A stretch of DNA of 64,000 bases. Origin: Beijerinckiaceae bacterium (GTDB lineage: Bacteria; Pseudomonadota; Alphaproteobacteria; Rhizobiales; Beijerinckiaceae). The notes beneath the pieces were generated by a model. The model was not told the origin of the DNA and did no database searches. It was given only the letters and a program-made list of their open reading frames with translations. The stretch is from positions 2,080,110 to 2,144,109 of the forward strand of contig JALJOM010000003.1 of the NCBI GenBank assembly GCA_024304885.1, read 5' to 3'. Below are positions 1 through 64,000 of this stretch, in pieces; position 1 is the first letter of the stretch, and every line of letters starts with the position of its first letter. Made by a program: the position numbers and the translations under genes.

Positions 1-1
1 C

Positions 2-562
2 GACGGCATCGTTATCGGCGAAGTCGCGAAGAGGGTGCTCGAGCCCGAGCGGCTGACCGAGATGCTGCAAGTCTATGTCAAAGCCGCATCCGACCGCGAG
101 AACGCCGACCGTGATCGGCTGGCCAAGCTACGACGCGATCAGGCTGACGCCGAGGCCGGGATCATGCGGCTGCTCGAACTCGTCGAGAAGGGACTGATGC
201 ATGCCGAGGACGCGGAGCTGCGGGAGCGTTTGATCGGCCTGAAACTGCGGCGGGACGAAGCTGCCAAGGAAATCTCCTTGATCAAGGAGCGCATGGCGAC
301 GGGTGAACCCGGGGTCACGCCGGAGAAGGTCCGACGTCTCGCCATCCTTCTCCGAGAGAAGCTCTACGACGGCCCGCCGGAATTGCGTCAGGCCTATGCC
401 CGGCTGCTCATGGAGGAAGTGTCGGTCAGCGACAAGGAAATCCGGATCAGCGGCTCGAAGCAGGTGCTGGCACGGGCTGTGACCGAGGGAACGGATGTAC
501 CCGTGCCCGCGGTTCTCTCTTTTGTTCAGGACTGGCGCGCCCGAAGAGATTCGAACTCCTGA
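2..562 (+). CDS. Large serine recombinase, C-terminal part (5' end outside window)
   Basis: The reading frame is open from the first base of the window, so only the C-terminal part of about 186 residues is visible. It has the layout of the C-terminal region of large serine recombinases: a long, charged coiled-coil-like stretch (the first ~110 visible residues), then a beta-rich tail with a conserved-looking 'V-x-V-x-D-K-E-I-R-I-x-G-S' pattern. The catalytic serine domain is off the window. The last codons run into the antisense strand of the adjacent tRNA-Arg, and the terminal residues RARRDSNS are encoded by the 3' part of the tRNA gene. This is the arrangement expected at the end of an element integrated at a tRNA gene. 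The family call rests on pattern recognition of this tail. A resolvase/invertase-type transposon recombinase is the alternative. Confidence 0.75.
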   Translation, partial: DGIVIGEVAKRVLEPERLTEMLQVYVKAASDRENADRDRLAKLRRDQADAEAGIMRLLELVEKGLMHAEDAELRERLIGLKLRRDEAAKEISLIKERMATGEPGVTPEKVRRLAILLREKLYDGPPELRQAYARLLMEEVSVSDKEIRISGSKQVLARAVTEGTDVPVPAVLSFVQDWRARRDSNS

Positions 563-609
563 CCCCTAGATTCGTAGTCTAGTGCTCTATCCAGCTGAGC
601 TACGGGCGC
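533..609 (-). tRNA. tRNA-Arg (anticodon ACG), CCA encoded
   Basis: Read on the minus strand, the 77 nt fold as a standard cloverleaf. The acceptor GCGCCCG pairs with CGGGCGC, the discriminator base is G, and CCA is encoded. The D-arm contains AGCTGG, the anticodon stem is CTAGA/TCTAG around CT-ACG-AA, and the T-arm contains the TTCGAAT loop. The anticodon ACG (A34 presumably deaminated to inosine) reads CGU/CGC/CGA. Its 3' half overlaps the end of the recombinase gene on the other strand, marking it as a likely integration site. Confidence 0.95.
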
Positions 610-935
610 CTGCCTAGGCCGCTTTGCGACCCGGGCGGATCGGAAAACGGCTCTCCTTACTTGCATTCTCGCATTTTCGTGACGCAAACCGGAGGCCACG
701 CCGGAAAATGCTCGAGCCGATCGGCGCCGATTTGTGCGCCGATCAGCGGTCCCCGTCACCGATGCTGCACGGACGGCAGCGAGTCCACCGGTCACCGCTC
801 GAAAGCGCGGTCACGCAGGAGCGACGGAGACGAGAGCAGTCCTTTAGCGATTGCCGTGGGCCGTTGCAATGGCCGAACCGGGGCAGAAGCTAACGCGTGC
901 CGAGAATCACGCCGGCGCGATCGCAGCCTGGCGCC
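610..935. other. Gene-free stretch with a degenerate family-A repeat
   Basis: No gene is supported between the tRNA and the TonB-receptor remnant. Bases 635-714 resemble a worn copy of the dispersed family-A repeat in minus orientation: 'atcggaaaacggctc' at one end and 'ccggaaaatgctcga' at the other, with the 'cgcattttcgtgacgc' core between. The remainder (about 715-935) would be where the lost portion of the receptor gene should lie. Reading it in all frames gave no recognisable TonB-receptor sequence. Confidence 0.5.
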
Positions 936-1265
936 TCACCGACCGACCATGACGCCGGGGACGTAGCGCAAGGCCTCGCCGAGCGTCGTCGCCTGCTGGT
1001 CGTCCATCAGGCTGCGCGGCACGACGGTGACGCTGCCGGGGACTTGCATTACCGGAACACGCGTGCCGCCGGGCCCGGTCACATAGGGGACATAATAGCC
1101 CGTTGCGGCTGCGCCTGCCCCTCCGGGGCTCGTGACGACGCGTGCCTTGGCGCCGCGGACGAAAGGCTCGGCATAGGCGACTTGGACCGCTTGAAACAGG
1201 ATCACAGCGCCGAGACCGACTGCGAGCAGCGTCGTGCGCGGCGACGTCCAATCTGGATAGTGCAT
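936..1265 (-). pseudogene. N-terminal remnant of a TonB-dependent siderophore receptor
   Basis: The 109-residue frame begins with a signal-peptide-like segment (about residues 12-32, hydrophobic, ending A-Y-A). Near its end it carries the plug-domain start typical of TonB-dependent receptors: V-P-G-S-V-T-V-V-P, then M-D-D-Q-Q-A-T-T-L-G-E-A-L and V-P-G-V. It stops right after that point, where a functional receptor would continue for roughly 600 more residues (rest of plug plus 22-strand barrel). No continuation was seen downstream. It therefore looks like a deletion remnant close to an integration site. An intact small secreted protein is possible but less likely given the plug motif. Confidence 0.65.
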
Positions 1266-1389
1266 GGAACCCGCTCCTCGGAGTCTCGGCCAGGCCGCCT
1301 CGAAGGATTCGAGCCGCCCTCGATCAGATAGGGCTCGATCGACAGGGATCCAAGCGGACGCGCGGCGGGCTCCGTGCGAGGCGATGGCC

Positions 1390-2946
1390 TCAGGAGATGG
1401 CCTTGACGCGCCGTCGCTCGACCGATGACGGGATCCTCAGGCTCTCGCGATATTTCGCGACGGTCCGGCGGGCGATGTCGATATTGACTGTCTTGAGCTT
1501 TGCCACGATCGCATCGTCGGAAAGAATTTCGGTCGGGCGCTCCTGATCGATCATCTGCTTGATCCTGTAGCGCACCGATTCGGCCGAATGGGCTTCCGAG
1601 CCGTCACGCGCGGCGATCGAGGCGGTGAAGAAATACTTGAGCTCGAAGAGCCCCCTCGGGGTCGCCATGTACTTGTTGGAGGTCACCCGCGAGACGGTCG
1701 ATTCGTGCATCCCGATCGCCTCGGCGATGGTCTTCAGGTTCAAGGGACGCAAATGCTCGACGCCCCGCGCGAAGAAAGCGTCCTGCTGGCGCACGATCTC
1801 GCTCGACACCTTGAGGATCGTGCGCGCCCTTTGCTCGAGGCTCTTGGTGAGCCAGTTGGCGGTCTGCAGGCAGGACGACATGAAGGTCCTGTCGGCCTCG
1901 TTGGCCTTCAGCTTGCCGATTCGTGCGGCGTAGGTGTGATTCACGAGGACCCGCGGCAGGACCTCGGAGTTGAGCTCGACGTGCCAGGTGCCGTCGGGCA
2001 GCGCCTGAACCACGACATCGGGCACGACGGGCTGCACCGGCGCGCCCCCGAAGGCCCGCCCGGGCTTCGGATCGAGTCGCCGAATCTCGGCGAGCATGTC
2101 GTGCAGGTCCTCCTCGTCGACCTTGCAGATCTTGCGCAAGGCCTGGAAGTCGCGCTTGGCGACGAGGACGAGATTGGCGACGAGCGCCTGCATGGCCGGA
2201 TCGAAGCGATCCCGCTCGCGCAGCTGAATCGCGAGGCATTCCGCGAGCGTTCGCGCCCCGACCCCGCACGGGTCGAAACCCTGGACGACGGCGAGCACGC
2301 GCTCGACCCGATCGGCCGGCGCATCGAGGCGCGCGGCGATCTCCTCGACCGGCTCGGTGAGGTAGCCCGCCTCGTCGATCGCATCGATCACGGCGAGCCC
2401 GATCAGGCGGTCCACGGGATCGCTCACGGCGAGCGACAATTGCGTCTCGAGGTGGTCCTTGAAGTCCACCTCCGCGGCGACATAGGCTTCGAGGTTGGGC
2501 GCCTCCCCGTCAGCGGAGATCCCCGACGAGCCCGACCAGGACGTCGCCGACAAGCCGGCGCCTTCGAGCGCGGACGACTGGTCTTTCGGGGTCGGCGCCC
2601 GATCTTCGTCGAAAGCATTCGTGAGCTCGGTCCCGAGGCTCGCTTCCAAGGCGGAACGGTCCGTCGCGAAAGCGTCCGAATGCCAATCCGCCTCCCCCGC
2701 CTCGTTGAAATCCTGGGCGACGTCGGAACCGGCGCGATCCGCCGAAAAATCGTCGCCCGAGCCCAAATCGCCGGCTTCCGGCATCTCCTCGGCACGTTCG
2801 AGCAGGGGATTGCGCTCGAGCTCCTCTTGAACGAAGGCCGTGAGCTCCAGGTTCGAGAACTGCAGGAGCTTGATGGCCTGGAGGAGCTGCGGAGTCATGA
2901 CCAGGGATTGACCCTGGCGCATGACGAGCTTGGTGGTGAGCGCCAT
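1390..2946 (-). CDS. rpoN: RNA polymerase sigma-54 factor
   Basis: The 518-residue protein is the sigma-54 subunit that directs RNA polymerase to -24/-12 promoters and needs AAA+ enhancer-binding activators. The glutamine/leucine-rich region I is at the N-terminus (M-R-Q-G-Q-S-L-V-M-T-P-Q-L-L-Q, about residues 8-22). An acidic linker follows (about 50-140), then the core-binding domain and a helix-turn-helix region. The RpoN box ARRTVAKYRE lies at about 492-501, near the C-terminus. The start chosen is ATG at 2946 because region I normally begins a few residues after the initiator. A longer frame to 3033 adds 29 unrelated residues. It follows the lptCAB genes on the same strand, a common alphaproteobacterial order. 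The usual downstream hpf/ptsN neighbours are missing here. Confidence 0.97.
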   Translation of the reverse strand: MALTTKLVMRQGQSLVMTPQLLQAIKLLQFSNLELTAFVQEELERNPLLERAEEMPEAGDLGSGDDFSADRAGSDVAQDFNEAGEADWHSDAFATDRSALEASLGTELTNAFDEDRAPTPKDQSSALEGAGLSATSWSGSSGISADGEAPNLEAYVAAEVDFKDHLETQLSLAVSDPVDRLIGLAVIDAIDEAGYLTEPVEEIAARLDAPADRVERVLAVVQGFDPCGVGARTLAECLAIQLRERDRFDPAMQALVANLVLVAKRDFQALRKICKVDEEDLHDMLAEIRRLDPKPGRAFGGAPVQPVVPDVVVQALPDGTWHVELNSEVLPRVLVNHTYAARIGKLKANEADRTFMSSCLQTANWLTKSLEQRARTILKVSSEIVRQQDAFFARGVEHLRPLNLKTIAEAIGMHESTVSRVTSNKYMATPRGLFELKYFFTASIAARDGSEAHSAESVRYRIKQMIDQERPTEILSDDAIVAKLKTVNIDIARRTVAKYRESLRIPSSVERRRVKAIS

Positions 2947-3515
2947 GCCTCGAAGTACCTCGACCTTCCCTGGATCGCGCCCGGTGCGCCGGTACCCCGG
3001 CACGATCCGGATGCGGCATCGGATCCGCGCCAATTTCCATCGACCCGACGAGCGGGTCCGCTCCGGACCGGCCCTCGACGAATCATGTCATCACGCACGA
3101 TCTCGGCACGTGGTGCGAGGGCATGCGCACACGCCTTGGCCGGCGACGGCTATCCAGGCGCGTTTCTTGCTTAACGCATAAATTATGCTCCTGCTTAAAA
3201 AGAGTCTAGGATTTTTCTGCGGTCAGGAGCCTTTGCGGCAATCATTCTCTCGATTCGAAGACTCCGGTTCAAAAAATGCGATAAATATCTGAAAGATCAG
3301 CATGTTTGTGCTTTCTTTCTGAACTCGTTCAGAAAAGCGTAGCAGCTTCTTGATTTTTTGATGTGTCTAGCGTTCCGACGGCAGGGTTCGATGCGAAGGC
3401 CTGCCTTTGCAAGCGTCCGTGATGTCGCCGTCCGGCCCCACGATATTTTCCGGCGAGCCGGAGGCCGGCTCGCAGGTCTCCGGCGATGTCTCTGCTCTGA
3501 CCTCGAGCAAGCGCC
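2947..3515. other. Intergenic region between lptB and rpoN
   Basis: This stretch of about 570 bases has no supported gene. Its middle part (roughly 3175-3370) is clearly AT-richer than its surroundings and is the likely site of the rpoN promoter and untranslated leader. I see no confident -35/-10 pair and no strong hairpin terminator for lptB. The frames that run through it antisense to rpoN are high-GC shadows. Confidence 0.4.
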
Positions 3516-4376
3516 CTAAATTCGGAAATCCTCGCCGAGATAGGTGCGTCGGACGTCCGGATCGGCGACGATCTCGTCAGGGGTTCCGTCGCTGAGGACT
3601 TTTCCCGCATGGATGATGTAGGCGCGGTCGATGAGGCTCAGTGTCTCGCGGACGTTGTGATCCGTGATGAGGACCCCGATGTTGCGCCGCTTGAGGTGGC
3701 GGACGAGCTGCTGGATATCTCCGACCGCGATCGGATCGATTCCGGCAAAGGGCTCGTCGAGAAGCATGAACGACGGACGCCCGGCGATCGCGCGGGCGAT
3801 CTCGCAACGGCGCCGCTCGCCGCCGGAAAGCGCGACTGCCGGAACCTTGCGCAGATGTACGAGGTCGAACTCGGCGAGCACGGTCTCGAGCTCGAGCGCA
3901 CGCCTGTGCCGGTTCGGCTCGACGATCTCGAGAACGGCGCGAATATTGTCCTCGACGTCGAGGCCTCGGAAGATCGATGCTTCCTGCGGCAGATAGCCGA
4001 TGCCGAGCCGAGCGCGACGGTACATCGGCAAGCGGGTCACGTCCTGGCCGTCGAGCTCGATCCTGCCGGCGTCCGGCCGGACGAGCCCCATGATCATGTA
4101 GAAGAGCGTCGTCTTGCCAGCACCGTTCGGACCGAGAAGCCCGACCGCTTCCCCGCGGGCGAGACTCATGCTCACGTCCTCGACGACGCGATGGCCCTTG
4201 TAGGCCTTGCGCAAGGATCGGACCTCGAGCCGGCTGCCCGTCGTCGCGGGCGGCACGATGCGCGGCCTGAGGTCGCGACCGGGCTTCACATCGTCGTGTG
4301 CGCGTCCATGGAACAGGGTCTGCCGAGGCAGATCGTCGTCTCCGAGACGATCCGAACCAGGAATCGCATTTGCCAT
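3516..4376 (-). CDS. lptB: LPS export ABC transporter ATP-binding protein LptB
   Basis: This is the cytoplasmic ATPase that powers LptB2FG extraction of lipopolysaccharide from the inner membrane. All nucleotide-binding motifs are present in the 286-residue protein: Walker [10 protein letters not shown] (82-90), the Q-loop region with L-P-Q-E-A-S-I-F-R (129-137), the signature LSGGE (183-187), Walker B FMLLDEP (203-209) and the switch His240. ATG at 4376 is used as start. The frame could extend to 4436, and either choice leaves an unusual ~45-residue N-terminal extension before the first strand of the ATPase fold. lptA and lptC lie upstream and rpoN downstream, which supports the assignment over other branched-chain-type ATPases. 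Confidence 0.93.
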
Positions 4377-4780
4377 GCACCCATCGCCTGTTCCGGCAGC
4401 GCCGGCAGCCCGCCTCGCTGCGCCTCGCCGAACCACGGCGACGCGGAATGCCGCCGTCCCGGCAAGGAAGAGTCGGGACGCGGGAGCGAGGACGAGAACC
4501 CCGCCACCCCCGAGCCGAGGGATCGCGGCGCTCGTCCGACGAACGAAGACCTTTCTGATCCTCGCCTCGAGCGCCTTCCGGTCCGACCGGCTCGGCGAGC
4601 GCTCTCAAATCCTTGTCTTGTCGCATCTTCAGGATGCGAGCCTCGATCCGGCGTCCCGGGGAATCGCTCCAGGCATTGCGGGCGCGCCGCCGCTCCGAGC
4701 ATGGACGTTGCCGCCGAGCCGTCTGCACGCGCCACGCGCCTTCTTCGGAAGCCCGTTCGATGCCTCGGCATCTCGGAGGC
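4377..4780. other. Gap between lptA and lptB
   Basis: About 400 bases separate lptA and lptB, which usually touch. Part of it may be coding if lptB starts upstream at 4436. The rest is GC-rich, with open frames on both strands that show no recognisable protein features. No repeat, RNA gene or terminator was identified. Confidence 0.4.
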
Positions 4781-5368
4781 TCACCGTCTCGGCGCCGCCT
4801 TTCCTTCCTTCGGCACGAACATGCTCTTGACCCTGCCGGTGACGACGGCGCGGTTGGTGCCCAGGTCGTAGACCACCTTGTCACCGACCGTCACATTCGG
4901 ACCTTGGCTGAGCGTGACGTTCCCGACCAAATACACTTTATTCTCGGACTTTTCAAAATAGCCGCTGTCGCCCGTTCCGACCTGATCCTTCGAGGTCAGG
5001 GTCACCGGGCCCTGCGCTTCCATTCGACGAACCTCGCTCGACGAGGACGGAACACCCTGTGTTTCGTCGGCTCCCTTGGGCACGAGGAAGATCACGAGCG
5101 TCGATGCCTCGAGCTTGCTCGACCCCTGCGTCGCGACGACCTTGCCGGTGTAGACGAGCTTGTGATCACGGTCGAAGTAATCGAGCTTGGTCGCCTCGAT
5201 CTGGATCGGATCCTTGGAATTGGCTCCCGGGAGAAGGGTTCCCGCGCGCTGCACCTCGGCGAGCGCCGGCCCCGAGAGCAGGACCATGGCGACGCCCGAC
5301 GCGTACCGCCCGATGCCGCGGCGCCCCGTGCCAGGGAGGACCGCCCGGAAGGGGCGCGGGACGGTCAT
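4781..5368 (-). CDS. lptA: LPS transport periplasmic protein LptA
   Basis: This 195-residue OstA-like periplasmic protein forms the beta-jellyroll bridge carrying lipopolysaccharide from LptC to LptD. It has an N-terminal signal segment (basic residues, then hydrophobic ~22-36 ending A-L-A). The OstA core follows, with I-Q-I-E-A-T-K-L-D-Y (about 55-64), 'Y-T-G-K-V', and later 'G-D-K-V-V-Y-D-L-G-T-N-R-A-V-V-T-G-R-V' near the C-terminus. Its start overlaps the lptC stop by 4 bases (ATGA-type), showing translational coupling. Length and order fit the alphaproteobacterial lptC-lptA-lptB cluster. Confidence 0.92.
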   Translation of the reverse strand: MTVPRPFRAVLPGTGRRGIGRYASGVAMVLLSGPALAEVQRAGTLLPGANSKDPIQIEATKLDYFDRDHKLVYTGKVVATQGSSKLEASTLVIFLVPKGADETQGVPSSSSEVRRMEAQGPVTLTSKDQVGTGDSGYFEKSENKVYLVGNVTLSQGPNVTVGDKVVYDLGTNRAVVTGRVKSMFVPKEGKAAPRR

Positions 5369-6120
5369 GGCGCGGCCCTCGGCGACGGCGGGCCGGGGTC
5401 CGCCTCGCGACCGGACCGAGGAACGATCGACGATTTCACCCCGCCGTCGAACGTGATGACGTGGCGTCGATCGTCCAGGACCATTCGTTGCGCGGCGACG
5501 GTCGCGCCGTCGAGGCGGACGTTCACCGCGGAGTCGGAGATCAGGGTACCCGCCATGAAGTCGACCTTGGCCTCCTGCAGGGAAAGATCATAGCCGCTCG
5601 CGCTCGTGATCTTGACATTGCCGTCGAGGAAGACCTGCTCGTTCTGACTGTCGTATCGGGCGCGCGAGGCGATCACCTGCATCGATTTGTCGTCGGCTGT
5701 CCCGATCCCGGCGTCGATATCCAGAAGCTCGACGACGTGCGGACGTGCCAGATCCTGGACGCCGCGGCGCGCCTTGATCGAATAGGGCCTTCGGTCGAGC
5801 TGAAAGCCGGAGATCTTCGGCGAGTCGAGCGTGATCCTCGTGCCGTCGAAGGCGACGCCCTCGGCCGACAAGGCCCCCGGCCCGAGCCGTGCCGGAGCGA
5901 GAACGAGACCGGAGACGACGATGCCGGCAGCCACCACGCACACGGCGAGCGCGATGCCGCGAAAGTAGCGCACCCGCACCGTATGCCTACGCGCGGCCGC
6001 GAGCCCCCCGCGCCACGGCGACGGGCCATTGCCGAAGGCCGATAATTCCTCTCCGCTGCGCCGGGCGGCATCGCCCGGAACATTCACGCCGGACTCGACA
6101 TCGCTGGAAACCGTCGTCAT
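5365..6120 (-). CDS. lptC: LPS export inner-membrane-anchored protein LptC
   Basis: This single-pass inner membrane protein passes lipopolysaccharide from LptB2FG to LptA. The predicted 251-residue product has a cytoplasmic N-terminus, one membrane helix (about residues 51-74) and a periplasmic LptC/OstA-like jellyroll with repeated 'G-x-x-I-x-L-D-S-P' and 'F-L-D-G-N-V' type strands. ATG at 6120 was chosen over an upstream initiator at 6192 because the extra residues overlap GC-rich intergenic sequence and show no conservation-like pattern. The 3' end overlaps lptA by 4 bases. Confidence 0.85.
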   Translation of the reverse strand: MTTVSSDVESGVNVPGDAARRSGEELSAFGNGPSPWRGGLAAARRHTVRVRYFRGIALAVCVVAAGIVVSGLVLAPARLGPGALSAEGVAFDGTRITLDSPKISGFQLDRRPYSIKARRGVQDLARPHVVELLDIDAGIGTADDKSMQVIASRARYDSQNEQVFLDGNVKITSASGYDLSLQEAKVDFMAGTLISDSAVNVRLDGATVAAQRMVLDDRRHVITFDGGVKSSIVPRSGREADPGPPSPRAAP

Positions 6121-6313
6121 TAAAATCACTTCGCTTCCGGAGACGAGCCGAGCCTGCGGCGGAAGGGCCGAGGCGCTCGGTCCACAGAGCAAGCGAGGAG
6201 GGCAAAGTCAAGACAGGCCAAATCAGGACCTCGCGATTTTGCTCGGGCGTGGTTCGTCGGTGACATTGCGGCCCCACGTATCGCGCCGGCCTCGGGGGTG
6301 GCCGGAAGATGCT

Positions 6314-6928
6314 CTATTGATGCGCGAAGATATCGGTCTCGTCCCAGCCCATGAGGTCGAGGCGCGCTCGCGCCGGGAGGAAGCGGAAGCACGCCTCGGC
6401 GATGTCGCGGCGGCCCTCGCGCTCGAGCATGGCATCAAGGCGCTGGCGCAAGGCGTGAAGGTGCAGCACGTCGGAGGCCGCATAGGCGAGCTGGGCCTCC
6501 GACAGGGTCGGCGCGCCCCAATCCGAGGATTGCTGCTGCTTCGACAGGTCGATCCCGAGCAGGTCGCGAGCCAGATCCTTCAGCCCGTGCCGATCCGTGT
6601 AGGTGCGCGCGAGCTTCGAGGCGATCTTCGTGCAGTAGATCGGGGCGGCCAGGACGCCGAAGGCCTCGAGCAGGATCGCGACATCGAACCTTGCGAAATG
6701 AAACAGCTTGGTGACGCCGGGATCGGCCAGGAGGCGCTCGATGTTGGGCGCGCGAGACTGGCCTCGCGCGATCTGGACGACGTCGGCGGTGCCGTCGCCA
6801 CGCGACAGCTGCACCACGCAGAGCCGGTCCCGCCTCGGCACGAGGCCCAAGGTCTCGGTGTCGATGGCGACGCTCGTGCCGAGATCGGCCCCGTCCGGAA
6901 GGTCGCCTCTGTGGAACCGGATCGTCAC
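6314..6928 (-). CDS. Ribonuclease D-like 3'-5' exonuclease
   Basis: This 204-residue DEDDy-family exonuclease matches the short RNase D form common in alphaproteobacteria, which lacks the HRDC domains of E. coli Rnd. Catalytic motifs are visible: ExoI A-I-D-T-E-T-L-G-L near the N-terminus, ExoII with F-H-F-A-R-F-D-V, and ExoIII Y-A-A-S-D-V-L-H-L, which contains the tyrosine and final aspartate. The likely role is 3' trimming of structured RNA. GTG at 6928 was chosen since the family begins about 20 residues before ExoI. A TTG at 6970 is the longer alternative. It sits upstream of lptC on the same strand, as in many relatives. Confidence 0.88.
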   Translation of the reverse strand: MTIRFHRGDLPDGADLGTSVAIDTETLGLVPRRDRLCVVQLSRGDGTADVVQIARGQSRAPNIERLLADPGVTKLFHFARFDVAILLEAFGVLAAPIYCTKIASKLARTYTDRHGLKDLARDLLGIDLSKQQQSSDWGAPTLSEAQLAYAASDVLHLHALRQRLDAMLEREGRRDIAEACFRFLPARARLDLMGWDETDIFAHQ

Positions 6929-7002
6929 GACGGATTGTCGGAAATGATATTCATGATTTCGACAAAGCAAATGGTCCGCGCGCCGTCAATCGCTAGTGCG
7001 AG

Positions 7003-7096
7003 TTCCGATCCGATCGAAACGGAATCCTGCTCTACATTTTTGTTTTTTCGAATTTTGGCGGCGCGAAGCGGCAACCGCTTCGCTGGAAAATGCTCT
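7003..7096 (-). repeat. Dispersed family-A palindromic repeat
   Basis: This copy of the ~105-bp family-A repeat is in minus orientation. It has a 'ccgatcgaaac' end, a 'gctctaca' centre, a 'tttttcgaattttg' segment, and the terminal 'cgcttcgctggaaaatgctc'. Other copies are at 8951, 16647, 24590, 29298, 29583 and 34801. It lies in the divergent space between the RNase D gene and the DUF1236 gene, so it may also carry part of a promoter or a transcript end. Confidence 0.75.
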
Positions 7097-7216
7097 GGGA
7101 TCGCGCGCCGACGCCCTGGCTTCGGGCCGTCCCGCCTCGGCGCCGCGAAGAAGGAACCAACCCGAAACGATCGCGTTCGAACCGCTTGCGTGCTCATGCA
7201 AGAAGGAGAACGGACG

Positions 7217-7645
7217 ATGGAGAAGAGGCTCGGAATAGCCATAGCGGTCACTCTGCTCGCTTCGCCGCTTCCAGTCCTCGGACAGGGCGCGATTCCCGGG
7301 GCCGAGCGAGGCGCTCGGGGCGGCGGCGCTGTCGGGAGCGACGTCGGCGGCGCAGTCGGTGGTGCCGTGGGAGGTGTCGTCGGCGGCGTGACGGGCGCGG
7401 TCGGCGGCATCCTCGGCGTGGAGATGGTCCCGCGGTTTCGCGAATATGTCGTGCGCGAGGGCCGTTCGGCTTATCACGTCACCGAGGAAATTCGGCCGGG
7501 CATGATATTGCCGCGAGAAGACGTCGTCTTCTACCAGGTTCCTCCAGAGTTCGGCGTTCCCCCGAGCTACCGTTATACGCTCGTCAACGATCACATCGTC
7601 CTGGTCGAGCCGCGCACGCGCAAGATCGTGCAGATCATCGATTGA
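7217..7645 (+). CDS. Secreted DUF1236-like protein
   Basis: A strong ribosome binding site (aggag, centred near 7205) precedes ATG 7217. The 142-residue product has a clear Sec signal peptide (residues 1-24, ending V-L-G-Q). A glycine/valine repeat segment of 'G-G-A-V-G-G' type follows (about 35-68). The C-terminal domain ends Y-R-Y-T-L-V-N-D-H-I-V-L-V-E-P-R-T-R-K-I-V-Q-I, which is the typical DUF1236 pattern. The family is periplasmic and of unknown function in Hyphomicrobiales. The Gly-rich linker resembles flexible spacers of envelope proteins. Confidence 0.8.
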   Translation: MEKRLGIAIAVTLLASPLPVLGQGAIPGAERGARGGGAVGSDVGGAVGGAVGGVVGGVTGAVGGILGVEMVPRFREYVVREGRSAYHVTEEIRPGMILPREDVVFYQVPPEFGVPPSYRYTLVNDHIVLVEPRTRKIVQIID

Positions 7646-8090
7646 GACCGAGTCTCGAAGGGCTCGAAACATCCGCGCCACGGTTCGGCCACGGGGTCGG
7701 GCACAACGGTCGCTCACGTCCTCGCGCGCGAGAGTGAGCATTCGCGTCCGGCCTCGGTCGAAAGCGCCCGAGGCCGGACGCGAAACCGACCGTCGGATGT
7801 GCTCGCAAGCATTCCCGATTTGGTGTGCTCGCGTGAGATCGGAACTGCTCGCCCCCGGCATCGCGGCCCGAGCTCCGATGCGAGCGCGTCGGATCCTCGC
7901 GCAATCATCTTACCGCCGCCCCTTGCCTTGGACGGCTTTCGCACCTAGGTAACCGACTGTCGTGTTTTTGCTGACGACTTGGCCCGCACACAATTTGCGG
8001 CTGCTGACGACCTCCCCAAAAAGCAACGATCCAGATCGGCGCCCCCAATCATTGGGCGTCCGCCTACCCACGATTCGAGGACAGAACTCT
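7646..8090. other. Intergenic region with a 17-bp perfect hairpin, upstream of cspA
   Basis: No gene is supported here. Bases 7741-7757 and 7768-7784 form a perfect 17-bp inverted repeat with a 10-base loop. It could end the DUF1236 transcript, although no U-run follows. The 8040-8090 part directly upstream of the cold-shock gene includes a short inverted repeat 'cgcccccaat/attgggcg' and probably belongs to the cspA 5' untranslated leader, a region often used for cold regulation in this family. Confidence 0.5.
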
Positions 8091-8300
8091 ATGACTACGG
8101 GAACCGTGAAGTGGTTCAATCCGGACAAGGGCTACGGCTTCATCCAGCCGGACGACGGAGGCAGGGACGTCTTCGTCCATATCAGCGCCGTCGAGCAGTC
8201 CGGGCTGCGTCACTTGCAGGAAGGGCAGAGGATTCATTTCGACGTGGTCGCCGACAAGAGGTCTGGCAAGTCCTCGGCAGGAAACCTCCGCGCCGCTTGA
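8091..8300 (+). CDS. Cold-shock protein, CspA family
   Basis: This 69-residue single cold-shock domain protein binds single-stranded RNA/DNA. The two nucleic-acid-binding motifs are clear: RNP1 K-G-Y-G-F-I-Q-P (about 13-20) and RNP2 V-F-V-H-I-S (about 28-33). ATG 8091 gives the canonical N-terminus M-T-T-G-T-V-K-W-F-N. A GC-rich terminator follows directly. Which CspA paralogue this is cannot be told from sequence alone. Confidence 0.95.
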   Translation: MTTGTVKWFNPDKGYGFIQPDDGGRDVFVHISAVEQSGLRHLQEGQRIHFDVVADKRSGKSSAGNLRAA

Positions 8301-8321
8301 ACCCGCGATCTCGCTCGCGTC

Positions 8322-8351
8322 GCGCCCCGGTCCTTGCACCGGGGCGCTTCC
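8322..8351 (+). terminator. Probable intrinsic terminator of cspA
   Basis: A perfect 10-bp stem (gcgccccggt / accggggcgc) with a 6-base loop lies 21 bases after the cspA stop and is followed by a short pyrimidine run (ttccct). The run is weak, as is common in high-GC genomes. Confidence 0.7.
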
Positions 8352-8391
8352 CTGCGAGGTGGCGACCCTGTGGCCGCACCCGGAACCGCCA

Positions 8392-8436
8392 GATCACGAT
8401 GACTTTGGATCAATTCGATCCAAAGTCATCGTGATC
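8392..8436. repeat. Family-B hairpin module: 20-bp perfect palindrome
   Basis: The 20-base arm 8392-8411 (starting gatcacgatgactttgg) is repeated perfectly as its inverse at 8417-8436 with a 5-base loop. The same module occurs, less perfectly, at 12355-12390, inside 23750-23822, and at 34937-34990, always next to the 'agagcgggat' module. It is therefore a mobile-type intergenic palindrome rather than a local terminator. Confidence 0.85.
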
Positions 8437-8449
8437 GATTCCATAAGCC

Positions 8450-8503
8450 TAGAGCGAGATGCTGGCGGAAAACCGCTGTCCGCTTTTCCTCGTCCCGCTC
8501 TAG
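8450..8503. repeat. Family-B 'agagcgggat' module
   Basis: The module is bounded by tagagcgagat at one end and gtcccgctctag at the other, so its ends are inverted repeats of each other. The interior contains 'gcggaaaaccgctgtccgc'. Related modules are in 12390-12443, 23670-23760 and 35000-35092. The stop codon of the cytidine deaminase gene (UAG, bases 8500-8502 on the minus strand) is part of its terminal CTAG. Confidence 0.8.
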
Positions 8504-8907
8504 GACCCGGGATGCGGACGGCTCGGGCCGAAAGCTTCGGGAAGCAAGGAGTCGAGGCTAAAGGTCGCGCGGACGCCGGACGGCCCGGCGACGTGAATGG
8601 CGGCAGTGCCCCGCGCGAGCTCGCGAATGCGCTGGCGGCACGCGCCACAGGGCGTCACGAGAGCCTCCCCCTCGCCGATCACCAAAATCTCGACGATGTG
8701 CGTTTCACCGGCAACGACCATCGCGGCGATTGCGCCGGCCTCGGCACAGGTACCGACCGGATAGGCGGCATTCTCGACGTTCGTTCCGACATAGATCGTG
8801 CCGCTCGCGGACCTCACTGCGGCACCCACCCGGAAGCCCGAGTAAGGCGCATAGGCGTTCTCCCGTGCAGCGGCCGCGGCCGAGAACAAGGCTTCGAGTG
8901 GGTCCAT
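8500..8907 (-). CDS. cdd: Cytidine deaminase
   Basis: This 135-residue tetrameric-type cytidine deaminase hydrolyses cytidine/deoxycytidine to uridine/deoxyuridine for pyrimidine salvage. The zinc/catalytic motif C-A-E follows N-V-E-N-A-A-Y-P (C-A-E at about 52-54), and the P-C-G-A-C-R-Q motif provides the other two zinc cysteines. The conserved substrate region Y-A-P-Y-S-G-F-R-V-G-A-A is near the N-terminus. ATG 8907 gives normal family length. Longer frames extend into the family-A repeat. Its UAG stop lies in the end of the family-B repeat. Confidence 0.93.
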   Translation of the reverse strand: MDPLEALFSAAAAARENAYAPYSGFRVGAAVRSASGTIYVGTNVENAAYPVGTCAEAGAIAAMVVAGETHIVEILVIGEGEALVTPCGACRQRIRELARGTAAIHVAGPSGVRATFSLDSLLPEAFGPSRPHPGS

Positions 8908-8950
8908 GCTCCCCTGCGGCGAAGGACTGCCCGCATCCGAGCCGGCACGA

Positions 8951-9052
8951 GAACAATTTCCAGCGAAGCGGATCCCACTTCGCGTTGCGAAATTGCGATC
9001 GAACGAGAATGTCGAGCCGGTTTCCGATTCAGCCGGATCGGAAACCGCTCTG
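8951..9052 (+). repeat. Dispersed family-A palindromic repeat
   Basis: Near full-length plus-orientation copy: 'acaatttccagcgaagcgg', then 'cttcgcgttgcgaaattgcg', then 'ccggatcggaaaccgctct'. It lies just upstream of the cytidine deaminase start. A separate perfect 10-bp hairpin at 9095-9120 follows, on the side of the KGG gene's 3' end, and may end that transcript although it has no U-run. Confidence 0.85.
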
Positions 9053-9094
9053 ACCGTCCCGCTCGAGACCGACCAACCACGCACCGCGCCCCAC

Positions 9095-9120
9095 CCTCGC
9101 CGGCACCAAGGCCGGCGAGG
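9095..9120 (-). terminator. Hairpin downstream of the KGG gene
   Basis: cctcgccggc and gccggcgagg pair perfectly over 10 bp with a 6-base loop. The hairpin is about 90 bases beyond the stop of the KGG gene on the minus strand. There is no T-run, so intrinsic termination is uncertain. Confidence 0.35.
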
Positions 9121-9209
9121 AGGCGCGTCCGTTAAACGATCAAAGGCCTCGCGGTCGACTGTATCGTCCCACAAGGGACCACGAAGTCGTCACGCCGACG
9201 TGGAGATCC

Positions 9210-9503
9210 TCACCCTTCGCTCGGAGCCTTGCGCGGGCCGCCATGCGACGCGTGGCCGCCTTTACGTCCGGCTTCCGATGCCAGTGCGTGGTTGCGCGAG
9301 AAGCTGCGCTTGTTGGGGTTGACGCTCTGCCCGCCCTTGCGTCCGGCCTCGGCGGCCAAGCGTGGATTCTGCGAGAAGCTGCGCTTGTCGTGTGGCACGC
9401 TTTCCCCACCCTTACGGGCGATCGCGCGCTGCTTCTCGGGATCCATGGACGCAAAACCGCGGGTCGATGTCGATTTCTTGGTCGATTCCGTTGAAGTGTT
9501 CAT
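9210..9503 (-). CDS. KGG-repeat stress-induced protein
   Basis: This 97-residue, very basic and hydrophilic protein has three K-G-G units spaced about 24 residues apart (R-K-G-G-E-S, R-K-G-G-Q-S, R-K-G-G-H-A), each followed by a K-R-S-F-S-x-N type segment. This is the 'stress-induced protein, KGG repeat' family (YciG-like, GsiB-like), linked in other bacteria to general stress and motility responses. It is probably intrinsically disordered. ATG 9503 has a purine-rich site (cggagag) upstream. I saw no clear EcfG-type GGAAC/GTT promoter in front of it. Confidence 0.85.
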   Translation of the reverse strand: MNTSTESTKKSTSTRGFASMDPEKQRAIARKGGESVPHDKRSFSQNPRLAAEAGRKGGQSVNPNKRSFSRNHALASEAGRKGGHASHGGPRKAPSEG

Positions 9504-10045
9504 GTGTCTCTCCGAGTCGAGTATTCTCAGGTAGTAAATAATGTCTGGCACCGGTAAAGGTTTCTAGTTCACGATCAAGTTCGCGTGACGAGCACGACTT
9601 GGTCCGAATATTCGAAGATCCCCGCCCGACGCATAGCCAAGCCTCCGAATCCTTGGATGTGTTCATGGAGCAGGCTTTGCCGCGAGTGTGTGCTCGCACA
9701 ATCGATCGGGACCCTACCCGGTGATCTCCGGCTTGCGGCCGCGGCGCGCTCTACCGCACCAGATGTGCGCCGCGCCGTTGCTCTGCTTCAGAATGGGGTC
9801 GCTCCGCTTCGGTGTCAAACCAACTCACGCAAAAGTGCAAAGCCGACGGTCCATTTGCATTGCAGCAACATCGAGTTGCACTGCCGCAACCCACGACCGT
9901 TCGGGTGTCCGGCTCCACACCGGCAAAAAATATCGTGTTGATCAACGGCCGATCGACCTCCCGAATCGATCGCTCGGGCTCGACCGTACTTCGCGGATGA
10001 CATACGCGCACGACACAACGGCGGCGGTCGCCCGATCCGCTCGGA
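9504..10045. other. Gene-free stretch
   Basis: About 540 bases lie between the KGG gene (5' side) and the 3' end of pgl. The part next to the KGG gene (9520-9600) is AT-richer and should hold its promoter. Short open frames on both strands have no initiation signals or protein-like features. The segment around 9815-9930 is slightly AT-rich but contains nothing I recognise. Confidence 0.4.
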
Positions 10046-10771
10046 TCACCCGATGGCCGCCGCGGCGCGATCGGCGAAGACGAGGATGCGACCCCGTGTC
10101 GCGAGACGCGACACGGGCAGCGCCGGTTCGGCGGCAAGCGCGCGAGCGAGCACCTCGCGTTTGCCCTCGCCGGATACGAGAAAGACGATGGTGCCGCTCG
10201 ACTCCAGCGCGGGCAATGTGAGGGTGATGCGCGGCTCGGGCGCCTGGTCACGGACGACCGTCACCCAGGAGCGGCGCTCGTCGAGGGCAGAAGTCCCCGG
10301 AAACAGCGAGGCGATGTGGCCGTCGGTTCCGAGACCGAGCAAGGTGATGTCGAACAAGGGCCGGTCCGGGCTCAGGGCCTTGCTGCCGTAATAGGCCTGA
10401 AGCTGGCTCTCGTATGCGCTCGCCGCCTGCTCCGGGCCGGGCGTATCGGTCGGGATCGGATGGAGCTGATCGGCCGGGATCGGAAGGTGCCGCAGCATCG
10501 TCTCCCGAGCCATGCCGAGGTTGCTCGCCGGATGGTCCTGCGGGACGAATCTCTCGTCGCCCCAGAAGAAATGGACCTTTCTCCAATCGACCTTCTTGCG
10601 CAAGTCCTCGCCGCCGAGGAGCTCGTAGACGCGCTTCGGCGTGGTGCCCCCCGACAAGTTGATCGCGATGCGCTCGGGCGCGAACACGATGCGTGTCGCG
10701 ATCCAGATCGCGACACGGTCCGCGAGGTCCTCCGCGTCCCGGGAGATTTCGACGATGGGTTCGGGAGTCAT
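10046..10771 (-). CDS. pgl: 6-phosphogluconolactonase
   Basis: This 241-residue DevB/NagB-fold enzyme hydrolyses 6-phosphogluconolactone in the oxidative pentose phosphate pathway. Family signatures are visible: L-S-G-G-T-T-P (about 39-45), the W-G-D-E-R-F-V motif (about 69-75), S-N-L-G-M-A, and L-L-G-L-G-T-D-G-H-I-A-S-L-F-P-G (about 143-158). It lies 152 bases downstream of gnd on the same strand, so the two pathway genes may be co-transcribed. zwf is not in the window. Confidence 0.93.
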   Translation of the reverse strand: MTPEPIVEISRDAEDLADRVAIWIATRIVFAPERIAINLSGGTTPKRVYELLGGEDLRKKVDWRKVHFFWGDERFVPQDHPASNLGMARETMLRHLPIPADQLHPIPTDTPGPEQAASAYESQLQAYYGSKALSPDRPLFDITLLGLGTDGHIASLFPGTSALDERRSWVTVVRDQAPEPRITLTLPALESSGTIVFLVSGEGKREVLARALAAEPALPVSRLATRGRILVFADRAAAAIG

Positions 10772-10923
10772 GGATCGGCGCGTCCGTCGCGTCTCGCGGG
10801 CAATTCACAAAAGCTCGCAGGACTTTCGGGCAAAATCATGCACCGACGCAGGTTTTCGTGCGGGCGCCACGCGGCACCCGGCCCCCGACCCGCGCCATGG
10901 CAGGGCTCGGGGACGACCGGGGT

Positions 10924-11907
10924 TCAGCTTTCGCGCGAAGGTTCCTTGTGGCCGCCGAACCCGAGCCGCATGGCCGACAGGAGCTTCTCGCCGAACGTAT
11001 GGTCGCGGCGCGACCGAAACCGCGCAAAGAGCGCCGCGGCGAGGACATTGGCGGGGACCGCCTCCTCGATCGCGGCCTCGAGAGTCCAGCGCCCTTCGCC
11101 GGAGTCCTCGACGGCTCCGCTGAACCCGGAGAGGCTCGAGTCCTCGGCGAGCGCTGCTGCCGCGAGATCGAGGAGCCAGGACGAGACGACGCTTCCGCGT
11201 CGCCAGACCTCGGCCACATCGGCGAGATCGAAGCTGTATCTTTCGCCCGCGGGCAGCTGCGCGCCGGCCTTGCTCGCGAGTAGGTCGAACCCCTCGGCAT
11301 AGGCTTGCATCAGCCCGTATTCGATGCCGTTGTGGATCATCTTGACGAAATGCCCGGCACCGATCGGCCCGGCATGGAGATAGCCATGCTGGACCCGTGG
11401 GTCGCGGCCTTCGCGGCCCGGCGTCGCCGCTATGGACCCCGGTCCCGGTGCCAGGGACCTGAAGATCGGATCAAGATGCTCGACCGCGGCGGCCGACCCG
11501 CCGATCATCAGGCAATAGCCGCGTTCGAGGCCCCAGATGCCTCCCGACGTTCCGACATCGACATAGGCGATGCCTTTCGCCTCGAGCATCTTTCCCCGAC
11601 GGATATCGTCCTTGTAGAACGTGTTGCCTCCATCGATCAGGATATCGCCTTCCGCCAGGAGGTCGGCGAGCGAGGAGATCGTCTCCTCTGTGACGGAGCC
11701 CGCGGGCAGCATGACCCAGACCGCACGCGGTGGCGCGAGCCTCGCGACGAGATCGGGCAGCCCCGCCGCGGGGATCATGCCCTCGGCGGCGAACTCGGCG
11801 AGCGTCGCCTCGTTGCGTGCGAAAACCACGCATCGGTGCCCGGCGCGGGTGAGCCGCCGCGCCATGTTGCCGCCCATGCGGCCGAGACCGATCATGCCGA
11901 GCTGCAT
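10924..11907 (-). CDS. gnd: 6-phosphogluconate dehydrogenase, short (NAD-type) form
   Basis: The 327-residue product belongs to the short, decarboxylating 6PGDH class (YqeC/GndA-like) rather than the ~470-residue NADP form. The Rossmann motif [12 protein letters not shown] is at the N-terminus. Other family motifs follow: the [10 protein letters not shown] segment, the [10 protein letters not shown] substrate loop, and the catalytic [15 protein letters not shown] region. It produces ribulose 5-phosphate, CO2 and NAD(P)H. A strong hairpin lies in its leader at 11931-11979. Confidence 0.93.
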
Positions 11908-11930
11908 CGCGGAGGCTCCTCATAATATTT

Positions 11931-11979
11931 GCCGCCTTCGAAGCGTGCGTCACGGAGCGGCGCATGCTTCGAAGGCGGC
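11931..11979 (-). promoter_or_regulatory. Long hairpin in the gnd leader
   Basis: Arms 11931-11949 and 11961-11979 are 19-base inverted repeats with one mismatch and an 11-base loop. The structure ends 23 bases upstream of the gnd start. In the gnd sense it is followed by an AT-rich aaatattat and then the ribosome site gagga. It could be an attenuator, a terminator from upstream transcription, or an isolated palindromic element. It is not related to families A-C. Confidence 0.5.
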
Positions 11980-12122
11980 GAAGCGGATAGGGCGAAGAAT
12001 TCTACGTACCGGGAAACATCGATTTCCGGTCCCAGGTTTTCCGCCGGCCTGGTTCGGGCTATATAGACTATCGCAAAAAAACGGCGGCGGCACGGGGCCG
12101 AGCGGATCAAGGGAGGTGCAGC

Positions 12123-12326
12123 ATGGACAAGATTCTCGAAGGGATACCGGACACCCTCGACAAGGCGACCCGAGGCACGTGGGGACTGACGGCTCTCACC
12201 ATCCTCGTTCTAGGCGGTGCGATCTATCTCTTGTTCGGGAGCCCGTTCGAGTTCCTGAAGTTCCTCGTCTTCGCGATCATCGCGACCGCTTATTTCGGCT
12301 TCCTGCTGGTCAGCGGCCGGCTGTGA
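12123..12326 (+). CDS. Small two-helix membrane protein
   Basis: A good ribosome site (gggagg) precedes ATG 12123. The 67-residue product has two predicted membrane helices (about 20-37 and 44-62) joined by a short F-G-S-P-F-E-F turn, and an amphipathic N-terminus. No domain is recognised. The length, clean start signal and coherent hydropathy support a real gene. It stands alone between gnd (divergent) and the family-B repeat. Confidence 0.7.
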   Translation: MDKILEGIPDTLDKATRGTWGLTALTILVLGGAIYLLFGSPFEFLKFLVFAIIATAYFGFLLVSGRL

Positions 12327-12351
12327 GCCGGCGTCGAATTCCGCTAGCGTC

Positions 12352-12443
12352 CTAGATCACGACGAATTTGGATCGAACCGATCCAAATTAGTGCGGGATG
12401 CGGGCGGAAAACCGGTATCCACTTTATCCTCATCCCGCGCTAG
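12352..12443. repeat. Family-B composite repeat
   Basis: A 'gatcacgacgaatttggatcg/cgatccaaatt' hairpin module is followed by a 'gcgggatgcgggcggaaaaccggtatccactttatcctcatcccgc' module, ending in cgctag. It has the same two-module architecture as 8392-8503. It separates the small membrane protein gene from the antiporter gene. Confidence 0.8.
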
Positions 12444-12516
12444 TTGAATCCAGCGGCGTTGGTCGATAAAGCGCTCCTCGTGCTTCGAAACCCGCGCGAG
12501 GAGGACGCCCGCGAGC

Positions 12517-13941
12517 ATGCCCACCTTGCTGACTCGATGGGCCACGGTCTCGGTCTCGGCGGTGCCCGCTGTGCTCGCGGCAACGCCGGCATGCGCCGCC
12601 GTGGGGCTCGACGGGGCCGGGCTCCCCTGGCCGCTCGCCCTGCCCTTCGCCGGAATTCTTCTGTCGATCGCGCTCGGCCCCCTCGTCGTCAAGGAATGGT
12701 GGCACATCCACTACGAGAAGGCGGCCGCGTTCTGGTCCGTCCTGACCCTCGTCGGCTTGGGGCTGGTCGCGGGCTGGTCGGTGACGGGCAAGTCGCTCGT
12801 CCATGCGATCGCGATCGAATATATTCCCTTCATCCTGATGTTGTTCGCCCTCTACACGGCAGCCGGCGGAATCTCCATCTCGGGCAAGCTCGCCGGAACC
12901 CCCTTCGTCAACACCTCGATGCTCTGCTTCGGGGCCGTGATCGCGAGCTGGATCGGAACGACCGGAGCCTCGATGATCATGATCCGGCCGCTCATCCGCG
13001 CCAATGCCGGCCGAAGGTTCAATGCGCATGTGGTCGTCTTCTTCATCTTCCTCGTCTCGAACATCGGCGGCGCCTTGACGCCGCTCGGCGATCCGCCGCT
13101 CTTCCTCGGCTTTCTCCGCGGCGTGGAGTTCTTCTGGACCACGCGGGCGCTGTTTCCGCATACCCTGCTCGCCGTCACGGTCCTGCTCCTCGTCTTTCTG
13201 ATGCTCGACAGCCTGCTGTTCCTGCGCGAGAAGCCGGGTCACGACACCCGAGCCGACGAGAGCAGCCTTCAATTGCGCGGGCTCGTGAACCTCGGGCTCA
13301 TCGGGATCGCTATTCTCGCGATTGTGACGAGCGGCCTTTGGCGTCCCGGCATCGGCTTCGAGCTTTTCGGGACCGAGGTCGAGCTGCAGGAAGTCGTTCG
13401 CGAGATGGTGATGGTCGGCGTCGGCCTCGCCTCCCTCGCCTTGACGCACGAGAGCAACCGCACCGGCAACGGCTTCGATTGGGAGCCGATCAAGGAGGTC
13501 GCCTATCTTTTCGCGGGGATCTTCGTCTGCATCATTCCCGTCATGGCCATGCTTCAGGCAGGGACGCACGGACCCTTCGCGCCCCTTCTCGGCCTTCTCG
13601 GGTCGGCCGACGGCACGCCGAGCAACGTGGCCTATTTCTGGGCGACCGGCCTGCTCTCGTCCTTCCTCGACAATGCACCGACCTATCTCGTGTTCTTCGA
13701 GCTCGCGGGCGGCGATCCCGCGGAGCTGATGACGACGCTGGCTCCGACGCTCACCGCGATCTCGCTCGGCGCCGTCTTCATGGGCGCGAATACCTATATC
13801 GGCAACGCGCCGAACTTCATGGTCTATGCGATCGCACGGCGCTCGGGCGTGCGGATGCCGGGATTCTTTCCCTATATGCTGTGGTCCTCCGCGATCCTTT
13901 TGCCGCTCTTCGTCTTGATCACCTGGATCTTCGTCGTTTAG
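12517..13941 (+). CDS. NhaD-type sodium:proton antiporter
   Basis: This 474-residue polytopic inner membrane protein of the ion transporter superfamily has around 12 hydrophobic segments. Characteristic elements are I-A-S-W-I-G-T-T-G-A-S-M-I-M-I-R-P (near 150), S-N-I-G-G-A-L-T-P-L-G-D-P-P-L-F-L-G (near 185) and F-L-D-N-A-P-T-Y-L-V-F-F (near 390). The last two are the paired hairpin motifs of the NhaD/ArsB/CitM fold. It has an N-terminal signal-like segment. NhaD is preferred over arsenite exporters because the spacing fits better and no ars genes are nearby. The likely role is Na+ (or Li+) efflux for pH and salt homeostasis. A ggagg lies about 12 bases before ATG. Confidence 0.85.
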   Translation: MPTLLTRWATVSVSAVPAVLAATPACAAVGLDGAGLPWPLALPFAGILLSIALGPLVVKEWWHIHYEKAAAFWSVLTLVGLGLVAGWSVTGKSLVHAIAIEYIPFILMLFALYTAAGGISISGKLAGTPFVNTSMLCFGAVIASWIGTTGASMIMIRPLIRANAGRRFNAHVVVFFIFLVSNIGGALTPLGDPPLFLGFLRGVEFFWTTRALFPHTLLAVTVLLLVFLMLDSLLFLREKPGHDTRADESSLQLRGLVNLGLIGIAILAIVTSGLWRPGIGFELFGTEVELQEVVREMVMVGVGLASLALTHESNRTGNGFDWEPIKEVAYLFAGIFVCIIPVMAMLQAGTHGPFAPLLGLLGSADGTPSNVAYFWATGLLSSFLDNAPTYLVFFELAGGDPAELMTTLAPTLTAISLGAVFMGANTYIGNAPNFMVYAIARRSGVRMPGFFPYMLWSSAILLPLFVLITWIFVV

Positions 13942-14048
13942 GCCGGCGGCGGCACGAGCTTCGAGCCGCGCGACCCTTGCCAGCGATTCCCCGGCGTCTA
14001 TATTCGCCTCGCTGCCCTGCCGCCCGGCGCCGAGAACGAGAGGTCGTG

Positions 14049-14516
14049 ATGGCTACGCCCGAGGAAAAGCCGGATTCAACGGTCCCGATCGGCCCCTGGC
14101 TCTTCATCTTCGGCGGGCTGCTCGCCGCGGGCCTCGGCTATCTCGGGATGCGCAACGTCATCTCCGGAGCCGTGCTGCAGCCGCCGCCGATCGTCGGGGA
14201 ATGGCAAGCCTACCGCAGCCCGTGGCACCTCACGTTCAACGAGGACAAGACCGTCGTGAGCGCCGCCACCTCGTCCGGCGCCGACGACTCCCCGGCACCG
14301 CCCGCGACACCGGGGACCTACCGGGTCGACTTTTTCGGGACGCTGTGGGTCAACCTGAACGACGGTCGCACCTATACCGCGGGGTTGCGGCCCGCATTGC
14401 CCAACCAGTTCGATCTCGTCGAGTCGGCAACCGACGTCGTGACGGTCTTCGAAAGAGTGCTACGACTGCCGCAGCCTATTCCCGAGAATGTCCCGATCAG
14501 GCCGCCCAGCGGCTGA
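14049..14516 (+). CDS. Membrane-anchored hypothetical protein
   Basis: The 155-residue product has one N-terminal membrane helix (about 18-36, P-W-L-F-I-F-G-G-L-L-A-A-G-L). A periplasmic-looking domain with alternating beta-strand character follows, including G-E-W-Q-A-Y-R-S-P-W-H-L-T-F and G-T-Y-R-V-D-F-F-G-T-L-W-V, then a proline-rich end. The ATG at 14049 has a plausible upstream gaacgagagg. It follows the antiporter by 107 bases on the same strand. Lipocalin-like small-domain similarity is only an impression, and no function is assigned. Confidence 0.6.
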   Translation: MATPEEKPDSTVPIGPWLFIFGGLLAAGLGYLGMRNVISGAVLQPPPIVGEWQAYRSPWHLTFNEDKTVVSAATSSGADDSPAPPATPGTYRVDFFGTLWVNLNDGRTYTAGLRPALPNQFDLVESATDVVTVFERVLRLPQPIPENVPIRPPSG

Positions 14517-14578
14517 AGATCACGGCGCTCGAGCGGTCCGCCGGCAGCCGCCACGACGGTGGCGTGGGTCGGCGGCTT

Positions 14579-15823
14579 TCACATGATCATCCCGACGATC
14601 GCTCCGCTCATCGAGGTCGCGAGCGTGCCCGAGACGATGGAGCGAAGGCCGAGGGCGACGATGTCGTGCTTGCGCTCCGGGGCCATGGCGGTCATGCCGC
14701 CGACCATGATCCCGAGGCTGCCGAAGTTCGCGAAGCCGCAGAGCGCATAGGTCATCACGAGCCGCGACCTTTCGCCGAGCGCCTCGGGGCCGAGCCGGGC
14801 GAGATCGACATAGGCGACGAACTCGTTGAGCACGGTCTTCGTGCTCATCAGGGCCGCCGCCGCCTCGGTCTCGGCCCAAGGAATCCCGATCAGCCATACG
14901 ATCGGACGAAAGCCGAAAGCGAAAATTCGCTGCAGGGTGATCGGATCGCCGTGATGCGGCACGAGCGAGAGGCCGGCATTGACGAGCGCGACCAGCGCGA
15001 CGAGCACGATCAGCATGGCGATGATGCTGGCGAGGAAGCCGATTCCCTCGTTCGTGCCGCGGGTGATCGAATCCATGACGCTCGTGGGCGGGTCGATCAT
15101 GGCGAGGCGCCCGGTCTCGGCGCGGTTCGGCTCGAACGGAACCATGAGGGCCGCGACCGCGAGCGCCGCCGGCGTCGAGATCAGCGAGGCGATCAAGATA
15201 TTGCCGAGCGCGTCCGGGATCACGGGCCCGAGGAGGCTCGCGTAGATCACCATCACGGAGCCGGCGATCCCGGCCATGCCGCAGCTCATCAAGGCGAAAA
15301 GCTCGCCGCGCGACATGGACTTGAGATAGGGCTTCACGAGCAGCGGCGCCTCGACCATCCCGACGAAGATGTGGACGCAAGCCCCGAGGCCCAAGGCGCC
15401 GCCGATGCCGAGCGTATGGCGCAGCGCGAAGGCGAGTGCGCCGACGATTCGCTGCAAGATCCCGAGATAGAGCAAGAGCGAGGCGAGCGCGCTGATCACG
15501 AGGACCAAGGGAAAGGCGCGAAAGCCGAGAATGAAGCTCGCGCCGGGCTTGGTCTCCACGAAGGGAAGCGGACCGCCGCCGAGATAGCCGAACACGAAGG
15601 CGGTGCCGGTGTCGGTCGCCGACTGCAAGGCGGCGACGGCGTCGTTCAGGACGAAGAACACCGACCGCGCCGGGGGAAACTTCAAGAGCACGACGGCCAG
15701 GACGAGCTGGAGCGCGACGCCGCCGAGCACGACGCGGAGCGGTGGCCGAAAGCGATCCTCGCTCAGGAGCCAAGCGACAGCGAGAAGGGCGCCGAGCCCG
15801 AGCAGGCCATGAAGAATTGCCAT
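14579..15823 (-). CDS. Concentrative nucleoside transporter (CNT/NupC family)
   Basis: This 414-residue membrane protein has the three-part CNT arrangement: an N-terminal helix group, a gate-like domain, and C-terminal nucleoside-transport domain. Family hallmarks are F-V-F-G-Y-L-G-G-G-P-L-P-F (near 77), G-M-V-E-A-P-L-L-V-K-P-Y (near 153), the M-S-T-K-T-V-L-N-E-F-V-A-Y motif (near 325) and the final Y-A-L-C-G-F-A-N-F-G-S-L-G-I-M-V-G-G (near 367). It imports nucleosides with H+ or Na+ and would supply the salvage enzymes encoded nearby (cdd, apt). Start ATG 15823. Its promoter side carries 17-bp tandem repeats. Confidence 0.93.
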   Translation of the reverse strand: MAILHGLLGLGALLAVAWLLSEDRFRPPLRVVLGGVALQLVLAVVLLKFPPARSVFFVLNDAVAALQSATDTGTAFVFGYLGGGPLPFVETKPGASFILGFRAFPLVLVISALASLLLYLGILQRIVGALAFALRHTLGIGGALGLGACVHIFVGMVEAPLLVKPYLKSMSRGELFALMSCGMAGIAGSVMVIYASLLGPVIPDALGNILIASLISTPAALAVAALMVPFEPNRAETGRLAMIDPPTSVMDSITRGTNEGIGFLASIIAMLIVLVALVALVNAGLSLVPHHGDPITLQRIFAFGFRPIVWLIGIPWAETEAAAALMSTKTVLNEFVAYVDLARLGPEALGERSRLVMTYALCGFANFGSLGIMVGGMTAMAPERKHDIVALGLRSIVSGTLATSMSGAIVGMIM

Positions 15824-16109
15824 GGCAATTCCTTAGCCCAAGTTTATATGCGGCCCAAGTCTCCGTGCGGCCCAAGGCTCCGTGCGGCCCAAGGCTCCGT
15901 GCGGCTCGAGTCTCGATGTGGCGCGATAGGCTCCGACACGGCGACACCACGCGGACATGTCCGCCGAGGCCCAGAGCCGGACGCCGGCCTCCGCGTGAGG
16001 CCGGCTCGCGACGAATTCATCGCTCGAGACCAGCTCGCTCCCACGCAGCAAGGCTCGCGCACACTATCTATGTGACATTGTTTCGGCTTTTCCCGTCGAG
16101 GAGGTCGCT
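15824..16109. repeat. Tandem 17-bp repeats upstream of the nucleoside transporter gene
   Basis: Units gcggcccaagtctccgt (15850-15866), gcggcccaaggctccgt (15867-15883) and the same again (15884-15900) are head-to-tail. They are flanked by a partial unit (15836-15849) and a decayed one (15901-15917). The length is not a multiple of three helical turns, and the array is too short and unspaced for CRISPR. The rest of the interval up to the L,D-transpeptidase gene holds the two divergent promoters, which I could not delimit. Confidence 0.8.
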
Positions 16110-16649
16110 ATGCGATTCGGGATCAAGGCTTGTGCTCTTGTTCTTTGCCTTATGGGTGCCGCGCGTGCCGAGGCGAAGGTTGCCGTGGAGATCGATCTTT
16201 CGACCCAGACCATGCATGTGCGGTCGCGGAACGCCACCTATGCCTGGCCGATCTCGACGGCGCGCAGCGGCTATGCGACCCCGCGTGGGCGCTATCGTCC
16301 GACGCTGCTGAAGCGGATGCATTATTCCCGCAAGTACCACATGTCGCCGATGCCGCATTCGATCTTCTTCAATGGCGGCTATGCGATTCACGGAACCTAC
16401 GAGACGGGCGTCCTCGGACGCCCCGCCTCCCATGGTTGCGTGCGGCTCGCGCCGAGCCATGCTGCACGTCTTTACGAGATGGTCGCGGCGGAAGGTGCGC
16501 TGATCACGATCGTCGGCGTGCCTCCACGCTCCGGCATGCGGAGAAAAGCGCCGCGCCAGTCGCAGGCGCCGACGCCCTCCTGGCCGCGGTACCCTACGGT
16601 GCCCTTCTACGGGCCGGCCCGAAGTTTCTCGGATTTCGACGACGATTAG
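16110..16649 (+). CDS. L,D-transpeptidase (ErfK/YbiS/YcfS/YnhG family)
   Basis: This 179-residue periplasmic enzyme makes 3-3 peptidoglycan cross-links or attaches proteins to peptidoglycan. It has a signal peptide (1-20, ending A-R-A). The YkuD catalytic domain contains A-I-H-G-T-Y (His about 92) and the active-site motif S-H-G-C-V-R-L (Cys about 111). The C-terminal ~40 residues are basic and proline-rich, possibly disordered. ATG 16110 has gaggagg just upstream. The UAG stop is formed by the first bases of the family-A repeat that follows. Confidence 0.93.
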   Translation: MRFGIKACALVLCLMGAARAEAKVAVEIDLSTQTMHVRSRNATYAWPISTARSGYATPRGRYRPTLLKRMHYSRKYHMSPMPHSIFFNGGYAIHGTYETGVLGRPASHGCVRLAPSHAARLYEMVAAEGALITIVGVPPRSGMRRKAPRQSQAPTPSWPRYPTVPFYGPARSFSDFDDD

Positions 16650-16751
16650 AGCAATTTCCAGCGAAGTGGATATCACTTTGCGTCGCGAAATTGCGATAAA
16701 ACAATAGAGTAGAGCAGGTTTTCGATTCAACCGGATCGGAAACCGCTCTAG
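16647..16751 (+). repeat. Family-A repeat, best-preserved copy
   Basis: At 105 bp this is the clearest copy. It starts tagagcaatttccagcga and ends cggatcggaaaccgctctag, so the terminal CTAGAGC/GCTCTAG ends are inverse. Internal segments can pair (gaagtggatatcacttt and cgtcgcgaaattgcg). It spans the whole gap between the L,D-transpeptidase stop and the stop of the convergent methyltransferase gene, and so may act as a bidirectional terminator. Confidence 0.9.
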
Positions 16752-16754
16752 CGC

Positions 16755-17696
16755 TCACGCCGGGGCCGGGTTCCGTGGACGCTTCGCCACGAGCAGCAGC
16801 CCGGCGCCGCCTCCCTCGACCTTCGGCGGCTTGCGAAACATGTGCACGATGCGCCCGAGGACGAGCGCGAGGGCCGCGGCGAGGTGCCAGGTCCAAGTCC
16901 CTCGAAAATGCGTCTCCTCGCATTTTACGAACGAGCATCGCTCGATCCAGTAGATCAGCGCATCGAAGCGCGTCCAGGGCATGACCTCGATGCTCTCGAC
17001 CTCGAGGCCGGCTTCTGTGGCGAGGGCGGCGAGCGCCGGCTTCGTCCACCACGTGAGATGATGCGGCGGGGCACTGAGCAGGAAGTTCGGGATCCGCGTC
17101 ATCGCCGAAGGAACATGCGGGACGCCGATGATCACGAGGCCCCCGGGCTTCGCCGCCTCGACCATCTGCCGGAAGAACGGGACCGGCACGGCGAGGTGCT
17201 CGAGCACCTGGAAGGCGCAAACCGCATCATAGCTGCCGGCATGCGCGACGAGATGGTCGGGCAGCGATTCCGACAGAACCTCGACGGCCGGATCCGGCGA
17301 GGTGAAATGCGGGTCGATCCCCGTGTAGATCGCATGAGGGACGGACTTGCTGAAATGGGCGAGGCCGCAGCTCACGTCGAGGACGCGCGCTCCGGACGGG
17401 ATCCGGTTTCCGGCGGTCTCGAATTCCGCGCGCCAGGTCTCGAGCACCGAGACGCCATATCTTTCCAGGTGCCCGTAGTAATCCCGGTAGAAGGCCGCAT
17501 CGCCCTCCGGGCGCGGATCGAAGAAATAGAGCCCGACGGGGGATTCCCAGAGGCCGAAACGGTCGATTCCCAAAAAGCTCGGCCGAGCGTCGACGCCGAA
17601 CTCGATGCGCCAGAGATCCGCGAGGAGCCTCGCCGAGACCCATTGCACGAAACGCGCGGCAGGGCGTCCAGTTACCGGACAAAGCGGAGCTTCCAT
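16755..17696 (-). CDS. SAM-dependent methyltransferase (class I)
   Basis: This 313-residue protein carries a class I methyltransferase fold. Motif I is V-L-D-V-S-C-G-L-A-H-F (about 108-118), followed by an acidic strand end G-I-D-P-H-F and a motif IV-like C-A-F-Q-V-L-E-H-L-A segment (about 160). The N-terminal ~95 residues resemble the accessory segment of sugar- or glycan-linked methyltransferases (F-G-L-W-E-S-P-V-G-L-Y-F-F-D-P). The C-terminal end has a hydrophobic stretch and a basic tail. The substrate is unknown. Divergence from a glycosyltransferase gene 110 bases away suggests a lipid/glycan modification role. ATG 17696 was chosen over an upstream 17801 start. Confidence 0.8.
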   Translation of the reverse strand: MEAPLCPVTGRPAARFVQWVSARLLADLWRIEFGVDARPSFLGIDRFGLWESPVGLYFFDPRPEGDAAFYRDYYGHLERYGVSVLETWRAEFETAGNRIPSGARVLDVSCGLAHFSKSVPHAIYTGIDPHFTSPDPAVEVLSESLPDHLVAHAGSYDAVCAFQVLEHLAVPVPFFRQMVEAAKPGGLVIIGVPHVPSAMTRIPNFLLSAPPHHLTWWTKPALAALATEAGLEVESIEVMPWTRFDALIYWIERCSFVKCEETHFRGTWTWHLAAALALVLGRIVHMFRKPPKVEGGGAGLLLVAKRPRNPAPA

Positions 17697-17806
17697 GGAC
17701 GAACTCGGGCGGGAGAGGATGGACGGCGCGGCAACGGGGGCCGAGCTTTTGCGGCGGGCGAAGTTTGCCGGTATCATCCGCGCGAGCCCGCCGTCAATCA
17801 TGCCAT

Positions 17807-19039
17807 ATGCCCACGATCACCGATCTCCTCTTCCTGCCATGGGCAGCGATCATCCTCGTCAGCACGATCGCCGCTTGGCGCTATGTCGGGGAGATGAAAG
17901 ACCCGCCGGCGCCGAGCAGGTGGCCGGCAGTCGCGATCCTCGTGCCGGTGAAGGGATTTACGCCGACGACGAAGGCTTGCTTCGAGCGTCTCCTCGAGCT
18001 CGCCTATGCCGACTTTCGTCTCGTGGTCGCCGTCGAGTCCGAGGCGGATCCCGCGGCCGCCGCGATTTCGGCGCTGCAAGCGCTTCGGCCCGGCAAGATC
18101 ACCTTGGTCGTCGCTGGCATCGCCGCGCGCGGCGGCCAGAAGGTCGCGAACCTGCTCGCCGCCTTGGACGCCATCGAGGACCGGGACGAGATCGTCGTCT
18201 TTACCGATGCCGACACGTTGCCGGACGCCGGCTGGCTGCGTCGAGTCGTTGCCTCGCTGCTAGGCTCACGCTTCGGTGCCGTGACCGGCTATCGCTGGAT
18301 GGTCCCGACCGACGCGAGCCTGAGCACGGCCGTCGTGGCCGCGGCCAATAGGTCGATCGTCACCCTGCCCCGCCTTCCCGCCCCGGGCAATCTCCTTTGG
18401 GGCGGCACCATCGCGCTGAGGCGCGAAACGCTGAAAACGATCGACATCAGGGCCTATTGGCGGGGCGCCGTCAGCGACGATCTCCAGATGACGCGCGCCC
18501 TGCACGATCACGGCGTCGAGTTCTTCAGCTCCTTCGAGAACCTCCTGCTTTCGCCTGTCGCGTTCGACTGGCCGAGCGCCTTCGCCTTCGCGATCCGGCA
18601 GTATCGGCTCCTCTTCCTGCATTTCCCCGGCCTGTGGTGCATCGGCGCGGTGCTCCTCGTCACGCCGGTCCTCTCCTCGAGCCTCGCCGTCGTGCTCGCT
18701 TGGGGCGGGAGCAGGGTCGCTCTCGTGATGCTCGTCCTCGCGCTCGCTTGCGGAGAAATTCGGTTTCGCGGCCGCCGCAGGATCGCGGCCGCCCTCTGGA
18801 GGGAGGATCAGGCGGGCTTCTTGGGCAAGCCGGCGCATGTCGATCGTTGGCTGCGCCCGCTCTGGTTCGGGTTCCATGCGGCTTGCCTCGTCGCATCCCC
18901 GTGGTCGCGCAAGATACGCTGGGCCGAGATCGAGTACGTGTTGCATGACCCACAGGACGTGGAGATCCTGCGGCGGCCTACGGTATCGGCGGACTCGGCA
19001 CGAGCCGGCACGGCTTATGGCCGCAGCACGGTCGATTGA
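17807..19039 (+). CDS. Family-2-like glycosyltransferase, ceramide-glucosyltransferase type
   Basis: The 410-residue protein has an N-terminal membrane helix and a GT-A catalytic domain, then at least two C-terminal helices (about 275-320). Motifs fit the GT21/HpnI-like group: V-P-V-K-G near residue 45, D-x-D in V-F-T-D-A-D-T (about 133-139), G-T-I-A-L-R acceptor loop, A-V-S-D-D-L-Q-M-T (the D3 motif) and R-Q-Y-R-L-L in place of the usual Q-x-x-R-W. It probably transfers a sugar from a nucleotide donor to a lipid at the cytoplasmic face of the inner membrane. Start ATG 17807 gives M-P-T-I-T-D-L-L. A sphingolipid or hopanoid acceptor is only inference. Confidence 0.8.
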   Translation: MPTITDLLFLPWAAIILVSTIAAWRYVGEMKDPPAPSRWPAVAILVPVKGFTPTTKACFERLLELAYADFRLVVAVESEADPAAAAISALQALRPGKITLVVAGIAARGGQKVANLLAALDAIEDRDEIVVFTDADTLPDAGWLRRVVASLLGSRFGAVTGYRWMVPTDASLSTAVVAAANRSIVTLPRLPAPGNLLWGGTIALRRETLKTIDIRAYWRGAVSDDLQMTRALHDHGVEFFSSFENLLLSPVAFDWPSAFAFAIRQYRLLFLHFPGLWCIGAVLLVTPVLSSSLAVVLAWGGSRVALVMLVLALACGEIRFRGRRRIAAALWREDQAGFLGKPAHVDRWLRPLWFGFHAACLVASPWSRKIRWAEIEYVLHDPQDVEILRRPTVSADSARAGTAYGRSTVD

Positions 19040-19076
19040 GCGATCCTGTGGGCTCTCGCCGGCGATCGTGGCGCCT

Positions 19077-20045
19077 TCACACGTAGAGCCGCTCGTGCTC
19101 GAGACCCACATAGAGGTGTGCTACGAGCTCGCCATAGCCGTTGTAGATTTGTGTCGGCCGCCGCGAGCCCGTGCCGATGACCTCCTCGGACGCCTGGCTC
19201 CAGCGCGGATGCGGCACCTCGGGATTCACGTTGGCCCAGAAGCCGTATTCCTTGGCTTGCAGCTTTTCCCAGAACGAGACCGGCCGCTCCTCCACGAACG
19301 AGATGCGGGTGATCGACTTGATCGACTTGAACCCGTATTTCCACGGGGTCGCGAGGCGGAGCGGCGCGCCCATGCTCTTCGGCAGAGGCTTGCCATAGGC
19401 GCCGGTGACGAGGAAGGCGAGATCGTTCGCGGCTTCCGCGATGGTGAGCCCCTCGACATAGGGCCAGGGATACCAGAACTGGCGCTGGCCCGGCGCCGTG
19501 ATCCGGTCGAGGAAGGTCTCCATCCGGACATATTTGGCCGAGCCCAGCGGGCGCACGTGGTCGAGGAGGGATCGGAGCGGGAATCCGGTCCAGGCGACAG
19601 CCATGGCCCAGGCCTCGACACAGCGGTGCCGATAGAGCCGCTCCTCGAGCGGCATCAGCTTCAAGAGATCGTCGATCGCGATCTCCTGCGGCTTCTCGAC
19701 GAGGCCGTCGATCTTCACCGTCCAGGGCCTGATCTTCAGCGCCTCGGCGGCCGTGTGGATCTTCTTGTCGCTGCCGAACTCGTAGAAATTGTTGAAGCGC
19801 GTGTTGACGGATTCGGGGGTCACGTCGCGATCGAGCACGAAGGTCTCGTTGCGCTTCGCCGGGTAGAGCGCGCGTGACGGATCCGGCTCGGCCCCGGCGC
19901 GCACGGGCGCGGCCAGGCCGCCGGCGAAGATCGTCCCGGCCGCGACGGCGCCTGCCCCGAGCAAGGCTCTTCGGTTCAGGACGAGGGGCTCGGGGGTGAC
20001 CTCGCTCTCGGGAATTTCCCATCCCTTGCGTCGCTTGATGAACAT
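19077..20045 (-). CDS. msrP: Periplasmic methionine-sulfoxide reductase catalytic subunit MsrP
   Basis: This 322-residue molybdoenzyme (YedY) repairs oxidised methionines in periplasmic proteins. A Tat signal with L-N-R-R-A-L-L-G-A-G lies at about 23-32. The molybdopterin-ligating cysteine is in Y-R-H-R-C-V-E-A-W (Cys142). Other family elements are N-N-F-Y-E-F-G (near 85), F-W-Y-P-W-P-Y-V-E-G-L and S-M-G-A-P-L-R-L. ATG 20045 leaves a short basic N-region before the twin arginines. The usual heme partner gene msrQ (yedZ) is not adjacent, so it is either elsewhere or absent. Confidence 0.95.
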   Translation of the reverse strand: MFIKRRKGWEIPESEVTPEPLVLNRRALLGAGAVAAGTIFAGGLAAPVRAGAEPDPSRALYPAKRNETFVLDRDVTPESVNTRFNNFYEFGSDKKIHTAAEALKIRPWTVKIDGLVEKPQEIAIDDLLKLMPLEERLYRHRCVEAWAMAVAWTGFPLRSLLDHVRPLGSAKYVRMETFLDRITAPGQRQFWYPWPYVEGLTIAEAANDLAFLVTGAYGKPLPKSMGAPLRLATPWKYGFKSIKSITRISFVEERPVSFWEKLQAKEYGFWANVNPEVPHPRWSQASEEVIGTGSRRPTQIYNGYGELVAHLYVGLEHERLYV

Positions 20046-20306
20046 CGCTGCGTCCTCGCACCTCGAGCAATTTCCGGTGAGCCGGAAGCCTCGCGGTCCA
20101 CGAAACCGCGACACCCGCGTCCGGCGTCCGACCCGAGAATACGCGCGTCCTCGTCGCATTGTTACGGCATCGTCGATAAATTCATGCCTCGCCGGCCCTC
20201 ACGGATGGCGTGCGGCGAACGTCGAGCTTTCCGCTTTGCGGGGCAGGACCGATGCGGTAACGAAAAGCGAAGCTGCCATGTCAGTGTCGTTGCGAAGGAG
20301 CGGGGA

Positions 20307-21182
20307 TTGACCCGAGCGATCGTGGGGATCATCGGCGGATCCGGGGTCTATGACCTGCCGGGCCTCGAGGATCTGAAGGAAGAATGGGTCGCGACGCCTT
20401 GGGGAGAGCCCTCCGATGCCCTGCGCTTCGGCCGTATCGGCGAGACGCAGGTGGTGTTCCTCGCCAGGCACGGGCGCGGGCACAGGCTCGCCCCGTCCGG
20501 CATCAACTACCGCGCGAACATCGATGCGCTGAAGCGGGCCGGCGTCACCGACATCGTGTCGATCTCGGCTTGCGGCTCGTTCAAGGAGGATCTTCATCCC
20601 GGTCTCTTCGTGCTGGTCGAGCAATTCGTCGACCGGACCTTCTCGCGGCAGAGCTCGTTCTTCGGCAATGGATGCGTCGCCCATGTCTCCATGGCGCATC
20701 CGGTCGCGCCCTTGCTCGTGCAGAGGCTCGCGGGGGCGGCCTGGGTCGAAGGCATCCCCTGCATCACCGGCGGGACCTATGTCTGCATCGAGGGGCCGCA
20801 ATTCTCCTCGCTCGCCGAGTCGCTCTCCTACAGGGCCGCGGGCTATGATGTCGTCGGCATGACCGCCATGCCCGAAGCCAAGCTCGCCCGCGAGGCGGAA
20901 ATTTCCTATGCCACAGTGGCCATGGTGACCGACTACGACTGCTGGCACGAGGGGCACGACAATGTCGATGTCGCCTCCGTCATCGCGATCGTGCAGGCGA
21001 ATGCCGGCAAGGCCGCGACGCTCCTCGCGCGCGTGCTGCGCGAGTTCCCTGCGGACCACGAGCCCTGTCCCGTCGGCTCCGACCGGGCGCTCGACAATGC
21101 CTTGCTGACGCAGCCCTCGGCACGGGATCCGGAGCTGATGAAGAAGCTGGAGGCGATCATGAGAAGGGTCGAGGGGCGATGA
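20307..21182 (+). CDS. mtnP: S-methyl-5'-thioadenosine phosphorylase
   Basis: This 291-residue PNP-family enzyme phosphorolyses methylthioadenosine to adenine and methylthioribose 1-phosphate in the methionine salvage pathway. Markers are I-I-G-G-S-G-V-Y at the N-terminus, the phosphate-binding [29 protein letters not shown] and [14 protein letters not shown]. The start is a TTG at 20307, supported by an ideal aaggagcgggg site; no ATG fits the family's N-terminus. Its end overlaps apt by 4 bases. The adenine released is the substrate of apt, so the two form a functional pair. Confidence 0.95.
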
Positions 21183-21718
21183 TCGCGGCGCTCGACTTGA
21201 AGGAGACGATCCGCACGATCCCGGATTATCCGAAGCCCGGGATCATGTTTCGCGACATCACCACCTTGCTCGGCAACCCGCGGGCGTTTCGCCGCGCGAT
21301 CGACGAGCTGGTCCAGCCCTGGGCCGGAACCAAGATCGACAAGGTCGCGGGGATGGAAGCACGCGGCTTCATTCTCGGCGGCGCCGTCGCGCATCAGCTC
21401 TCCGCCGGCTTCGTGCCCATCCGCAAGAAGGGCAAGCTGCCGCATACGACCGTCCGGATCGCCTATTCGCTGGAATACGGGATCGACGAGATGGAGATGC
21501 ACGAGGACGCCGTGACCGCCGGCGAGCGGGTGATCCTCGTCGACGATCTCATCGCGACGGGAGGAACCGCGACGGGCGCGGTCGGTCTTTTGAAGAAGAT
21601 CGGGGCCGACGTCGTGGCGGCCTGCTTCGTGATCGACCTGCCCGAGCTCGGCGGCGCCAAGAAGATCGCCGCCCTCGGGGTTCCGGTGCGTACCCTGATC
21701 GCTTTCGAAGGGCATTGA
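21179..21718 (+). CDS. apt: Adenine phosphoribosyltransferase
   Basis: This 179-residue type I phosphoribosyltransferase converts adenine plus PRPP to AMP. The PRPP-binding motif [14 protein letters not shown] is near residue 120. The N-terminal [18 protein letters not shown] and A-R-G-F-I-L-G-G elements are typical. ATGA overlap with mtnP shows translational coupling, so adenine from methylthioadenosine breakdown is recycled directly. Confidence 0.96.
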
Positions 21719-21806
21719 TCACCCCGGGGCTCGAAAGTGCGCTCGGGTGTCACCCGGGCGACCGGGAGTCCCCGGACTCGAGCCCCACCTGCCGAGAGGA
21801 CCCCTC

Positions 21807-22520
21807 ATGCGACCCTCCAAGCGTGCCGCCGACGAGCTGCGCCCGGTCACGTTCGAGCGCAACGTGGCGCGCTATGCGGAAGGCTCCTGCCTCGTGAAGT
21901 TCGGCGCGACCCATGTGCTGTGCACGGCCTCGCTCGAGGACAAGCCGCCGGCTTGGCTGCGCGGCCAGGGGCGCGGCTGGGTCAGCGCCGAATATGCGAT
22001 GCTGCCCCGAGCGACCCACACGCGCACGAAGCGCGAGGTCGCATCCGGCAAGCCGTCGGGACGCACGCAGGAAATCCAGCGCCTGATCGGCCGCAGCCTG
22101 CGCGCGGTGACCAATCTTCAAGCCCTCGGCGAGAGGCAGATCACGCTCGACTGCGATGTCCTCCAGGCCGACGGCGGGACGCGGACGGCGGCGATCACCG
22201 GGTCTTGGGTGGCGCTGCACGACTGCCTGAAATGGATGCACGGACGCTCGATCATCAAGGACCATCCGCTGCGCGACCAGGTCGCCGCGGTCTCCTGCGG
22301 GATCTCGAACGGAACCGCCGTCCTCGACCTCGACTACGAGGAGGATTCCGCGGCCGAAACCGATGCGAACTTCGTCATGACCGGCAAAGGGTCCTTGGTC
22401 GAGGTTCAGGCCACCGCCGAGGCCGCGGTCTTCGACGACGATCAGCTCTTGTCCCTGCTCGCGCTCGCCAAGGTCGGGATCGCGCGGCTCGTCGAGCTGC
22501 AGAAGGCCGCGGTCTCATGA
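21807..22520 (+). CDS. rph: Ribonuclease PH
   Basis: This 237-residue phosphorolytic 3'-5' exoribonuclease trims tRNA 3' ends. The N-terminus [13 protein letters not shown] is canonical, followed by the [12 protein letters not shown] type strand, the basic [18 protein letters not shown] region, and I-G-R-S-L-R-A-V. The phosphate-binding and metal sites fall in [19 protein letters not shown] gagagga ribosome site precedes ATG 21807. rdgB starts 2 bases after its stop. Confidence 0.96.
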
Positions 22521-22521
22521 C

Positions 22522-23184
22522 ATGACGAGCCCGATCGACAAGACGCTCGTCATCGCGACCCACAATCCCGGCAAGCTCGCGGAGATGCAGGATCTCCTCC
22601 TGCCCTACGGGATCGCGACCGTCTCGGCGCGCGATCTCGGTCTCGCGGAGCCGGAGGAGACCGGCGCGAGCTTCATCGAGAACGCGAGGATCAAGGCAGA
22701 GGCCGCGGCAATGGCATCGCACCTTTGCGCGCTCGCCGACGATTCCGGGCTTTGCGTCGATGCCCTCGGCGGCGCGCCGGGGATTCACTCGGCCCGCTGG
22801 GCCAGCGAGTCGCGCGATTTCGGCGCCGCCATGCGCAAGGTCGAAGCCGCTTTGCGGGCGGCCGGAGCAGAGCCGCCGTTCCGAGCCCGTTTTTCCTGCG
22901 TCCTCGCGCTCGCCTATCCCGACCGCGAGACCGCGATCTTCGAGGGCGACGTTTTCGGGATTCTCGTGTTTCCGCCGCGTGGCACGCAGGGCTTCGGCTA
23001 TGATCCGATCTTCCTGCCGGACGGATTCACGCGCACCTTCGGCGAGATGAGCGCGGCTGAAAAGCACGGGATCCCGGCCGACGGATCGGAAGGCTTGTCG
23101 CACCGCGCCCGCGCCTTCCAGGCCCTCGCCCGCTCCTGCCTCGATCGCTCCTGCCTCGATCGCTCCTCGGCATCGCATACTTGA
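22522..23184 (+). CDS. rdgB: RdgB/HAM1-type dITP/XTP pyrophosphatase
   Basis: This 220-residue house-cleaning nucleotide pyrophosphatase hydrolyses dITP, dXTP and ITP to monophosphates, preventing their incorporation into DNA. Family signatures are the A-T-H-N-P-G-K-L start motif, S-F-I-E-N-A-R-I-K-A, L-A-D-D-S-G-L-C-V-D-A-L, and G-F-G-Y-D-P-I-F with S-H-R-A-R-A-F near the end. The C-terminal tail after ~205 contains a short tandem duplication of S-C-L-D-R encoded by repeated cgctcctgcctcgat. It lies in the rph-rdgB-hemW set, with extra genes now between rdgB and hemW. Confidence 0.95.
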   Translation: MTSPIDKTLVIATHNPGKLAEMQDLLLPYGIATVSARDLGLAEPEETGASFIENARIKAEAAAMASHLCALADDSGLCVDALGGAPGIHSARWASESRDFGAAMRKVEAALRAAGAEPPFRARFSCVLALAYPDRETAIFEGDVFGILVFPPRGTQGFGYDPIFLPDGFTRTFGEMSAAEKHGIPADGSEGLSHRARAFQALARSCLDRSCLDRSSASHT

Positions 23185-23254
23185 TTTTCCCTCTTCGGGC
23201 TCCTATTATGCTGCAGTGCAGCATGCGACCGAGCGGCACGAGGGAACCCCGCAC

Positions 23255-23560
23255 ATGTCCGGTGTCTGGTACACGAAATACGGTCCGCGGCGCGTCCGCC
23301 ACGATCCGCCGACGCTCGACGAGGCGATCGTCGCTGCACAAGGATTGACCGATCACGTGCAGCAGCAGGCGGAGATTGCCGCCGCGCTCATGAACGTGCC
23401 GCTGGAGGCCGTGCGTGCCGAGCTCTTGAAGCGCATGCCGCCACGCGGATCGGAAAAAATCGTGACCTCGAGCGGCCGCGAGGGGGCGAAACGAACGATC
23501 ATCGTCGAGCGCAAGGCGACCCGGCGCATCCCGGCCGGGACGCGGATCACACGACCTTAG
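23255..23560 (+). CDS. Conserved-looking hypothetical protein
   Basis: The 101-residue protein starts M-S-G-V-W-Y-T-K-Y-G-P-R-R-V-R-H-D-P-P-T with a central helix-rich segment (about 17-60, E-A-I-V-A-A-Q-G-L-T-D and A-A-A-L-M-N-V-P-L) and a basic, likely unstructured end. I believe similar short proteins occur in related Hyphomicrobiales but cannot name a family. ATG 23255 was preferred over an in-frame ATG at 23216. It follows rdgB by 70 bases and may be the last gene of that operon. Confidence 0.6.
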   Translation: MSGVWYTKYGPRRVRHDPPTLDEAIVAAQGLTDHVQQQAEIAAALMNVPLEAVRAELLKRMPPRGSEKIVTSSGREGAKRTIIVERKATRRIPAGTRITRP

Positions 23561-23980
23561 ATCCTGCCCGCCGCTCGCTGGTTCTGGCCCGATGATGGCG
23601 CGACGCAATCATCGCGGCGTCAAAGGCCAGTTCGATCTACGAAAGTGCAGCAGCTACGATGTCGACGACTAGAGCGGGATGAGGAAAAGTGTACTGCGGT
23701 TTTCCGGCGCAATCGCGTTTACGCAGATTGCGTAAACTTATCTGCCGATCCCGCTCTAAACTTTAGAAATCGATCACGTTTCATGACTTCGAATCGATTC
23801 GATCCAAAGTCATCGTGATCTAGTGCGGGCAGCGGCAGCATGCCGGCGACTGCACGAGCCCATCGGCCGAATGGACGAACCTCGCCTCCGAAAGCCCCTC
23901 CACATCGCTCCTGAACCGCGCCCCTTCAGTCCCTGAGTGGACACTGTGTTTACGCTACCGCCAGCCACCAGCGCCGCCAG
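23561..23980. repeat. Long family-B composite repeat (core 23670-23829)
   Basis: About 420 gene-free bases. The core begins agagcgggatgaggaaaag and includes a strong gcgtttacgcagattgcgtaaac inverted segment. It closes the first module with gatcccgctct, then carries the gatcacg.../catcgtgatc palindromic module and ends tagtgcgggca. The same two modules, in opposite order and orientation, form 34937-35092. The stretch from 23830 to 23980 shows nothing recognisable. Confidence 0.85.
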
Positions 23981-24466
23981 TCATGCCGTGTCGAGGCGAT
24001 ATTTCAGGAATCCTGCGCCCTCGTGCTCGACCTCGGCGACGTATCGGGCCCCGAGCCGCTCGAGACCGCGCAGATGCCGGCGCGACGGTGGCAGCAGGAA
24101 GGTCACGAACGGAATGCGTTCGTCGGCCCTGGCGAAGCGGATCGCGATCCGAGTGATCTCGAGGCCGAGGCCGAAGCAGTCCGGCTTGAGCACCAGCCCG
24201 TAATCCCACTCGTCGCCTTCCTTGTGGAAGCCGCCCCAGCCGACATAGGCGCCGTCGCTGAGGATCGCCCAATGGCCCAGCCCGTCGCGTTGCCAACACG
24301 CTTCCTTGGCCGAGACGAAGGCCGCGACCCGCGGCTCGTCCCACACGAAGCTGAGAAGCGGCATATGCTCGGCGATGCGCGGGTCGGACATATGCGCGAG
24401 GATCTCGCCCGGCGAAACCTCGGGCAGCCGCGCAAAGCTGATCCGTCCCGCGAATTTCAAGGTCAT
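23981..24466 (-). CDS. GNAT-family N-acetyltransferase
   Basis: The 161-residue protein matches the RimJ/RimL-like acetyltransferase layout. It has an N-terminal strand, G-H-W-A-I-L-S-D-G-A-Y-V-G-W-G-G-F (about 66-82) as the beta4 core, then Y-G-L-V-L-K-P-D-C-F-G-L-G-L-E-I-T, where the acetyl-CoA-binding loop is expected. The C-terminal F-V-T-F-L-L-P-P-S-R-R-H-L-R-G-L-E-R-L-G-A segment is typical of the last helix/strand. The substrate (small molecule or protein N-terminus) cannot be told. Start ATG 24466; the frame extends upstream into a repeat and was trimmed. Confidence 0.8.
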   Translation of the reverse strand: MTLKFAGRISFARLPEVSPGEILAHMSDPRIAEHMPLLSFVWDEPRVAAFVSAKEACWQRDGLGHWAILSDGAYVGWGGFHKEGDEWDYGLVLKPDCFGLGLEITRIAIRFARADERIPFVTFLLPPSRRHLRGLERLGARYVAEVEHEGAGFLKYRLDTA

Positions 24467-24589
24467 TTCCGCGCCCTGGTCGATCGGAGGCTCTAGCTGC
24501 TCCTGCCCGTGCCGCGCCGTCGAGAGCAGCGCAACGTCATGGCTATCCGTGTCCGGCGGTTGCCGCTCGTTCGCGGATCCGGTGCGAGC

Positions 24590-24693
24590 TCGATCGGCTT
24601 TCCATCCGGTGGAATCGCACACCCGCTCTACACTCTTGTCTTGTCGCCGTTTCGCAATGCGAACCGGTGACCGGTTCGCTGGAAATTGCCCTA
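24590..24693 (-). repeat. Dispersed family-A palindromic repeat
   Basis: Minus-orientation copy with 'cgatcggctttccatccggt', 'cccgctctacactcttgtcttgtcgc' and 'ccggttcgctggaaattgcc'. It lies between two minus-strand genes, directly before the 3' end of the next one. Confidence 0.8.
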
Positions 24694-24701
24694 CGCGCGA
24701 C

Positions 24702-25532
24702 CTATTGTTGCACGACCACATAGGTGGTGAACCTCGCGGGCAAGATATCTTGCGCTCCAGAGATCAGCGAGAGACGTTCGGCACCGGCCGAAGCCCGACA
24801 ACACGACGAGCCCGGCCGCGCTCGCGGCGATCTTTCGAGGCCCTCGACCGAGGCCGTGTCGTGGTCTGTCGCGGTCGGGATCGTGTCGTGCGGCGCCGAA
24901 GGGTTTTTACTCGCGACGAGGTCCGGTGGCCGTCTCGGCGGCAACGGAATTTGGTCGGGCACCTGGACCGCAGGAGCCGACCTTGCCGGTACGCCCGGAG
25001 TCGGCGCCGGCGAGGCGCCGAGGGACGGGTCGAGGACGGCCATGACGCCCTGAACCACGCCGTCGAGGATCGAGCCCGGATCCGTCGGACGAGCATCGCC
25101 GCGAGGGCTCGAGGAAGACGTGTTGCGTGGGAGAGCTCTTGCTGCGACCAAGGTCCGCTGGTCGTTGCAGTTCCTGATGCCGAGCGCGATCAGCTCGCTG
25201 CCGCGCAAGACCCGGTAGGCACGGGTCAGGCCGCCGAGCCGCGCACGCACAGCGAGCGGATACGAGTCGAACAGCCGTTGCGAGACCGCGTCGTTCGCCT
25301 GCTTGTTGCGGGGGTCGTAGGCCTGATGGAATTTCAGGATAGAGTCCGGGTAGACGCACACGTTGGGCAGGCCGAGCGCCAAGGTGCATGCAGACCGGCA
25401 TTCGTGCAACCTGACCTCCCGGCCGGTCATCCGGTAGATCGCGGTCTGGGCCTCGTAGTCGTGGACGAAACCACCGACGTCCTTCACCACGACGACCGGC
25501 GCCGGCATGGGCGGCGGTTGAAGATAGCTCAA
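24702..25532 (-). CDS. Hypothetical protein with a ClpP-like C-x-S-A-C-T motif
   Basis: This 276-residue protein has an N-terminal half with V-V-V-V-K-D-V-G-G-F-V-H-D-Y (about 13-26), then R-L-H-E-C-R-S-A-C-T-L-A-L-G-L (about 41-55) and V-C-V-Y-P-D-S-I-L-K-F-H-Q-A-Y. This order (glycine-rich loop, S-A-C-T helix, F-H strand) recalls periplasmic ClpP/SppA-like folds (COG3904 type), in which the serine of S-A-C would be catalytic. The C-terminal half (130 on) is rich in Pro/Ser/Arg and probably disordered. No signal peptide is evident at the assigned start. Function is not assigned; the protease-fold idea is an inference from motif order only. Confidence 0.6.
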   Translation of the reverse strand: MSYLQPPPMPAPVVVVKDVGGFVHDYEAQTAIYRMTGREVRLHECRSACTLALGLPNVCVYPDSILKFHQAYDPRNKQANDAVSQRLFDSYPLAVRARLGGLTRAYRVLRGSELIALGIRNCNDQRTLVAARALPRNTSSSSPRGDARPTDPGSILDGVVQGVMAVLDPSLGASPAPTPGVPARSAPAVQVPDQIPLPPRRPPDLVASKNPSAPHDTIPTATDHDTASVEGLERSPRARPGSSCCRASAGAERLSLISGAQDILPARFTTYVVVQQ

Positions 25533-25932
25533 CGATCTCCCTCTCCACGAGTATTTTTCGCCGCGCCGCGGTCAGGCTCGCGTCACGAAAATGCGGGCGC
25601 CCGAAAGCAAGGCACCGCAATCGGCCGCCGTCGCATCGGCGATCTCGAGCGGTTCGTGCCGCGCTACGATCTGCATTCGAGCGCCAGGAATCCGTAGTGA
25701 AGGCATTCTTAAGAATTCCTGTTCAACCTGTGCTATATTGTCTGCACCGCCGCCGCGAAGGCGCATGCTCGTCGCCTCGACTGGGCCTCGAATGTGGCGC
25801 TACTTCGACCCTCGAGCCCGGACGGGCTCGCCGTGAAACGGCTGCGAGCGCGCAGTCAGAGGGCGCTCGTGCGAGGGGGTCCTGCGTGTCGGGTTCTGCG
25901 CGCCGCCATGAATTCGCGCTGGAAGGTTGGAC
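25533..25932. other. Gene-free divergent region before hemW
   Basis: About 400 bases lie between two divergently oriented genes. A locally AT-rich patch (about 25695-25740, 'cattcttaagaattcctgttcaacctgtgctatatt') contains ttcaac and tatatt spaced by about 8 bases and a taagaattc palindrome, so a promoter here is likely, though I cannot define it. No repeat copy and no convincing small gene were seen. Confidence 0.4.
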
Positions 25933-27108
25933 ATGACGACGACTGATCGTTCTCCTGTCGTAGCGGATCCGGGCTTCGGGGTCTATATTCATTGGCCTTA
26001 CTGCCTGTCGAAATGCCCCTATTGCGACTTCAACAGCCATGTGCGAGCGCAATCGATCGACGAGGATCGCTTCGTCCTTGCCTACGAGGCCGAGCTCGCA
26101 CACCGTGCCGCGGCGACGAAAGGGCGGACGGTCGCCTCGATCTTCTTCGGGGGCGGCACGCCTTCGTTGATGAAGCCTTCGACCGCCGCCGCGGTCCTCG
26201 ATGCGATCGGTAGGCATTGGTGCGTCGCGCCGGATGTCGAGGTGACGCTCGAAGCCAATCCGACGAGCGTCGAGGCGGCGCGATTTCGCGGCTTTCGTGC
26301 CGCCGGGATCAATCGTGCTTCGCTCGGGGTGCAAGCGCTCGACGACGCGGACCTCGCCCTGCTCGGCCGCACCCATTCCGTCGCCGAGGCGCTTGCCGCC
26401 GTGGATGTCGCGGCCTCGATCTTCGAGCGCTATTCCTTCGATCTCATCTATGCCCGGCCGGGCCAAGAGCCGGACGCGTGGCGCCGCGAGCTCGAGGCCG
26501 CGATCTTGCGCACGCGCGACCATCTCTCGCTCTACCAGCTGACGATCGAGCCCGACACGATGTTCGAACGCCTGCGCGATCACGGCAAGCTGCGGCTTCC
26601 GTCGCTCGACCGGGCTCGCGAGCTTTGGGATCTCACGCAGGACGTGACCGGCAAGGCCGGGCTACCGGCCTACGAGGTCTCCAATCATGCGAGACCCGGA
26701 GCGGAAAGCCGCCACAATCTCGTCTATTGGCGCTATGGCGAATATATCGGCGTCGGCCCCGGCGCCCATGGCAGGGTCCTGACACAGAACGGCAGGCGTG
26801 CGCAGGTCACCGAGCGCAACCCCGAGCATTGGCTGCGGCTGGTCGAGACCTATGGGCATGCCGTGGTCGAGGATGCACCGCTCTCGGCCGAGGAGCAAGC
26901 CGACGAGTTCCTGCTCATGGGGTTGCGCCTCGCGGAGGGAATCGAGCCGAGGGCGTTTCATGCGATGTCGGGCCGCAGCCTCGATGCACGTCGTGTCGCG
27001 TCCTTGATCGCGGACGGCATGGTGGAATACACGCCGCAAGGTCGGCTCAAGGTGAGTGCGGACGGCATGCCGGTGCTCGATGCCGTCGTCGCCGACCTCG
27101 CCGCATGA
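25933..27108 (+). CDS. hemW: Radical SAM heme chaperone HemW
   Basis: This 391-residue radical SAM protein binds heme and a 4Fe-4S cluster and delivers heme to targets (formerly misnamed an oxygen-independent coproporphyrinogen oxidase). The cluster cysteines are in C-L-S-K-C-P-Y-C (Cys24, 28, 31), followed by I-F-F-G-G-G-T-P-S-L (SAM-binding region). The C-terminal HemW domain contains V-G-P-G-A-H-G-R. The CxxxCxxC spacing lacks the extra cysteine of HemN, supporting HemW. A ggaagg ribosome site sits 6 bases before ATG 25933; a TTG at 25927 is a poorer start. Confidence 0.93.
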   Translation: MTTTDRSPVVADPGFGVYIHWPYCLSKCPYCDFNSHVRAQSIDEDRFVLAYEAELAHRAAATKGRTVASIFFGGGTPSLMKPSTAAAVLDAIGRHWCVAPDVEVTLEANPTSVEAARFRGFRAAGINRASLGVQALDDADLALLGRTHSVAEALAAVDVAASIFERYSFDLIYARPGQEPDAWRRELEAAILRTRDHLSLYQLTIEPDTMFERLRDHGKLRLPSLDRARELWDLTQDVTGKAGLPAYEVSNHARPGAESRHNLVYWRYGEYIGVGPGAHGRVLTQNGRRAQVTERNPEHWLRLVETYGHAVVEDAPLSAEEQADEFLLMGLRLAEGIEPRAFHAMSGRSLDARRVASLIADGMVEYTPQGRLKVSADGMPVLDAVVADLAA

Positions 27109-27293
27109 GAGGACGGGCGGTCAGCTTCGACCAAGGACGCGCGGGTAGGCTACGACCAGAACGCGATCCCGAGACATATGCTCGCCACATTCGAAGACTT
27201 ACCTCACTTCCGGTTGATTCAATGCGTGCGGCCGCAGGGCGAGTCTCGCCGTCGTTCGACCAACCGATTTCGATGCACGAGAGCCGGCTCATC

Positions 27294-29141
27294 ATGACAA
27301 AAGACGCCGCGGCAAGGTCGGGAAAAGGTGCTCCCGCGTGGTCGTTCCCGAGCTGCCGCTCGGCGGGTCCGAGGCTCGATCGGATCGGAGGCGTCGTCGG
27401 CGGGGCGGCATTTCTTCTCGGCCTGATCGTTCCCTCGCAGACGCAGACGGCTGTCGCGAACGGCGACACGCGGACCCTGAATCTCCATCACTCGCATACG
27501 GGAGAATCGATCAGCGCCACGTTCCGTGTCAACGGCGTCTACGATTCCGCGGTGCTCGAAAAACTCAACTGGTTCCTGCGCGATTGGCGCAACAACGACA
27601 CGACACGGATGGATCCGCGGCTCTTCGACGCCGTGTGGGAGGTCTATAGGACCGCCGGCGCAACCCAACCGATCGTCATCTTTTCCGCCTATCGCTCGCC
27701 GGCGACGAATGCGATGCTGCGGCGGCGCTCGAGCGGCGTCGCGGAATATTCGCAGCACATGGTCGGCAAGGCGATGGATACGACCATGCCGGGCATGTCG
27801 ATGCAGCGCATCCGCGAGATCGGCATGCAGCTGCAACGTGGCGGCGTCGGTTACTACCCGGGCTCGAACTTCGTTCATCTCGATGTCGGCAACGTGAGAT
27901 CCTGGCCGCGGATGAGCTACGACCAGCTCGCGCGGCTGTTCCCGGACGGGAAGTCGGTGCATCTCGCCTCGAACGGGCAGGCGCTTCCGCGCTACGAGGA
28001 GGCCAGGGCGGAGCTCGCCACGCGAGGCAGCGTCTCGGTCGCGATGGCCTCGCCCAATCCCGGCGGATTGTTCGGCTGGCTCTTCGGGGGTGGCCGCGAC
28101 GCTGCCGAGGACAGCGAGGCCGCTCGGCCCGTCGTCTCCCGCCGCGGCCGGGTGCAAGCAGCCGCTCTCGCGAGGCAGGGCGCGACGCGCTCGCCCACGG
28201 ACAGCCCTGCCACCGACAACAGCAGCCGGACCGCGCAAGATCGTCGCAATGGGCGTGGCGACGAGGTCGCCGTCGCGAGCCTCGATCAAGGCTTCGTGGC
28301 CGAGGCTGCGGCGCGCCCCGCCAAGGCCGCCCTCGCGAGCGTCGTCCCGGTCCCGATCGCGCGACCGAGCTTCGAGCGGGCTCCGAAAGCCGTGGCAGAT
28401 GCAACCGAGGATCGGTCGGCACGGCAAGCCCCGGTCGCGGCCGCGGCGCCGCTGCCTCCACAGCGCCCGCAGGACCATGTGGTGATCGCGCGGGTCTATG
28501 CCGATGTGCCGGAACCCCCGAGACGGCCCGGCCAGCCGGTTCGGCTGGCGAGCCTCGGTGATCGTCCCGCCGTCGGTCTCGGCGTCACCCCGATGAATGC
28601 CACACCTGGCGACGTGACACCGGACCGGATCGCGGGAAATGGGCCTGTCGAGCCTCTCTCGCGGGCCGCGACGCTTCCAGTCGTCATCACGAGAGGCTTC
28701 GACGACGACGCGCAAGTTCCCGCGCAGGTCTTGGCCTATGCCCCGACCTCCCGCTTCGCGGCTCTGGAATCGGATGCGCCCGAAGCCTCGGGCCGACCCG
28801 TTTCACGCAAGCCCGTTCCTGCACCACAAACGCCGACCGTGCCGAGCCGCCTCGATCGATCGGCCTTCCGGAGCCTGACCGGCGGCGCCGCGACCGCGCG
28901 CCTCGTCAACCAGTCGCTTCTCGGCCCTTCGGTCGCCGGCCTGCGTCAGGCGGCCCGCGTCAATTCCGACATCCTGTCTCCCGTCCCCTCGATCGGCTAT
29001 GTCGCGACATTCGGCAGCCTGGATGCAGATCTCGAGACGTCGGCCTTCACCGGGTCAGCGACCAAGCCCTTGGCCGCCGCTCCGGGGCTCGTACGGATCA
29101 TGGAAAGCGAGCTACGAGCCACCGACCATCCCGGCAAATAG
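27294..29141 (+). CDS. DUF882/peptidase M15-like (YcbK) envelope protein with a long disordered tail
   Basis: The predicted 615-residue protein has a signal-anchor region (about 28-55), then a YcbK-like (DUF882, M15A superfamily) domain. Its zinc-site residues are suggested by Q-H-M-V-G-K-A-M-D-T (H...D) and N-F-V-H-L-D-V-G (final His), with I-F-S-A-Y-R-S-P between. Family members are thought to act on peptidoglycan. After residue ~230 the remaining ~380 residues are Ala/Pro/Arg-rich and low in complexity, far longer than usual for the family. The start is uncertain: in-frame ATGs at 27222, 27273 and 27294 all lack a strong ribosome site; 27294 has gagag 11 bases upstream. Confidence 0.8.
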   Translation: MTKDAAARSGKGAPAWSFPSCRSAGPRLDRIGGVVGGAAFLLGLIVPSQTQTAVANGDTRTLNLHHSHTGESISATFRVNGVYDSAVLEKLNWFLRDWRNNDTTRMDPRLFDAVWEVYRTAGATQPIVIFSAYRSPATNAMLRRRSSGVAEYSQHMVGKAMDTTMPGMSMQRIREIGMQLQRGGVGYYPGSNFVHLDVGNVRSWPRMSYDQLARLFPDGKSVHLASNGQALPRYEEARAELATRGSVSVAMASPNPGGLFGWLFGGGRDAAEDSEAARPVVSRRGRVQAAALARQGATRSPTDSPATDNSSRTAQDRRNGRGDEVAVASLDQGFVAEAAARPAKAALASVVPVPIARPSFERAPKAVADATEDRSARQAPVAAAAPLPPQRPQDHVVIARVYADVPEPPRRPGQPVRLASLGDRPAVGLGVTPMNATPGDVTPDRIAGNGPVEPLSRAATLPVVITRGFDDDAQVPAQVLAYAPTSRFAALESDAPEASGRPVSRKPVPAPQTPTVPSRLDRSAFRSLTGGAATARLVNQSLLGPSVAGLRQAARVNSDILSPVPSIGYVATFGSLDADLETSAFTGSATKPLAAAPGLVRIMESELRATDHPGK

Positions 29142-29648
29142 GTCGCTCGACCCGAGTGTGGGATCGAGCTACGCTCTCTTTGCTGCTGCAGGTAACGAGC
29201 ATCACCCGACCGCCCCGTCGCAGGGCCGGCGCCCCATGGCTCCGCGCCGAACTGCAGGCGAGATGCGACAGGGCGAGGTCGCCCACCCGGAATTCAAGAG
29301 CAATTTCCAGCGATGTGGATACCGCTTCGCGTCGCGAAATTGCGACAAGACGAGGATGTAGAACTCTTTCCGACCCGATGGATTTGCAGAGCAGCCATAC
29401 ACGTCTGTCTTGTCGTATTTCCGCATTGCGATGTCGCTGGTGCGCGAGCCCTGTCTCCGAGCGGTTTTCGCTCGAAGGGAGAAGGGAGACGCGCGATAGG
29501 TGAGGACGGCTCCGCAAGGACCCGTCGGACCCGCCCTCGAGTACTTGTGGGAAGACGGGCGCGGAAGCCCACGAAGAGCGAGAGTGCGTCGCGAGCGAAT
29601 GCGAACCGGTGTCCGGTTCGCTGGAAAATACTCGCGCGACGATCGACG
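29142..29648. repeat. Two family-A repeat copies in a gene-free stretch
   Basis: A plus-orientation copy (29298-29385: agagcaatttccagcgatg, cttcgcgtcgcgaaattgcg, gaggatgtagaactc) and a truncated minus-orientation copy (29583-29632: atgcgaaccggtgtccgg, ttcgctggaaaatactcg) face each other about 200 bases apart. Around 29405-29450 lies another fragment with 'cttgtcgtatttccgcattgcg'. No gene is supported in this ~500-base interval. Confidence 0.75.
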
Positions 29649-30065
29649 TCAGGCTCGAGCGGCTGCCGCGCGCGCCTTCGACAGGCCCCACTTGCCGTCG
29701 CCGGCCTTGACGAGTCCCTGCTTCTTCATCGCTTGGAGCGAATAGGACACGGTGCGCCGGTTGATGTCGCGGCCGGTCGATTGGATGCGATCGGCAATCT
29801 CGGCAACCTCCAGCGGACCGTGCAGGCCCAAGACCTCGGCGATCGCCGCCCCGATCGTCTGGCGGGGCCCGGCAGGCGCGGCTTTCGTTGCAGGTCTGCC
29901 CCGCTTTCTCGGTGCAGGTGCAGCTGCGGGTGCGGACGCGGGTCCCGCCTTGGCCCTCGCCGCCGGCGCGCTCCCCAATGCCAAAAGCTCGCGCTCGGTC
30001 GTGCGCAGGTCTGCGATCTTCGCCTCGAGCTCGGCGATTTTCGTTCGGATCAGTTCGATTGACAT
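29649..30065 (-). CDS. Small DNA-binding-like protein: coiled coil, AT-hook-like basic linker, winged helix
   Basis: The 138-residue protein has three parts. Residues 1-30 form a likely coiled coil (I-R-T-K-I-A-E-L-E-A-K-I-A-D-L). Residues ~33-68 are an Ala/Pro-rich linker with an AT-hook-like R-K-R-G-R-P core. Residues ~70-135 form a winged-helix-like module with G-P-L-E-V-A-E-I-A-D-R-I, R-R-T-V-S-Y-S-L-Q-A-M-K-K-Q-G-L-V and a basic end. The layout resembles nucleoid-associated or histone-H1-like alphaproteobacterial regulators. No specific family is assigned. Start ATG 30065 is preferred to the longer frame because the coiled coil begins there. Confidence 0.65.
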   Translation of the reverse strand: MSIELIRTKIAELEAKIADLRTTERELLALGSAPAARAKAGPASAPAAAPAPRKRGRPATKAAPAGPRQTIGAAIAEVLGLHGPLEVAEIADRIQSTGRDINRRTVSYSLQAMKKQGLVKAGDGKWGLSKARAAAARA

Positions 30066-30832
30066 GAGTGTGAGTGCCTTGTCGGTTGGGTGGTTTCGGA
30101 ACCATGCTTCGGCTTTGTCCGACGACCCAGCGCGCGTAGTCGAGATGGCCCACGCGACGCGCTGTATGTTCCGCCGATCGGACCTACGAGCGGTCGAATC
30201 GCCGAGTCGGAACCGATTCGGCATCGTAGAGCATGTCCTTTTCGAAGAAGTCCAGCAAGTTTTTCATAAAGTCGCATGCCCACAAATTTTTCGTCGCGCC
30301 AACATCACCGGTCGCTCGGCCGAGTTCCCGGTGGCTACCCGGTTCCACCCGCGTGAGAGCACCGCAGCACGGAATCCTACGTAGCCGACGAGTGGACGGC
30401 GGCTCTCCTTCCTCACCGGTATCGCATCCGGCTCGCCGAAAGAGCCTGCGGTCGCCTACCGACGCGAATGGCGGCGATCTCGCGCGCTACTCTCTCGGAA
30501 GATCGAGCCACGGTCAGGCTTCGCGTCGGGTCGCACGGCTCGCGCCGTGGATCGCCTGCCCGACATCGTCCCGTGCCTTCGGTCGGCTATGGATAGGGCC
30601 GGCCCGATCACGACAATGATCGCGGACGATAATTATTCGGCCGAATATATCGCACGCGTTCGCCGATGCGCGGACGTCGGAACGCGCCGTTTCCGTCGAC
30701 GACAAGGCTCGCGCTCGAGCGTTCGCCGGCAAAGCGAAGCCCGTTTTGGTGGAGTGGACCAGGACGGGTGTGGATCGGAGCGATCCGCGGTGCCCACGGG
30801 GACGGTCGACGGCTCGGGTCGAGACGGTCGTC
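30066..30832. other. Long gene-free stretch
   Basis: About 770 bases between the 5' end of the DNA-binding-like gene and the 3' end of the NicO-type transporter gene. Open frames on both strands are short or antisense-type, with no ribosome sites or domain-like features. A short AT-rich patch occurs at about 30610-30650 (gataattattcggccgaatatatc). No repeat of families A-C was found. A decayed gene or an unrecognised small RNA cannot be excluded. Confidence 0.35.
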
Positions 30833-31942
30833 TCACATGGCGCGGGACAAGGAGGCGGCAAGGAGCACGAGCCCGAGAGCCAACACGGCGACGGCAGCGG
30901 TCGCCTCGACGAGGCGACCGATCAGCAACGAGCGTCTCGAGCCGACGGCGAACCTCGCTGCTGTTTTCTTGGCGAGCACCGCCAAGGCGGCGAGCGCCGA
31001 TGTGGTGATCGCCGTGCCGAGCGCCATGGCTGCAACCGAGAGAATCCCTATGCCGAGCACGCCTTGGGCGACGGAAAAGACGAGAACGAGGATCGCTCCG
31101 GAGCACGGTCGCAATCCCGCCGCGAGGACGGTGAGCGCTGTTGCTTTCCAGCCGCGGTCACTACCGTCCGAGTGAGGGGTGAGGACGACGAGATGGCCGC
31201 AATCCGGGCCGTGCTCGTGGGCGAGCGACGCATCATCGGCACGAAATGCTGCCAGGGTTCCGCGTGACGTCGTAAACGGCGCTGCGGCCGTGGCGAATGC
31301 GGCTTCGAGCGTGGCGAGGGGGGCGCTCCGCCGCAACGCCAGCAAGGATTTGCTCTTCGTGTAGACGAGGGTGCATCCGAGAAGGACTATGCCGGCATAG
31401 CTCGCGATCTCGATGGCGCTCGCGGCCAGTGTCATGTGCCTGGAGGTCGCCTGGAACAGGAAGACCGCGGCCCCGACGATCGCGACGGCGACGAAGCCCT
31501 GCAACAGGGCAGCGGCCGCCGAGATGACGACCCCACGCCGAAATGTTCTCTCGTTGGCGACGAGGTAGGCGGCGATCACGGCCTTGCCGTGCCCCGGGCC
31601 GGCGGCATGAACCACACCATAGGCGAAGCTCAACACCACGAGGCCCCAGGCCGCCGGAGCGCTCTCCTTCGTCGAGCGGACCGCTCCCGTGAGCAGGCGG
31701 TAGAAATTGCCCTCGAGCGCGAGGATGAAGCGGCTCACGGGGTCGGCCGTGCTGGCCGCGCCTTCGTTGGCGCCGACCGCGAAGGGATGCCGCGCCTGCT
31801 GCGCGGAGCTTTGTGATGGCATCACGAGGCTCGCGCCGGCCGCGAGGACGAGCAATGTCGCCGCGCAGAGCACGACGGTCCGGAGCCTTGCCGAGACGGT
31901 CCGGAGCCTTGCCGAGAATGCGGGAGCCGCGAACCCGATCAC
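30833..31942 (-). CDS. NicO/RcnA-family nickel/cobalt transporter
   Basis: This 369-residue polytopic membrane protein of the NicO superfamily has about six helices. The signature H-A-A-G-P-G-H-G-K-A-V-I (near 110) and later L-R-P-C-S-G-A-I-L-V-L-V-F (near 285) are the paired metal-transport motifs. A His/Cys-rich cytoplasmic loop (H-E-H-G-P-D-C-G-H) lies between. GTG 31942 is chosen because it is 7 bases after the stop of the DUF1007 gene and has aggg upstream; the frame otherwise overlaps it by 53 bases. NicO/DUF1007 pairs are seen as Ni/Co permease systems, so uptake or efflux of Ni2+/Co2+ is likely. A 21-bp tandem duplication (31874-31915) duplicates seven residues in the N-terminal region. 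Confidence 0.82.
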   Translation of the reverse strand: MIGFAAPAFSARLRTVSARLRTVVLCAATLLVLAAGASLVMPSQSSAQQARHPFAVGANEGAASTADPVSRFILALEGNFYRLLTGAVRSTKESAPAAWGLVVLSFAYGVVHAAGPGHGKAVIAAYLVANERTFRRGVVISAAAALLQGFVAVAIVGAAVFLFQATSRHMTLAASAIEIASYAGIVLLGCTLVYTKSKSLLALRRSAPLATLEAAFATAAAPFTTSRGTLAAFRADDASLAHEHGPDCGHLVVLTPHSDGSDRGWKATALTVLAAGLRPCSGAILVLVFSVAQGVLGIGILSVAAMALGTAITTSALAALAVLAKKTAARFAVGSRRSLLIGRLVEATAAVAVLALGLVLLAASLSRAM

Positions 31943-31949
31943 TTTGCCC

Positions 31950-32615
31950 TCACGGACAAGCGACGATGGTCCGGCTGGCGAGCTTGATGCCGAAGTCGGC
32001 ACCGGGCGACAGGCCCGAGAAGAAGGCCTCGGTCAGAAGCTTCGACTCGGCGGTTTCCAGAGGCTTCGCGCCGAGGACATTGGCCGAGCAGCCACTCGGT
32101 GCATCCACGAGCACGACGGGATTTTCGCGCTCGAGCTCGAAGGCGACGAAAAAGGTCGGGTCATAGATCTGGAAGGAGAAGGCCTTTGCCGCGCTCGCCG
32201 GGACCTTCAACGGAAGGGTGAAGCGCAGGACGACGCGCTTGTCCTCGCGCTCCTCGAGCGAAACCTCGGTCGGCGCGTTGAATTCCACCTTGGTTCTCGT
32301 AGCCTTGGCGAAGGTGAAATAGCCGAAGCCCGCCAGATCGTCGACATTGGACTTGGCGAGCGGTGCGAGCTCCTCTCGCGTCAGGAGCTTGCCGCCCTTG
32401 GCCTGGCCCTCGGTCACGAAGGCGGAATACATCTCGTCGAAGACCCAGGTGTTGCGGATGGCCGCGATGGCTCCCTTCGCATCGAAGAGGACCTCGGCTT
32501 TCGCGGAGACCCACACATGGGGATGCGCGCCGGCCGGGCGCACGAGGCCGAGCACCGCGGCCACGGCCACGACGACTAGCGAGCACGCTCGATGCCTCCA
32601 CGCCTGATGTCTCAT
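31950..32615 (-). CDS. Periplasmic DUF1007 protein, partner of the metal transporter
   Basis: The 221-residue protein has a signal peptide (about 10-30, ending P-A-G-A) directly followed by H-P-H-V-W-V, the hallmark N-terminus of DUF1007, in which the exposed His-x-His after cleavage may bind metal. Further family elements are W-V-F-D-E-M-Y-S-A-F and G-Y-F-T-F-A. It is encoded immediately upstream of the NicO-type transporter with 7 bases between, so the two most likely form one transport unit, with this protein as its periplasmic metal-binding part. Function is inferred from gene pairing. Confidence 0.85.
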   Translation of the reverse strand: MRHQAWRHRACSLVVVAVAAVLGLVRPAGAHPHVWVSAKAEVLFDAKGAIAAIRNTWVFDEMYSAFVTEGQAKGGKLLTREELAPLAKSNVDDLAGFGYFTFAKATRTKVEFNAPTEVSLEEREDKRVVLRFTLPLKVPASAAKAFSFQIYDPTFFVAFELERENPVVLVDAPSGCSANVLGAKPLETAESKLLTEAFFSGLSPGADFGIKLASRTIVACP

Positions 32616-33006
32616 GGTGTGTCCCTGCCCTTCACGCCGCTTCGGCTTTCCCCAACGTGAGGCGGCCCGACCGCCGAGGTCGGCAGCATAGGACCGACAT
32701 CTTGCCCGATCCTTGCGCCTCGCGCCTCTGCGCTCACCATATAGGGCATTCTCCCGCGCCGGCGTGCCGGTGCCTCGAGGAAAATGCGACGAAGCGAGCC
32801 TCATGACGCTCGTTTCCGGATCGGAGCAGGTTCGACGGTGCAAGACAAGTCGGGCCAAAGCGAGGCGAGCCCGGTGGCCGGATCACCGCGTCACGGTGCC
32901 GCCGGGAGGCGAGCGGATCGCGCACACCCACGAGGAGTGCCGCAGCACCGGACCGGCGGCCGCGACCCCTCCTGCCGAGGATTTCCCTCTTGCCGAGGAT
33001 CTAAGG
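32616..33006. other. Gene-free stretch upstream of the DUF1007 gene
   Basis: About 390 bases between the DUF1007 start and the 3' end of the globin gene. No recognisable repeat, RNA or protein-like frame was found. The last 60 bases before the globin stop contain 'tgccgaggatttccctcttgccgaggatct', an imperfect direct duplication of tgccgaggat. The Ni/Co operon promoter should lie in 32616-32720. Confidence 0.35.
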
Positions 33007-33543
33007 TCAGGTTCCGGCCGCGGCGCCTTCCGGGGTCTCGGGCGAGGCCGGCGGCGGAGCGCCGATCCCGCGTGCCTCGGGATAGGCCGCATTGCACATG
33101 ATCCCGCAAATGCGCGAGAGCACCGCGACATAGGCCTTGGCGACGTCCTCGTTGAAGACCTCGTCGCCGAGCCTCTCGCGGAAGGTCCAGAGCAGCGAGG
33201 ACACGAAGGGTTGATAATGCTCGAGCTTCAAGCCGGCCTTCATATAGGTGACGCCGAGCTCCTGCATCGTATTGAGCGTATCGTGCAGCCGATTCATCGA
33301 GCGAAAGAGGAGAGGCAGCGTCTCGCCGAGCTGCTGCGCCGAAGCCGAGGGGTCCGTGAACACGTCCTTCAGCTCGGGGACCACCTCGAAGAGACGCGGG
33401 AAGAAGACGTCGCCGAACGCTTTCGACGCCTCGAATTTCGCCTTCTCGTAGCGCTGGATGATGATCTCGCTGCTGCCTTCGGGACGCGGGGGAAAGATCC
33501 TCACCATGGTGCGCTTGACGATCTCGACTTGCTCGTTCGTCAT
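33007..33543 (-). CDS. Globin-fold protein with tyrosine at the proximal-histidine position
   Basis: The 178-residue single-domain globin aligns by eye with bacterial haemoglobins of the Vitreoscilla/flavohaemoglobin type. F-G-D-V-F-F-P-R-L-F-E-V-V-P-E-L (42-57) matches the A-B helices. The F-G region is G-V-T-Y-M-K-A-G-L-K-L-E-H-Y (97-110). In Vitreoscilla globin the equivalent segment is V-K-H-C-Q-A-G-V-A-A-A-H-Y, where the underlined-position His is the heme ligand. Here that residue is Tyr100, while the later H-Y pair is kept. The last helix pair (L-G-D-E-V-F to C-G-I-M-C) is normal. It may therefore bind heme through Tyr, bind it weakly, or act as a non-heme sensor. The neighbours do not suggest a partner. 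Confidence 0.75.
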   Translation of the reverse strand: MTNEQVEIVKRTMVRIFPPRPEGSSEIIIQRYEKAKFEASKAFGDVFFPRLFEVVPELKDVFTDPSASAQQLGETLPLLFRSMNRLHDTLNTMQELGVTYMKAGLKLEHYQPFVSSLLWTFRERLGDEVFNEDVAKAYVAVLSRICGIMCNAAYPEARGIGAPPPASPETPEGAAAGT

Positions 33544-33819
33544 GTACCCTCACTCCGAGTTTTCTGGACGCGCTGACCGAGCAGCTCTTCATCGCGTCCG
33601 TCCGAATGGATCGGCGATCGCAGCTTCCGAAGCCCGCAGCCTCCGACCTGGCAATCTGGAGCCGGAGCCTCACGAGCCGCAGCAAAGCACGATATGTGCC
33701 TCGACCTGGGCTCCTGCCCGCCGCGGACGCGGGGGTTGTCCGGGGCATCGAAATGGGGCATATGGCTCCGTCTCATGACACTCTGGGCCGCTCGACCGGC
33801 CGAATTCGGGGCACGATCG

Positions 33820-33945
33820 ATGAAGGTCCGCAATTCCTTGAAGTCACTCCTCGCACGCCATCGCGACAATCGGCTCGTACGGCGCAAGGGGCGTGTCTAT
33901 ATCATCAACAAGACGCAAAAGCGCTACAAGGCGCGGCAGGGCTGA
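33820..33945 (+). CDS. rpmJ: 50S ribosomal protein L36, cysteine-free type
   Basis: The 41-residue protein [11 protein letters not shown] ends K-A-R-Q-G as expected for L36. It lacks the Cys3His zinc ribbon of the zinc form: the position usually read as R-D-C is R-D-N here. This zinc-free form is common in alphaproteobacteria. L36 stabilises 23S rRNA in the large subunit. ATG 33820 has a gcacgatcg leader with no clear Shine-Dalgarno. It lies alone between the divergent globin gene and the TPR gene. Confidence 0.93.
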
Positions 33946-33993
33946 GCTTTCCCGATCTCGGCGCGGCAGCCGGGCGGGCCGAGGCATGCGCCG

Positions 33994-34803
33994 ATGCAAG
34001 GAAGAGCGATTCGTGGGCTGAGCGCAGCGTGCTTGTGCGTCACCGGCCTAGTTCATGTCGTGCTCGGCGGGTCCGACGTCGCCAGCCAGCCGATGCCCTT
34101 CGAGTTCGGTCCGGACTGGCGCTTCGTGCCTCCCTCCGAGCTTTTGCCTCCGACCGACCGAGGCCGCGACGGCGCCGAGCTGCGGTCCTATCCGCCGGCG
34201 CGGCGGCCCGAGCGCCGTCCGGAAGCGCTGGCTCCGCGCGAGTCGCCGCAATCCGAAGCGGCACGACGTGCCGAGGCCTTGCAAAAAGCCATGGCGCCGC
34301 GCCCCGATCCCGCGGTGCTTCGTCGCGAGAAGCTCGACAAGCTGCTCGCCCGCCTCGCGGTGGAGCGCGATACGGACAGAGCAGCACGCCTGGCGGAAAC
34401 GATCGAGGGCGTCTGGCTCGAGTCCGGGTCGGAGACCGCCGATCTCTTGATGCAGCGCGCGCTGGCGGCGCTGACGACCGCGCAAGTTCCGCTCGCCCTC
34501 GAGCTATTGGATAGGATCGTGCACCTCGAGCCCGGCTGGGTCGAGGCCTGGAATCGCCGCGCCATTGTCCGCGTCCGAGCCGGAGACATGGACGGAGCCA
34601 TGGCCGACATCGATCATGCCTTGAAGCTGGAGCCGCGCCACTTCGGCGCTCTGGCGACGATGGGGACGATCCTCGAGCAGACCGGCTTCGAGGAGCGTGC
34701 CTTGGAAGTCTTCCGGCGCGCGCAAGGCATCTTTCCGTTGCTGCCCTTGCTGCAAGACCACATCGACCGGCTCGTGATCGAGGTGGAAGGTCGCGCCATC
34801 TAG
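33994..34803 (+). CDS. Periplasmic TPR protein
   Basis: The 269-residue protein has a signal peptide (about 1-31). A charged, Pro-rich spacer follows (~50-110), then a C-terminal region of helical repeats (~150-260). At least two repeats fit the tetratricopeptide pattern, e.g. L-E-P-G-W-V-E-A-W-N-R-R-A-I-V-R-V-R-A-G-D (about 178-199) and L-K-L-E-P-R-H-F-G-A-L-A-T-M-G (about 210-224). A periplasmic scaffold role is likely, but the partner is unknown. Start 33994 ATG. Its UAG stop is the first three bases of the following family-A repeat in minus orientation. Confidence 0.82.
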   Translation: MQGRAIRGLSAACLCVTGLVHVVLGGSDVASQPMPFEFGPDWRFVPPSELLPPTDRGRDGAELRSYPPARRPERRPEALAPRESPQSEAARRAEALQKAMAPRPDPAVLRREKLDKLLARLAVERDTDRAARLAETIEGVWLESGSETADLLMQRALAALTTAQVPLALELLDRIVHLEPGWVEAWNRRAIVRVRAGDMDGAMADIDHALKLEPRHFGALATMGTILEQTGFEERALEVFRRAQGIFPLLPLLQDHIDRLVIEVEGRAI

Positions 34804-35139
34804 GGCCGCTTCCGATCCGGTCGAATCGAAAACCAGCCCTACATTCATGTTTTGTCGCCTTATCGCATCGATGTCGATCTATCGAAACATCGAGATCGAC
34901 ATGCGAACCGGCATCCACTTCGCTGGAAATTGCACCAGATCACGATGACCTTGGATCGAATCGGTCCAAAGTCATGAAACGTGATCGATTCCAAAAGCTT
35001 AGAGCGGGATAGGCAGATACGTTTACGCAATCTGCGTAAACTCGATTGCGCCGGACAACCGGTGTAGAGTTTATCCCCATCCGGCTCTAGAGCGATGACC
35101 AGTGAGTCGGCCGAGCGCCGGCATCGTCCGGTCGATGGA
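34804..35139. repeat. Family-A and family-B repeats back to back
   Basis: 34801-34936 is a family-A copy (minus orientation) that carries an inserted hairpin around 'gatgtcgatctatcg...cgagatcgacat'. 34937-35092 is a family-B composite: a gatcacgatgacc hairpin module, then the agagcgggat module with 'acgtttacgcaatctgcgtaaac', and a ccggctctag end. The order and orientation of the B modules are the inverse of those at 23670-23829. The two together fill the whole gap between the TPR gene and the DUF3455 gene. Confidence 0.85.
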
Positions 35140-35637
35140 TCATTTCTTGAAGAACTGATAGGTCGCCGAATATCGCATCCGCGCGATGACGCCGTTGCGG
35201 GTGGCGTCACAGGCTTCGGCTGGCTCCGCGCCGCCCTCGGTATCGATCCGTCGGATATAGGCGGCAGCGCTCAACTGCCCCGCGCCCCTGTTGGACTTGA
35301 TCGCCAGCAACAGCCAGGGAATGGCGCCTCGCTTCGGTGCGGGTTGCCTCGCGGTGACCTCGCCGACGACCGAAGATCCGTCGAAAAGGTCCCATGTGGG
35401 GCCTTTGCCGTGGCTCCCGATTTGGCGGCCTCGGGCGTCGAACAGTGCCGCCTCCGGGGCCTGAAACACCCAGCGTGATATTCCGTCGCTCCCTGCCTCA
35501 CAGGCATAGATTTGCACGCCGTCGGCACCGGCCTCGAGGACAAGCTCGCTACCCTGCGGAGGCGCCACCAGATCAGCGGCAGGCGCGGATGCGGCGAGCA
35601 GCAACCACCATACGATCCAAGGTCCGGAAAGACGCAT
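35140..35637 (-). CDS. Secreted DUF3455-like protein
   Basis: The 165-residue protein has a signal peptide (1-21, A-S-A-P-A-A-D) and a compact domain. Its patterns G-V-Q-I-Y-A-C (near 40), W-V-F-Q-A-P-E-A-A-L-F-D, G-S-H-G-K-G-P-T-W-D-L-F-D-G-S-S-V-V-G-E-V and A-I-P-W-L-L-L are typical of DUF3455. The family is extracytoplasmic and of unknown function. No operon partner is evident. Its neighbour at the 3' side is a repeat block. Confidence 0.8.
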   Translation of the reverse strand: MRLSGPWIVWWLLLAASAPAADLVAPPQGSELVLEAGADGVQIYACEAGSDGISRWVFQAPEAALFDARGRQIGSHGKGPTWDLFDGSSVVGEVTARQPAPKRGAIPWLLLAIKSNRGAGQLSAAAYIRRIDTEGGAEPAEACDATRNGVIARMRYSATYQFFKK

Positions 35638-35902
35638 CTACGTACTCCACCGCTCTGATCGTTTCGCAGACGAAGCTTCGAGTCGAATAGCCTTCCTTCC
35701 GAAGGCGTCACCGAGCTGGCATCAAGGGAATATCCCGAGATGAGGGGTGAGATCGGCGCTATGCACCTCGCGACAAGCGAGCTCGCGATCCCGATGCTTT
35801 TCAACCAACCGTTCGATCTCGTGCATTTCTACCCGTTGCAGACCCTCGGTCGAGCCGAGCGCCCGATATCTCCGTCCCGCGACCTTCCCGGCGGGCGAAG
35901 GC

Positions 35903-36604
35903 CTAAAATCCGCCGTTGAAAGGATCACCTTGCGGCGTGGGCCGGGTGGGATAGTAGCGCTGCGATGGCATGCGGCGCTGGCGCGGCGCATCCGAGCCAC
36001 TTCCCGGAGGCGGCCCGACCTCGACCGGTCCCTGCTGAAACGGAGGCGGCTCGGCGGCGAGGCCCTCGGTCGCTGGTGGACGACGCTGCCGCGGCGGCTT
36101 CCGTTCGGTGGGTTTCGGGGCGGCGAGCGGCAAAGACTCGGCCTCGGCGCCAGATGGCGCAGTCGCGACGGCTTCTTCCGCACCGCCTTTGCAGCCGGTC
36201 AGCCAGATATCGTAGATCGGATGCTCGACGCCGTGGAGACCGGGGCTCGCGGCGAACATCCAGCCGGAAAAGATCCGCTTGTAGTCATTGGCCGCATCGA
36301 CCTCGTCCACCTCGATGAAGGTCGTCGTCTGCGGCGTCTCGGTCGCGGGACGTGTGTAGCAGGCGCGCTCGGTGATCTGCAGCGAACCGAACTGCACCGT
36401 CTCGTCGGTCGCCACCTCGAAGGAGATGATTCTCCCCGTGATCTTGTCGAGGCCCGAGAAGACCGCGATCGGATGCTTGATCGTGTCGGCGCGCGCGACC
36501 ATAGGGACGATCGCGCCCACGACGGCGAGCGCAAGCGCGAACATCGCCGTATGGACACGTCGCGATAGTGCGGGAAGTGCGCGCATGTCGAGGTCTGCCA
36601 TCAT
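35903..36604 (-). CDS. DUF2155 secreted protein
   Basis: The 233-residue protein has a signal peptide (hydrophobic ~18-39 ending V-A-R-A-D). The DUF2155 core follows: H-P-I-A-V-F-S-G-L-D-K-I-T-G-R (about 44-58), V-Q-F-G-S-L-Q-I-T-E-R-A-C-Y-T-R-P and the S-G-W-M-F-A-A-S-P-G-L-H-G-V-E-H-P-I-Y-D-I-W-L-T-G-C end, with a conserved-type Cys pair. The C-terminal ~85 residues are Pro/Arg-rich and disordered. Two more in-frame ATGs near the start (36601, 36586) are possible. DUF2155 genes commonly lie close to the NDUFA12 gene, as here with only the OsmC gene between. Confidence 0.85.
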   Translation of the reverse strand: MMADLDMRALPALSRRVHTAMFALALAVVGAIVPMVARADTIKHPIAVFSGLDKITGRIISFEVATDETVQFGSLQITERACYTRPATETPQTTTFIEVDEVDAANDYKRIFSGWMFAASPGLHGVEHPIYDIWLTGCKGGAEEAVATAPSGAEAESLPLAAPKPTERKPPRQRRPPATEGLAAEPPPFQQGPVEVGPPPGSGSDAPRQRRMPSQRYYPTRPTPQGDPFNGGF

Positions 36605-36684
36605 GAATCCGGCCGAGCGCTTCGCCCATTACACGGCGAATGTGGCAAGCCCGAGCACGCCCGGCGCGCCGCGACGAGCATTCG

Positions 36685-37155
36685 TCAAGCTCGAATAAAT
36701 GTCGGCTCGCAGGTGACGGGGAAGTTGACCGAGTTGGAGATGAAGCACTCGCGATGCGCGTCGTCGTGCAGGCGCCGCGCGGTCTCGATGTCGCCCGCCT
36801 CGATCGTGACCGCGGGCCGCAGCTCCACCGATATGAAACGCCCGCCGCCGGATGTTCCCTCGACGAGGCGGCCCGTCGGCCGATCCTCGTAGGCCTTCAC
36901 GATGATATGGGCCTTGGCGCAGAGCGCCAGATACCAGAGCATGTGGCAGGAGGCCAGCGAGGCGACGAGAAGCTCCTCTGGGTTGTAGACGGCCGCGTTG
37001 CCGCGGAATGCCGGATCCGCGGACATGGGAAGCTCGGGCTTGCCTTCACCATGGACGACATGGCTGCGATCGTAGCTCGTGGGCGACGTCGTGCCTACCC
37101 CACCGCTTCCGGTCCAGGAGACCGTCGTCTCGTAGACGTGAACGCGCTCGACCAT
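36685..37155 (-). CDS. OsmC/Ohr-family peroxiredoxin-like protein
   Basis: The 156-residue protein matches the OsmC fold used for thiol-dependent peroxide detoxification. The first active cysteine lies in L-A-S-L-A-S-C-H-M-L-W-Y (about Cys67), and the second in N-F-P-V-T-C-E-P near the C-terminus, the usual pair. N-P-E-E-L-L-V-A is typical of the start of the core helix. The substrate could be organic hydroperoxides. Start ATG 37155 has ggggag upstream. It starts 16 bases after the NDUFA12 gene, suggesting co-transcription. Confidence 0.87.
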   Translation of the reverse strand: MVERVHVYETTVSWTGSGGVGTTSPTSYDRSHVVHGEGKPELPMSADPAFRGNAAVYNPEELLVASLASCHMLWYLALCAKAHIIVKAYEDRPTGRLVEGTSGGGRFISVELRPAVTIEAGDIETARRLHDDAHRECFISNSVNFPVTCEPTFIRA

Positions 37156-37171
37156 TGCGATGCTCCCCAGC

Positions 37172-37573
37172 TCACCCCTCGGGGGTCCAGGCCTCGTAAT
37201 CGGCGCTGACCCTCGGCCGCGCGTTGGCGGCGAGCATCGAGCCCGGCGGCCGCCAGGCCTGCGGCGTTCCGGTCGAGTTCGGCCGATAGGGCAATTGCCA
37301 GTCCCGCGCCGTGTAGCTTTCCTCGGTCGGCGGAACATCGGTCGTGTGGTGGAGCCATCCGTACCAGCCGGTCGGCGTCAGCGATCCCTCGCTCTCGCCG
37401 TTGTAGATCACCCAGCGTCGCTCGAAGCCGAGCGCCTTGCTCTTCCGCCGGCTGCGGTAATAGCGGTTGCCGTATTCGTCGGTGCCGACGAGCTTGCCGA
37501 AGAGAAGCGTATGGAAAAGCGTGTTCAGCGTCGCCCCGTGCCACCAGGAGAAGAGTCGCGCGAGCCAAATCAT
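37172..37573 (-). CDS. NADH:ubiquinone oxidoreductase accessory subunit NDUFA12
   Basis: The 133-residue protein is the bacterial homologue of mitochondrial complex I subunit B17.2/NDUFA12, an alphaproteobacterial accessory subunit. Diagnostic features are G-T-L-L-F-G-K-L-V-G-T-D-E-Y-G-N-R-Y-Y type region (about 17-38), R-R-W-V-I-Y-N-G-E and P-T-G-W-Y-G-W-L-H-H. It stabilises the peripheral arm near the quinone module. The core nuo genes are not in the window. Start ATG 37573 fits the family N-terminus. Confidence 0.93.
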   Translation of the reverse strand: MIWLARLFSWWHGATLNTLFHTLLFGKLVGTDEYGNRYYRSRRKSKALGFERRWVIYNGESEGSLTPTGWYGWLHHTTDVPPTEESYTARDWQLPYRPNSTGTPQAWRPPGSMLAANARPRVSADYEAWTPEG

Positions 37574-37677
37574 GGGCTTGACCTGCCTTCGGTTTCGTGC
37601 CGGCGGCGTTCGGCCGGCCCTCGAGGCCTCTCGTCTCGCACTTGCGGCGTGAAAGTGCAACTGGCCCGCTTCGGCAT

Positions 37678-38415
37678 TCATGCCCGGATCGCCACCTCGA
37701 GACCCTCGGAATCGCATTCCGGCTCCGGCGGAAAGACGCACGCCTCGCCGCGCAGAATCCGGCCCGCGCTCCAGGCGCAGGCACAGGCATCGAGAAGATC
37801 GTCGAGGCCCGCGCCGCGGGGCAGCCCGGTCGCGAGCGCGCCGATGTCGAAGCCGCGGTCGCGCAGCAAGAGCGCGCGATGCTCGAGGCCGGGGGCATAG
37901 CCCCTGCCCTTCCGCTTCTTTGGCTCGAGAATGGCGCCACCGTTCATGACCGCAAAGGAGACCTCGGGATGGACCTCGAAGACGCGGTCGCGGAGACTCA
38001 GATCCTCGATCAGAAGCTCGTCGATCTGGCGGATTCGTGGAAAGATCGAAAAAGCCTGTATCGACGGAGCCCAGCCCCCTTCGGATGTCTCCCGCGCGCG
38101 ATCGCAAGCGGCCTTGTAATCGGTTTTATAGACTGCCTCGCGTGAGGGCACCGGGAATACGCGAGACCGGCCGCGACCAAGAAAGGCACGCGCCTCCCGA
38201 TCCGGCTCGCGCCCGCTCGGTCCGACCCGGTCCGGCAGGCCGATCGGCATATCGACGCCAACGAGCGAATCGGCCGGCAGCGCAGCGAGGAGATCGCGAA
38301 ACTCCGCGAAAACGCGCGCCGAGGCGAGCTCTGGGCGCGCGATCGGAAAGCTCACCGCGATCCACCCGGCCTTGCAGCCGTCCACCCCGGCGATATGTGT
38401 CGCCTCGACGATCAT
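37678..38415 (-). CDS. DUF429 family protein (predicted RNase H-like nuclease fold)
   Basis: The 245-residue protein begins with H-I-A-G-V-D-G-C-K-A-G-W-I-A-V (about 7-21), then V-G-V-D-M-P-I-G-L-P (about 52-61), K-T-D-Y-K-A-A and, near the C-terminus, D-D-L-L-D-A-C-A-C-A-W. This is the acidic set of DUF429, which is predicted to adopt an RNase H-like fold with D/E catalytic residues. The cellular role is not established. It is encoded upstream of NDUFA12 on the same strand with 104 bases between them. Confidence 0.83.
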   Translation of the reverse strand: MIVEATHIAGVDGCKAGWIAVSFPIARPELASARVFAEFRDLLAALPADSLVGVDMPIGLPDRVGPSGREPDREARAFLGRGRSRVFPVPSREAVYKTDYKAACDRARETSEGGWAPSIQAFSIFPRIRQIDELLIEDLSLRDRVFEVHPEVSFAVMNGGAILEPKKRKGRGYAPGLEHRALLLRDRGFDIGALATGLPRGAGLDDLLDACACAWSAGRILRGEACVFPPEPECDSEGLEVAIRA

Positions 38416-38534
38416 CCGATTCGGCGCGGTCCCGGCACGAGTGCACGCCGCACTGCTCGAAAAGCGGTATCGATGCCAGCGCGGATGATCCCGTTATCCG
38501 TGAAATTCACAGTTCTTTAAGGCTGTCCATTCCT

Positions 38535-38546
38535 ACTAGATATAGT
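38535..38546 (+). promoter_or_regulatory. Possible promoter/NrdR-box-like element upstream of nrdJ
   Basis: The sequence actagatatagt is a partly palindromic, AT-rich element about 45 bases before the nrdJ start. It resembles half of an NrdR operator (consensus roughly acaCTATATATAGtgt), and its tatagt also resembles a -10 box. A second NrdR box at the expected ~21-base (two-helical-turn) spacing is not evident, so this is only suggestive. No cobalamin riboswitch-like B12 box was seen. Confidence 0.3.
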
Positions 38547-38590
38547 TAGCATATGCCGATCGAGACCTAGCTTTAGCGGGAATATCACTG

Positions 38591-41500
38591 ATGCGAATCG
38601 AGCGCCGCAGCACCGAACCCGACCGGTCCCCCTATGCGGACATCGCCTTCCGCACGACGAAAAGCGAGATCCGCAACCCCGACGGCTCGATCGTCTTCTC
38701 GCAAGGCGAGATCGAGGTTCCGGCCGCCTGGAGCCAGGTCGCGGCCGATATCCTCGCCCAGAAATATTTCCGCAAGGCGGGCGTGCCGGCCCGGATCAAG
38801 CGCGTGGAAGAGGTGGGCGTCCCCGCCTTCCTCTGGCGCGGCGTCGCCGACACCGCGGCGCTGGCGAGCCTGCCGAAGTCCGAGCAATATGGCGGGGAGA
38901 CCTCGGCTCGCCAGGTCTTCGATCGGCTCGCCGGCGCCTGGTGCTACTGGGGCTGGAAGGGCGGCTATTTCGACACCGAGGAAGATGCGCAGGCCTTCTT
39001 CGACGAGCTGCGCTCCATGCTCGCGCGCCAGATCGCCTCGCCCAACTCGCCGCAATGGTTCAACACCGGGCTCCATTGGGCCTATGGAATCGACGGCCCG
39101 AGCCAGGGCCACTATTATGTGGATTTCGAGACGAAGAAGCTCGTGAAGTCGAAGACGGCCTACGAGCATCCGCAGCCCCATGCCTGCTTCATCCAGTCGG
39201 TCGCCGACGATCTCGTCAACGACGGCGGCATCATGGATCTGTGGGTGCGCGAGGCGCGCCTCTTCAAATACGGCTCGGGCACCGGCTCCAACTTCTCGAA
39301 GCTGCGCGGCGAGAACGAGAAGCTCTCCGGCGGCGGAAAGTCGTCGGGCCTCATGTCGTTCTTGAAGATCGGCGACCGCGCGGCGGGCGCGATCAAGTCG
39401 GGCGGCACCACACGCCGCGCGGCGAAGATGGTCATCGTCGATGCCGATCACCCCGATATCGAGGCTTTCATCGACTGGAAGGTGAAGGAGGAGCAGAAGG
39501 TCGCGGCCCTCGTCGCGGGCTCGAAGACCCTCAAGAAGGCGCTCAAGGCGATTCTACGCGCCTGCGTGAATTGCGACGGTCCCGGCGAAGATTGCTTCGA
39601 TCCCGAGAAGAACCCCGCGCTCAAGAAGGAGATCAAGCTCGCCCGGCGCGCCTTCGTGCCCGATCAGAGCATCAAGGCGATCATCCAGCTCGCGCGCCAG
39701 GGCGAGACCCACATCGACCTCGACACCTTCACCACGGATTGGGATTCGGAAGCCTATCTCACCGTCTCGGGCCAGAATTCCAACAACACGATCCGTGTCA
39801 CCGACGAGTTTCTTCGCGCGGTCGAGGACGACGGCGACTGGGCGCTGACCCGCAGGCTCGACCAGAAGCCCCACAAGATCCTGAAGGCCCGCGAGCTCTG
39901 GGATCGAATCGGGCGCGCGGCCTGGGCCTCGGCGGATCCGGGCCTGCAATACCACACGACCATCAACGACTGGCACACCTGCCCGGCCGCGGGGCCGATC
40001 GTCGCGTCGAACCCTTGTAGCGAATACATGTTCCTCGACGATACGGCCTGCAATCTCGCCTCGCTGAACCTTCTCCAATTCTACGACACCACGACGAAGA
40101 AATTCGATGCCGAAGCCTACGAGCATGCGGTCCGGCTCTGGACCATCGTGCTCGAGATCTCGGTCATGATGGCGCAGTTCCCGGCCAAGGAGATCGCCCG
40201 CCTCTCCTATGATTATCGCACGCTGGGGCTCGGCTTCGCCAATATCGGCGGGCTCCTCATGTCGTCGGGCATCGCCTATGATTCCGACGAGGGCCGCGCG
40301 CTCTGCGGCGCGCTCTCCGCGATCCTCACCGGCATCGCCTACAAGACCTCCGCCGAGATAGCCCGCGAGCTCGGCGCCTTCGACGGCTATCACGACAATG
40401 CGAGCGCGATGCTCCGCGTCATCCGCAACCATCGCCGCGCCGCCCATGGCGATGTCTTCGGCTACGAGCAGCTTTCGACCGCGCCGGTGCCGCTCGATCA
40501 CGCGGCGCTCCCCGACAAGGCGCTCGGCGTGCACTCCCGCAAGGCCTGGGACGATGCGCTGGAGCTCGGCGTAGAGCACGGCTATCGCAATGCGCAGGTG
40601 AGCGTCATCGCGCCGACCGGCACCACCGGGCTCGTGATGGATTGCGACACGACCGGGATCGAGCCCGACTTCGCGCTGGTGAAGTTCAAGAAGCTCGCGG
40701 GCGGCGGCTATTTCAAGATCATCAATCGCGCCGTGCCGGAGGGATTGCGAGCGCTCGGCTATGGGCCGGCCGAGATCGACGAGATCGCGGCTTTCGCCAC
40801 CGGCCGCGCGACGCTTTCGGGCGCGCCCGCGATCAATCCGACGAGCCTGAAAGCGAAGGGCTTCACCGAGGAGAAGCTCGGCCAGATCGAGGCGGCGCTT
40901 TCGAGCGCCTTCGACATCAAGTTCGTCTTCAACAAGTTCACGCTCGGCGCCGAGTTCCTCACCGAGACCCTGAAGGTCCCGGCGGAAAAGCTCGACGAGT
41001 CGAATTTCGATCTCCTCACCTGGCTCGGCTTCTCTCGGGCGGAGATCGAGGCCGCCAATATCTACATCTGCGGCGCCATGACCGTCGAGGGCGCGCCCCA
41101 TCTTAGACCCGAGCACTACGCCGTCTTCGATTGCGCGAGCCCGTGTGGGCGCACGGGAAAACGATTCCTCTCGGTCGAGAGCCATATCCGGATGATGGCG
41201 GCGGCGCAGCCCTTCGTCTCGGGCGCGATCTCGAAGACGATCAACATGCCCGCCGAGGCCACGATCGAGGAGTGCAAGGACGCCTATATGCTGTCCTGGC
41301 GGCTCGGCCTCAAGGCCAATGCGCTCTACCGCGACGGCTCGAAGCTCTCGCAACCGCTGCAGAGCCAGCTCATCGCCGACGAAGGCGATGACGTGGAGGA
41401 TGCGGTCGATGCCATCCTCGCCGCCAACATCCCTGCCCGCACCACGCAAGTGACGGAGCGGATCGTGGAGCGAATCGTCGAGCGGATCGAGTGCACGCGC

Positions 41501-42256
41501 GAGCGCGAACGCCTGCCCGACCGGCGCAAGGGCTATACGCAGAAGGCCGTGGTCGGCGGCCACAAGGTCTATCTGCGCACCGGCGAATATGCCGACGGGC
41601 GGATCGGCGAGATCTTCATCGACATGCACAAGGAGGGCGCGGCCTTCCGCTCGCTCATGAACAATTTCGCGATCGCGATCTCGGTCGGCCTGCAATATGG
41701 CGTGCCGCTCGAGGAATATGTGGATGCCTTCACGTTCACGCGCTTCGAGCCCGCGGGATTGGTGCAGGGCAACGACGCGATCAAGAACGCGACCTCGATC
41801 CTCGACTATGTGTTCCGCGAGCTCGCGATCTCCTATCTCGGTCGCAACGACCTCGCCCATATCGACCCGTCCGACATCGGGCACGACGTCTTGGGGAAAG
41901 GCGAGACGCAGGGCCGTCCGCCACAAGGCGACGTGGCATCGGGAACGGCGAAGTTCGTCTCGCGCGGCTTCGTGCGCAACAAGGCCGATAAATTGATGCT
42001 GGTGCAAGGCGGGATGCAGGCCGCCACTGCCTTGAGGGACGATCTCGACGCCGAGATCGAGGCGCCCGGCCAGCTCGGCTTCGAGCAGTTTTCCTGGACA
42101 CCCGCCGAGCGCGACAAGGTGGCGGAAAAGCGCAGCCAGGCGCGGATGAAGGGCTATACCGGCGAGGCCTGCGGGGAGTGTGGTAACTTCACCCTCGTCC
42201 GCAACGGGACCTGCCTCAAGTGCGATACCTGTGGCGCGACGACGGGGTGCAGTTAA
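38591..42256 (+). CDS. nrdJ: Adenosylcobalamin-dependent (class II) ribonucleoside-diphosphate reductase
   Basis: This 1221-residue class II RNR reduces ribonucleotides to deoxyribonucleotides using adenosylcobalamin instead of an iron radical subunit. N-terminal [11 protein letters not shown] is near 155. The catalytic N-P-C-S-E-Y-M motif places the radical cysteine at about 476. A C-terminal cysteine-rich zinc-ribbon-like segment (about 1194-1220, C-x-x-C ... C-x-x-C-x-x-C) supplies reducing equivalents from thioredoxin/glutaredoxin. An insertion rich in charged repeats (about 955-980) is present. ATG 38591 gives a normal N-terminus. It lies directly beside the vsr-dcm module (5 bases from the vsr stop, convergent). 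Confidence 0.97.
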
Positions 42257-42261
42257 GGACC

Positions 42262-42681
42262 TCAGCTATTCGGCGGTGCAAGAAACGTTGTCAGACGCGC
42301 TTTTATCGACGCCTCACAACGAGTCTCACATTCCCAAATAATCAGCACTTGCCAACCGGCACGAATCAACTCAGCTTGTACTCGAAAATCACGAGCGATG
42401 TTTCGGGCGATCTTCGCTTCCCAAAACTCCTGTCTGGTCTTGGGAAGCGTGGCCCGAGCACAATCGGGGTGGCCATGCCAAAAGCAGCCATGCACCAGAA
42501 TGACTTTTTTGAACCCGCAAAGGACAATGTCCGGAGTGCCAGGAAGCTCGCTCTTGTGCAGGCGGAAACGGTATCCTAGGGAATGCAACGTTTTTCGTAC
42601 TCTTATCTCCGGACTAGTGTCTTTGCATTTTACTCGCGACATCAGCGCAGAGCGCTGCTCTTGCGATAACCGGTCAGTCAT
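42262..42681 (-). CDS. vsr: Very-short-patch repair endonuclease Vsr
   Basis: This 139-residue endonuclease nicks 5' to T in T:G mismatches created by deamination of 5-methylcytosine. Family landmarks are M-S-R-V-K-C-K-D-T-S-P-E near the N-terminus, L-P-G-T-P-D-I-V-L (catalytic Asp, about 51), and V-H-G-C-F-W-H-G-H-P-D-C (catalytic His and zinc ligands, about 63-74). It is divergent from the cytosine methyltransferase gene with only 15 bases between the start codons, so expression must be controlled from inside one or both genes. Its base composition is lower in GC than nrdJ. Its end is 5 bases from the nrdJ stop. Confidence 0.93.
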   Translation of the reverse strand: MTDRLSQEQRSALMSRVKCKDTSPEIRVRKTLHSLGYRFRLHKSELPGTPDIVLCGFKKVILVHGCFWHGHPDCARATLPKTRQEFWEAKIARNIARDFRVQAELIRAGWQVLIIWECETRCEASIKARLTTFLAPPNS

Positions 42682-42696
42682 GCGTGATCACGCCAA

Positions 42697-43758
42697 ATGA
42701 AAGAAGATTCAGCTCCACATAGACCGACTGCCATTGATCTGTTCAGCGGGTGCGGTGGCCTGACATTAGGGCTGAAACAAGCTCAGTTCAATGTGCTAGC
42801 TGCTATCGAAATCGAAGATAAAGCCTGTCGCGTTTACGCGGCGAACCATCCGGAGGTGTTGCTTATCGATAAAGACATCAGGATGGTACAGCCCTTCGAG
42901 CTCCTCCATAGTCTGAGTCTAAAACCGGGACACCTCGACCTACTGGCAGGATGCCCTCCGTGCCAAGGGTTTTCTCGCATTCGATTGCTCAATAGCTCGA
43001 AGTTGAGGCGTGACAAACGAAACGTCCTCATCGACGAGTTTGCGCGTTTTGTAGCGGCTTTCCAGCCGAAATTCGTAATGATGGAAAATGTACCTGGTCT
43101 CGCTGCTTACCACCGATTCCAGACATTTGTCCGCTCGCTTCGCCGCAGTGGCTACCACGTTATAGTCGAAGTCCTCGACGCTTCAGCATTCGGTGTCCCC
43201 CAGCGCCGAAAACGCCTTGTTCTCTTGGCAAGCCGCGTCGCGGCACCTGTTTTCGCATCGCCATCACCAGTTGTCCGAACGGTCCGGCAGGCCATCGGCG
43301 GGATGCCACAAGCCGGTACTAGCGGTGACCCCCTGCACGATATTCCAGAACGCCGCGCTGAACGAGTGCGCATATTGATAGAGATGATACCAAAGGACGG
43401 TGGAAGCCGCGACAATTTGCCGGTGTCTATGCAGCTTGGTTGCCACAGGCGAACGGACGGATTTCACGATATTTATGGACGAATGGCATGGGATGCGGTT
43501 GCGCCTACGATAACTAGCGGTTGCATAAATCCATCGAAAGGGCGGTTTCTACATCCCGCCGAGAACCGAACGATCACTCTGAGGGAGGCCGCGATACTAC
43601 AAGGCTTTCCCAGAAACTACTTGTTCGACTCTAGCCTTGGAAAAGAAGCTTTAGCTCTAATGATCGGTAACGCACTACCGCCTCCTTTCATCACGGCCCA
43701 TGCGCGAGAAATCGCAGCAGCTACCGCTCTGATGCCATCAATGCAGAGAAACAGCTAA
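42697..43758 (+). CDS. DNA (cytosine-5-)-methyltransferase
   Basis: The 353-residue m5C methyltransferase has all core motifs in order: I D-L-F-S-G-C-G-G-L-T-L-G (14-25), IV G-C-P-P-C-Q-G-F-S (85-93, catalytic Cys89), VI M-E-N-V-P-G (129-134), VIII Q-R-R-K-R (169-173), and IX-X ending G-N-A-L-P-P (324-329). The recognition domain is short, between about 185 and 270. Its role could be a solitary or restriction-linked methyltransferase, with Vsr protecting against mutations at its target. AT-rich codon use marks it as acquired. The stop codon abuts the next start (taaATG), so it is translationally coupled to the AAA/TOPRIM gene. Confidence 0.94.
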   Translation: MKEDSAPHRPTAIDLFSGCGGLTLGLKQAQFNVLAAIEIEDKACRVYAANHPEVLLIDKDIRMVQPFELLHSLSLKPGHLDLLAGCPPCQGFSRIRLLNSSKLRRDKRNVLIDEFARFVAAFQPKFVMMENVPGLAAYHRFQTFVRSLRRSGYHVIVEVLDASAFGVPQRRKRLVLLASRVAAPVFASPSPVVRTVRQAIGGMPQAGTSGDPLHDIPERRAERVRILIEMIPKDGGSRDNLPVSMQLGCHRRTDGFHDIYGRMAWDAVAPTITSGCINPSKGRFLHPAENRTITLREAAILQGFPRNYLFDSSLGKEALALMIGNALPPPFITAHAREIAAATALMPSMQRNS

Positions 43759-45533
43759 ATGTTACCGCCCCTCGATATCGACAAGTTGATCGAAGAAGTC
43801 GGGCGAATGGAGCCCGGCAAACCTCTCGATAAATATATCAAGAAGGCCGTCTTTCCCAACTTTAAAAATCTCGAACCGGAATACCACGATTGAGTTCGAC
43901 TATGCGATTACCGCATTGGTGGGTGCAAATGGGAGTGGGAAAACATCTATATTGCATGCTCTTTATGGGATGCCTCTGCGGAAGAGCACCAGCCGTTTTT
44001 GGTTTTCTACGGCCATCGATCCTATCGAAGACGGTGGAGAATTCGGAGTTCCAAGTTATTTCTATTTACACTGGGTATCAGGATTAAAACGTTTCGTCGA
44101 AACCCGAAAGGTCCGAGGTAAGAAACGATACGGCTACTGGGAGCCAGCTCGAGCTTTAGAAAGCGACGGCATGCAACCTATGCCACCATTGTCTGATAAA
44201 GAGCAACCGTTCCGCAGCAAAGATCGATGGAATCCGACTGAGCGCGAGGTCATATACCTCAACTTTAAGTGTGAATTCAGCGCATTTGATCGCTTTTTTT
44301 ATTTTCCGGCTAGAGGAGAAACTCAGGATAATCGGCAACAACGATTCCTAGTTGGAGCTCAGCGTCTGGGTCGGGTTGTGAAGAAACGGCTTCAAAGTTA
44401 CGCACCAGGTGGAAAACCCGCTGTCTTTGAAAACAGAGACTTGACAGAACTAGAACGTGCCTGGATCGGTTATATTCTGGGCAGAGAATACACAGCTGCA
44501 AGATACATTCAGCATAGACTCTATGGCGGAGTAGAAGCTCCGTCGGTCATATTCAACAGATCAAAACTTACCTATTCAGAAGCTTTCGCGGGAAGCGGCG
44601 AACTCGCCGTGGTCCGTGCCATCGACCGAATTCTAAGGGCACCGAAATACGCTTTAATTTTATTGGATGAACCGGAAACTTCGTTGCATCCGGGCGCGCA
44701 AGCGCTTTCTTGGATTCCTTTTGCAAATGGTTCGTACAAAACACGTACAGGTTGTAATGTCTACTCACTCTCCAACTATAGTCGCCCTTTTACCTCCCGA
44801 AGCAATTAGGGTACTTGAGGAAGCACCATCTGGCAAAAACAGAGTTATCGTCGCGACCCATCCGCAAGTGGCATTTAATAGGTTGGGTCACACATCATCA
44901 CAAAAAATAATAATCGCTGTCGAGGACGCTCTTCTTGGAGCGCTTGTAAAATTTGCAATGCACCAATTAGATATTGGAGAACGGGAAGCAATAAAATTGT
45001 ATATTCCACCAGGTGGATCGAGTGGCATTTTAATGTATGAGATTCCAAGTTGGATAAAAGAAGGCAGAGACATATACGTCTTTCTAGACGGCGACCTAAA
45101 ACCGAAGAATGAGTTGCCGAATCCCACGAATATGTCGCAAACTGCTATAATCTCTTTTTATTCGGACCTAATCAAACAATGGAAAGTTACGCCGAATCAT
45201 ATTTCGATGTCTGACGCGAGTGCAATAGCACAATACCTAACATGGGTGCGAAGCCGAGTCCGCTTCTTAGACGCAGTCGGTCCAGAAATGGTACTTCTCG
45301 AAGCTATGATCGGTACCGAACAAGCCCATCTACGCGCAAAAAATAACCAGCAGGCAAAAAAAGCGCTAATTGAAGAATTTAAATGCAACAATCATGACAC
45401 AGATGCAAATGGACTCGTAAGCAGTGTTTCGTTTATTTTACGAAACGACAATCAATATGTACAAGAGCTGCTGGTAAACCTTCGAGAGTTCTTGAAAGGG
45501 AATGCAGAATTCAAAAAGTGCCAATCACCGTAA
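43759..45533 (+). pseudogene. Frameshifted AAA ATPase with C-terminal TOPRIM-like domain (OLD-like)
   Basis: ATG 43759 directly follows the methyltransferase stop. Two +1 frame changes are needed to join the protein: one between about 43862 and 43890 (before Walker A) and one in gggcgcgcaagcgc near 44700. Joined, it is about 590 residues. The order is N-terminal helix region, Walker A G-A-N-G-S-G-K-T-S, a long insert, then S-E-A-F-A-G-S-G-E-L (ABC-like signature), Walker B L-I-L-L-D-E-P-E-T-S-L-H-P, and M-S-T-H-S-P (H-loop). The C-terminal TOPRIM-like region follows with I-I-I-A-V-E-D-A-L (acidic) and Y-V-F-L-D-G-D (D-x-D). This is the arrangement of OLD-family endonucleases. Either real mutations or sequencing errors explain the shifts. 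Confidence 0.8.
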
Positions 45534-46077
45534 GGCTGAATCGAGCCTATGTGGATTTTGAACTCATTGACGCTCGATAGTGCCTTTGGCAATGGATTTC
45601 GCGATTGCAGGCATCCCGATTTAGCTCACACCTTGCCGTTCATCCAACGGCGGCGAGTGTGGCGAGCGGATCGACCTCATCGCTGGCGATCTATCGCAAC
45701 AGCGAGATCGCAAAATGACGCGAGCTTTGCTCGCGCCGCCGCAGGCGATGCTGCGCATCCTTGACGGGGCCGCGTCCGACTCCCCTCGCTGCACAATCCG
45801 TCCGCGCTCGTGGCCCGTAGGTCCCCGAGCATGGGTCCCACGGCTTGCTTGCTCGCCGATAATGCCCGCCGAGAGATGAATGGCGGAGCCTGACGACGGC
45901 GCAGGTCATTTGCGCAGCGGCCGAATGGAAGCCCCCTACCCTACCTCGTGCTTCGAGACGGTTGTTTGAGCCCTCTCTCCGTTCGCCCGCTTCCATTGCG
46001 TTCGCAATTGCGAATCGCTCCGCTCGCAATGGAACCTCGGGCCACCTTGCGCTCGGCATGAGGAGCGGTGCGGCGCG
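45534..46077. repeat. Gene-free stretch ending in family-C repeat, copy 1 (45936-46065)
   Basis: Bases 45534-45935 hold no supported gene; GC rises again after about 45640, where the acquired segment probably ends. Bases 45936-46065 are a ~125-bp unit that recurs at 46640-46768 in the same orientation. Shared landmarks are cctcgtgcttcgagacg near the start, cccgcttccat, the 'gcgaatcgctccgctc' / 'gcgaaccgctgcgctc' core, and gctcggcatgagg at the end. The ends are inverse to each other (cctcgtgcttcgag / ctcggcatgagg) as in Hyphomicrobiales intergenic palindromes. Confidence 0.7.
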
Positions 46078-46383
46078 TCATGCGCGGCCGGCGACCTCGA
46101 CGAGGCGCAGGTCCGTGGACGGGGCAGCGTCGGTCGTCGCGGCCAGTGCCGCTCGGAGGGTTTCGACATCCTCGGCTCGATTCGGCTCCCAGCCGCAAGG
46201 ACAGGACCCGGCTCGGCAATGCTGGTGCGCCACCTCCTTGTAGATCGCGCCGACAGCACCCGCAGCGAGGCTCAACAGGGTCATGGTCGGAAGCCGGCTC
46301 GTGTGCATCGCCCGGCAGAAAGCCGCGCGGATCATGCGATGCAGCTCGGCGCGGGCTGCTTCGATTTCGGGATCGGTCAGCAT
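46078..46383 (-). CDS. Small hypothetical protein with a Cys-rich segment
   Basis: The 101-residue protein starts M-L-T-D-P-E-I-E-A-A-R-A-E-L-H-R-M-I (a likely amphipathic helix). It has a hydrophobic segment (L-L-S-L-A-A-G-A-V-G-A-I, about 34-46), then H-Q-H-C-R-A-G-S-C-P-C-G-W with three closely spaced cysteines, and a helical tail. ATG 46383 has aagga about 11 bases upstream. Another ATG (46404) is possible. Not recognised. It is flanked on both sides by family-C repeats in direct orientation. Confidence 0.55.
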   Translation of the reverse strand: MLTDPEIEAARAELHRMIRAAFCRAMHTSRLPTMTLLSLAAGAVGAIYKEVAHQHCRAGSCPCGWEPNRAEDVETLRAALAATTDAAPSTDLRLVEVAGRA

Positions 46384-46782
46384 GAAAGCGAGAGTCCTTG
46401 TCATTCGTGTAGAGGGCGCCGTCGAAGAAGCACTGCCCGGCTCGCCTCGCGGCTGCAATTCGGCGAACAGCATCGTCCGAGTGGCCGCTGCGGCGCTGCA
46501 CAAACCGATACGCCCGCCAGCAATCGATATCAACCTATTGTTTCTACGTTAGAATTCGATTTGTTCGAATGTGCCCGGCGACACTCGGCCCCATGCGACG
46601 GCTCGGGTTGGGCCCACATCCGCCGAAAAGTCGGTCGAACGACCCTGCCTCATGCTTCGAGACGCTTGCAGCGCAAGCTCTCTCCGGTGGCCCGCTTCCA
46701 TCGTGCTCGCGTGGCGAACCGCTGCGCTCACAACGGAGCCTCGGGCTTCCTTCCGCTCGGCACGAGAGTCGCGGCGTCAGCG
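46384..46782. repeat. Gene-free stretch containing family-C repeat, copy 2 (46640-46768)
   Basis: The second copy shares the landmarks of copy 1: cctcatgcttcgagacg, the cccgcttccatcgt segment, gcgaaccgctgcgctcac and ccgctcggcacgaga. The distance between the two copies is about 575 bases. Bases 46384-46640 contain nothing I recognise. Confidence 0.7.
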
Positions 46783-47184
46783 TCAGAACAAGGGCGCGTT
46801 CAGGATCCAGCGGTGGCCGAAAGGGTCGCGAAAGGTCGCGAGCCGCGTCCCCCAGAACGAGTTCATCGGGTTCGTCTCGCCCTTGGCCCCGAGCCCCGTC
46901 GCCTTGGTGAAAATATCGTCGACCTGCTTTGCCTCCTTGAACTCGAGGCTGACCGACGAGGTCACGAGCTCGCCCGGAACCGGAGGCCGCGTGTGGCCGA
47001 ACTCGGGAAAGGCATCCGCGAGCATCACCGTTCCGCCGTTTATCAGGAGCTCGCAATGCATGATCCGCATCCCGTCGAGCGCGGGCACGACCGCCTTTTG
47101 CTGTGCGCCGAAGACCGTCGTGTAATAGGTGATCGCGGCGAGCGCGGGCGACACGGTCAGGTAGGGGGCAACCGGCGGGCGCAT
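46783..47184 (-). CDS. VOC-superfamily (glyoxalase/PhnB-like) protein
   Basis: The 133-residue single-domain protein starts P-P-V-A-P-Y-L-T-V-S-P-A-L-A-A-I-T-Y-Y-T-T-V-F-G, the typical PhnB-like beginning, and contains M-H-C-E-L-L-I-N-G-G-T-V-M-L-A-D and the final R-D-P-F-G-H-R-W-I-L-N. Metal-ligand positions of glyoxalases (H/E/H/E) are only partly kept (an E at 45, H at 126), so enzymatic activity is uncertain. PhnB-type proteins have no firmly established role. Confidence 0.82.
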   Translation of the reverse strand: MRPPVAPYLTVSPALAAITYYTTVFGAQQKAVVPALDGMRIMHCELLINGGTVMLADAFPEFGHTRPPVPGELVTSSVSLEFKEAKQVDDIFTKATGLGAKGETNPMNSFWGTRLATFRDPFGHRWILNAPLF

Positions 47185-47232
47185 GAAAGTCTCCGCGATT
47201 CATAGGGGAGCATGATCGCCTTTGGTACTTCC

Positions 47233-47263
47233 CCGCACCGGTTCTTGCGAGTAAGAACTGCGG
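47233..47263. promoter_or_regulatory. Inverted repeat in the leader of leuC
   Basis: ccgca...gttctt (47233-47246) and aagaac...tgcgg (47253-47263) pair as an 11-bp stem with a 3-base bulge, 52 bases before the leuC start, followed by 'gattttt'. It could be a terminator for transcription entering the gap or an attenuation hairpin. A leader peptide was not found. Confidence 0.35.
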
Positions 47264-47314
47264 CCCTGACCGATTTTTCAGCGAGGATGCCGCGGGGAGC
47301 GGCAGCAGGAGCCC

Positions 47315-48721
<1,407 letters not shown>

Positions 48722-48776
48722 AGCCGGCCCTCCGGCCGGGCGGTGCGAGCCCGAGCCCGGTACGCCGGACGTTGCT

Positions 48777-48989
48777 TCAAGCAGGTACGGCGTCCAAGGT
48801 GATGAGGGCGGCATCCATCTCGAGCGTGCGAATCGTCCTTGCCGACGGCCTCGGGCCGCGTGCAAGAATGCCCACGAAGCAGGTCGCCTCTGCTCCAGCC
48901 CGAGCATTGATTTCGGTCAGGCTCTCGAGCGACGCACGCGCCGTTTCGACGACATCCTTGTCCACCGCCGCTTGCGCGTGCCGGTTCAT
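48777..48989 (-). CDS. Possible small protein
   Basis: The 70-residue frame M-N-R-H-A-Q-A-A-V-D-K-D-V-V-E-T-A-R-A-S-L is acidic/helical at the N-terminus with a later basic patch. It has no recognised domain and only a weak ribosome site (gagat). It lies just past the leuC stop in the opposite direction. It may be a chance frame. Confidence 0.35.
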   Translation of the reverse strand: MNRHAQAAVDKDVVETARASLESLTEINARAGAEATCFVGILARGPRPSARTIRTLEMDAALITLDAVPA

Positions 48990-49341
48990 GGCTGTGCCGA
49001 TCTCGGGAAGCAGTCCGATCCCCTCGAATCGGACATGTGTCGTATTTTCTTGATTTTTCGCATTTATCGACTGGAACCCTCGCCCCGGCGGCGAATGCTC
49101 TCTTCGACACGCGTGTGGGAGTCAATCCCCGTCCACAGGAGCCTGAACCGATATCGCCCCGTTTTCAGGGGAGAGGACGTAGGGCCTTGCCGTCGAAATC
49201 CCGACACATGCGCGGCAACGCTCCGTCGAGACGAGAGTCGCACAGCATCTCGACCAACACGCGAGCGTGCCTGACCTGCACCTCTTCAGTGAACCGCATC
49301 GGGTTGCCGCTCGCACACACGCGAAACGGCGGGTGGGTTCA
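48990..49341. other. Gene-free stretch
   Basis: About 350 bases with a drop in GC towards 49300. Short frames exist on both strands but none has a start signal or domain. A short AT patch near 49035-49065 (cgtattttcttgatttttcgcatttatc) could hold a promoter. The rest joins the broken membrane-protein gene that follows. Confidence 0.35.
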
Positions 49342-49851
49342 TCAAACGACCAGGGCGAGGCCGGCGAGAGTAGCCAGCCGTACTTGCATTCCCTGGCGAA
49401 CTATTTGGTGCTCTCTTGCAATGATATAGAGTTCTTTTCCCCCTTCTGTTTTTGCTTTATAGACGAGGTATCCAAAGAAAACGAACAACGGATTGAGATG
49501 ATATTGCTCATGCTGAACATAAGTTACAAATATAAAAATCTACAATAAGAACAATGCCAAAAGCTACTCCGCACTGGATACATCGATCGCGAAAAACGGT
49601 GGTATGTATGAAAGCACATACATGAATATGTCGTTCCTTTGTGCCTCGCACTCCAGGATATTGCAGTGCTCTTTCGCAAACCATCTCCGCACGATTTCCT
49701 CGAGCACACGTAAGCCCGAGATCGAGATGATCCCCACGACAAAAAGACCGACAGCGAGCTCGCGGTGCTCGGGCCACACCAGGACGCCGACCAACAGGTA
49801 AACAGGGCACCACGATGCCGACACGAAGACGAGCTTGGCAAGAAATGTCAT
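49342..49851 (-). pseudogene. Membrane-protein gene interrupted by two in-frame UAG codons
   Basis: From ATG 49851 to TGA 49342 the minus strand is one open frame of 170 codons except for two UAG codons at 49566-49564 and 49542-49540, only 8 codons apart. The parts on both sides fit one protein: hydrophobic helices (about 5-26, 33-51), a helical linker (R-V-L-E-E-I-V-R-R-W-F), then Y-V-L-S-Y-I-P-P-F-F, the UAG-bearing helix (L-L-A-L-F-L-L, I-F-I-F-V-T-Y-V), then N-P-L-F-V-F-F-G-Y-L-V-Y-K. Three or four membrane segments are expected. The N-P-L-x-x-x-x-G-Y-x-x-Y pattern recalls integral membrane proteins found in defence loci (KwaA-like is possible but unproven). AT-rich compared with neighbours. 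Confidence 0.65.
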
Positions 49852-50108
49852 TGGGTTTCCCTATGTAATTTCATTATGTTTCCCTCGCGTGCCACCGTCA
49901 AGGCTGTGCCCTTCGCGCGTTCCTGCCGGTCGGATCGAGCCTTGGGCAATCAAAGTGCGACGAGTGCACTTCCAGCGCACCGGCGCAAACTCACCCGAAG
50001 GCCCGGCAGTCCCGTGTGCCGCCCCGCGAGGAGCGCACGCGAGAATGCTCTTTCGCAGCACGCAGGAAAACGGAGAACGAGAAGGCCGACTGGTTATCGG
50101 GCCCCCGA

Positions 50109-51506
50109 TCAATGCGGCGGCATCGGGATCCACAAAGGCGGCTTGCCGGAGAACTTCATCCGCTTCAGGACCATCTCGTCGGTGACGTCGAACGGCTTCA
50201 GGTAGACGTAGTAATTGTCCTTGCGCTCGAAGATGTCGTCCTTCGGCTGGCGGCTCTGGCTCACCAGCATCGTCGCCGAGAAGCGCATGTGCATGTAATG
50301 CGGGAGCAATTGCGTGAAATTCTCCGCTCGTGCCTCGAACCGGTAGCGGTAGAGAAGCATGTCGGCCGCGACGACGGCGATCCCGCTCGCGGCCTCGGAA
50401 ACCGGTTGGAGCGGCACCTCCTGCCAACCCGCGTCCACCTGGACATAGGCGTGCAGGTCCGGTGTGCCGACGTAGATCGGTGTGGTAGGCTCCACGTTGC
50501 GGAGCGCAATCGCGAACTCGTAGGCTCCTTCGCCGAGGTCCAGGATCGAGCCGACCTCGGATTGCAGGCGCGCGAGAGCGAGATTCGACAATTGCGCGAG
50601 CCGGCTGTCTCGCGTGCGGATTTGCTCCTCCTGAACTCTCGCGACCACGAGGTTCACGAGAAAGAGTCCCGCGAGACCGACGGCGCCGCCCAGCACGAGC
50701 GGGCGGGCTGCGCTCCACAGGCCGGCGCCGAGCCGGATCGGCACGGGCGGCGGCGGCGTTTCGCGGCTGTGGGAAGCTGGCGTGGGCCGAAAACCGTGCT
50801 TCCTCTGCGCATCTGCGCTCGCGACGCCCGCAAGATCGCTCGCGGTCAAGATCCCTTGCCGCATCTCGTAGGTTCGTTGCGCACGTTGCGCGAGCTCGAG
50901 ATTATGCGTGACGAGAACCAAGGCGAAGGCCTCGGCCTGCTGCAGCTCCTCGAGCAAGGCGAAGATATCGGCCTCGGTCTCCTCGTCGAGATCGCTCGTC
51001 GGCTCGTCGGCGAGCACGAGCCGCGGCGCATTGACGAGAGCTCGAGCGATCACGACCCGGCGTTGCTCGCCTCCGGACAGAGTGCCGGGATAAGAGCCGG
51101 CGCGGTCCGCGAGGCCGACGCGCCCGAGGAGATCGAACGCCCTCGCGTAGGCGGCGCGCGCAGCCATGGTTCGGCCGAGCAGAGCCGGCACGGCGACATT
51201 GTCGAGAGCCGTCAGGTTCCCGAGAAGGCTCGGGAACTGGAAGACGAAACCGATGTGCCGGCCCCGGAAGCGGGCGAGCTCGGCCTCCGGCATCGACCAG
51301 ATGTCGACACCGTCCAGGAGCACGAGGCCATCCGTCGGCCGGGTCAGGGCCCCGAGCATCGCGAGCAAGGTCGATTTGCCCGAGCCCGACCGGCCGACGA
51401 TCGAGACGAACTCGCCGGCTCGGAGGTCGAGGCTGGCCTCGCAGACGGCCTCGTATCCGGGTGCTGCGCCGTAGTGCTTCGTGAGCCGACGCGCCGAGAG
51501 GGACAC
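50109..51506 (-). CDS. ABC transporter ATPase with a fused periplasmic C-terminal domain
   Basis: The first ~225 of 465 residues are a LolD/MacB-type ATPase: Walker A G-R-S-G-S-G-K-S-T (38-46), signature L-S-G-G-E-Q (143-148), Walker B L-V-L-A-D-E-P (163-169), D-loop S-D-L-D and switch His201. A linker (about 225-265) leads to a membrane helix (268-290). A ~170-residue domain of unknown type then follows, with mixed alpha/beta character (A-Y-V-Q-V-D-A-G-W-Q-E-V-P-L, Y-Y-V-Y-L-K-P-F). Normal LolD/MacB ATPases have no such tail in this position. Start is GTG 51506, one base after the permease stop. It is the last gene of the thiocyanate-dehydrogenase-like operon. Confidence 0.85.
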   Translation of the reverse strand: MSLSARRLTKHYGAAPGYEAVCEASLDLRAGEFVSIVGRSGSGKSTLLAMLGALTRPTDGLVLLDGVDIWSMPEAELARFRGRHIGFVFQFPSLLGNLTALDNVAVPALLGRTMAARAAYARAFDLLGRVGLADRAGSYPGTLSGGEQRRVVIARALVNAPRLVLADEPTSDLDEETEADIFALLEELQQAEAFALVLVTHNLELAQRAQRTYEMRQGILTASDLAGVASADAQRKHGFRPTPASHSRETPPPPVPIRLGAGLWSAARPLVLGGAVGLAGLFLVNLVVARVQEEQIRTRDSRLAQLSNLALARLQSEVGSILDLGEGAYEFAIALRNVEPTTPIYVGTPDLHAYVQVDAGWQEVPLQPVSEAASGIAVVAADMLLYRYRFEARAENFTQLLPHYMHMRFSATMLVSQSRQPKDDIFERKDNYYVYLKPFDVTDEMVLKRMKFSGKPPLWIPMPPH

Positions 51507-51507
51507 G

Positions 51508-52803
51508 TCAGCGCGCCTCGCCCTGAATGAGCCCGAATGGCTCGAGACGGCGGACCCGCCAGGCAGGACCGAGGGAACCGACGAGCCCGAGCACGACCGA
51601 GAAAACGACGGCCGCCGCGGCTGCGGCCTGCAAGGTGCCGAGCCCCGGCCAAGTGAAAGGAATGCCGAGAAGATCGAAGGTGAAGCCGAGCGTCCGGGCG
51701 AAGATCGCGAGCAGCGTCGCGCCGAAGCCGAGGCCGGCGAGGCCGCCGAGACCCGTCGTGATGGCGGCCTCCACCAGGATGATCATCATGATCTGGCTCG
51801 GCCGGGCGCCCATCGCGCGCATGAGGCCGATCTCCCTGTAGCGTTCCTGCACGATCGCGGAGAACAGCAACGAGACGACGATCACGAGCGCGACGAGCTG
51901 GACGACGAAGAAGAGCGTCACGCCCACGAGCAATGCGTTCAGGGCCTGCCGCGACGATGTGAGGAGGGTGTTGCCCTCGACGAGTCTCACGTCGGGGATC
52001 TGCCCGATCGCGAACTTGACGTCCTCGAGCCGCGCAGATGGACGGAGCTGCAGGAGGAAGGCCGAGACGCGCGAGAGCGGAGGATCGGCGGTGCACGATG
52101 CCTCCGACCTGCCCCGGCCTCGCGCGGACTCGACCCCCACGCCGTTTCCGTCACTGCCGGCTCGCAGCGCGGCCGAAGGCGGAAGGACCTTGATCTTGGC
52201 GAGCCCGGCGTAGCTTGCGAAGATCGAGTCGTCGACCGGCCCCACGCGTGTCGGCTCGAGGCGCCCGTAAGCGTCGAAACGTGTCCCACAGACATGCAGG
52301 CTTTCGCCCGTCGAGGCCGCGGCACGCACGCCGGCGATCAGGTCCGTGGCCGCCAGCTGTCCCGGTCGATGCTTGTGGAGCCAAGGCAGGATCGAGAAAT
52401 CACGCTCGGGATCGAAGGCGACGAGGTTGGTCTCCCTCCCGTCGAGCAGAACGCGAACGATCGTCTGGGGTGCAACACGCGCGACGCCGGGAACCGCCGC
52501 TAAAGCCTCGGACAGGCCGGCGTCGATCGTTTCCTCGGTCGGTTGCACGGTCAAGAGGCTCGCGGTGATGTTGACGAGCGTCCTGCGTGGCACGACGACG
52601 AGATCGGCACCCATCCGCGACAAGCTCGCCGTCATGCCGGCCTGCAGGGACCAGCCGGCGACGAAGCTCGCGAAGCCTGTTCCGACGCCGAGCATGACCG
52701 CGAGTCCGAGCAGGATCGCGCGCACGCGTCGCCGCACGACGTTCTGCGCCGCCATCCTGACCAGCAGCCAGAGATCGTCCGGACGCGCTCCCATGTGGCC
52801 CAT
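51508..52803 (-). CDS. ABC transporter permease, MacB/FtsX type
   Basis: This 431-residue membrane protein has the four-helix MacB/LolCE-like topology: one N-terminal helix (about 22-48), a large periplasmic domain (~50-280), then three C-terminal helices (about 290-320, 340-370, 385-415). The FtsX core shows as A-L-V-I-V-V-S-L-L-F-S-A-I-V-Q-E-R-Y-R-E-I-G-L-M-R-A-M-G-A (about 306-334), which is characteristic. It starts 3 bases after the stop of the thiocyanate-dehydrogenase-like gene, with no ribosome site of its own, so it is translationally coupled. With the ATPase it forms a mechanotransmission-type or export ABC complex. Confidence 0.87.
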   Translation of the reverse strand: MGHMGARPDDLWLLVRMAAQNVVRRRVRAILLGLAVMLGVGTGFASFVAGWSLQAGMTASLSRMGADLVVVPRRTLVNITASLLTVQPTEETIDAGLSEALAAVPGVARVAPQTIVRVLLDGRETNLVAFDPERDFSILPWLHKHRPGQLAATDLIAGVRAAASTGESLHVCGTRFDAYGRLEPTRVGPVDDSIFASYAGLAKIKVLPPSAALRAGSDGNGVGVESARGRGRSEASCTADPPLSRVSAFLLQLRPSARLEDVKFAIGQIPDVRLVEGNTLLTSSRQALNALLVGVTLFFVVQLVALVIVVSLLFSAIVQERYREIGLMRAMGARPSQIMMIILVEAAITTGLGGLAGLGFGATLLAIFARTLGFTFDLLGIPFTWPGLGTLQAAAAAAVVFSVVLGLVGSLGPAWRVRRLEPFGLIQGEAR

Positions 52804-52806
52804 ACG

Positions 52807-54666
52807 CTACAAGGTGCAGGAGCGCGTATGCTTCATGTGCTCGAGCTCGGTCGGGATGATGACACAGTCGTGGTGCCCGCCGTTGCTCGGCCAGATGCCG
52901 ATGAGCTCGTCCGTCTTCGCGTCGATGAAGGCGATTCCGCTCGAAAGGCGCTGGAAGCCGCTGAAGACCCCGACGACATACTTGCCGTCGTAGGTCACGG
53001 CGAGGGTCTGCATGTCGGGCCCGATCCCCTGGATTTCCTTCTTGATGGTCCAGGTGTCGGTATCGACCACCATCACGCCGCTCGAGGCCGGCGAGGGATG
53101 CAGGATCGACAGATAGAGCTTCTTGCTGTCCATCGAGAACACCATGTGGAACGGATTCGGGTACTTGCCGCGCCACAGGGGATCCTCGATATGCGCGATC
53201 TTCTTCCAGTTGCGGGGATCGGGGTCGCTGGTGGCGAAGACCGAGCAATTGTTCTCGCGCAGGTTGTTCATCATGCAGAAGAACCGGCCGTCGGGCGAGA
53301 ACCCGATCTCGTGACCCGGCGAGAAGATCTTGTCGAAGGTGACCTGCCAATGGTCGTCGTCGAGCTTGACGACCGGATATTGGTTCGGCGCATCCTTGTT
53401 GAACTGCAGGAAGGCGACAGGCTCGAAATCGTTCTCCGCATCGAGGATGACCGTGCCCCCGCAGAGCCGTACCACCGTGGCCGCCCACCGGCCGGTCGGA
53501 TACCAGATCGTGCCGTCCGCGCCGCTGAGATGATGGGGATCGTCGCCCGGGATCGTGCCTTCCTCGACGAACAATTCCCCCATGGGCACCATCTCCCATT
53601 CGATCTTTTGCCCTTTGGTCCCCTTGTAGTCGTACTTGCCGGTCGCCGGATCCGGGTAGATTTTCGAGATCTTCAGCACGCCACCGTTGCGCCACGACAT
53701 GGCGAGGTTCGAATCGTTCGGCTCCCAGTCGAACTTGAGCGCAGCGATGACGCGCGAGGTCCTCCGATCGAAGCAGGCGGCGATGTCCTTCTGCCCGTCG
53801 GTCACGAAATAGCGCTCGGCCGTCTTGGGGTCGATCGTCACATGGACGCCGAGGCCGAGGCCTGTCGTCTCGGAGACGTTCTCCATCACCTCCATCTGGC
53901 TGCCGTCGTAGCGGACACGGTAGATATTGAAGCCTTCCGCCGGGGATTCGATGCTGGTCGGGATGCCGTAGATGAGCGAGTTCTTGCCGCCCTGGGTGCT
54001 GTTGACCCATTCGAAGCCGTGCACCGGATCCGCGCTCGGGAAGGCGCACAAATGATGCGAGATCGGGCTGAAGTCGCCATAGGTCCAATAGGAAATCCAG
54101 GCGAGCGCCCGGCCGGTGTGGAGATCGACGGCATAGGTCCCTCCCCCGAGCTTCGTCGGCATCAGCAGGACCCAATGGCCGAACCCCTTGCCGCCGATAT
54201 CCGCGCGCGGGTTGATCAATTCACGCTCGATGTGGTGCCGCTGAGCTTCGGTGTAGGTCTCGCCGGCATGCTTGAGGCCATGCGCCGGCACGGCCTGGTC
54301 CGTGATCAGCGAATGCGCGATGACGGCCGCTTCCCCGACCGCCGCGCCGGTGGCCGCCACCGCGAGGAAATTCCGCCTGTCGATTCGTGACCGGGCGTGG
54401 CGCGCTTCGTCGGGTGCCGCCGGCAGCGGCACGACGTTCTGGCCCCGGGCAAGCGCTTCCTCCTCTCGGGCCTGCTTCTGTGCGAGATAATCCAGGAACT
54501 CCTTGTGGTCTTGCTCGGTGACCTCGGCCTTGCGCGCGAGATAGTGCTGCGCGGCGGTAAGCCCTGTAGCGGCGCCGGCAGGGCCGCTCTCGCCTCCCGG
54601 GTCGATGCCCGAGGAATTGTCGGCCTCCATGACCTTCGTCGGTTGCGTGGCGCGCTGTTCCGGCAT
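52807..54666 (-). CDS. Thiocyanate-dehydrogenase-like copper beta-propeller protein
   Basis: The 619-residue protein carries a Tat signal (R-I-D-R-R-N-F-L-A-V-A, 94-104) after an unusual ~90-residue N-terminal extension. The rest closely recalls thiocyanate dehydrogenase of Thioalkalivibrio, a periplasmic seven-bladed propeller with a trinuclear copper site related to nitrous oxide reductase, which oxidises SCN- to cyanate and sulfur. All family histidine motifs are present: G-F-G-H-W (164), P-I-S-H-H-L (204-205), G-V-H-V (275), P-G-H-E-I (452), P-F-H-M (507) and G-G-H-H-D (598-599). F-V-E-E-G (366-370) and G-E-L also match. Start ATG 54666 has a strong ggggggaa site. Downstream ABC genes are within a few bases. 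Substrate identity is inferred, not shown. Confidence 0.8.
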   Translation of the reverse strand: MPEQRATQPTKVMEADNSSGIDPGGESGPAGAATGLTAAQHYLARKAEVTEQDHKEFLDYLAQKQAREEEALARGQNVVPLPAAPDEARHARSRIDRRNFLAVAATGAAVGEAAVIAHSLITDQAVPAHGLKHAGETYTEAQRHHIERELINPRADIGGKGFGHWVLLMPTKLGGGTYAVDLHTGRALAWISYWTYGDFSPISHHLCAFPSADPVHGFEWVNSTQGGKNSLIYGIPTSIESPAEGFNIYRVRYDGSQMEVMENVSETTGLGLGVHVTIDPKTAERYFVTDGQKDIAACFDRRTSRVIAALKFDWEPNDSNLAMSWRNGGVLKISKIYPDPATGKYDYKGTKGQKIEWEMVPMGELFVEEGTIPGDDPHHLSGADGTIWYPTGRWAATVVRLCGGTVILDAENDFEPVAFLQFNKDAPNQYPVVKLDDDHWQVTFDKIFSPGHEIGFSPDGRFFCMMNNLRENNCSVFATSDPDPRNWKKIAHIEDPLWRGKYPNPFHMVFSMDSKKLYLSILHPSPASSGVMVVDTDTWTIKKEIQGIGPDMQTLAVTYDGKYVVGVFSGFQRLSSGIAFIDAKTDELIGIWPSNGGHHDCVIIPTELEHMKHTRSCTL

Positions 54667-54691
54667 TCGTTCCCCCCGTTGTTTCGAGACT

Positions 54692-55357
54692 CTAGGATCC
54701 TTCGAGCAGAACCTGCTTGGCCTCGTTGATCTTCGCGGCGAGGTAGCGTGCCCCGCCGAACTCTCGGTCGAGCTTTTCCGTCAAGCGATGGTGCGCCTCG
54801 ATGACGTCCTCCATGCTCGGGTCGGGATCGAGCCCGAGGACATCGAGGGCCTCCTCGCTCGACATGCGCGAGACGGATGTACGTGCGGATCCGTTGACGG
54901 GTCCGGCGAGCAAATGGATTTCGCTCGACACTCGATTGGCGTCACGTCTGGTCTCTTCGAGATAGGCCTTCAAGACGGCAACCGACTGCGCGACCAGCGT
55001 GGGGTCGATCGGGGCACGCGCCGCCGAGCGAGGCCTCGGGCCGGCATCCGGTGCCGCGAAAGCCGAGCCGCCGACAAAAGCCTCGAGGGGTCGCAGAAGG
55101 GCACGCCAGCGCGGCGCCGATTCGACCAGGATCGGCAGGATGAACGCGGCGACCATCATCGCCGTCGTCCAGCGGCGCTCCACCACCAGCCACGCCAGCA
55201 GGCCCAGAGCAAGCAAGATCAGGCACGGGACGAACCACCGACAGACCGCGGCCATGACGGCGGGATCGGCGAGGATCAGTCGTGCGAGCTTGATTGCGGA
55301 AACCAACGACGAGAGGCCGAACGCCGCCAACGCGATGATGGTCCACTCATCCATCAC
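54692..55357 (-). CDS. Membrane protein with a degenerate J-domain
   Basis: The 221-residue protein has three N-terminal hydrophobic segments (about 5-25, 41-62, 67-80). A soluble region follows, and the C-terminal ~57 residues resemble the J-domain (DnaJ-type): M-S-S-E-E-A-L-D-V-L-G-L-D-P (helix I start), E-A-H-H-R-L-T-E-K-L, then D-R-E-F-G-G where H-P-D would lie, and Y-L-A-A-K-I-N-E-A-K-Q-V-L. The loss of H-P-D means it cannot stimulate an Hsp70 in the usual way, as in TIM16-like inhibitory J-proteins. It sits 25 bases upstream of the thiocyanate-dehydrogenase-like gene and is probably the first gene of that operon. Confidence 0.7.
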   Translation of the reverse strand: MMDEWTIIALAAFGLSSLVSAIKLARLILADPAVMAAVCRWFVPCLILLALGLLAWLVVERRWTTAMMVAAFILPILVESAPRWRALLRPLEAFVGGSAFAAPDAGPRPRSAARAPIDPTLVAQSVAVLKAYLEETRRDANRVSSEIHLLAGPVNGSARTSVSRMSSEEALDVLGLDPDPSMEDVIEAHHRLTEKLDREFGGARYLAAKINEAKQVLLEGS

Positions 55358-55661
55358 AGGCCCCTTTTGGGATACCGAGCGCCGCGGGCGAGCTTGAGCC
55401 CTGTTTGTTGGTTTCGTTGACGCGTGACACCTGAATCAATGATTCGATCAAAGCAATATTTGAATGTAGGCGCTACGAATTCGAGGTCGCGCAACATGCG
55501 ACAGAACGATAATCTACCTTGGTTCAATTGCTTATTGAAGGAGAATTCCTCGCGAGAGTCAAGGCCTCGCCGGCCGGCCGGGGCGACGGAAATCGCCGAT
55601 CACGAGCGCATCGACCGAACCGATCTCGCAACTCTCGCATGCAGCGCAAAGCGCCGCTCCG
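55358..55661. other. Intergenic region upstream of the thiocyanate-dehydrogenase-like operon
   Basis: About 300 bases between the J-like gene and the 3' end of ppx. The part next to the operon (55425-55540) is AT-rich ('gattcgatcaaagcaatatttgaatgtag') and probably holds the promoter. No gene, no repeat of families A-C and no clear operator were seen. Confidence 0.4.
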
Positions 55662-57179
55662 TCACCTCGCGACATCGATCACCGGCTCGCGGCCGATGAG
55701 GCGGGCGAGCTGCTTCAACCGATTCTGGAGCCGCTCGCAGGAGAGGTCGCCGAGCTCTGTGGGTAGGGTCAGGACGAGCTTCGACTTCATGCAAACGAGC
55801 GGCGTGCGCCGCAGGACGCCTTCCATCGCGCCCGACACGAGCTTGCCGACCCGCATCGCGGCGGCGAGGATGCGCGCCTTGTCGAGCATCCGCGCCGAGA
55901 CGAGCGTCCGAAGTTGCGGGCTCACGTCCTGATCGACGCCCTGGTAGCGATAGGCGGCGGTCAAGGCGAGGAAAGCACGGCCGGGATGATCGATCCCCGT
56001 GAAGGAGACATTCTCGACGAGGTTGAAGCTCTCCTCGCTGCGGTAGTCGGGATGGGCTCGCCAGTTGACGTCGGCGAGGAGGCAGGCGGCATGGCGCAGC
56101 CGGCGTTCCTCGGCGCTCTCCTCGAGATGGGTCGAGCGCAGAAAAATGTCCGACCAAGCGAACAGATCCTCGCCGTGGCCCGGCGAGCGCGAGAACAACG
56201 TGTTGATATCCGCTGCGGCCGCGATGAGCGGGTCCTGACGGCGTCGCTCGGGGTCGAGCAGTTCGTAGAGGAGACCTTCGCGCACGCCTGTCGCGGAGAT
56301 CACGATCCGCGCCGGAGCGGCCCTGCGGATGATCTCGTCGAGCACCACGGCGCCATAGGCGAGCAAGGGCCGGCGCGCGGCATTGACCGATTCGATCGAG
56401 ACGAGCGTGTCGGTATTCACCCGCTCCACGAGCCCGGCGAAATCCGCGGCGTCGCCCGCCGGGATCGCATAGGCGTGGATGACGCTCAAGGGATAATGGC
56501 GCTGGCTCATGTGGAGCTTGGCGAGCGCGCGCCAAGTGCCGCCGACGGCATATAAGGTGCGTCCCGAGACGCGTTCGAGGACGGCCGAACGCGCCAGGGC
56601 CTCGCGCGCGATCTTGGCGGCGGCGCGCGTCGAGTGCTTCGACGACTCCATCAGCGACAGGCCGCCGAGCGGCAGAGTCGTACCCACTCCGAGCTGTGCG
56701 CCTTTCACGTCGATCAGCTCGAGCGAGCCGCCGCCGAGGTCGCCGACGACACCGTCCGGCTTCTCGATCCCGGAGATCACGCCGAGGGCGGACAGCTCGG
56801 CCTCGCGATCTCCGGACAAAAGCGAGACCGGCGCACCCACCGCCTCGCGCGCCGAGGCCAGGAACTCCGGACCGTTCAGCGCATCGCGCGCGGCCGCGGT
56901 CGCGAGCACATGCAGCTCGCCGACGCCGAGAATGTCGCAGAGCACGCGGAACCGCCGCAAGGCGGCGAGCGCCTTGGCGATTCCCGCGGGCTGGAGACGC
57001 CCGGTGCTCGCGACCCCGTCGGCCAGGGCGCACAGGGCCTTCTCGTTGAAGATCGGCCGCGGCGCGCGGCACAGCTTCTCGTAGGCGACGAGACGCACCG
57101 AGTTGGAGCCGATGTCGACGATCGCGACGGGCGCCGCACGCCGCGTCGCCTCGGGTGCCGCGCGCGCGGGCTCGGGCAC
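55662..57179 (-). CDS. ppx: Exopolyphosphatase, Ppx/GppA family
   Basis: The 505-residue protein hydrolyses inorganic polyphosphate (and may act on pppGpp). Landmarks are V-A-I-V-D-I-G-S-N-S-V-R-L-V (near 19-32), the phosphate-binding V-V-G-D-L-G-G-G-S-L-E-L (near 142-153), A-V-G-G-T-W-R-A-L-A and a C-terminal HD-like helical domain. The start is taken as GTG 57179, 8 bases after the ppk stop; another GTG at 57248 would overlap ppk by 62 bases and has no ribosome site. The ppk-ppx arrangement implies coordinated synthesis and breakdown of polyphosphate. Confidence 0.9.
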   Translation of the reverse strand: MPEPARAAPEATRRAAPVAIVDIGSNSVRLVAYEKLCRAPRPIFNEKALCALADGVASTGRLQPAGIAKALAALRRFRVLCDILGVGELHVLATAAARDALNGPEFLASAREAVGAPVSLLSGDREAELSALGVISGIEKPDGVVGDLGGGSLELIDVKGAQLGVGTTLPLGGLSLMESSKHSTRAAAKIAREALARSAVLERVSGRTLYAVGGTWRALAKLHMSQRHYPLSVIHAYAIPAGDAADFAGLVERVNTDTLVSIESVNAARRPLLAYGAVVLDEIIRRAAPARIVISATGVREGLLYELLDPERRRQDPLIAAAADINTLFSRSPGHGEDLFAWSDIFLRSTHLEESAEERRLRHAACLLADVNWRAHPDYRSEESFNLVENVSFTGIDHPGRAFLALTAAYRYQGVDQDVSPQLRTLVSARMLDKARILAAAMRVGKLVSGAMEGVLRRTPLVCMKSKLVLTLPTELGDLSCERLQNRLKQLARLIGREPVIDVAR

Positions 57180-57186
57180 CGGCGGC

Positions 57187-59502
<2,316 letters not shown>

Positions 59503-59705
59503 GTCGCCTCCTCCATGCGCGCTCGTCAGGTGCATCGCGTCCGGCCCTGCCGTGCTCGAGAGGCGAGCCTTTCGACCTTCCTCGGTTTTCATGACCGTAG
59601 CGTGACCGGCACGGATCGCGACCCGGACCGCCCGACCCGCATTCGAGACAGGCCCTCGCACGAGCACTCGCACGCCGCTCGGCGTCGGGGCGAGCCGGCG
59701 CGAGG

Positions 59706-60158
59706 TCAGGCGCGAGACCGTCTCGCGAGCCGGGTCAGGAGAAAATAAAGCCCGACGAGAAGGGCGTCTACAGCGACCCGGATCGGCGAGAAGAAGCCCG
59801 GGACGACGACCGCGGCGACGATCCGGGATGCGACGGCGAGGATCCAGATCACGCCGCCCCATTGGGTCGCGAGCCAGAGCCCGACCGCCGCCACCGGATC
59901 GACGACGGCGAAGAAGACGGTCGCGGCGCCCCACCCGACCGACACCTGCTCGAGCACGGAATCATGCGGGACGAGGATCGCCGTCCATTGCATCAGCGCC
60001 TGAGCGAGCCAAGCGGAGGCGAGGAGGCGCTCGAACGTCACGAGGACGATGTCCCAGCGGAACGCGCCGGCGTCGGCGGGTCCGGCTCCGTCCAGTCTCT
60101 CGAAACGGCTCGACGGGAGCCGAGCGGCGGCCCATATCGACGGGCCGAGCCACCTCAC
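59706..60158 (-). CDS. DUF6163-like membrane protein
   Basis: The 150-residue protein has several hydrophobic helices (about 42-60, 74-92, 97-116, 118-140) after an N-terminal polar region with F-E-R-L-D-G and [15 protein letters not shown] 60158 overlaps the stop of the upstream hydrolase gene (GTGA), showing coupling. This pattern is what I associate with DUF6163 of Hyphomicrobiales; function unknown. Its coupling to the hydroxyisobutyryl-CoA-hydrolase-like gene is likely evolutionary rather than mechanistic. Confidence 0.7.
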
Positions 60159-61222
60159 GAAGCCGCCTCGGGCACGGGAAACTCCAGCTCGCCCGCTGCC
60201 AGAGGAGCGAAAAAGGCCTCGATCTCGGCGGGAACGACATCCTCGACCGCGGCCGGGCGCCACGTGGGATTACGGTCCTTGTCGATGACGGCCGCCCGCA
60301 CGCCTTCGCTGAAGTCATGGCCCGCGGCAATACGCGCGGCGATACGAAACTCCGTGCGCAGGGCCTCGTCGATGTCGATCGTCTCGCCGATCTGCATCTG
60401 GCGCAGCGCGATCGCGAGGCTCGTCGGCGATCCTTGCCGGATCGTGTCATAGGTCGCGAGCGCGAATTCCGAGCCGCCGTAGCCGGCGTCGTCGATCTCC
60501 TCGAGGATGACCGGCACCGTCGCGGCGGCAAAGCAACCGTCGATGAAATGCCGCTGGTTCATGAGCCTCGAGTCCGGGGGGGCCGCGCGCTCGGCCTCGA
60601 TCGCCGCATCTACGGTCTCGCCGGCGACGAGGCGCGCGGTCAGCGCGGCATGACGCGACGACGGCACATAGGCCGAGGCGACCCCGAAGGCGACCGCGTC
60701 GCCGAGCCCGATCCGCGCCCCCGTCAGCGCGAGGTAGGCACCGATCTTTCCGGGCAGCCTCGGCAAGAAGTAGGTCGCTCCGACATCGGGGAAGAAGCCG
60801 ATGCCCACCTCGGGCATCGCGAAGCTGAAGGCGTCGCCGGCCACGACATGCGAGCCGTGCATGGACAGGCCCGCGCCGCCGCCCATGACGATGCCGTCGA
60901 CGAGGGAGACATAGGGCTTCGGGTAGAGCTTGATTCGCCGGTTCAGCCAGTACTCCTCGCGCAGGAAGCCGAGCTGCTCGTCGTGCCTTCCGGCCTTTCC
61001 CCATTCATAGAGCGTCCTGATATCGGCACCCGCGCAAAACGCGCGTCCCTCGACGGCCCGGAGAAGGATGCAAGAGACCGTCGGATCCCGCTCCCATTCC
61101 TCGAGGGCACGTGTGATCCCGCGCACCATGTTCAACGTCAAGGCGTTCAGGACCTCTGGGCGATCGAGGGTGATCACGCCGCAGGACCCGACGATCTCGC
61201 ACGCAAGCTCCGTCTCGCTCAT
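60155..61222 (-). CDS. 3-hydroxyisobutyryl-CoA hydrolase-like enoyl-CoA hydratase-family protein
   Basis: This 355-residue crotonase-fold protein has V-I-T-L-D-R-P-E-V-L-N-A-L (near 16-28) and R-A-F-C-A-G-A-D-I (near 62-70, oxyanion hole). G-I-V-M-G-G-G-A-G-L-S (near 109-119) and E-V-G-I-G-F-F-P-D-V-G-A-T-Y-F-L (near 138-153, with the hydrolase-type Glu) follow. The C-terminal ECH_2 extension of ~100 residues is typical of HIBCH enzymes of valine breakdown. Start ATG 61222 has aaaggag at good spacing; ATG 61246 is an alternative. The true substrate (3-hydroxyisobutyryl-CoA versus another acyl-CoA) is inferred. Confidence 0.87.
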   Translation of the reverse strand: MSETELACEIVGSCGVITLDRPEVLNALTLNMVRGITRALEEWERDPTVSCILLRAVEGRAFCAGADIRTLYEWGKAGRHDEQLGFLREEYWLNRRIKLYPKPYVSLVDGIVMGGGAGLSMHGSHVVAGDAFSFAMPEVGIGFFPDVGATYFLPRLPGKIGAYLALTGARIGLGDAVAFGVASAYVPSSRHAALTARLVAGETVDAAIEAERAAPPDSRLMNQRHFIDGCFAAATVPVILEEIDDAGYGGSEFALATYDTIRQGSPTSLAIALRQMQIGETIDIDEALRTEFRIAARIAAGHDFSEGVRAAVIDKDRNPTWRPAAVEDVVPAEIEAFFAPLAAGELEFPVPEAAS

Positions 61223-61408
61223 CTCGTCTCCTTTGCCGGGGGCCATTAGACCCGGTACGCTCGGGCGTCAACGCGCGGGAGCAATCGAGGCGCACGCGAG
61301 GGACTGCCCGCGCCCGAACTCGGTCTTGCGCGAAGGCTCGGTCCGGGTGAGTTCTGCTCCGCGAGACGTCGATCGCTCCCGCGTTCTCGCGCTTCGAAGG
61401 GGCTTGGC

Positions 61409-62395
61409 ATGTGGGCAAGACGGGTTCGGATCATTGTCGCGACGAGCCTCGCGCTCGTCGCAGCGCCTCGAGCGCCGCTCGCGCAGGAAACCGACCTCGC
61501 AACCGAGATCGTCGAGGCGTTCAATCGGCTGTTCGGCACGCATCCGGGCGCGCGGGCGAACCACGCAAAGGGCATCGTCGCCACGGGGAGCTTCGTCCCG
61601 ACGACCGAAGCGGCCTCGCTCAGCAGGTCGGCTTTGTTCGCCGGCCCACCCGTCCGCGCCACGGTGCGTTTTTCCGACGCGACGGGCCGACCCGACATTC
61701 CCGATGGCGCCAAGGCGGCCAACCCGCACGGGCTCGCGGTCAAGTTCCATCTCTCCGACGGCAGCGAAACCGATATCGTCCTCAACTCGTTGAAGTTCTT
61801 CCCCGTGGCCACGGCCGAGGAGCTTCGCGACCTGCTCGTCGCGACCGCGGAGAGCCCGCCCGGCGCGCCCGAGCCGACGAAGCTCGTGCAATTCCTCGCG
61901 AGCCATCCGAATGTCCCCCGCGCCTCCGCGACGGCGACGACGCCGACGAGCTTCGCCGAGGAGGAATATCGCGGGATCAATGCCTTCGTACTCGTGAGCA
62001 AGAGCGGCGGGCGGCAAGCCGTGCGCTTCATGGCGACGCCGGAAAGGATCGCGCATCTCGAACCCGCCGAGGCCGAGAAACGGCCGCCGAGCTTCCTGAT
62101 CGACGAGCTCGGGACGCGCCTCGCGCGAGGCCCTGTGACGTTTCATCTGCAAGCGCAGCTCGCCAAGCCCGGCGATCCGACCGCGGATCCGTCGCGCCCC
62201 TGGCCGGACGGGAACAGGGTCGTGGACCTCGGGGCTCTGACGATCGACCGGCGCGCGCCGGACAGTGCCGCCGCGGAAAAGGCGCTCCTTTTCCTGCCGG
62301 GACGGGTGACGGACGGGATCGAGCCCTCGGACGATCCGATGATCGCGGCCCGGGATGCCGTTTATGCGGTGTCGTTTGCGCGCCGGGCGCAGTAG
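61409..62395 (+). CDS. Catalase-related peroxidase (SrpA-like), secreted
   Basis: The 328-residue protein is a minimal catalase-fold heme protein. It has a signal peptide (about 8-26, ending P-L-A-Q). The distal His is in A-N-H-A-K-G-I-V-A-T-G (His52), followed by V-R-F-S-D-A-T-G-x-P-D and N-P-H-G-L-A-V-K-F-H. The C-terminal R-x-x-x-Y motif A-R-D-A-V-Y (Tyr319) supplies the proximal tyrosine. Short catalases of this type act more as peroxidases with organic substrates. An aagggg site precedes ATG 61409. Periplasmic location is inferred from the signal peptide. Confidence 0.88.
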   Translation: MWARRVRIIVATSLALVAAPRAPLAQETDLATEIVEAFNRLFGTHPGARANHAKGIVATGSFVPTTEAASLSRSALFAGPPVRATVRFSDATGRPDIPDGAKAANPHGLAVKFHLSDGSETDIVLNSLKFFPVATAEELRDLLVATAESPPGAPEPTKLVQFLASHPNVPRASATATTPTSFAEEEYRGINAFVLVSKSGGRQAVRFMATPERIAHLEPAEAEKRPPSFLIDELGTRLARGPVTFHLQAQLAKPGDPTADPSRPWPDGNRVVDLGALTIDRRAPDSAAAEKALLFLPGRVTDGIEPSDDPMIAARDAVYAVSFARRAQ

Positions 62396-62438
62396 GCCGC
62401 AGGATCGCCCGGCTCGCCGTCGCCCGACGCAGGGTACG

Positions 62439-62471
62439 AAAAAAGCCCTCGGAACCGAGGATCCGAGGGCT
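62439..62471 (-). terminator. Intrinsic terminator of rpoC
   Basis: Read on the minus strand, agccctcgga (pairing 62471-62462 with 62453-62444) forms a 10-bp stem with an 8-base loop, followed by TTTTTT (62444-62439). It lies 30 bases after the rpoC stop and so ends the rpoBC transcript. The same hairpin faces the end of the convergent catalase-like gene, but without a U-run in that direction. Confidence 0.9.
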
Positions 62472-62500
62472 TCTGTCACGTTGCGTCGGCGGTCGGTGGC

Positions 62501-64000
62501 CTAATCCTCGACGAGCCGGGCCTGCTCGAGCAGGGCCGGCGGCGTCGGAGGCGGCTCATCGGCGAGCGCGGCCGCTGCCGCGTCGCGGCTCTTCTGCGCG
62601 AGGATCAGCTCGTCGCGCATGGTCGCGACCCGGCGCAGCTTCGCCATGGCGGCTCCGGTGCCCGCCGGGATGAGCCGGCCGACGATCACGTTCTCCTTCA
62701 AGCCCTCGAGAGTGTCCACCTTGCCGTTGACCGCGGCCTCGGTCAGCACCCGAGTCGTCTCCTGGAAGGAGGCGGCCGAGATGAAGGACCGCGTCTGGAG
62801 CGAGGCCTTGGTGATGCCGAGCAGGACCGGGGTCCCGGAGGCCGGCTTGCCACCCATCTCGAGCGCCTTCTCGTTGGCCTCGTCGAGCTCGACCTGATCG
62901 ACCTGCTCGCCGGCGAGAAAGTCCGTATCGCCGGGATCGACGATATCGACCTTTTGCAGCATCTGGCGGACGATCACCTCGATATGCTTGTCGTTGATGT
63001 TGACGCCCTGCAGCCGGTAGACTTCCTGGATCTCGTTGACGAGATAGGCGGCGAGCTCCTCGACCCCTTTGATCGCCAGGATGTCGTGAGGCGCCGGGTT
63101 GCCGTCGACGATGTAGTCGCCCTTCTCCACGACGTCGCCGTCCTGGAGATGGATATGCTTGCCTTTCGGGATCAGGTACTCGATCGGCTCGGCTCCCTCC
63201 TCGCTCGGGACGATCGAGAGCCTGGTCTTGTTCTTGTAGTCGCGGCCGAACTGGACGGTGCCCGAGGCCTCGGCGATGATCGCATGGTCCTTCGGCCGGC
63301 GCGCCTCGAAAAGCTCGGCGACGCGCGGCAAGCCGCCGGTGATGTCGCGCGTCTTGGCCGATTCCATCGAGATGCGGGCGATGATGTCGCCGGCGCGGAC
63401 CGTGCCGCCCGGATCGACACCGATGATCGAGTCGACGGGGAGCACGTAGCGCGCTTCGCCGCCGCGCTGCAGCTTGCCGACCTTGCCGTCCGCCGTCTTG
63501 ATCACGATCGCGGGCTTCAAGGTCGCCGAGCGCTGGCTGAGCCGCCAGTCGATGACCATACGCTTCGCGATGCCGGTCGCCTCGTCGATCGTCTCCGTCA
63601 TCGAGGCGCCCTCGACGAGGTCCTCGAACCCGATCACGCCGTCGATCTCGGTCAGGATCGGCCGGGTATAGGGGTCCCACTCGGCGATCCGTTGGCCGCG
63701 CTTGATCTTGTCGCCCTCGTCGACCTTGAGCCGCGCGCCGTACTGGACCCTGTGCACCGCCCGCTCGGTCCCGTCGGGGCCTTCGATGACGACCGCGACG
63801 TTGCGGGCCATGACCATGAGGTCGCCCTCGGAGTTGCGGGCGAGATGGCGGTTGCGAATCCTGATGTCGCCGTCGAAGTTGGATTCGATGAAGGATTGAT
63901 CGGCGATCTGGGCCGCGCCACCGATGTGGAACGTGCGCATGGTGAGCTGGGTCCCGGGCTCACCGATCGACTGCGCCGCGATGACGCCGACGGCCTCGCC
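62501..64000 (-). CDS. rpoC: DNA-directed RNA polymerase beta' subunit (C-terminal part, start outside window)
   Basis: The frame runs off the right end of the window; about 499 C-terminal residues are visible. It begins within the conserved block [20 protein letters not shown], followed by M-R-T-F-H-I-G-G, both hallmarks of the trigger-loop region of beta'. Further in, [13 protein letters not shown] and the C-terminal [17 protein letters not shown] and [17 protein letters not shown] motifs confirm it. rpoB and the ribosomal protein genes are expected just beyond. Its transcript ends in the terminator at 62439-62471. Confidence 0.97.

Follow-up and report, generated by a model that had tools for sequence, protein, structure and literature searches.

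On balance, we consider it probable that four genes on the minus strand of the window (the whole 64,000 nt stretch of Beijerinckiaceae DNA analyzed here) make and mature a periplasmic copper beta-propeller oxidoreductase from a natural Gln482/Met292 subfamily of thiocyanate dehydrogenase (TcDH), which would be loaded by a machine formed by an ABC pair and an associated domain, designated EXT, and would catalyze an altered reaction. The host is a methane-oxidizing bacterium, and its genome is 99.94% complete. The coordinates of the ORFs agree with the tight gene order in the preliminary description of this DNA, with intergenic gaps of 25, 3, and 1 bases: a J-like membrane protein (54692–55357, 221 aa), with N-terminal hydrophobic segments and a C-terminal J-like domain; the TcDH-family enzyme (52807–54666, 619 aa); an FtsX/MacB-type ABC permease (51508–52803, 431 aa); and a LolD/MacB-class ABC ATPase with a fused, membrane-anchored C-terminal domain (50109–51506, 465 aa). 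A scan for promoters and terminators gave one promoter-like site, with 0.7 expected, and eight terminator-like sites, with 3.7 expected.

The enzyme is a clear TcDH homolog, over the whole propeller and in its fold. A phmmer comparison with PDB sequences aligned residues 161–617 with chain 8yu5 (E 9.6e-161), the protein is 51% identical to 8q9x, and its predicted structure (pLDDT 87.5) superimposes on 8q9x with a TM of 0.91 and an rmsd of 1.2; homology and fold therefore agree on the TcDH-family enzyme that had been proposed for this alphaproteobacterium, and no Pfam or NCBIfam model exceeded its cut-off for it. With the TcDH from Thioalkalivibrio paradoxus (tpTcDH, 5F75) and Pelomicrobium methylotrophicum (8Q9X) it shares the seven-bladed propeller, the Tat motif and 12 of 13 active-site residues, taking as reference those listed for 5F75 in a figure legend of PMC6504805. 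The 12 residues include the equivalents of Lys103 and Glu288, and the only one missing is tpTcDH His482, which aligns with Gln553 (codon CAG, 53008–53010). The alignment thus contradicts the full set of TcDH histidine motifs previously attributed to the protein: one active-site histidine is lost, whereas the catalytic Lys and Glu are kept. Judging from its motif, DRRNFL followed by a hydrophobic stretch, starting at residue 96 (Tat signal region, 54307–54381), the enzyme is probably exported by the Tat pathway, as had also been suggested.

The Gln at position 482 is genuine, since 87 of the 94 loci read show Gln together with the other 12 residues intact, and we consequently rejected a sequencing error. 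This residue is the marker of a clade found in several phyla (85 distinct loci), of which 84 also have Met at position 292 (Met362 in the Beijerinckiaceae enzyme, 53581–53583). Conversely, Gly292 is kept in 9/9 His-type sequences, from two separate lineages, and these rows show His482 except for that of tpTcDH, for which a mutant chain was used. On the tree, position 482 requires two changes and position 292 requires one, so the Gln482/Met292 state appears to be old and kept across phyla; by record titles, its carriers include methanotrophs, Reyranella, Planctomycetota, and Melainabacteria-type bacteria. The same residue at the equivalent site has been engineered in the TcDH mutants H482Q (6SJI) and H447Q (8YU5, 8YU6), as identified from the PDB titles and, in the cases of 6SJI and 8YU5, also from the sequences, whereas here the change is natural, has become fixed throughout a large clade and goes together with Met292. 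The literature matches listed contained nothing on H482Q or on TcDH in methanotrophs.

Because His482 is replaced by Gln, thiocyanate oxidation by this enzyme is unproven. It could be an ordinary TcDH that tolerates Gln482 and oxidizes thiocyanate in the periplasm to cyanate and sulfur, as suggested by the 12 conserved residues, with both catalytic equivalents among them, by the close structural match and by an ABC partner of the kind found in Thioalkalivibrio. We find this rather unlikely, given the retention of Gly292 and, the mutant chain aside, of His482 in the two His-type lineages, and because the proven thiocyanate oxidizers Thioalkalivibrio, Thiohalobacter, and Guyparkeria have His482, according to PMC6504805. 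A weaker argument is that we found no cyanase match in the host genome, because cyanase was also not found in three of the seven His-type genomes searched. Cyanase is the usual next enzyme for the TcDH product; within the genus of the host it occurs in 5/11 carriers of the enzyme vs. 3/4 non-carriers and, therefore, does not track the enzyme gene. Its presence was rejected as a discriminator, as it fails to separate Gln-type from His-type sequences.

The J-like gene tracks type-A enzymes: 51 of the 56 distinct type-A loci have it, whereas none of the 35 other distinct loci does. Its identification as a J-like membrane protein is in line with scores slightly under the cut-offs for Pam16 (25.5 bits vs. 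30.3, E 1.5e-5, for the Beijerinckiaceae protein) and for DnaJ (26.7 vs. 27.8, for the protein of a relative). Ahead of its Tat signal, the enzyme also has a conserved N-terminal extension (54463–54555) with the motif DHKEFLDYL at residue 53, which appears in 55/59 type-A rows and in 0/35 others; extension and J-like gene are both additions with respect to the characterized TcDH loci. As for the exceptions, L037 and L084 show by eye a DN variant, and the sequences of L083 and L085 are truncated or broken. The co-occurrence of extension and J-like gene suggests that the J-like protein probably works in the cytoplasm on the N-terminal extension, before export.

The permease is of the FtsX type (PF02687, 4.5e-18) and the ATPase (PF00005, 9.9e-32) is of the LolD/MacB class with an additional domain, both as anticipated. 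The ATPase nevertheless falls outside the LolCDE and MacB exporters, with scores below the curated family cut-offs for LolD (223.7 vs. 307.75, E 2e-66) and MacB (176.6 vs. 966). Among the columns present in the Beijerinckiaceae permease, none with Cys, His, or Met was conserved in at least 90% of 82 homologs. The additional domain, EXT, spans residues 287–465 of the ATPase (50112–50648) and was modeled with high confidence (pLDDT 93.0) as an anchor helix, in the membrane, plus a beta-sandwich. An 82-row alignment revealed two near-invariant motifs: Y404-M405-H406 (50289–50297; Y in 81/82, M in 79/82 and H in 81/82 rows) and the C-terminal M462-P-P-H465 (50112–50123; M and H each in 80/82 rows), whose His is the last residue of the protein.

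The linkage of TcDH to ABC genes has already been published for Thioalkalivibrio, whose authors suggested copper acquisition, in a cluster that is induced by thiocyanate and has copCD nearby (PMC5328954; PMC5744179); likewise, PMC6504805 sets two different forms of the “copper acquisition part” adjoining TcDH against each other. Our search extends this linkage, since 77 of 91 distinct homologous loci carry permease, ATPase, and EXT no more than 6 kb from the enzyme, which bears out the conserved co-occurrence predicted for the ABC pair and adds EXT as a third conserved component. Additionally, EXT was found once per sampled genome bearing it, and we accordingly rejected the ABC pair as a chance neighbor. 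In two overlapping genome samples, EXT was present in 3/385 genomes at the class level, exactly the three with a strong enzyme match, and in 2/299 at the phylum level, exactly the two with an enzyme match. The published cluster contains two permease/ATPase pairs, one or two hypothetical proteins and a two-component regulator, whereas the Beijerinckiaceae operon has a single ABC pair, EXT fused to the ATPase, and no fccAB or regulator among its four genes. A fuller version of that layout occurs in L113, a canonical-type cluster with two EXT copies, one of which has lost both motifs; the hypothetical proteins of the published cluster are probably EXT proteins.

EXT, fused to the ATPase here, is a separate ORF in type-A relatives. 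The Beijerinckiaceae permease clusters with type-B permeases (support 100), so that the operon combines an enzyme of type A with an ABC/EXT module of type B, and the trees show different ancestries for these modules and the enzymes they serve. Eight enzyme loci, seven of them Gln- or Glu-type, had no module (L087, L088, L098, L101, L103, L109, L115, and L035), and a search of their eight genomes found no EXT; therefore, the module is not universal and the enzyme can exist without EXT. L103 has just 2151 bases of downstream sequence, and a Pfam scan of some neighbors of these loci returned GDPD, TIR, DUF3280, and several proteins without family.

The second His-type lineage also lacked EXT, in 6/6 genomes (G047 and five more). 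In L035, the one member of this lineage with its neighbors scanned, two CusB/HlyD-type genes adjoin the enzyme, and Cus-type copper genes beside TcDH are reported for Thiohalobacter and Guyparkeria in PMC6504805. We assign L035 and L127–L131 to the type of these two genera by inference, from values of 34–40% to the tp and pm enzymes and from the tandem CusB pair beside L035. This type (PMC6504805) belongs to the same family as the Beijerinckiaceae enzyme and has the other 12 residues equal, but it differs in keeping His482 and Gly292, in lacking EXT and in its adjoining Cus-type genes. Because a His lineage with Cus-type genes has no EXT, EXT probably serves copper supply. The fold search for EXT gave no solved structure as a good match and no copper chaperone among the 50 matches listed, so EXT is a putative copper-binding domain on account of its conserved motifs.

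The analogy with NosDFY drawn in the preliminary description holds at the functional level, in that NosDFYL, for the maturation of nitrous oxide reductase, also includes an ABC ATPase, a permease, and a periplasmic partner serving a copper propeller. It probably goes no further, because the permease class of NosDFY differs from the FtsX type found here (PF02687); moreover, EXT matched neither NosL nor NosD in a search of PDB sequences, and neither was among the fold matches listed. PMC6530538 and PMC7558416 describe NosL as the copper chaperone of NosDFYL, with Cys and Met as likely Cu(I) ligands and no absolutely conserved His, whereas the EXT motifs contain Met and His. PCuAC has in common with EXT a Met/His ligand set and a beta-rich domain; its motif, H(M)x10Mx21HxM according to PMC7558416, was not seen by eye in the 82-row alignment, and EXT had no PCuAC match in Pfam, PDB sequences or the 50 listed fold matches. 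We consequently rejected PCuAC, NosL, and other solved copper chaperones as identities for EXT, none being among the matches listed.

A dedicated role of the ABC pair in copper supply or maturation, as first put forward, is thus the best reading, although the linkage was already in print and the candidate bearing Met and His is EXT rather than the permease. Alternatively, instead of maturing the enzyme, the pair could transport what the enzyme consumes or produces (thiocyanate, cyanate, sulfur, or lipid-bound species), which would suit a permease without strongly conserved metal ligands; in other systems, the export of lipoproteins, drugs, or peptides is a role of LolD/MacB-class ATPases and FtsX permeases. 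This is unlikely, considering the near-invariant Met/His motifs of EXT, its presence in the samples only in enzyme-bearing genomes and its absence from the lineage with Cus-type genes by the enzyme, which suits copper supply better. Import of copper into the cytoplasm, following the 2017 suggestion and the presence of copCD in a thiocyanate-induced cluster (PMC5328954; PMC5744179), seems very improbable to us. The permeases have no Cys, His, or Met column at 90% conservation, and the Thioalkalivibrio authors themselves found neither the features of P1B-type copper transport nor any domain predicted to bind metal. Also, FtsX/MacB-type permeases are not known to act as importers. The loss of one active-site histidine might suggest that the Gln-type protein is a relative that has degenerated, is inactive or stores copper, but this is scarcely credible, because decay would not preserve 12 residues, intact in 87/94 loci together with one coupled new residue.

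In the copper-loading operon that we favor, the FtsX/MacB-type ABC pair and EXT would constitute a single inner-membrane machine. EXT, held in the membrane and facing the periplasm, would bind copper through two Met/His pairs, Met-His and the C-terminal Met-Pro-Pro-His, and the permease, moved at the expense of ATP, may power the step in which the multi-copper site is loaded or assembled. Because His482 is changed to Gln, with Met replacing Gly292, the surroundings of the copper are probably altered, and the enzyme would be expected to depart from a standard TcDH either in its mechanism or in its substrate, which could be another small compound containing S, N, or C.

More tentatively, the Gln482/Met292 proteins could possibly represent a multi-phylum class of copper propellers with a remodeled cluster, perhaps including a Met ligand, and a reaction other than thiocyanate dehydrogenation, with the copper inserted by a machine of the FtsX/MacB kind in which EXT would be a new kind of chaperone ending in Met-Pro-Pro-His. 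TcDH has so far been described from few thiocyanate oxidizers; should the Gln/Met clade catalyze a different reaction, it would constitute an overlooked copper enzyme in methanotrophs, Reyranella, Planctomycetota, and Melainabacteria-type bacteria. Likewise, EXT, as a candidate for a third component, offers a testable answer to the source of copper for TcDH, a question left open in PMC5744179.

The four minus-strand genes of the operon encode the J-like membrane protein (54692-55357), the TcDH-family enzyme P0001 (52807-54666), the permease (51508-52803) and the ATPase fused to EXT (50109-51506); the ORF coordinates confirm the gaps of 25, 3 and 1 bases reported in the preliminary description, and by eye the flanks resemble ppx/ppk and leuC genes. 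The host is probably a methanotroph, since its genome has one pmoA/amoA family match. Sequence searches with P0001 retrieved the solved TcDHs (E 9.6e-161 and weaker) and its model superposed on 8q9x with 51% identity (TM 0.91, rmsd 1.2), more distant structural relatives being NirF, NirN and nitrous oxide reductase (E about 1e-13 to 1e-11). Passages of PMC6504805 give 13 active-site residues of TcDH in 5F75 numbering, all of them present in the homologs of two thiocyanate-oxidising bacteria. When these were placed on the 6SJI chain by alignment offset, the other 12 letters were exact and position 482 was Gln; the title of this entry states that His 482 was replaced by Gln. P0001 retains 12 of the 13 residues and has Gln553 at position 482, so that the full set of TcDH histidine motifs previously attributed to it holds except for His482.

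This substitution is widespread among the 94 loci examined, L023-L116, of which three duplicate a genome place already represented (91 distinct): Gln482 accompanies the other 12 intact residues in 87/94, and position 482 is His in L035 and L113. Four further enzymes (L083, L084, L085 and L101) are truncated or disrupted and have Gln482 in the parts that can be read; the frame in L101 (9761-11410, a Methylotetracoccus oryzae isolate record) is split in two ORFs, either by a sequencing error or because the gene is broken. A Methylococcaceae enzyme (L115:9824-11416) has Glu at this position, with no module beside the gene and no EXT found in the genome. Residues were compared in the loci plus five gammaproteobacterial sequences (all His), minus six broken pieces, which gave 9 rows of the His type and 88 of the Gln type, the latter from 85 distinct loci; tpTcDH is among the His-type rows even though it was represented by its mutant chain. 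Position 292 is Gly in 9/9 His-type rows and Met in 84/85 distinct Gln loci, and position 452 is Trp in 9/9 and Leu or Met in 84/85, respectively. These counts come from few His-type sequences and from a scan that started mainly from Gln-type queries and retained the best 80 of 128 relatives, so the Gln/Met share among them may differ from that in the whole family. The sole exception, L087, combines Gln482 with Gly292 and Trp452, either as an intermediate or through a separate change; this enzyme is from Tautonia (Planctomycetota; L087:9614-11380), where ABC/EXT genes were not found. A quick enzyme tree of 59 rows, leaving out columns 482, 292 and 452, showed two changes at position 482 and one at 292, with a Gln/Met clade of 49 rows, including the Glu row L115 (support 92). 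Among the matches listed from the open-access literature, we found no paper noting the Gln variant.

The link between TcDH and ABC genes is already in print for Thioalkalivibrio: passages of PMC5328954 and PMC5744179 describe a thiocyanate-induced cluster in which TcDH precedes two permease/ATPase pairs, regulators and one or two hypothetical proteins. Linkage in other genomes, proposed as a check in the preliminary description, was found in 77 of the 91 distinct loci, with permease, ATPase and EXT at ≤6 kb from the enzyme; six others are cut by contig ends and contain part of the module, and eight have no component of it. The betaproteobacterial contig L113, with an enzyme sharing 68% identity with tpTcDH, reproduces the published layout of Thioalkalivibrio: a flavocytochrome c sulfide dehydrogenase gene, TcDH, two permease/ATPase pairs, two EXT genes and a histidine kinase. 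Therefore, the hypothetical proteins of the Thioalkalivibrio cluster are probably EXT proteins. In L037 and L084 the enzyme comes after the permease and ATPase/EXT, with the J-like gene first in L037; thus, the module occurs in either arrangement.

One reading frame holds both ATPase and EXT in the window, in its sisters L037 and L084 and in type B; the remaining type-A loci have EXT as an ORF of its own. Its alignment comprised 82 rows, or 79 once second copies are removed; two rows each come from L113 and L032, and one of the L032 pair is a broken piece. The alignment shows a conserved YMH motif (Y in 81/82, M in 79/82 and H in 81/82) and a C-terminal M and H (80/82 each), His being the last residue in 80. 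The model is a helix plus a beta-sandwich (pLDDT 93.0) whose best PDB fold match was weak (3but, E 2.8e-4, TM 0.28), and Pfam and PDB sequence searches returned no family. In two overlapping samples, EXT was found in 3/385 genomes of the class and 2/299 of the phylum, the very genomes in which the enzyme matched strongly; weak enzyme-profile matches (E 7e-5 to 8e-4) occurred in 2 and 3 further genomes, respectively, all without EXT. Against this co-occurrence, EXT was not found in eight enzyme-bearing genomes, nor in five more His-type genomes, using a query that does match in known carriers.

The window operon is a hybrid, with enzyme and module of different ancestry. By enzyme phylogeny, the window and L037 fall inside type A (28 rows, support 100); in quick trees of a subset of 41 loci that we selected from the 91, their permease, ATPase and EXT group with type B (support 100, 98 and 99), as scores had suggested beforehand. 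Placement of their module in type A was rejected (p-AU 1e-14 for the permease, 0.0095 for the ATPase and 0.0059 for EXT). The J-like gene occurs at 51 of 56 distinct type-A loci and at none of the 35 others; the five exceptions are three loci without upstream sequence, the truncated L084, and L044, where the gene is lacking. Both this gene and the N-terminal extension stay with the enzyme and not with the module, so their probable target is the enzyme rather than the transporter, although shared descent alone may explain the pattern because type A is one clade.

Cyanase does not divide Gln- from His-type carriers: in the window's genus it occurs in 5/11 enzyme carriers and 3/4 non-carriers, and it was not found in 3/7 His-type genomes; the window genome gave no match. 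The enzyme of L035 (G047 contig C39; 16608-18137), from the window's own family, is of the His482 type (about 35% identity to tpTcDH), with a cyanase match at about 19024-19224, some 1.1 kb away. As a candidate for an alphaproteobacterial thiocyanate dehydrogenase, this enzyme is stronger than that of the window.

Passages of PMC6504805 describe Cus-type genes adjoining TcDH in Thiohalobacter and Guyparkeria, including a tandem cusB pair, as a copper part unlike that of haloalkaliphiles; they also describe, for Guyparkeria, a 52-aa fragment lying upstream of TcDH. A similar, but not identical, arrangement is seen in a gammaproteobacterium, with a 117-aa TcDH-like fragment (L127:3592-3942) downstream of the full gene. 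Two CusB/HlyD-type genes, one with a heavy-metal-binding domain, adjoin the L035 enzyme, and we therefore placed L035 and L127-L131 (enzymes 34-40% identical to tp/pm) in the Thiohalobacter/Guyparkeria-type lineage. New here is that EXT is absent from this putative lineage (6/6 genomes). Where different genes substitute for each other next to one enzyme, they often share a function, and a copper role for the ABC/EXT module is inferred mainly from this replacement. In the model proposed on top of the observed homology, active-site residues, linkage, co-occurrence and separate ancestry of enzyme and module, EXT would bind copper and ATP would drive copper loading; the enzyme would leave the cytoplasm by Tat export, with the J-like protein acting before it, and may catalyse an altered reaction.
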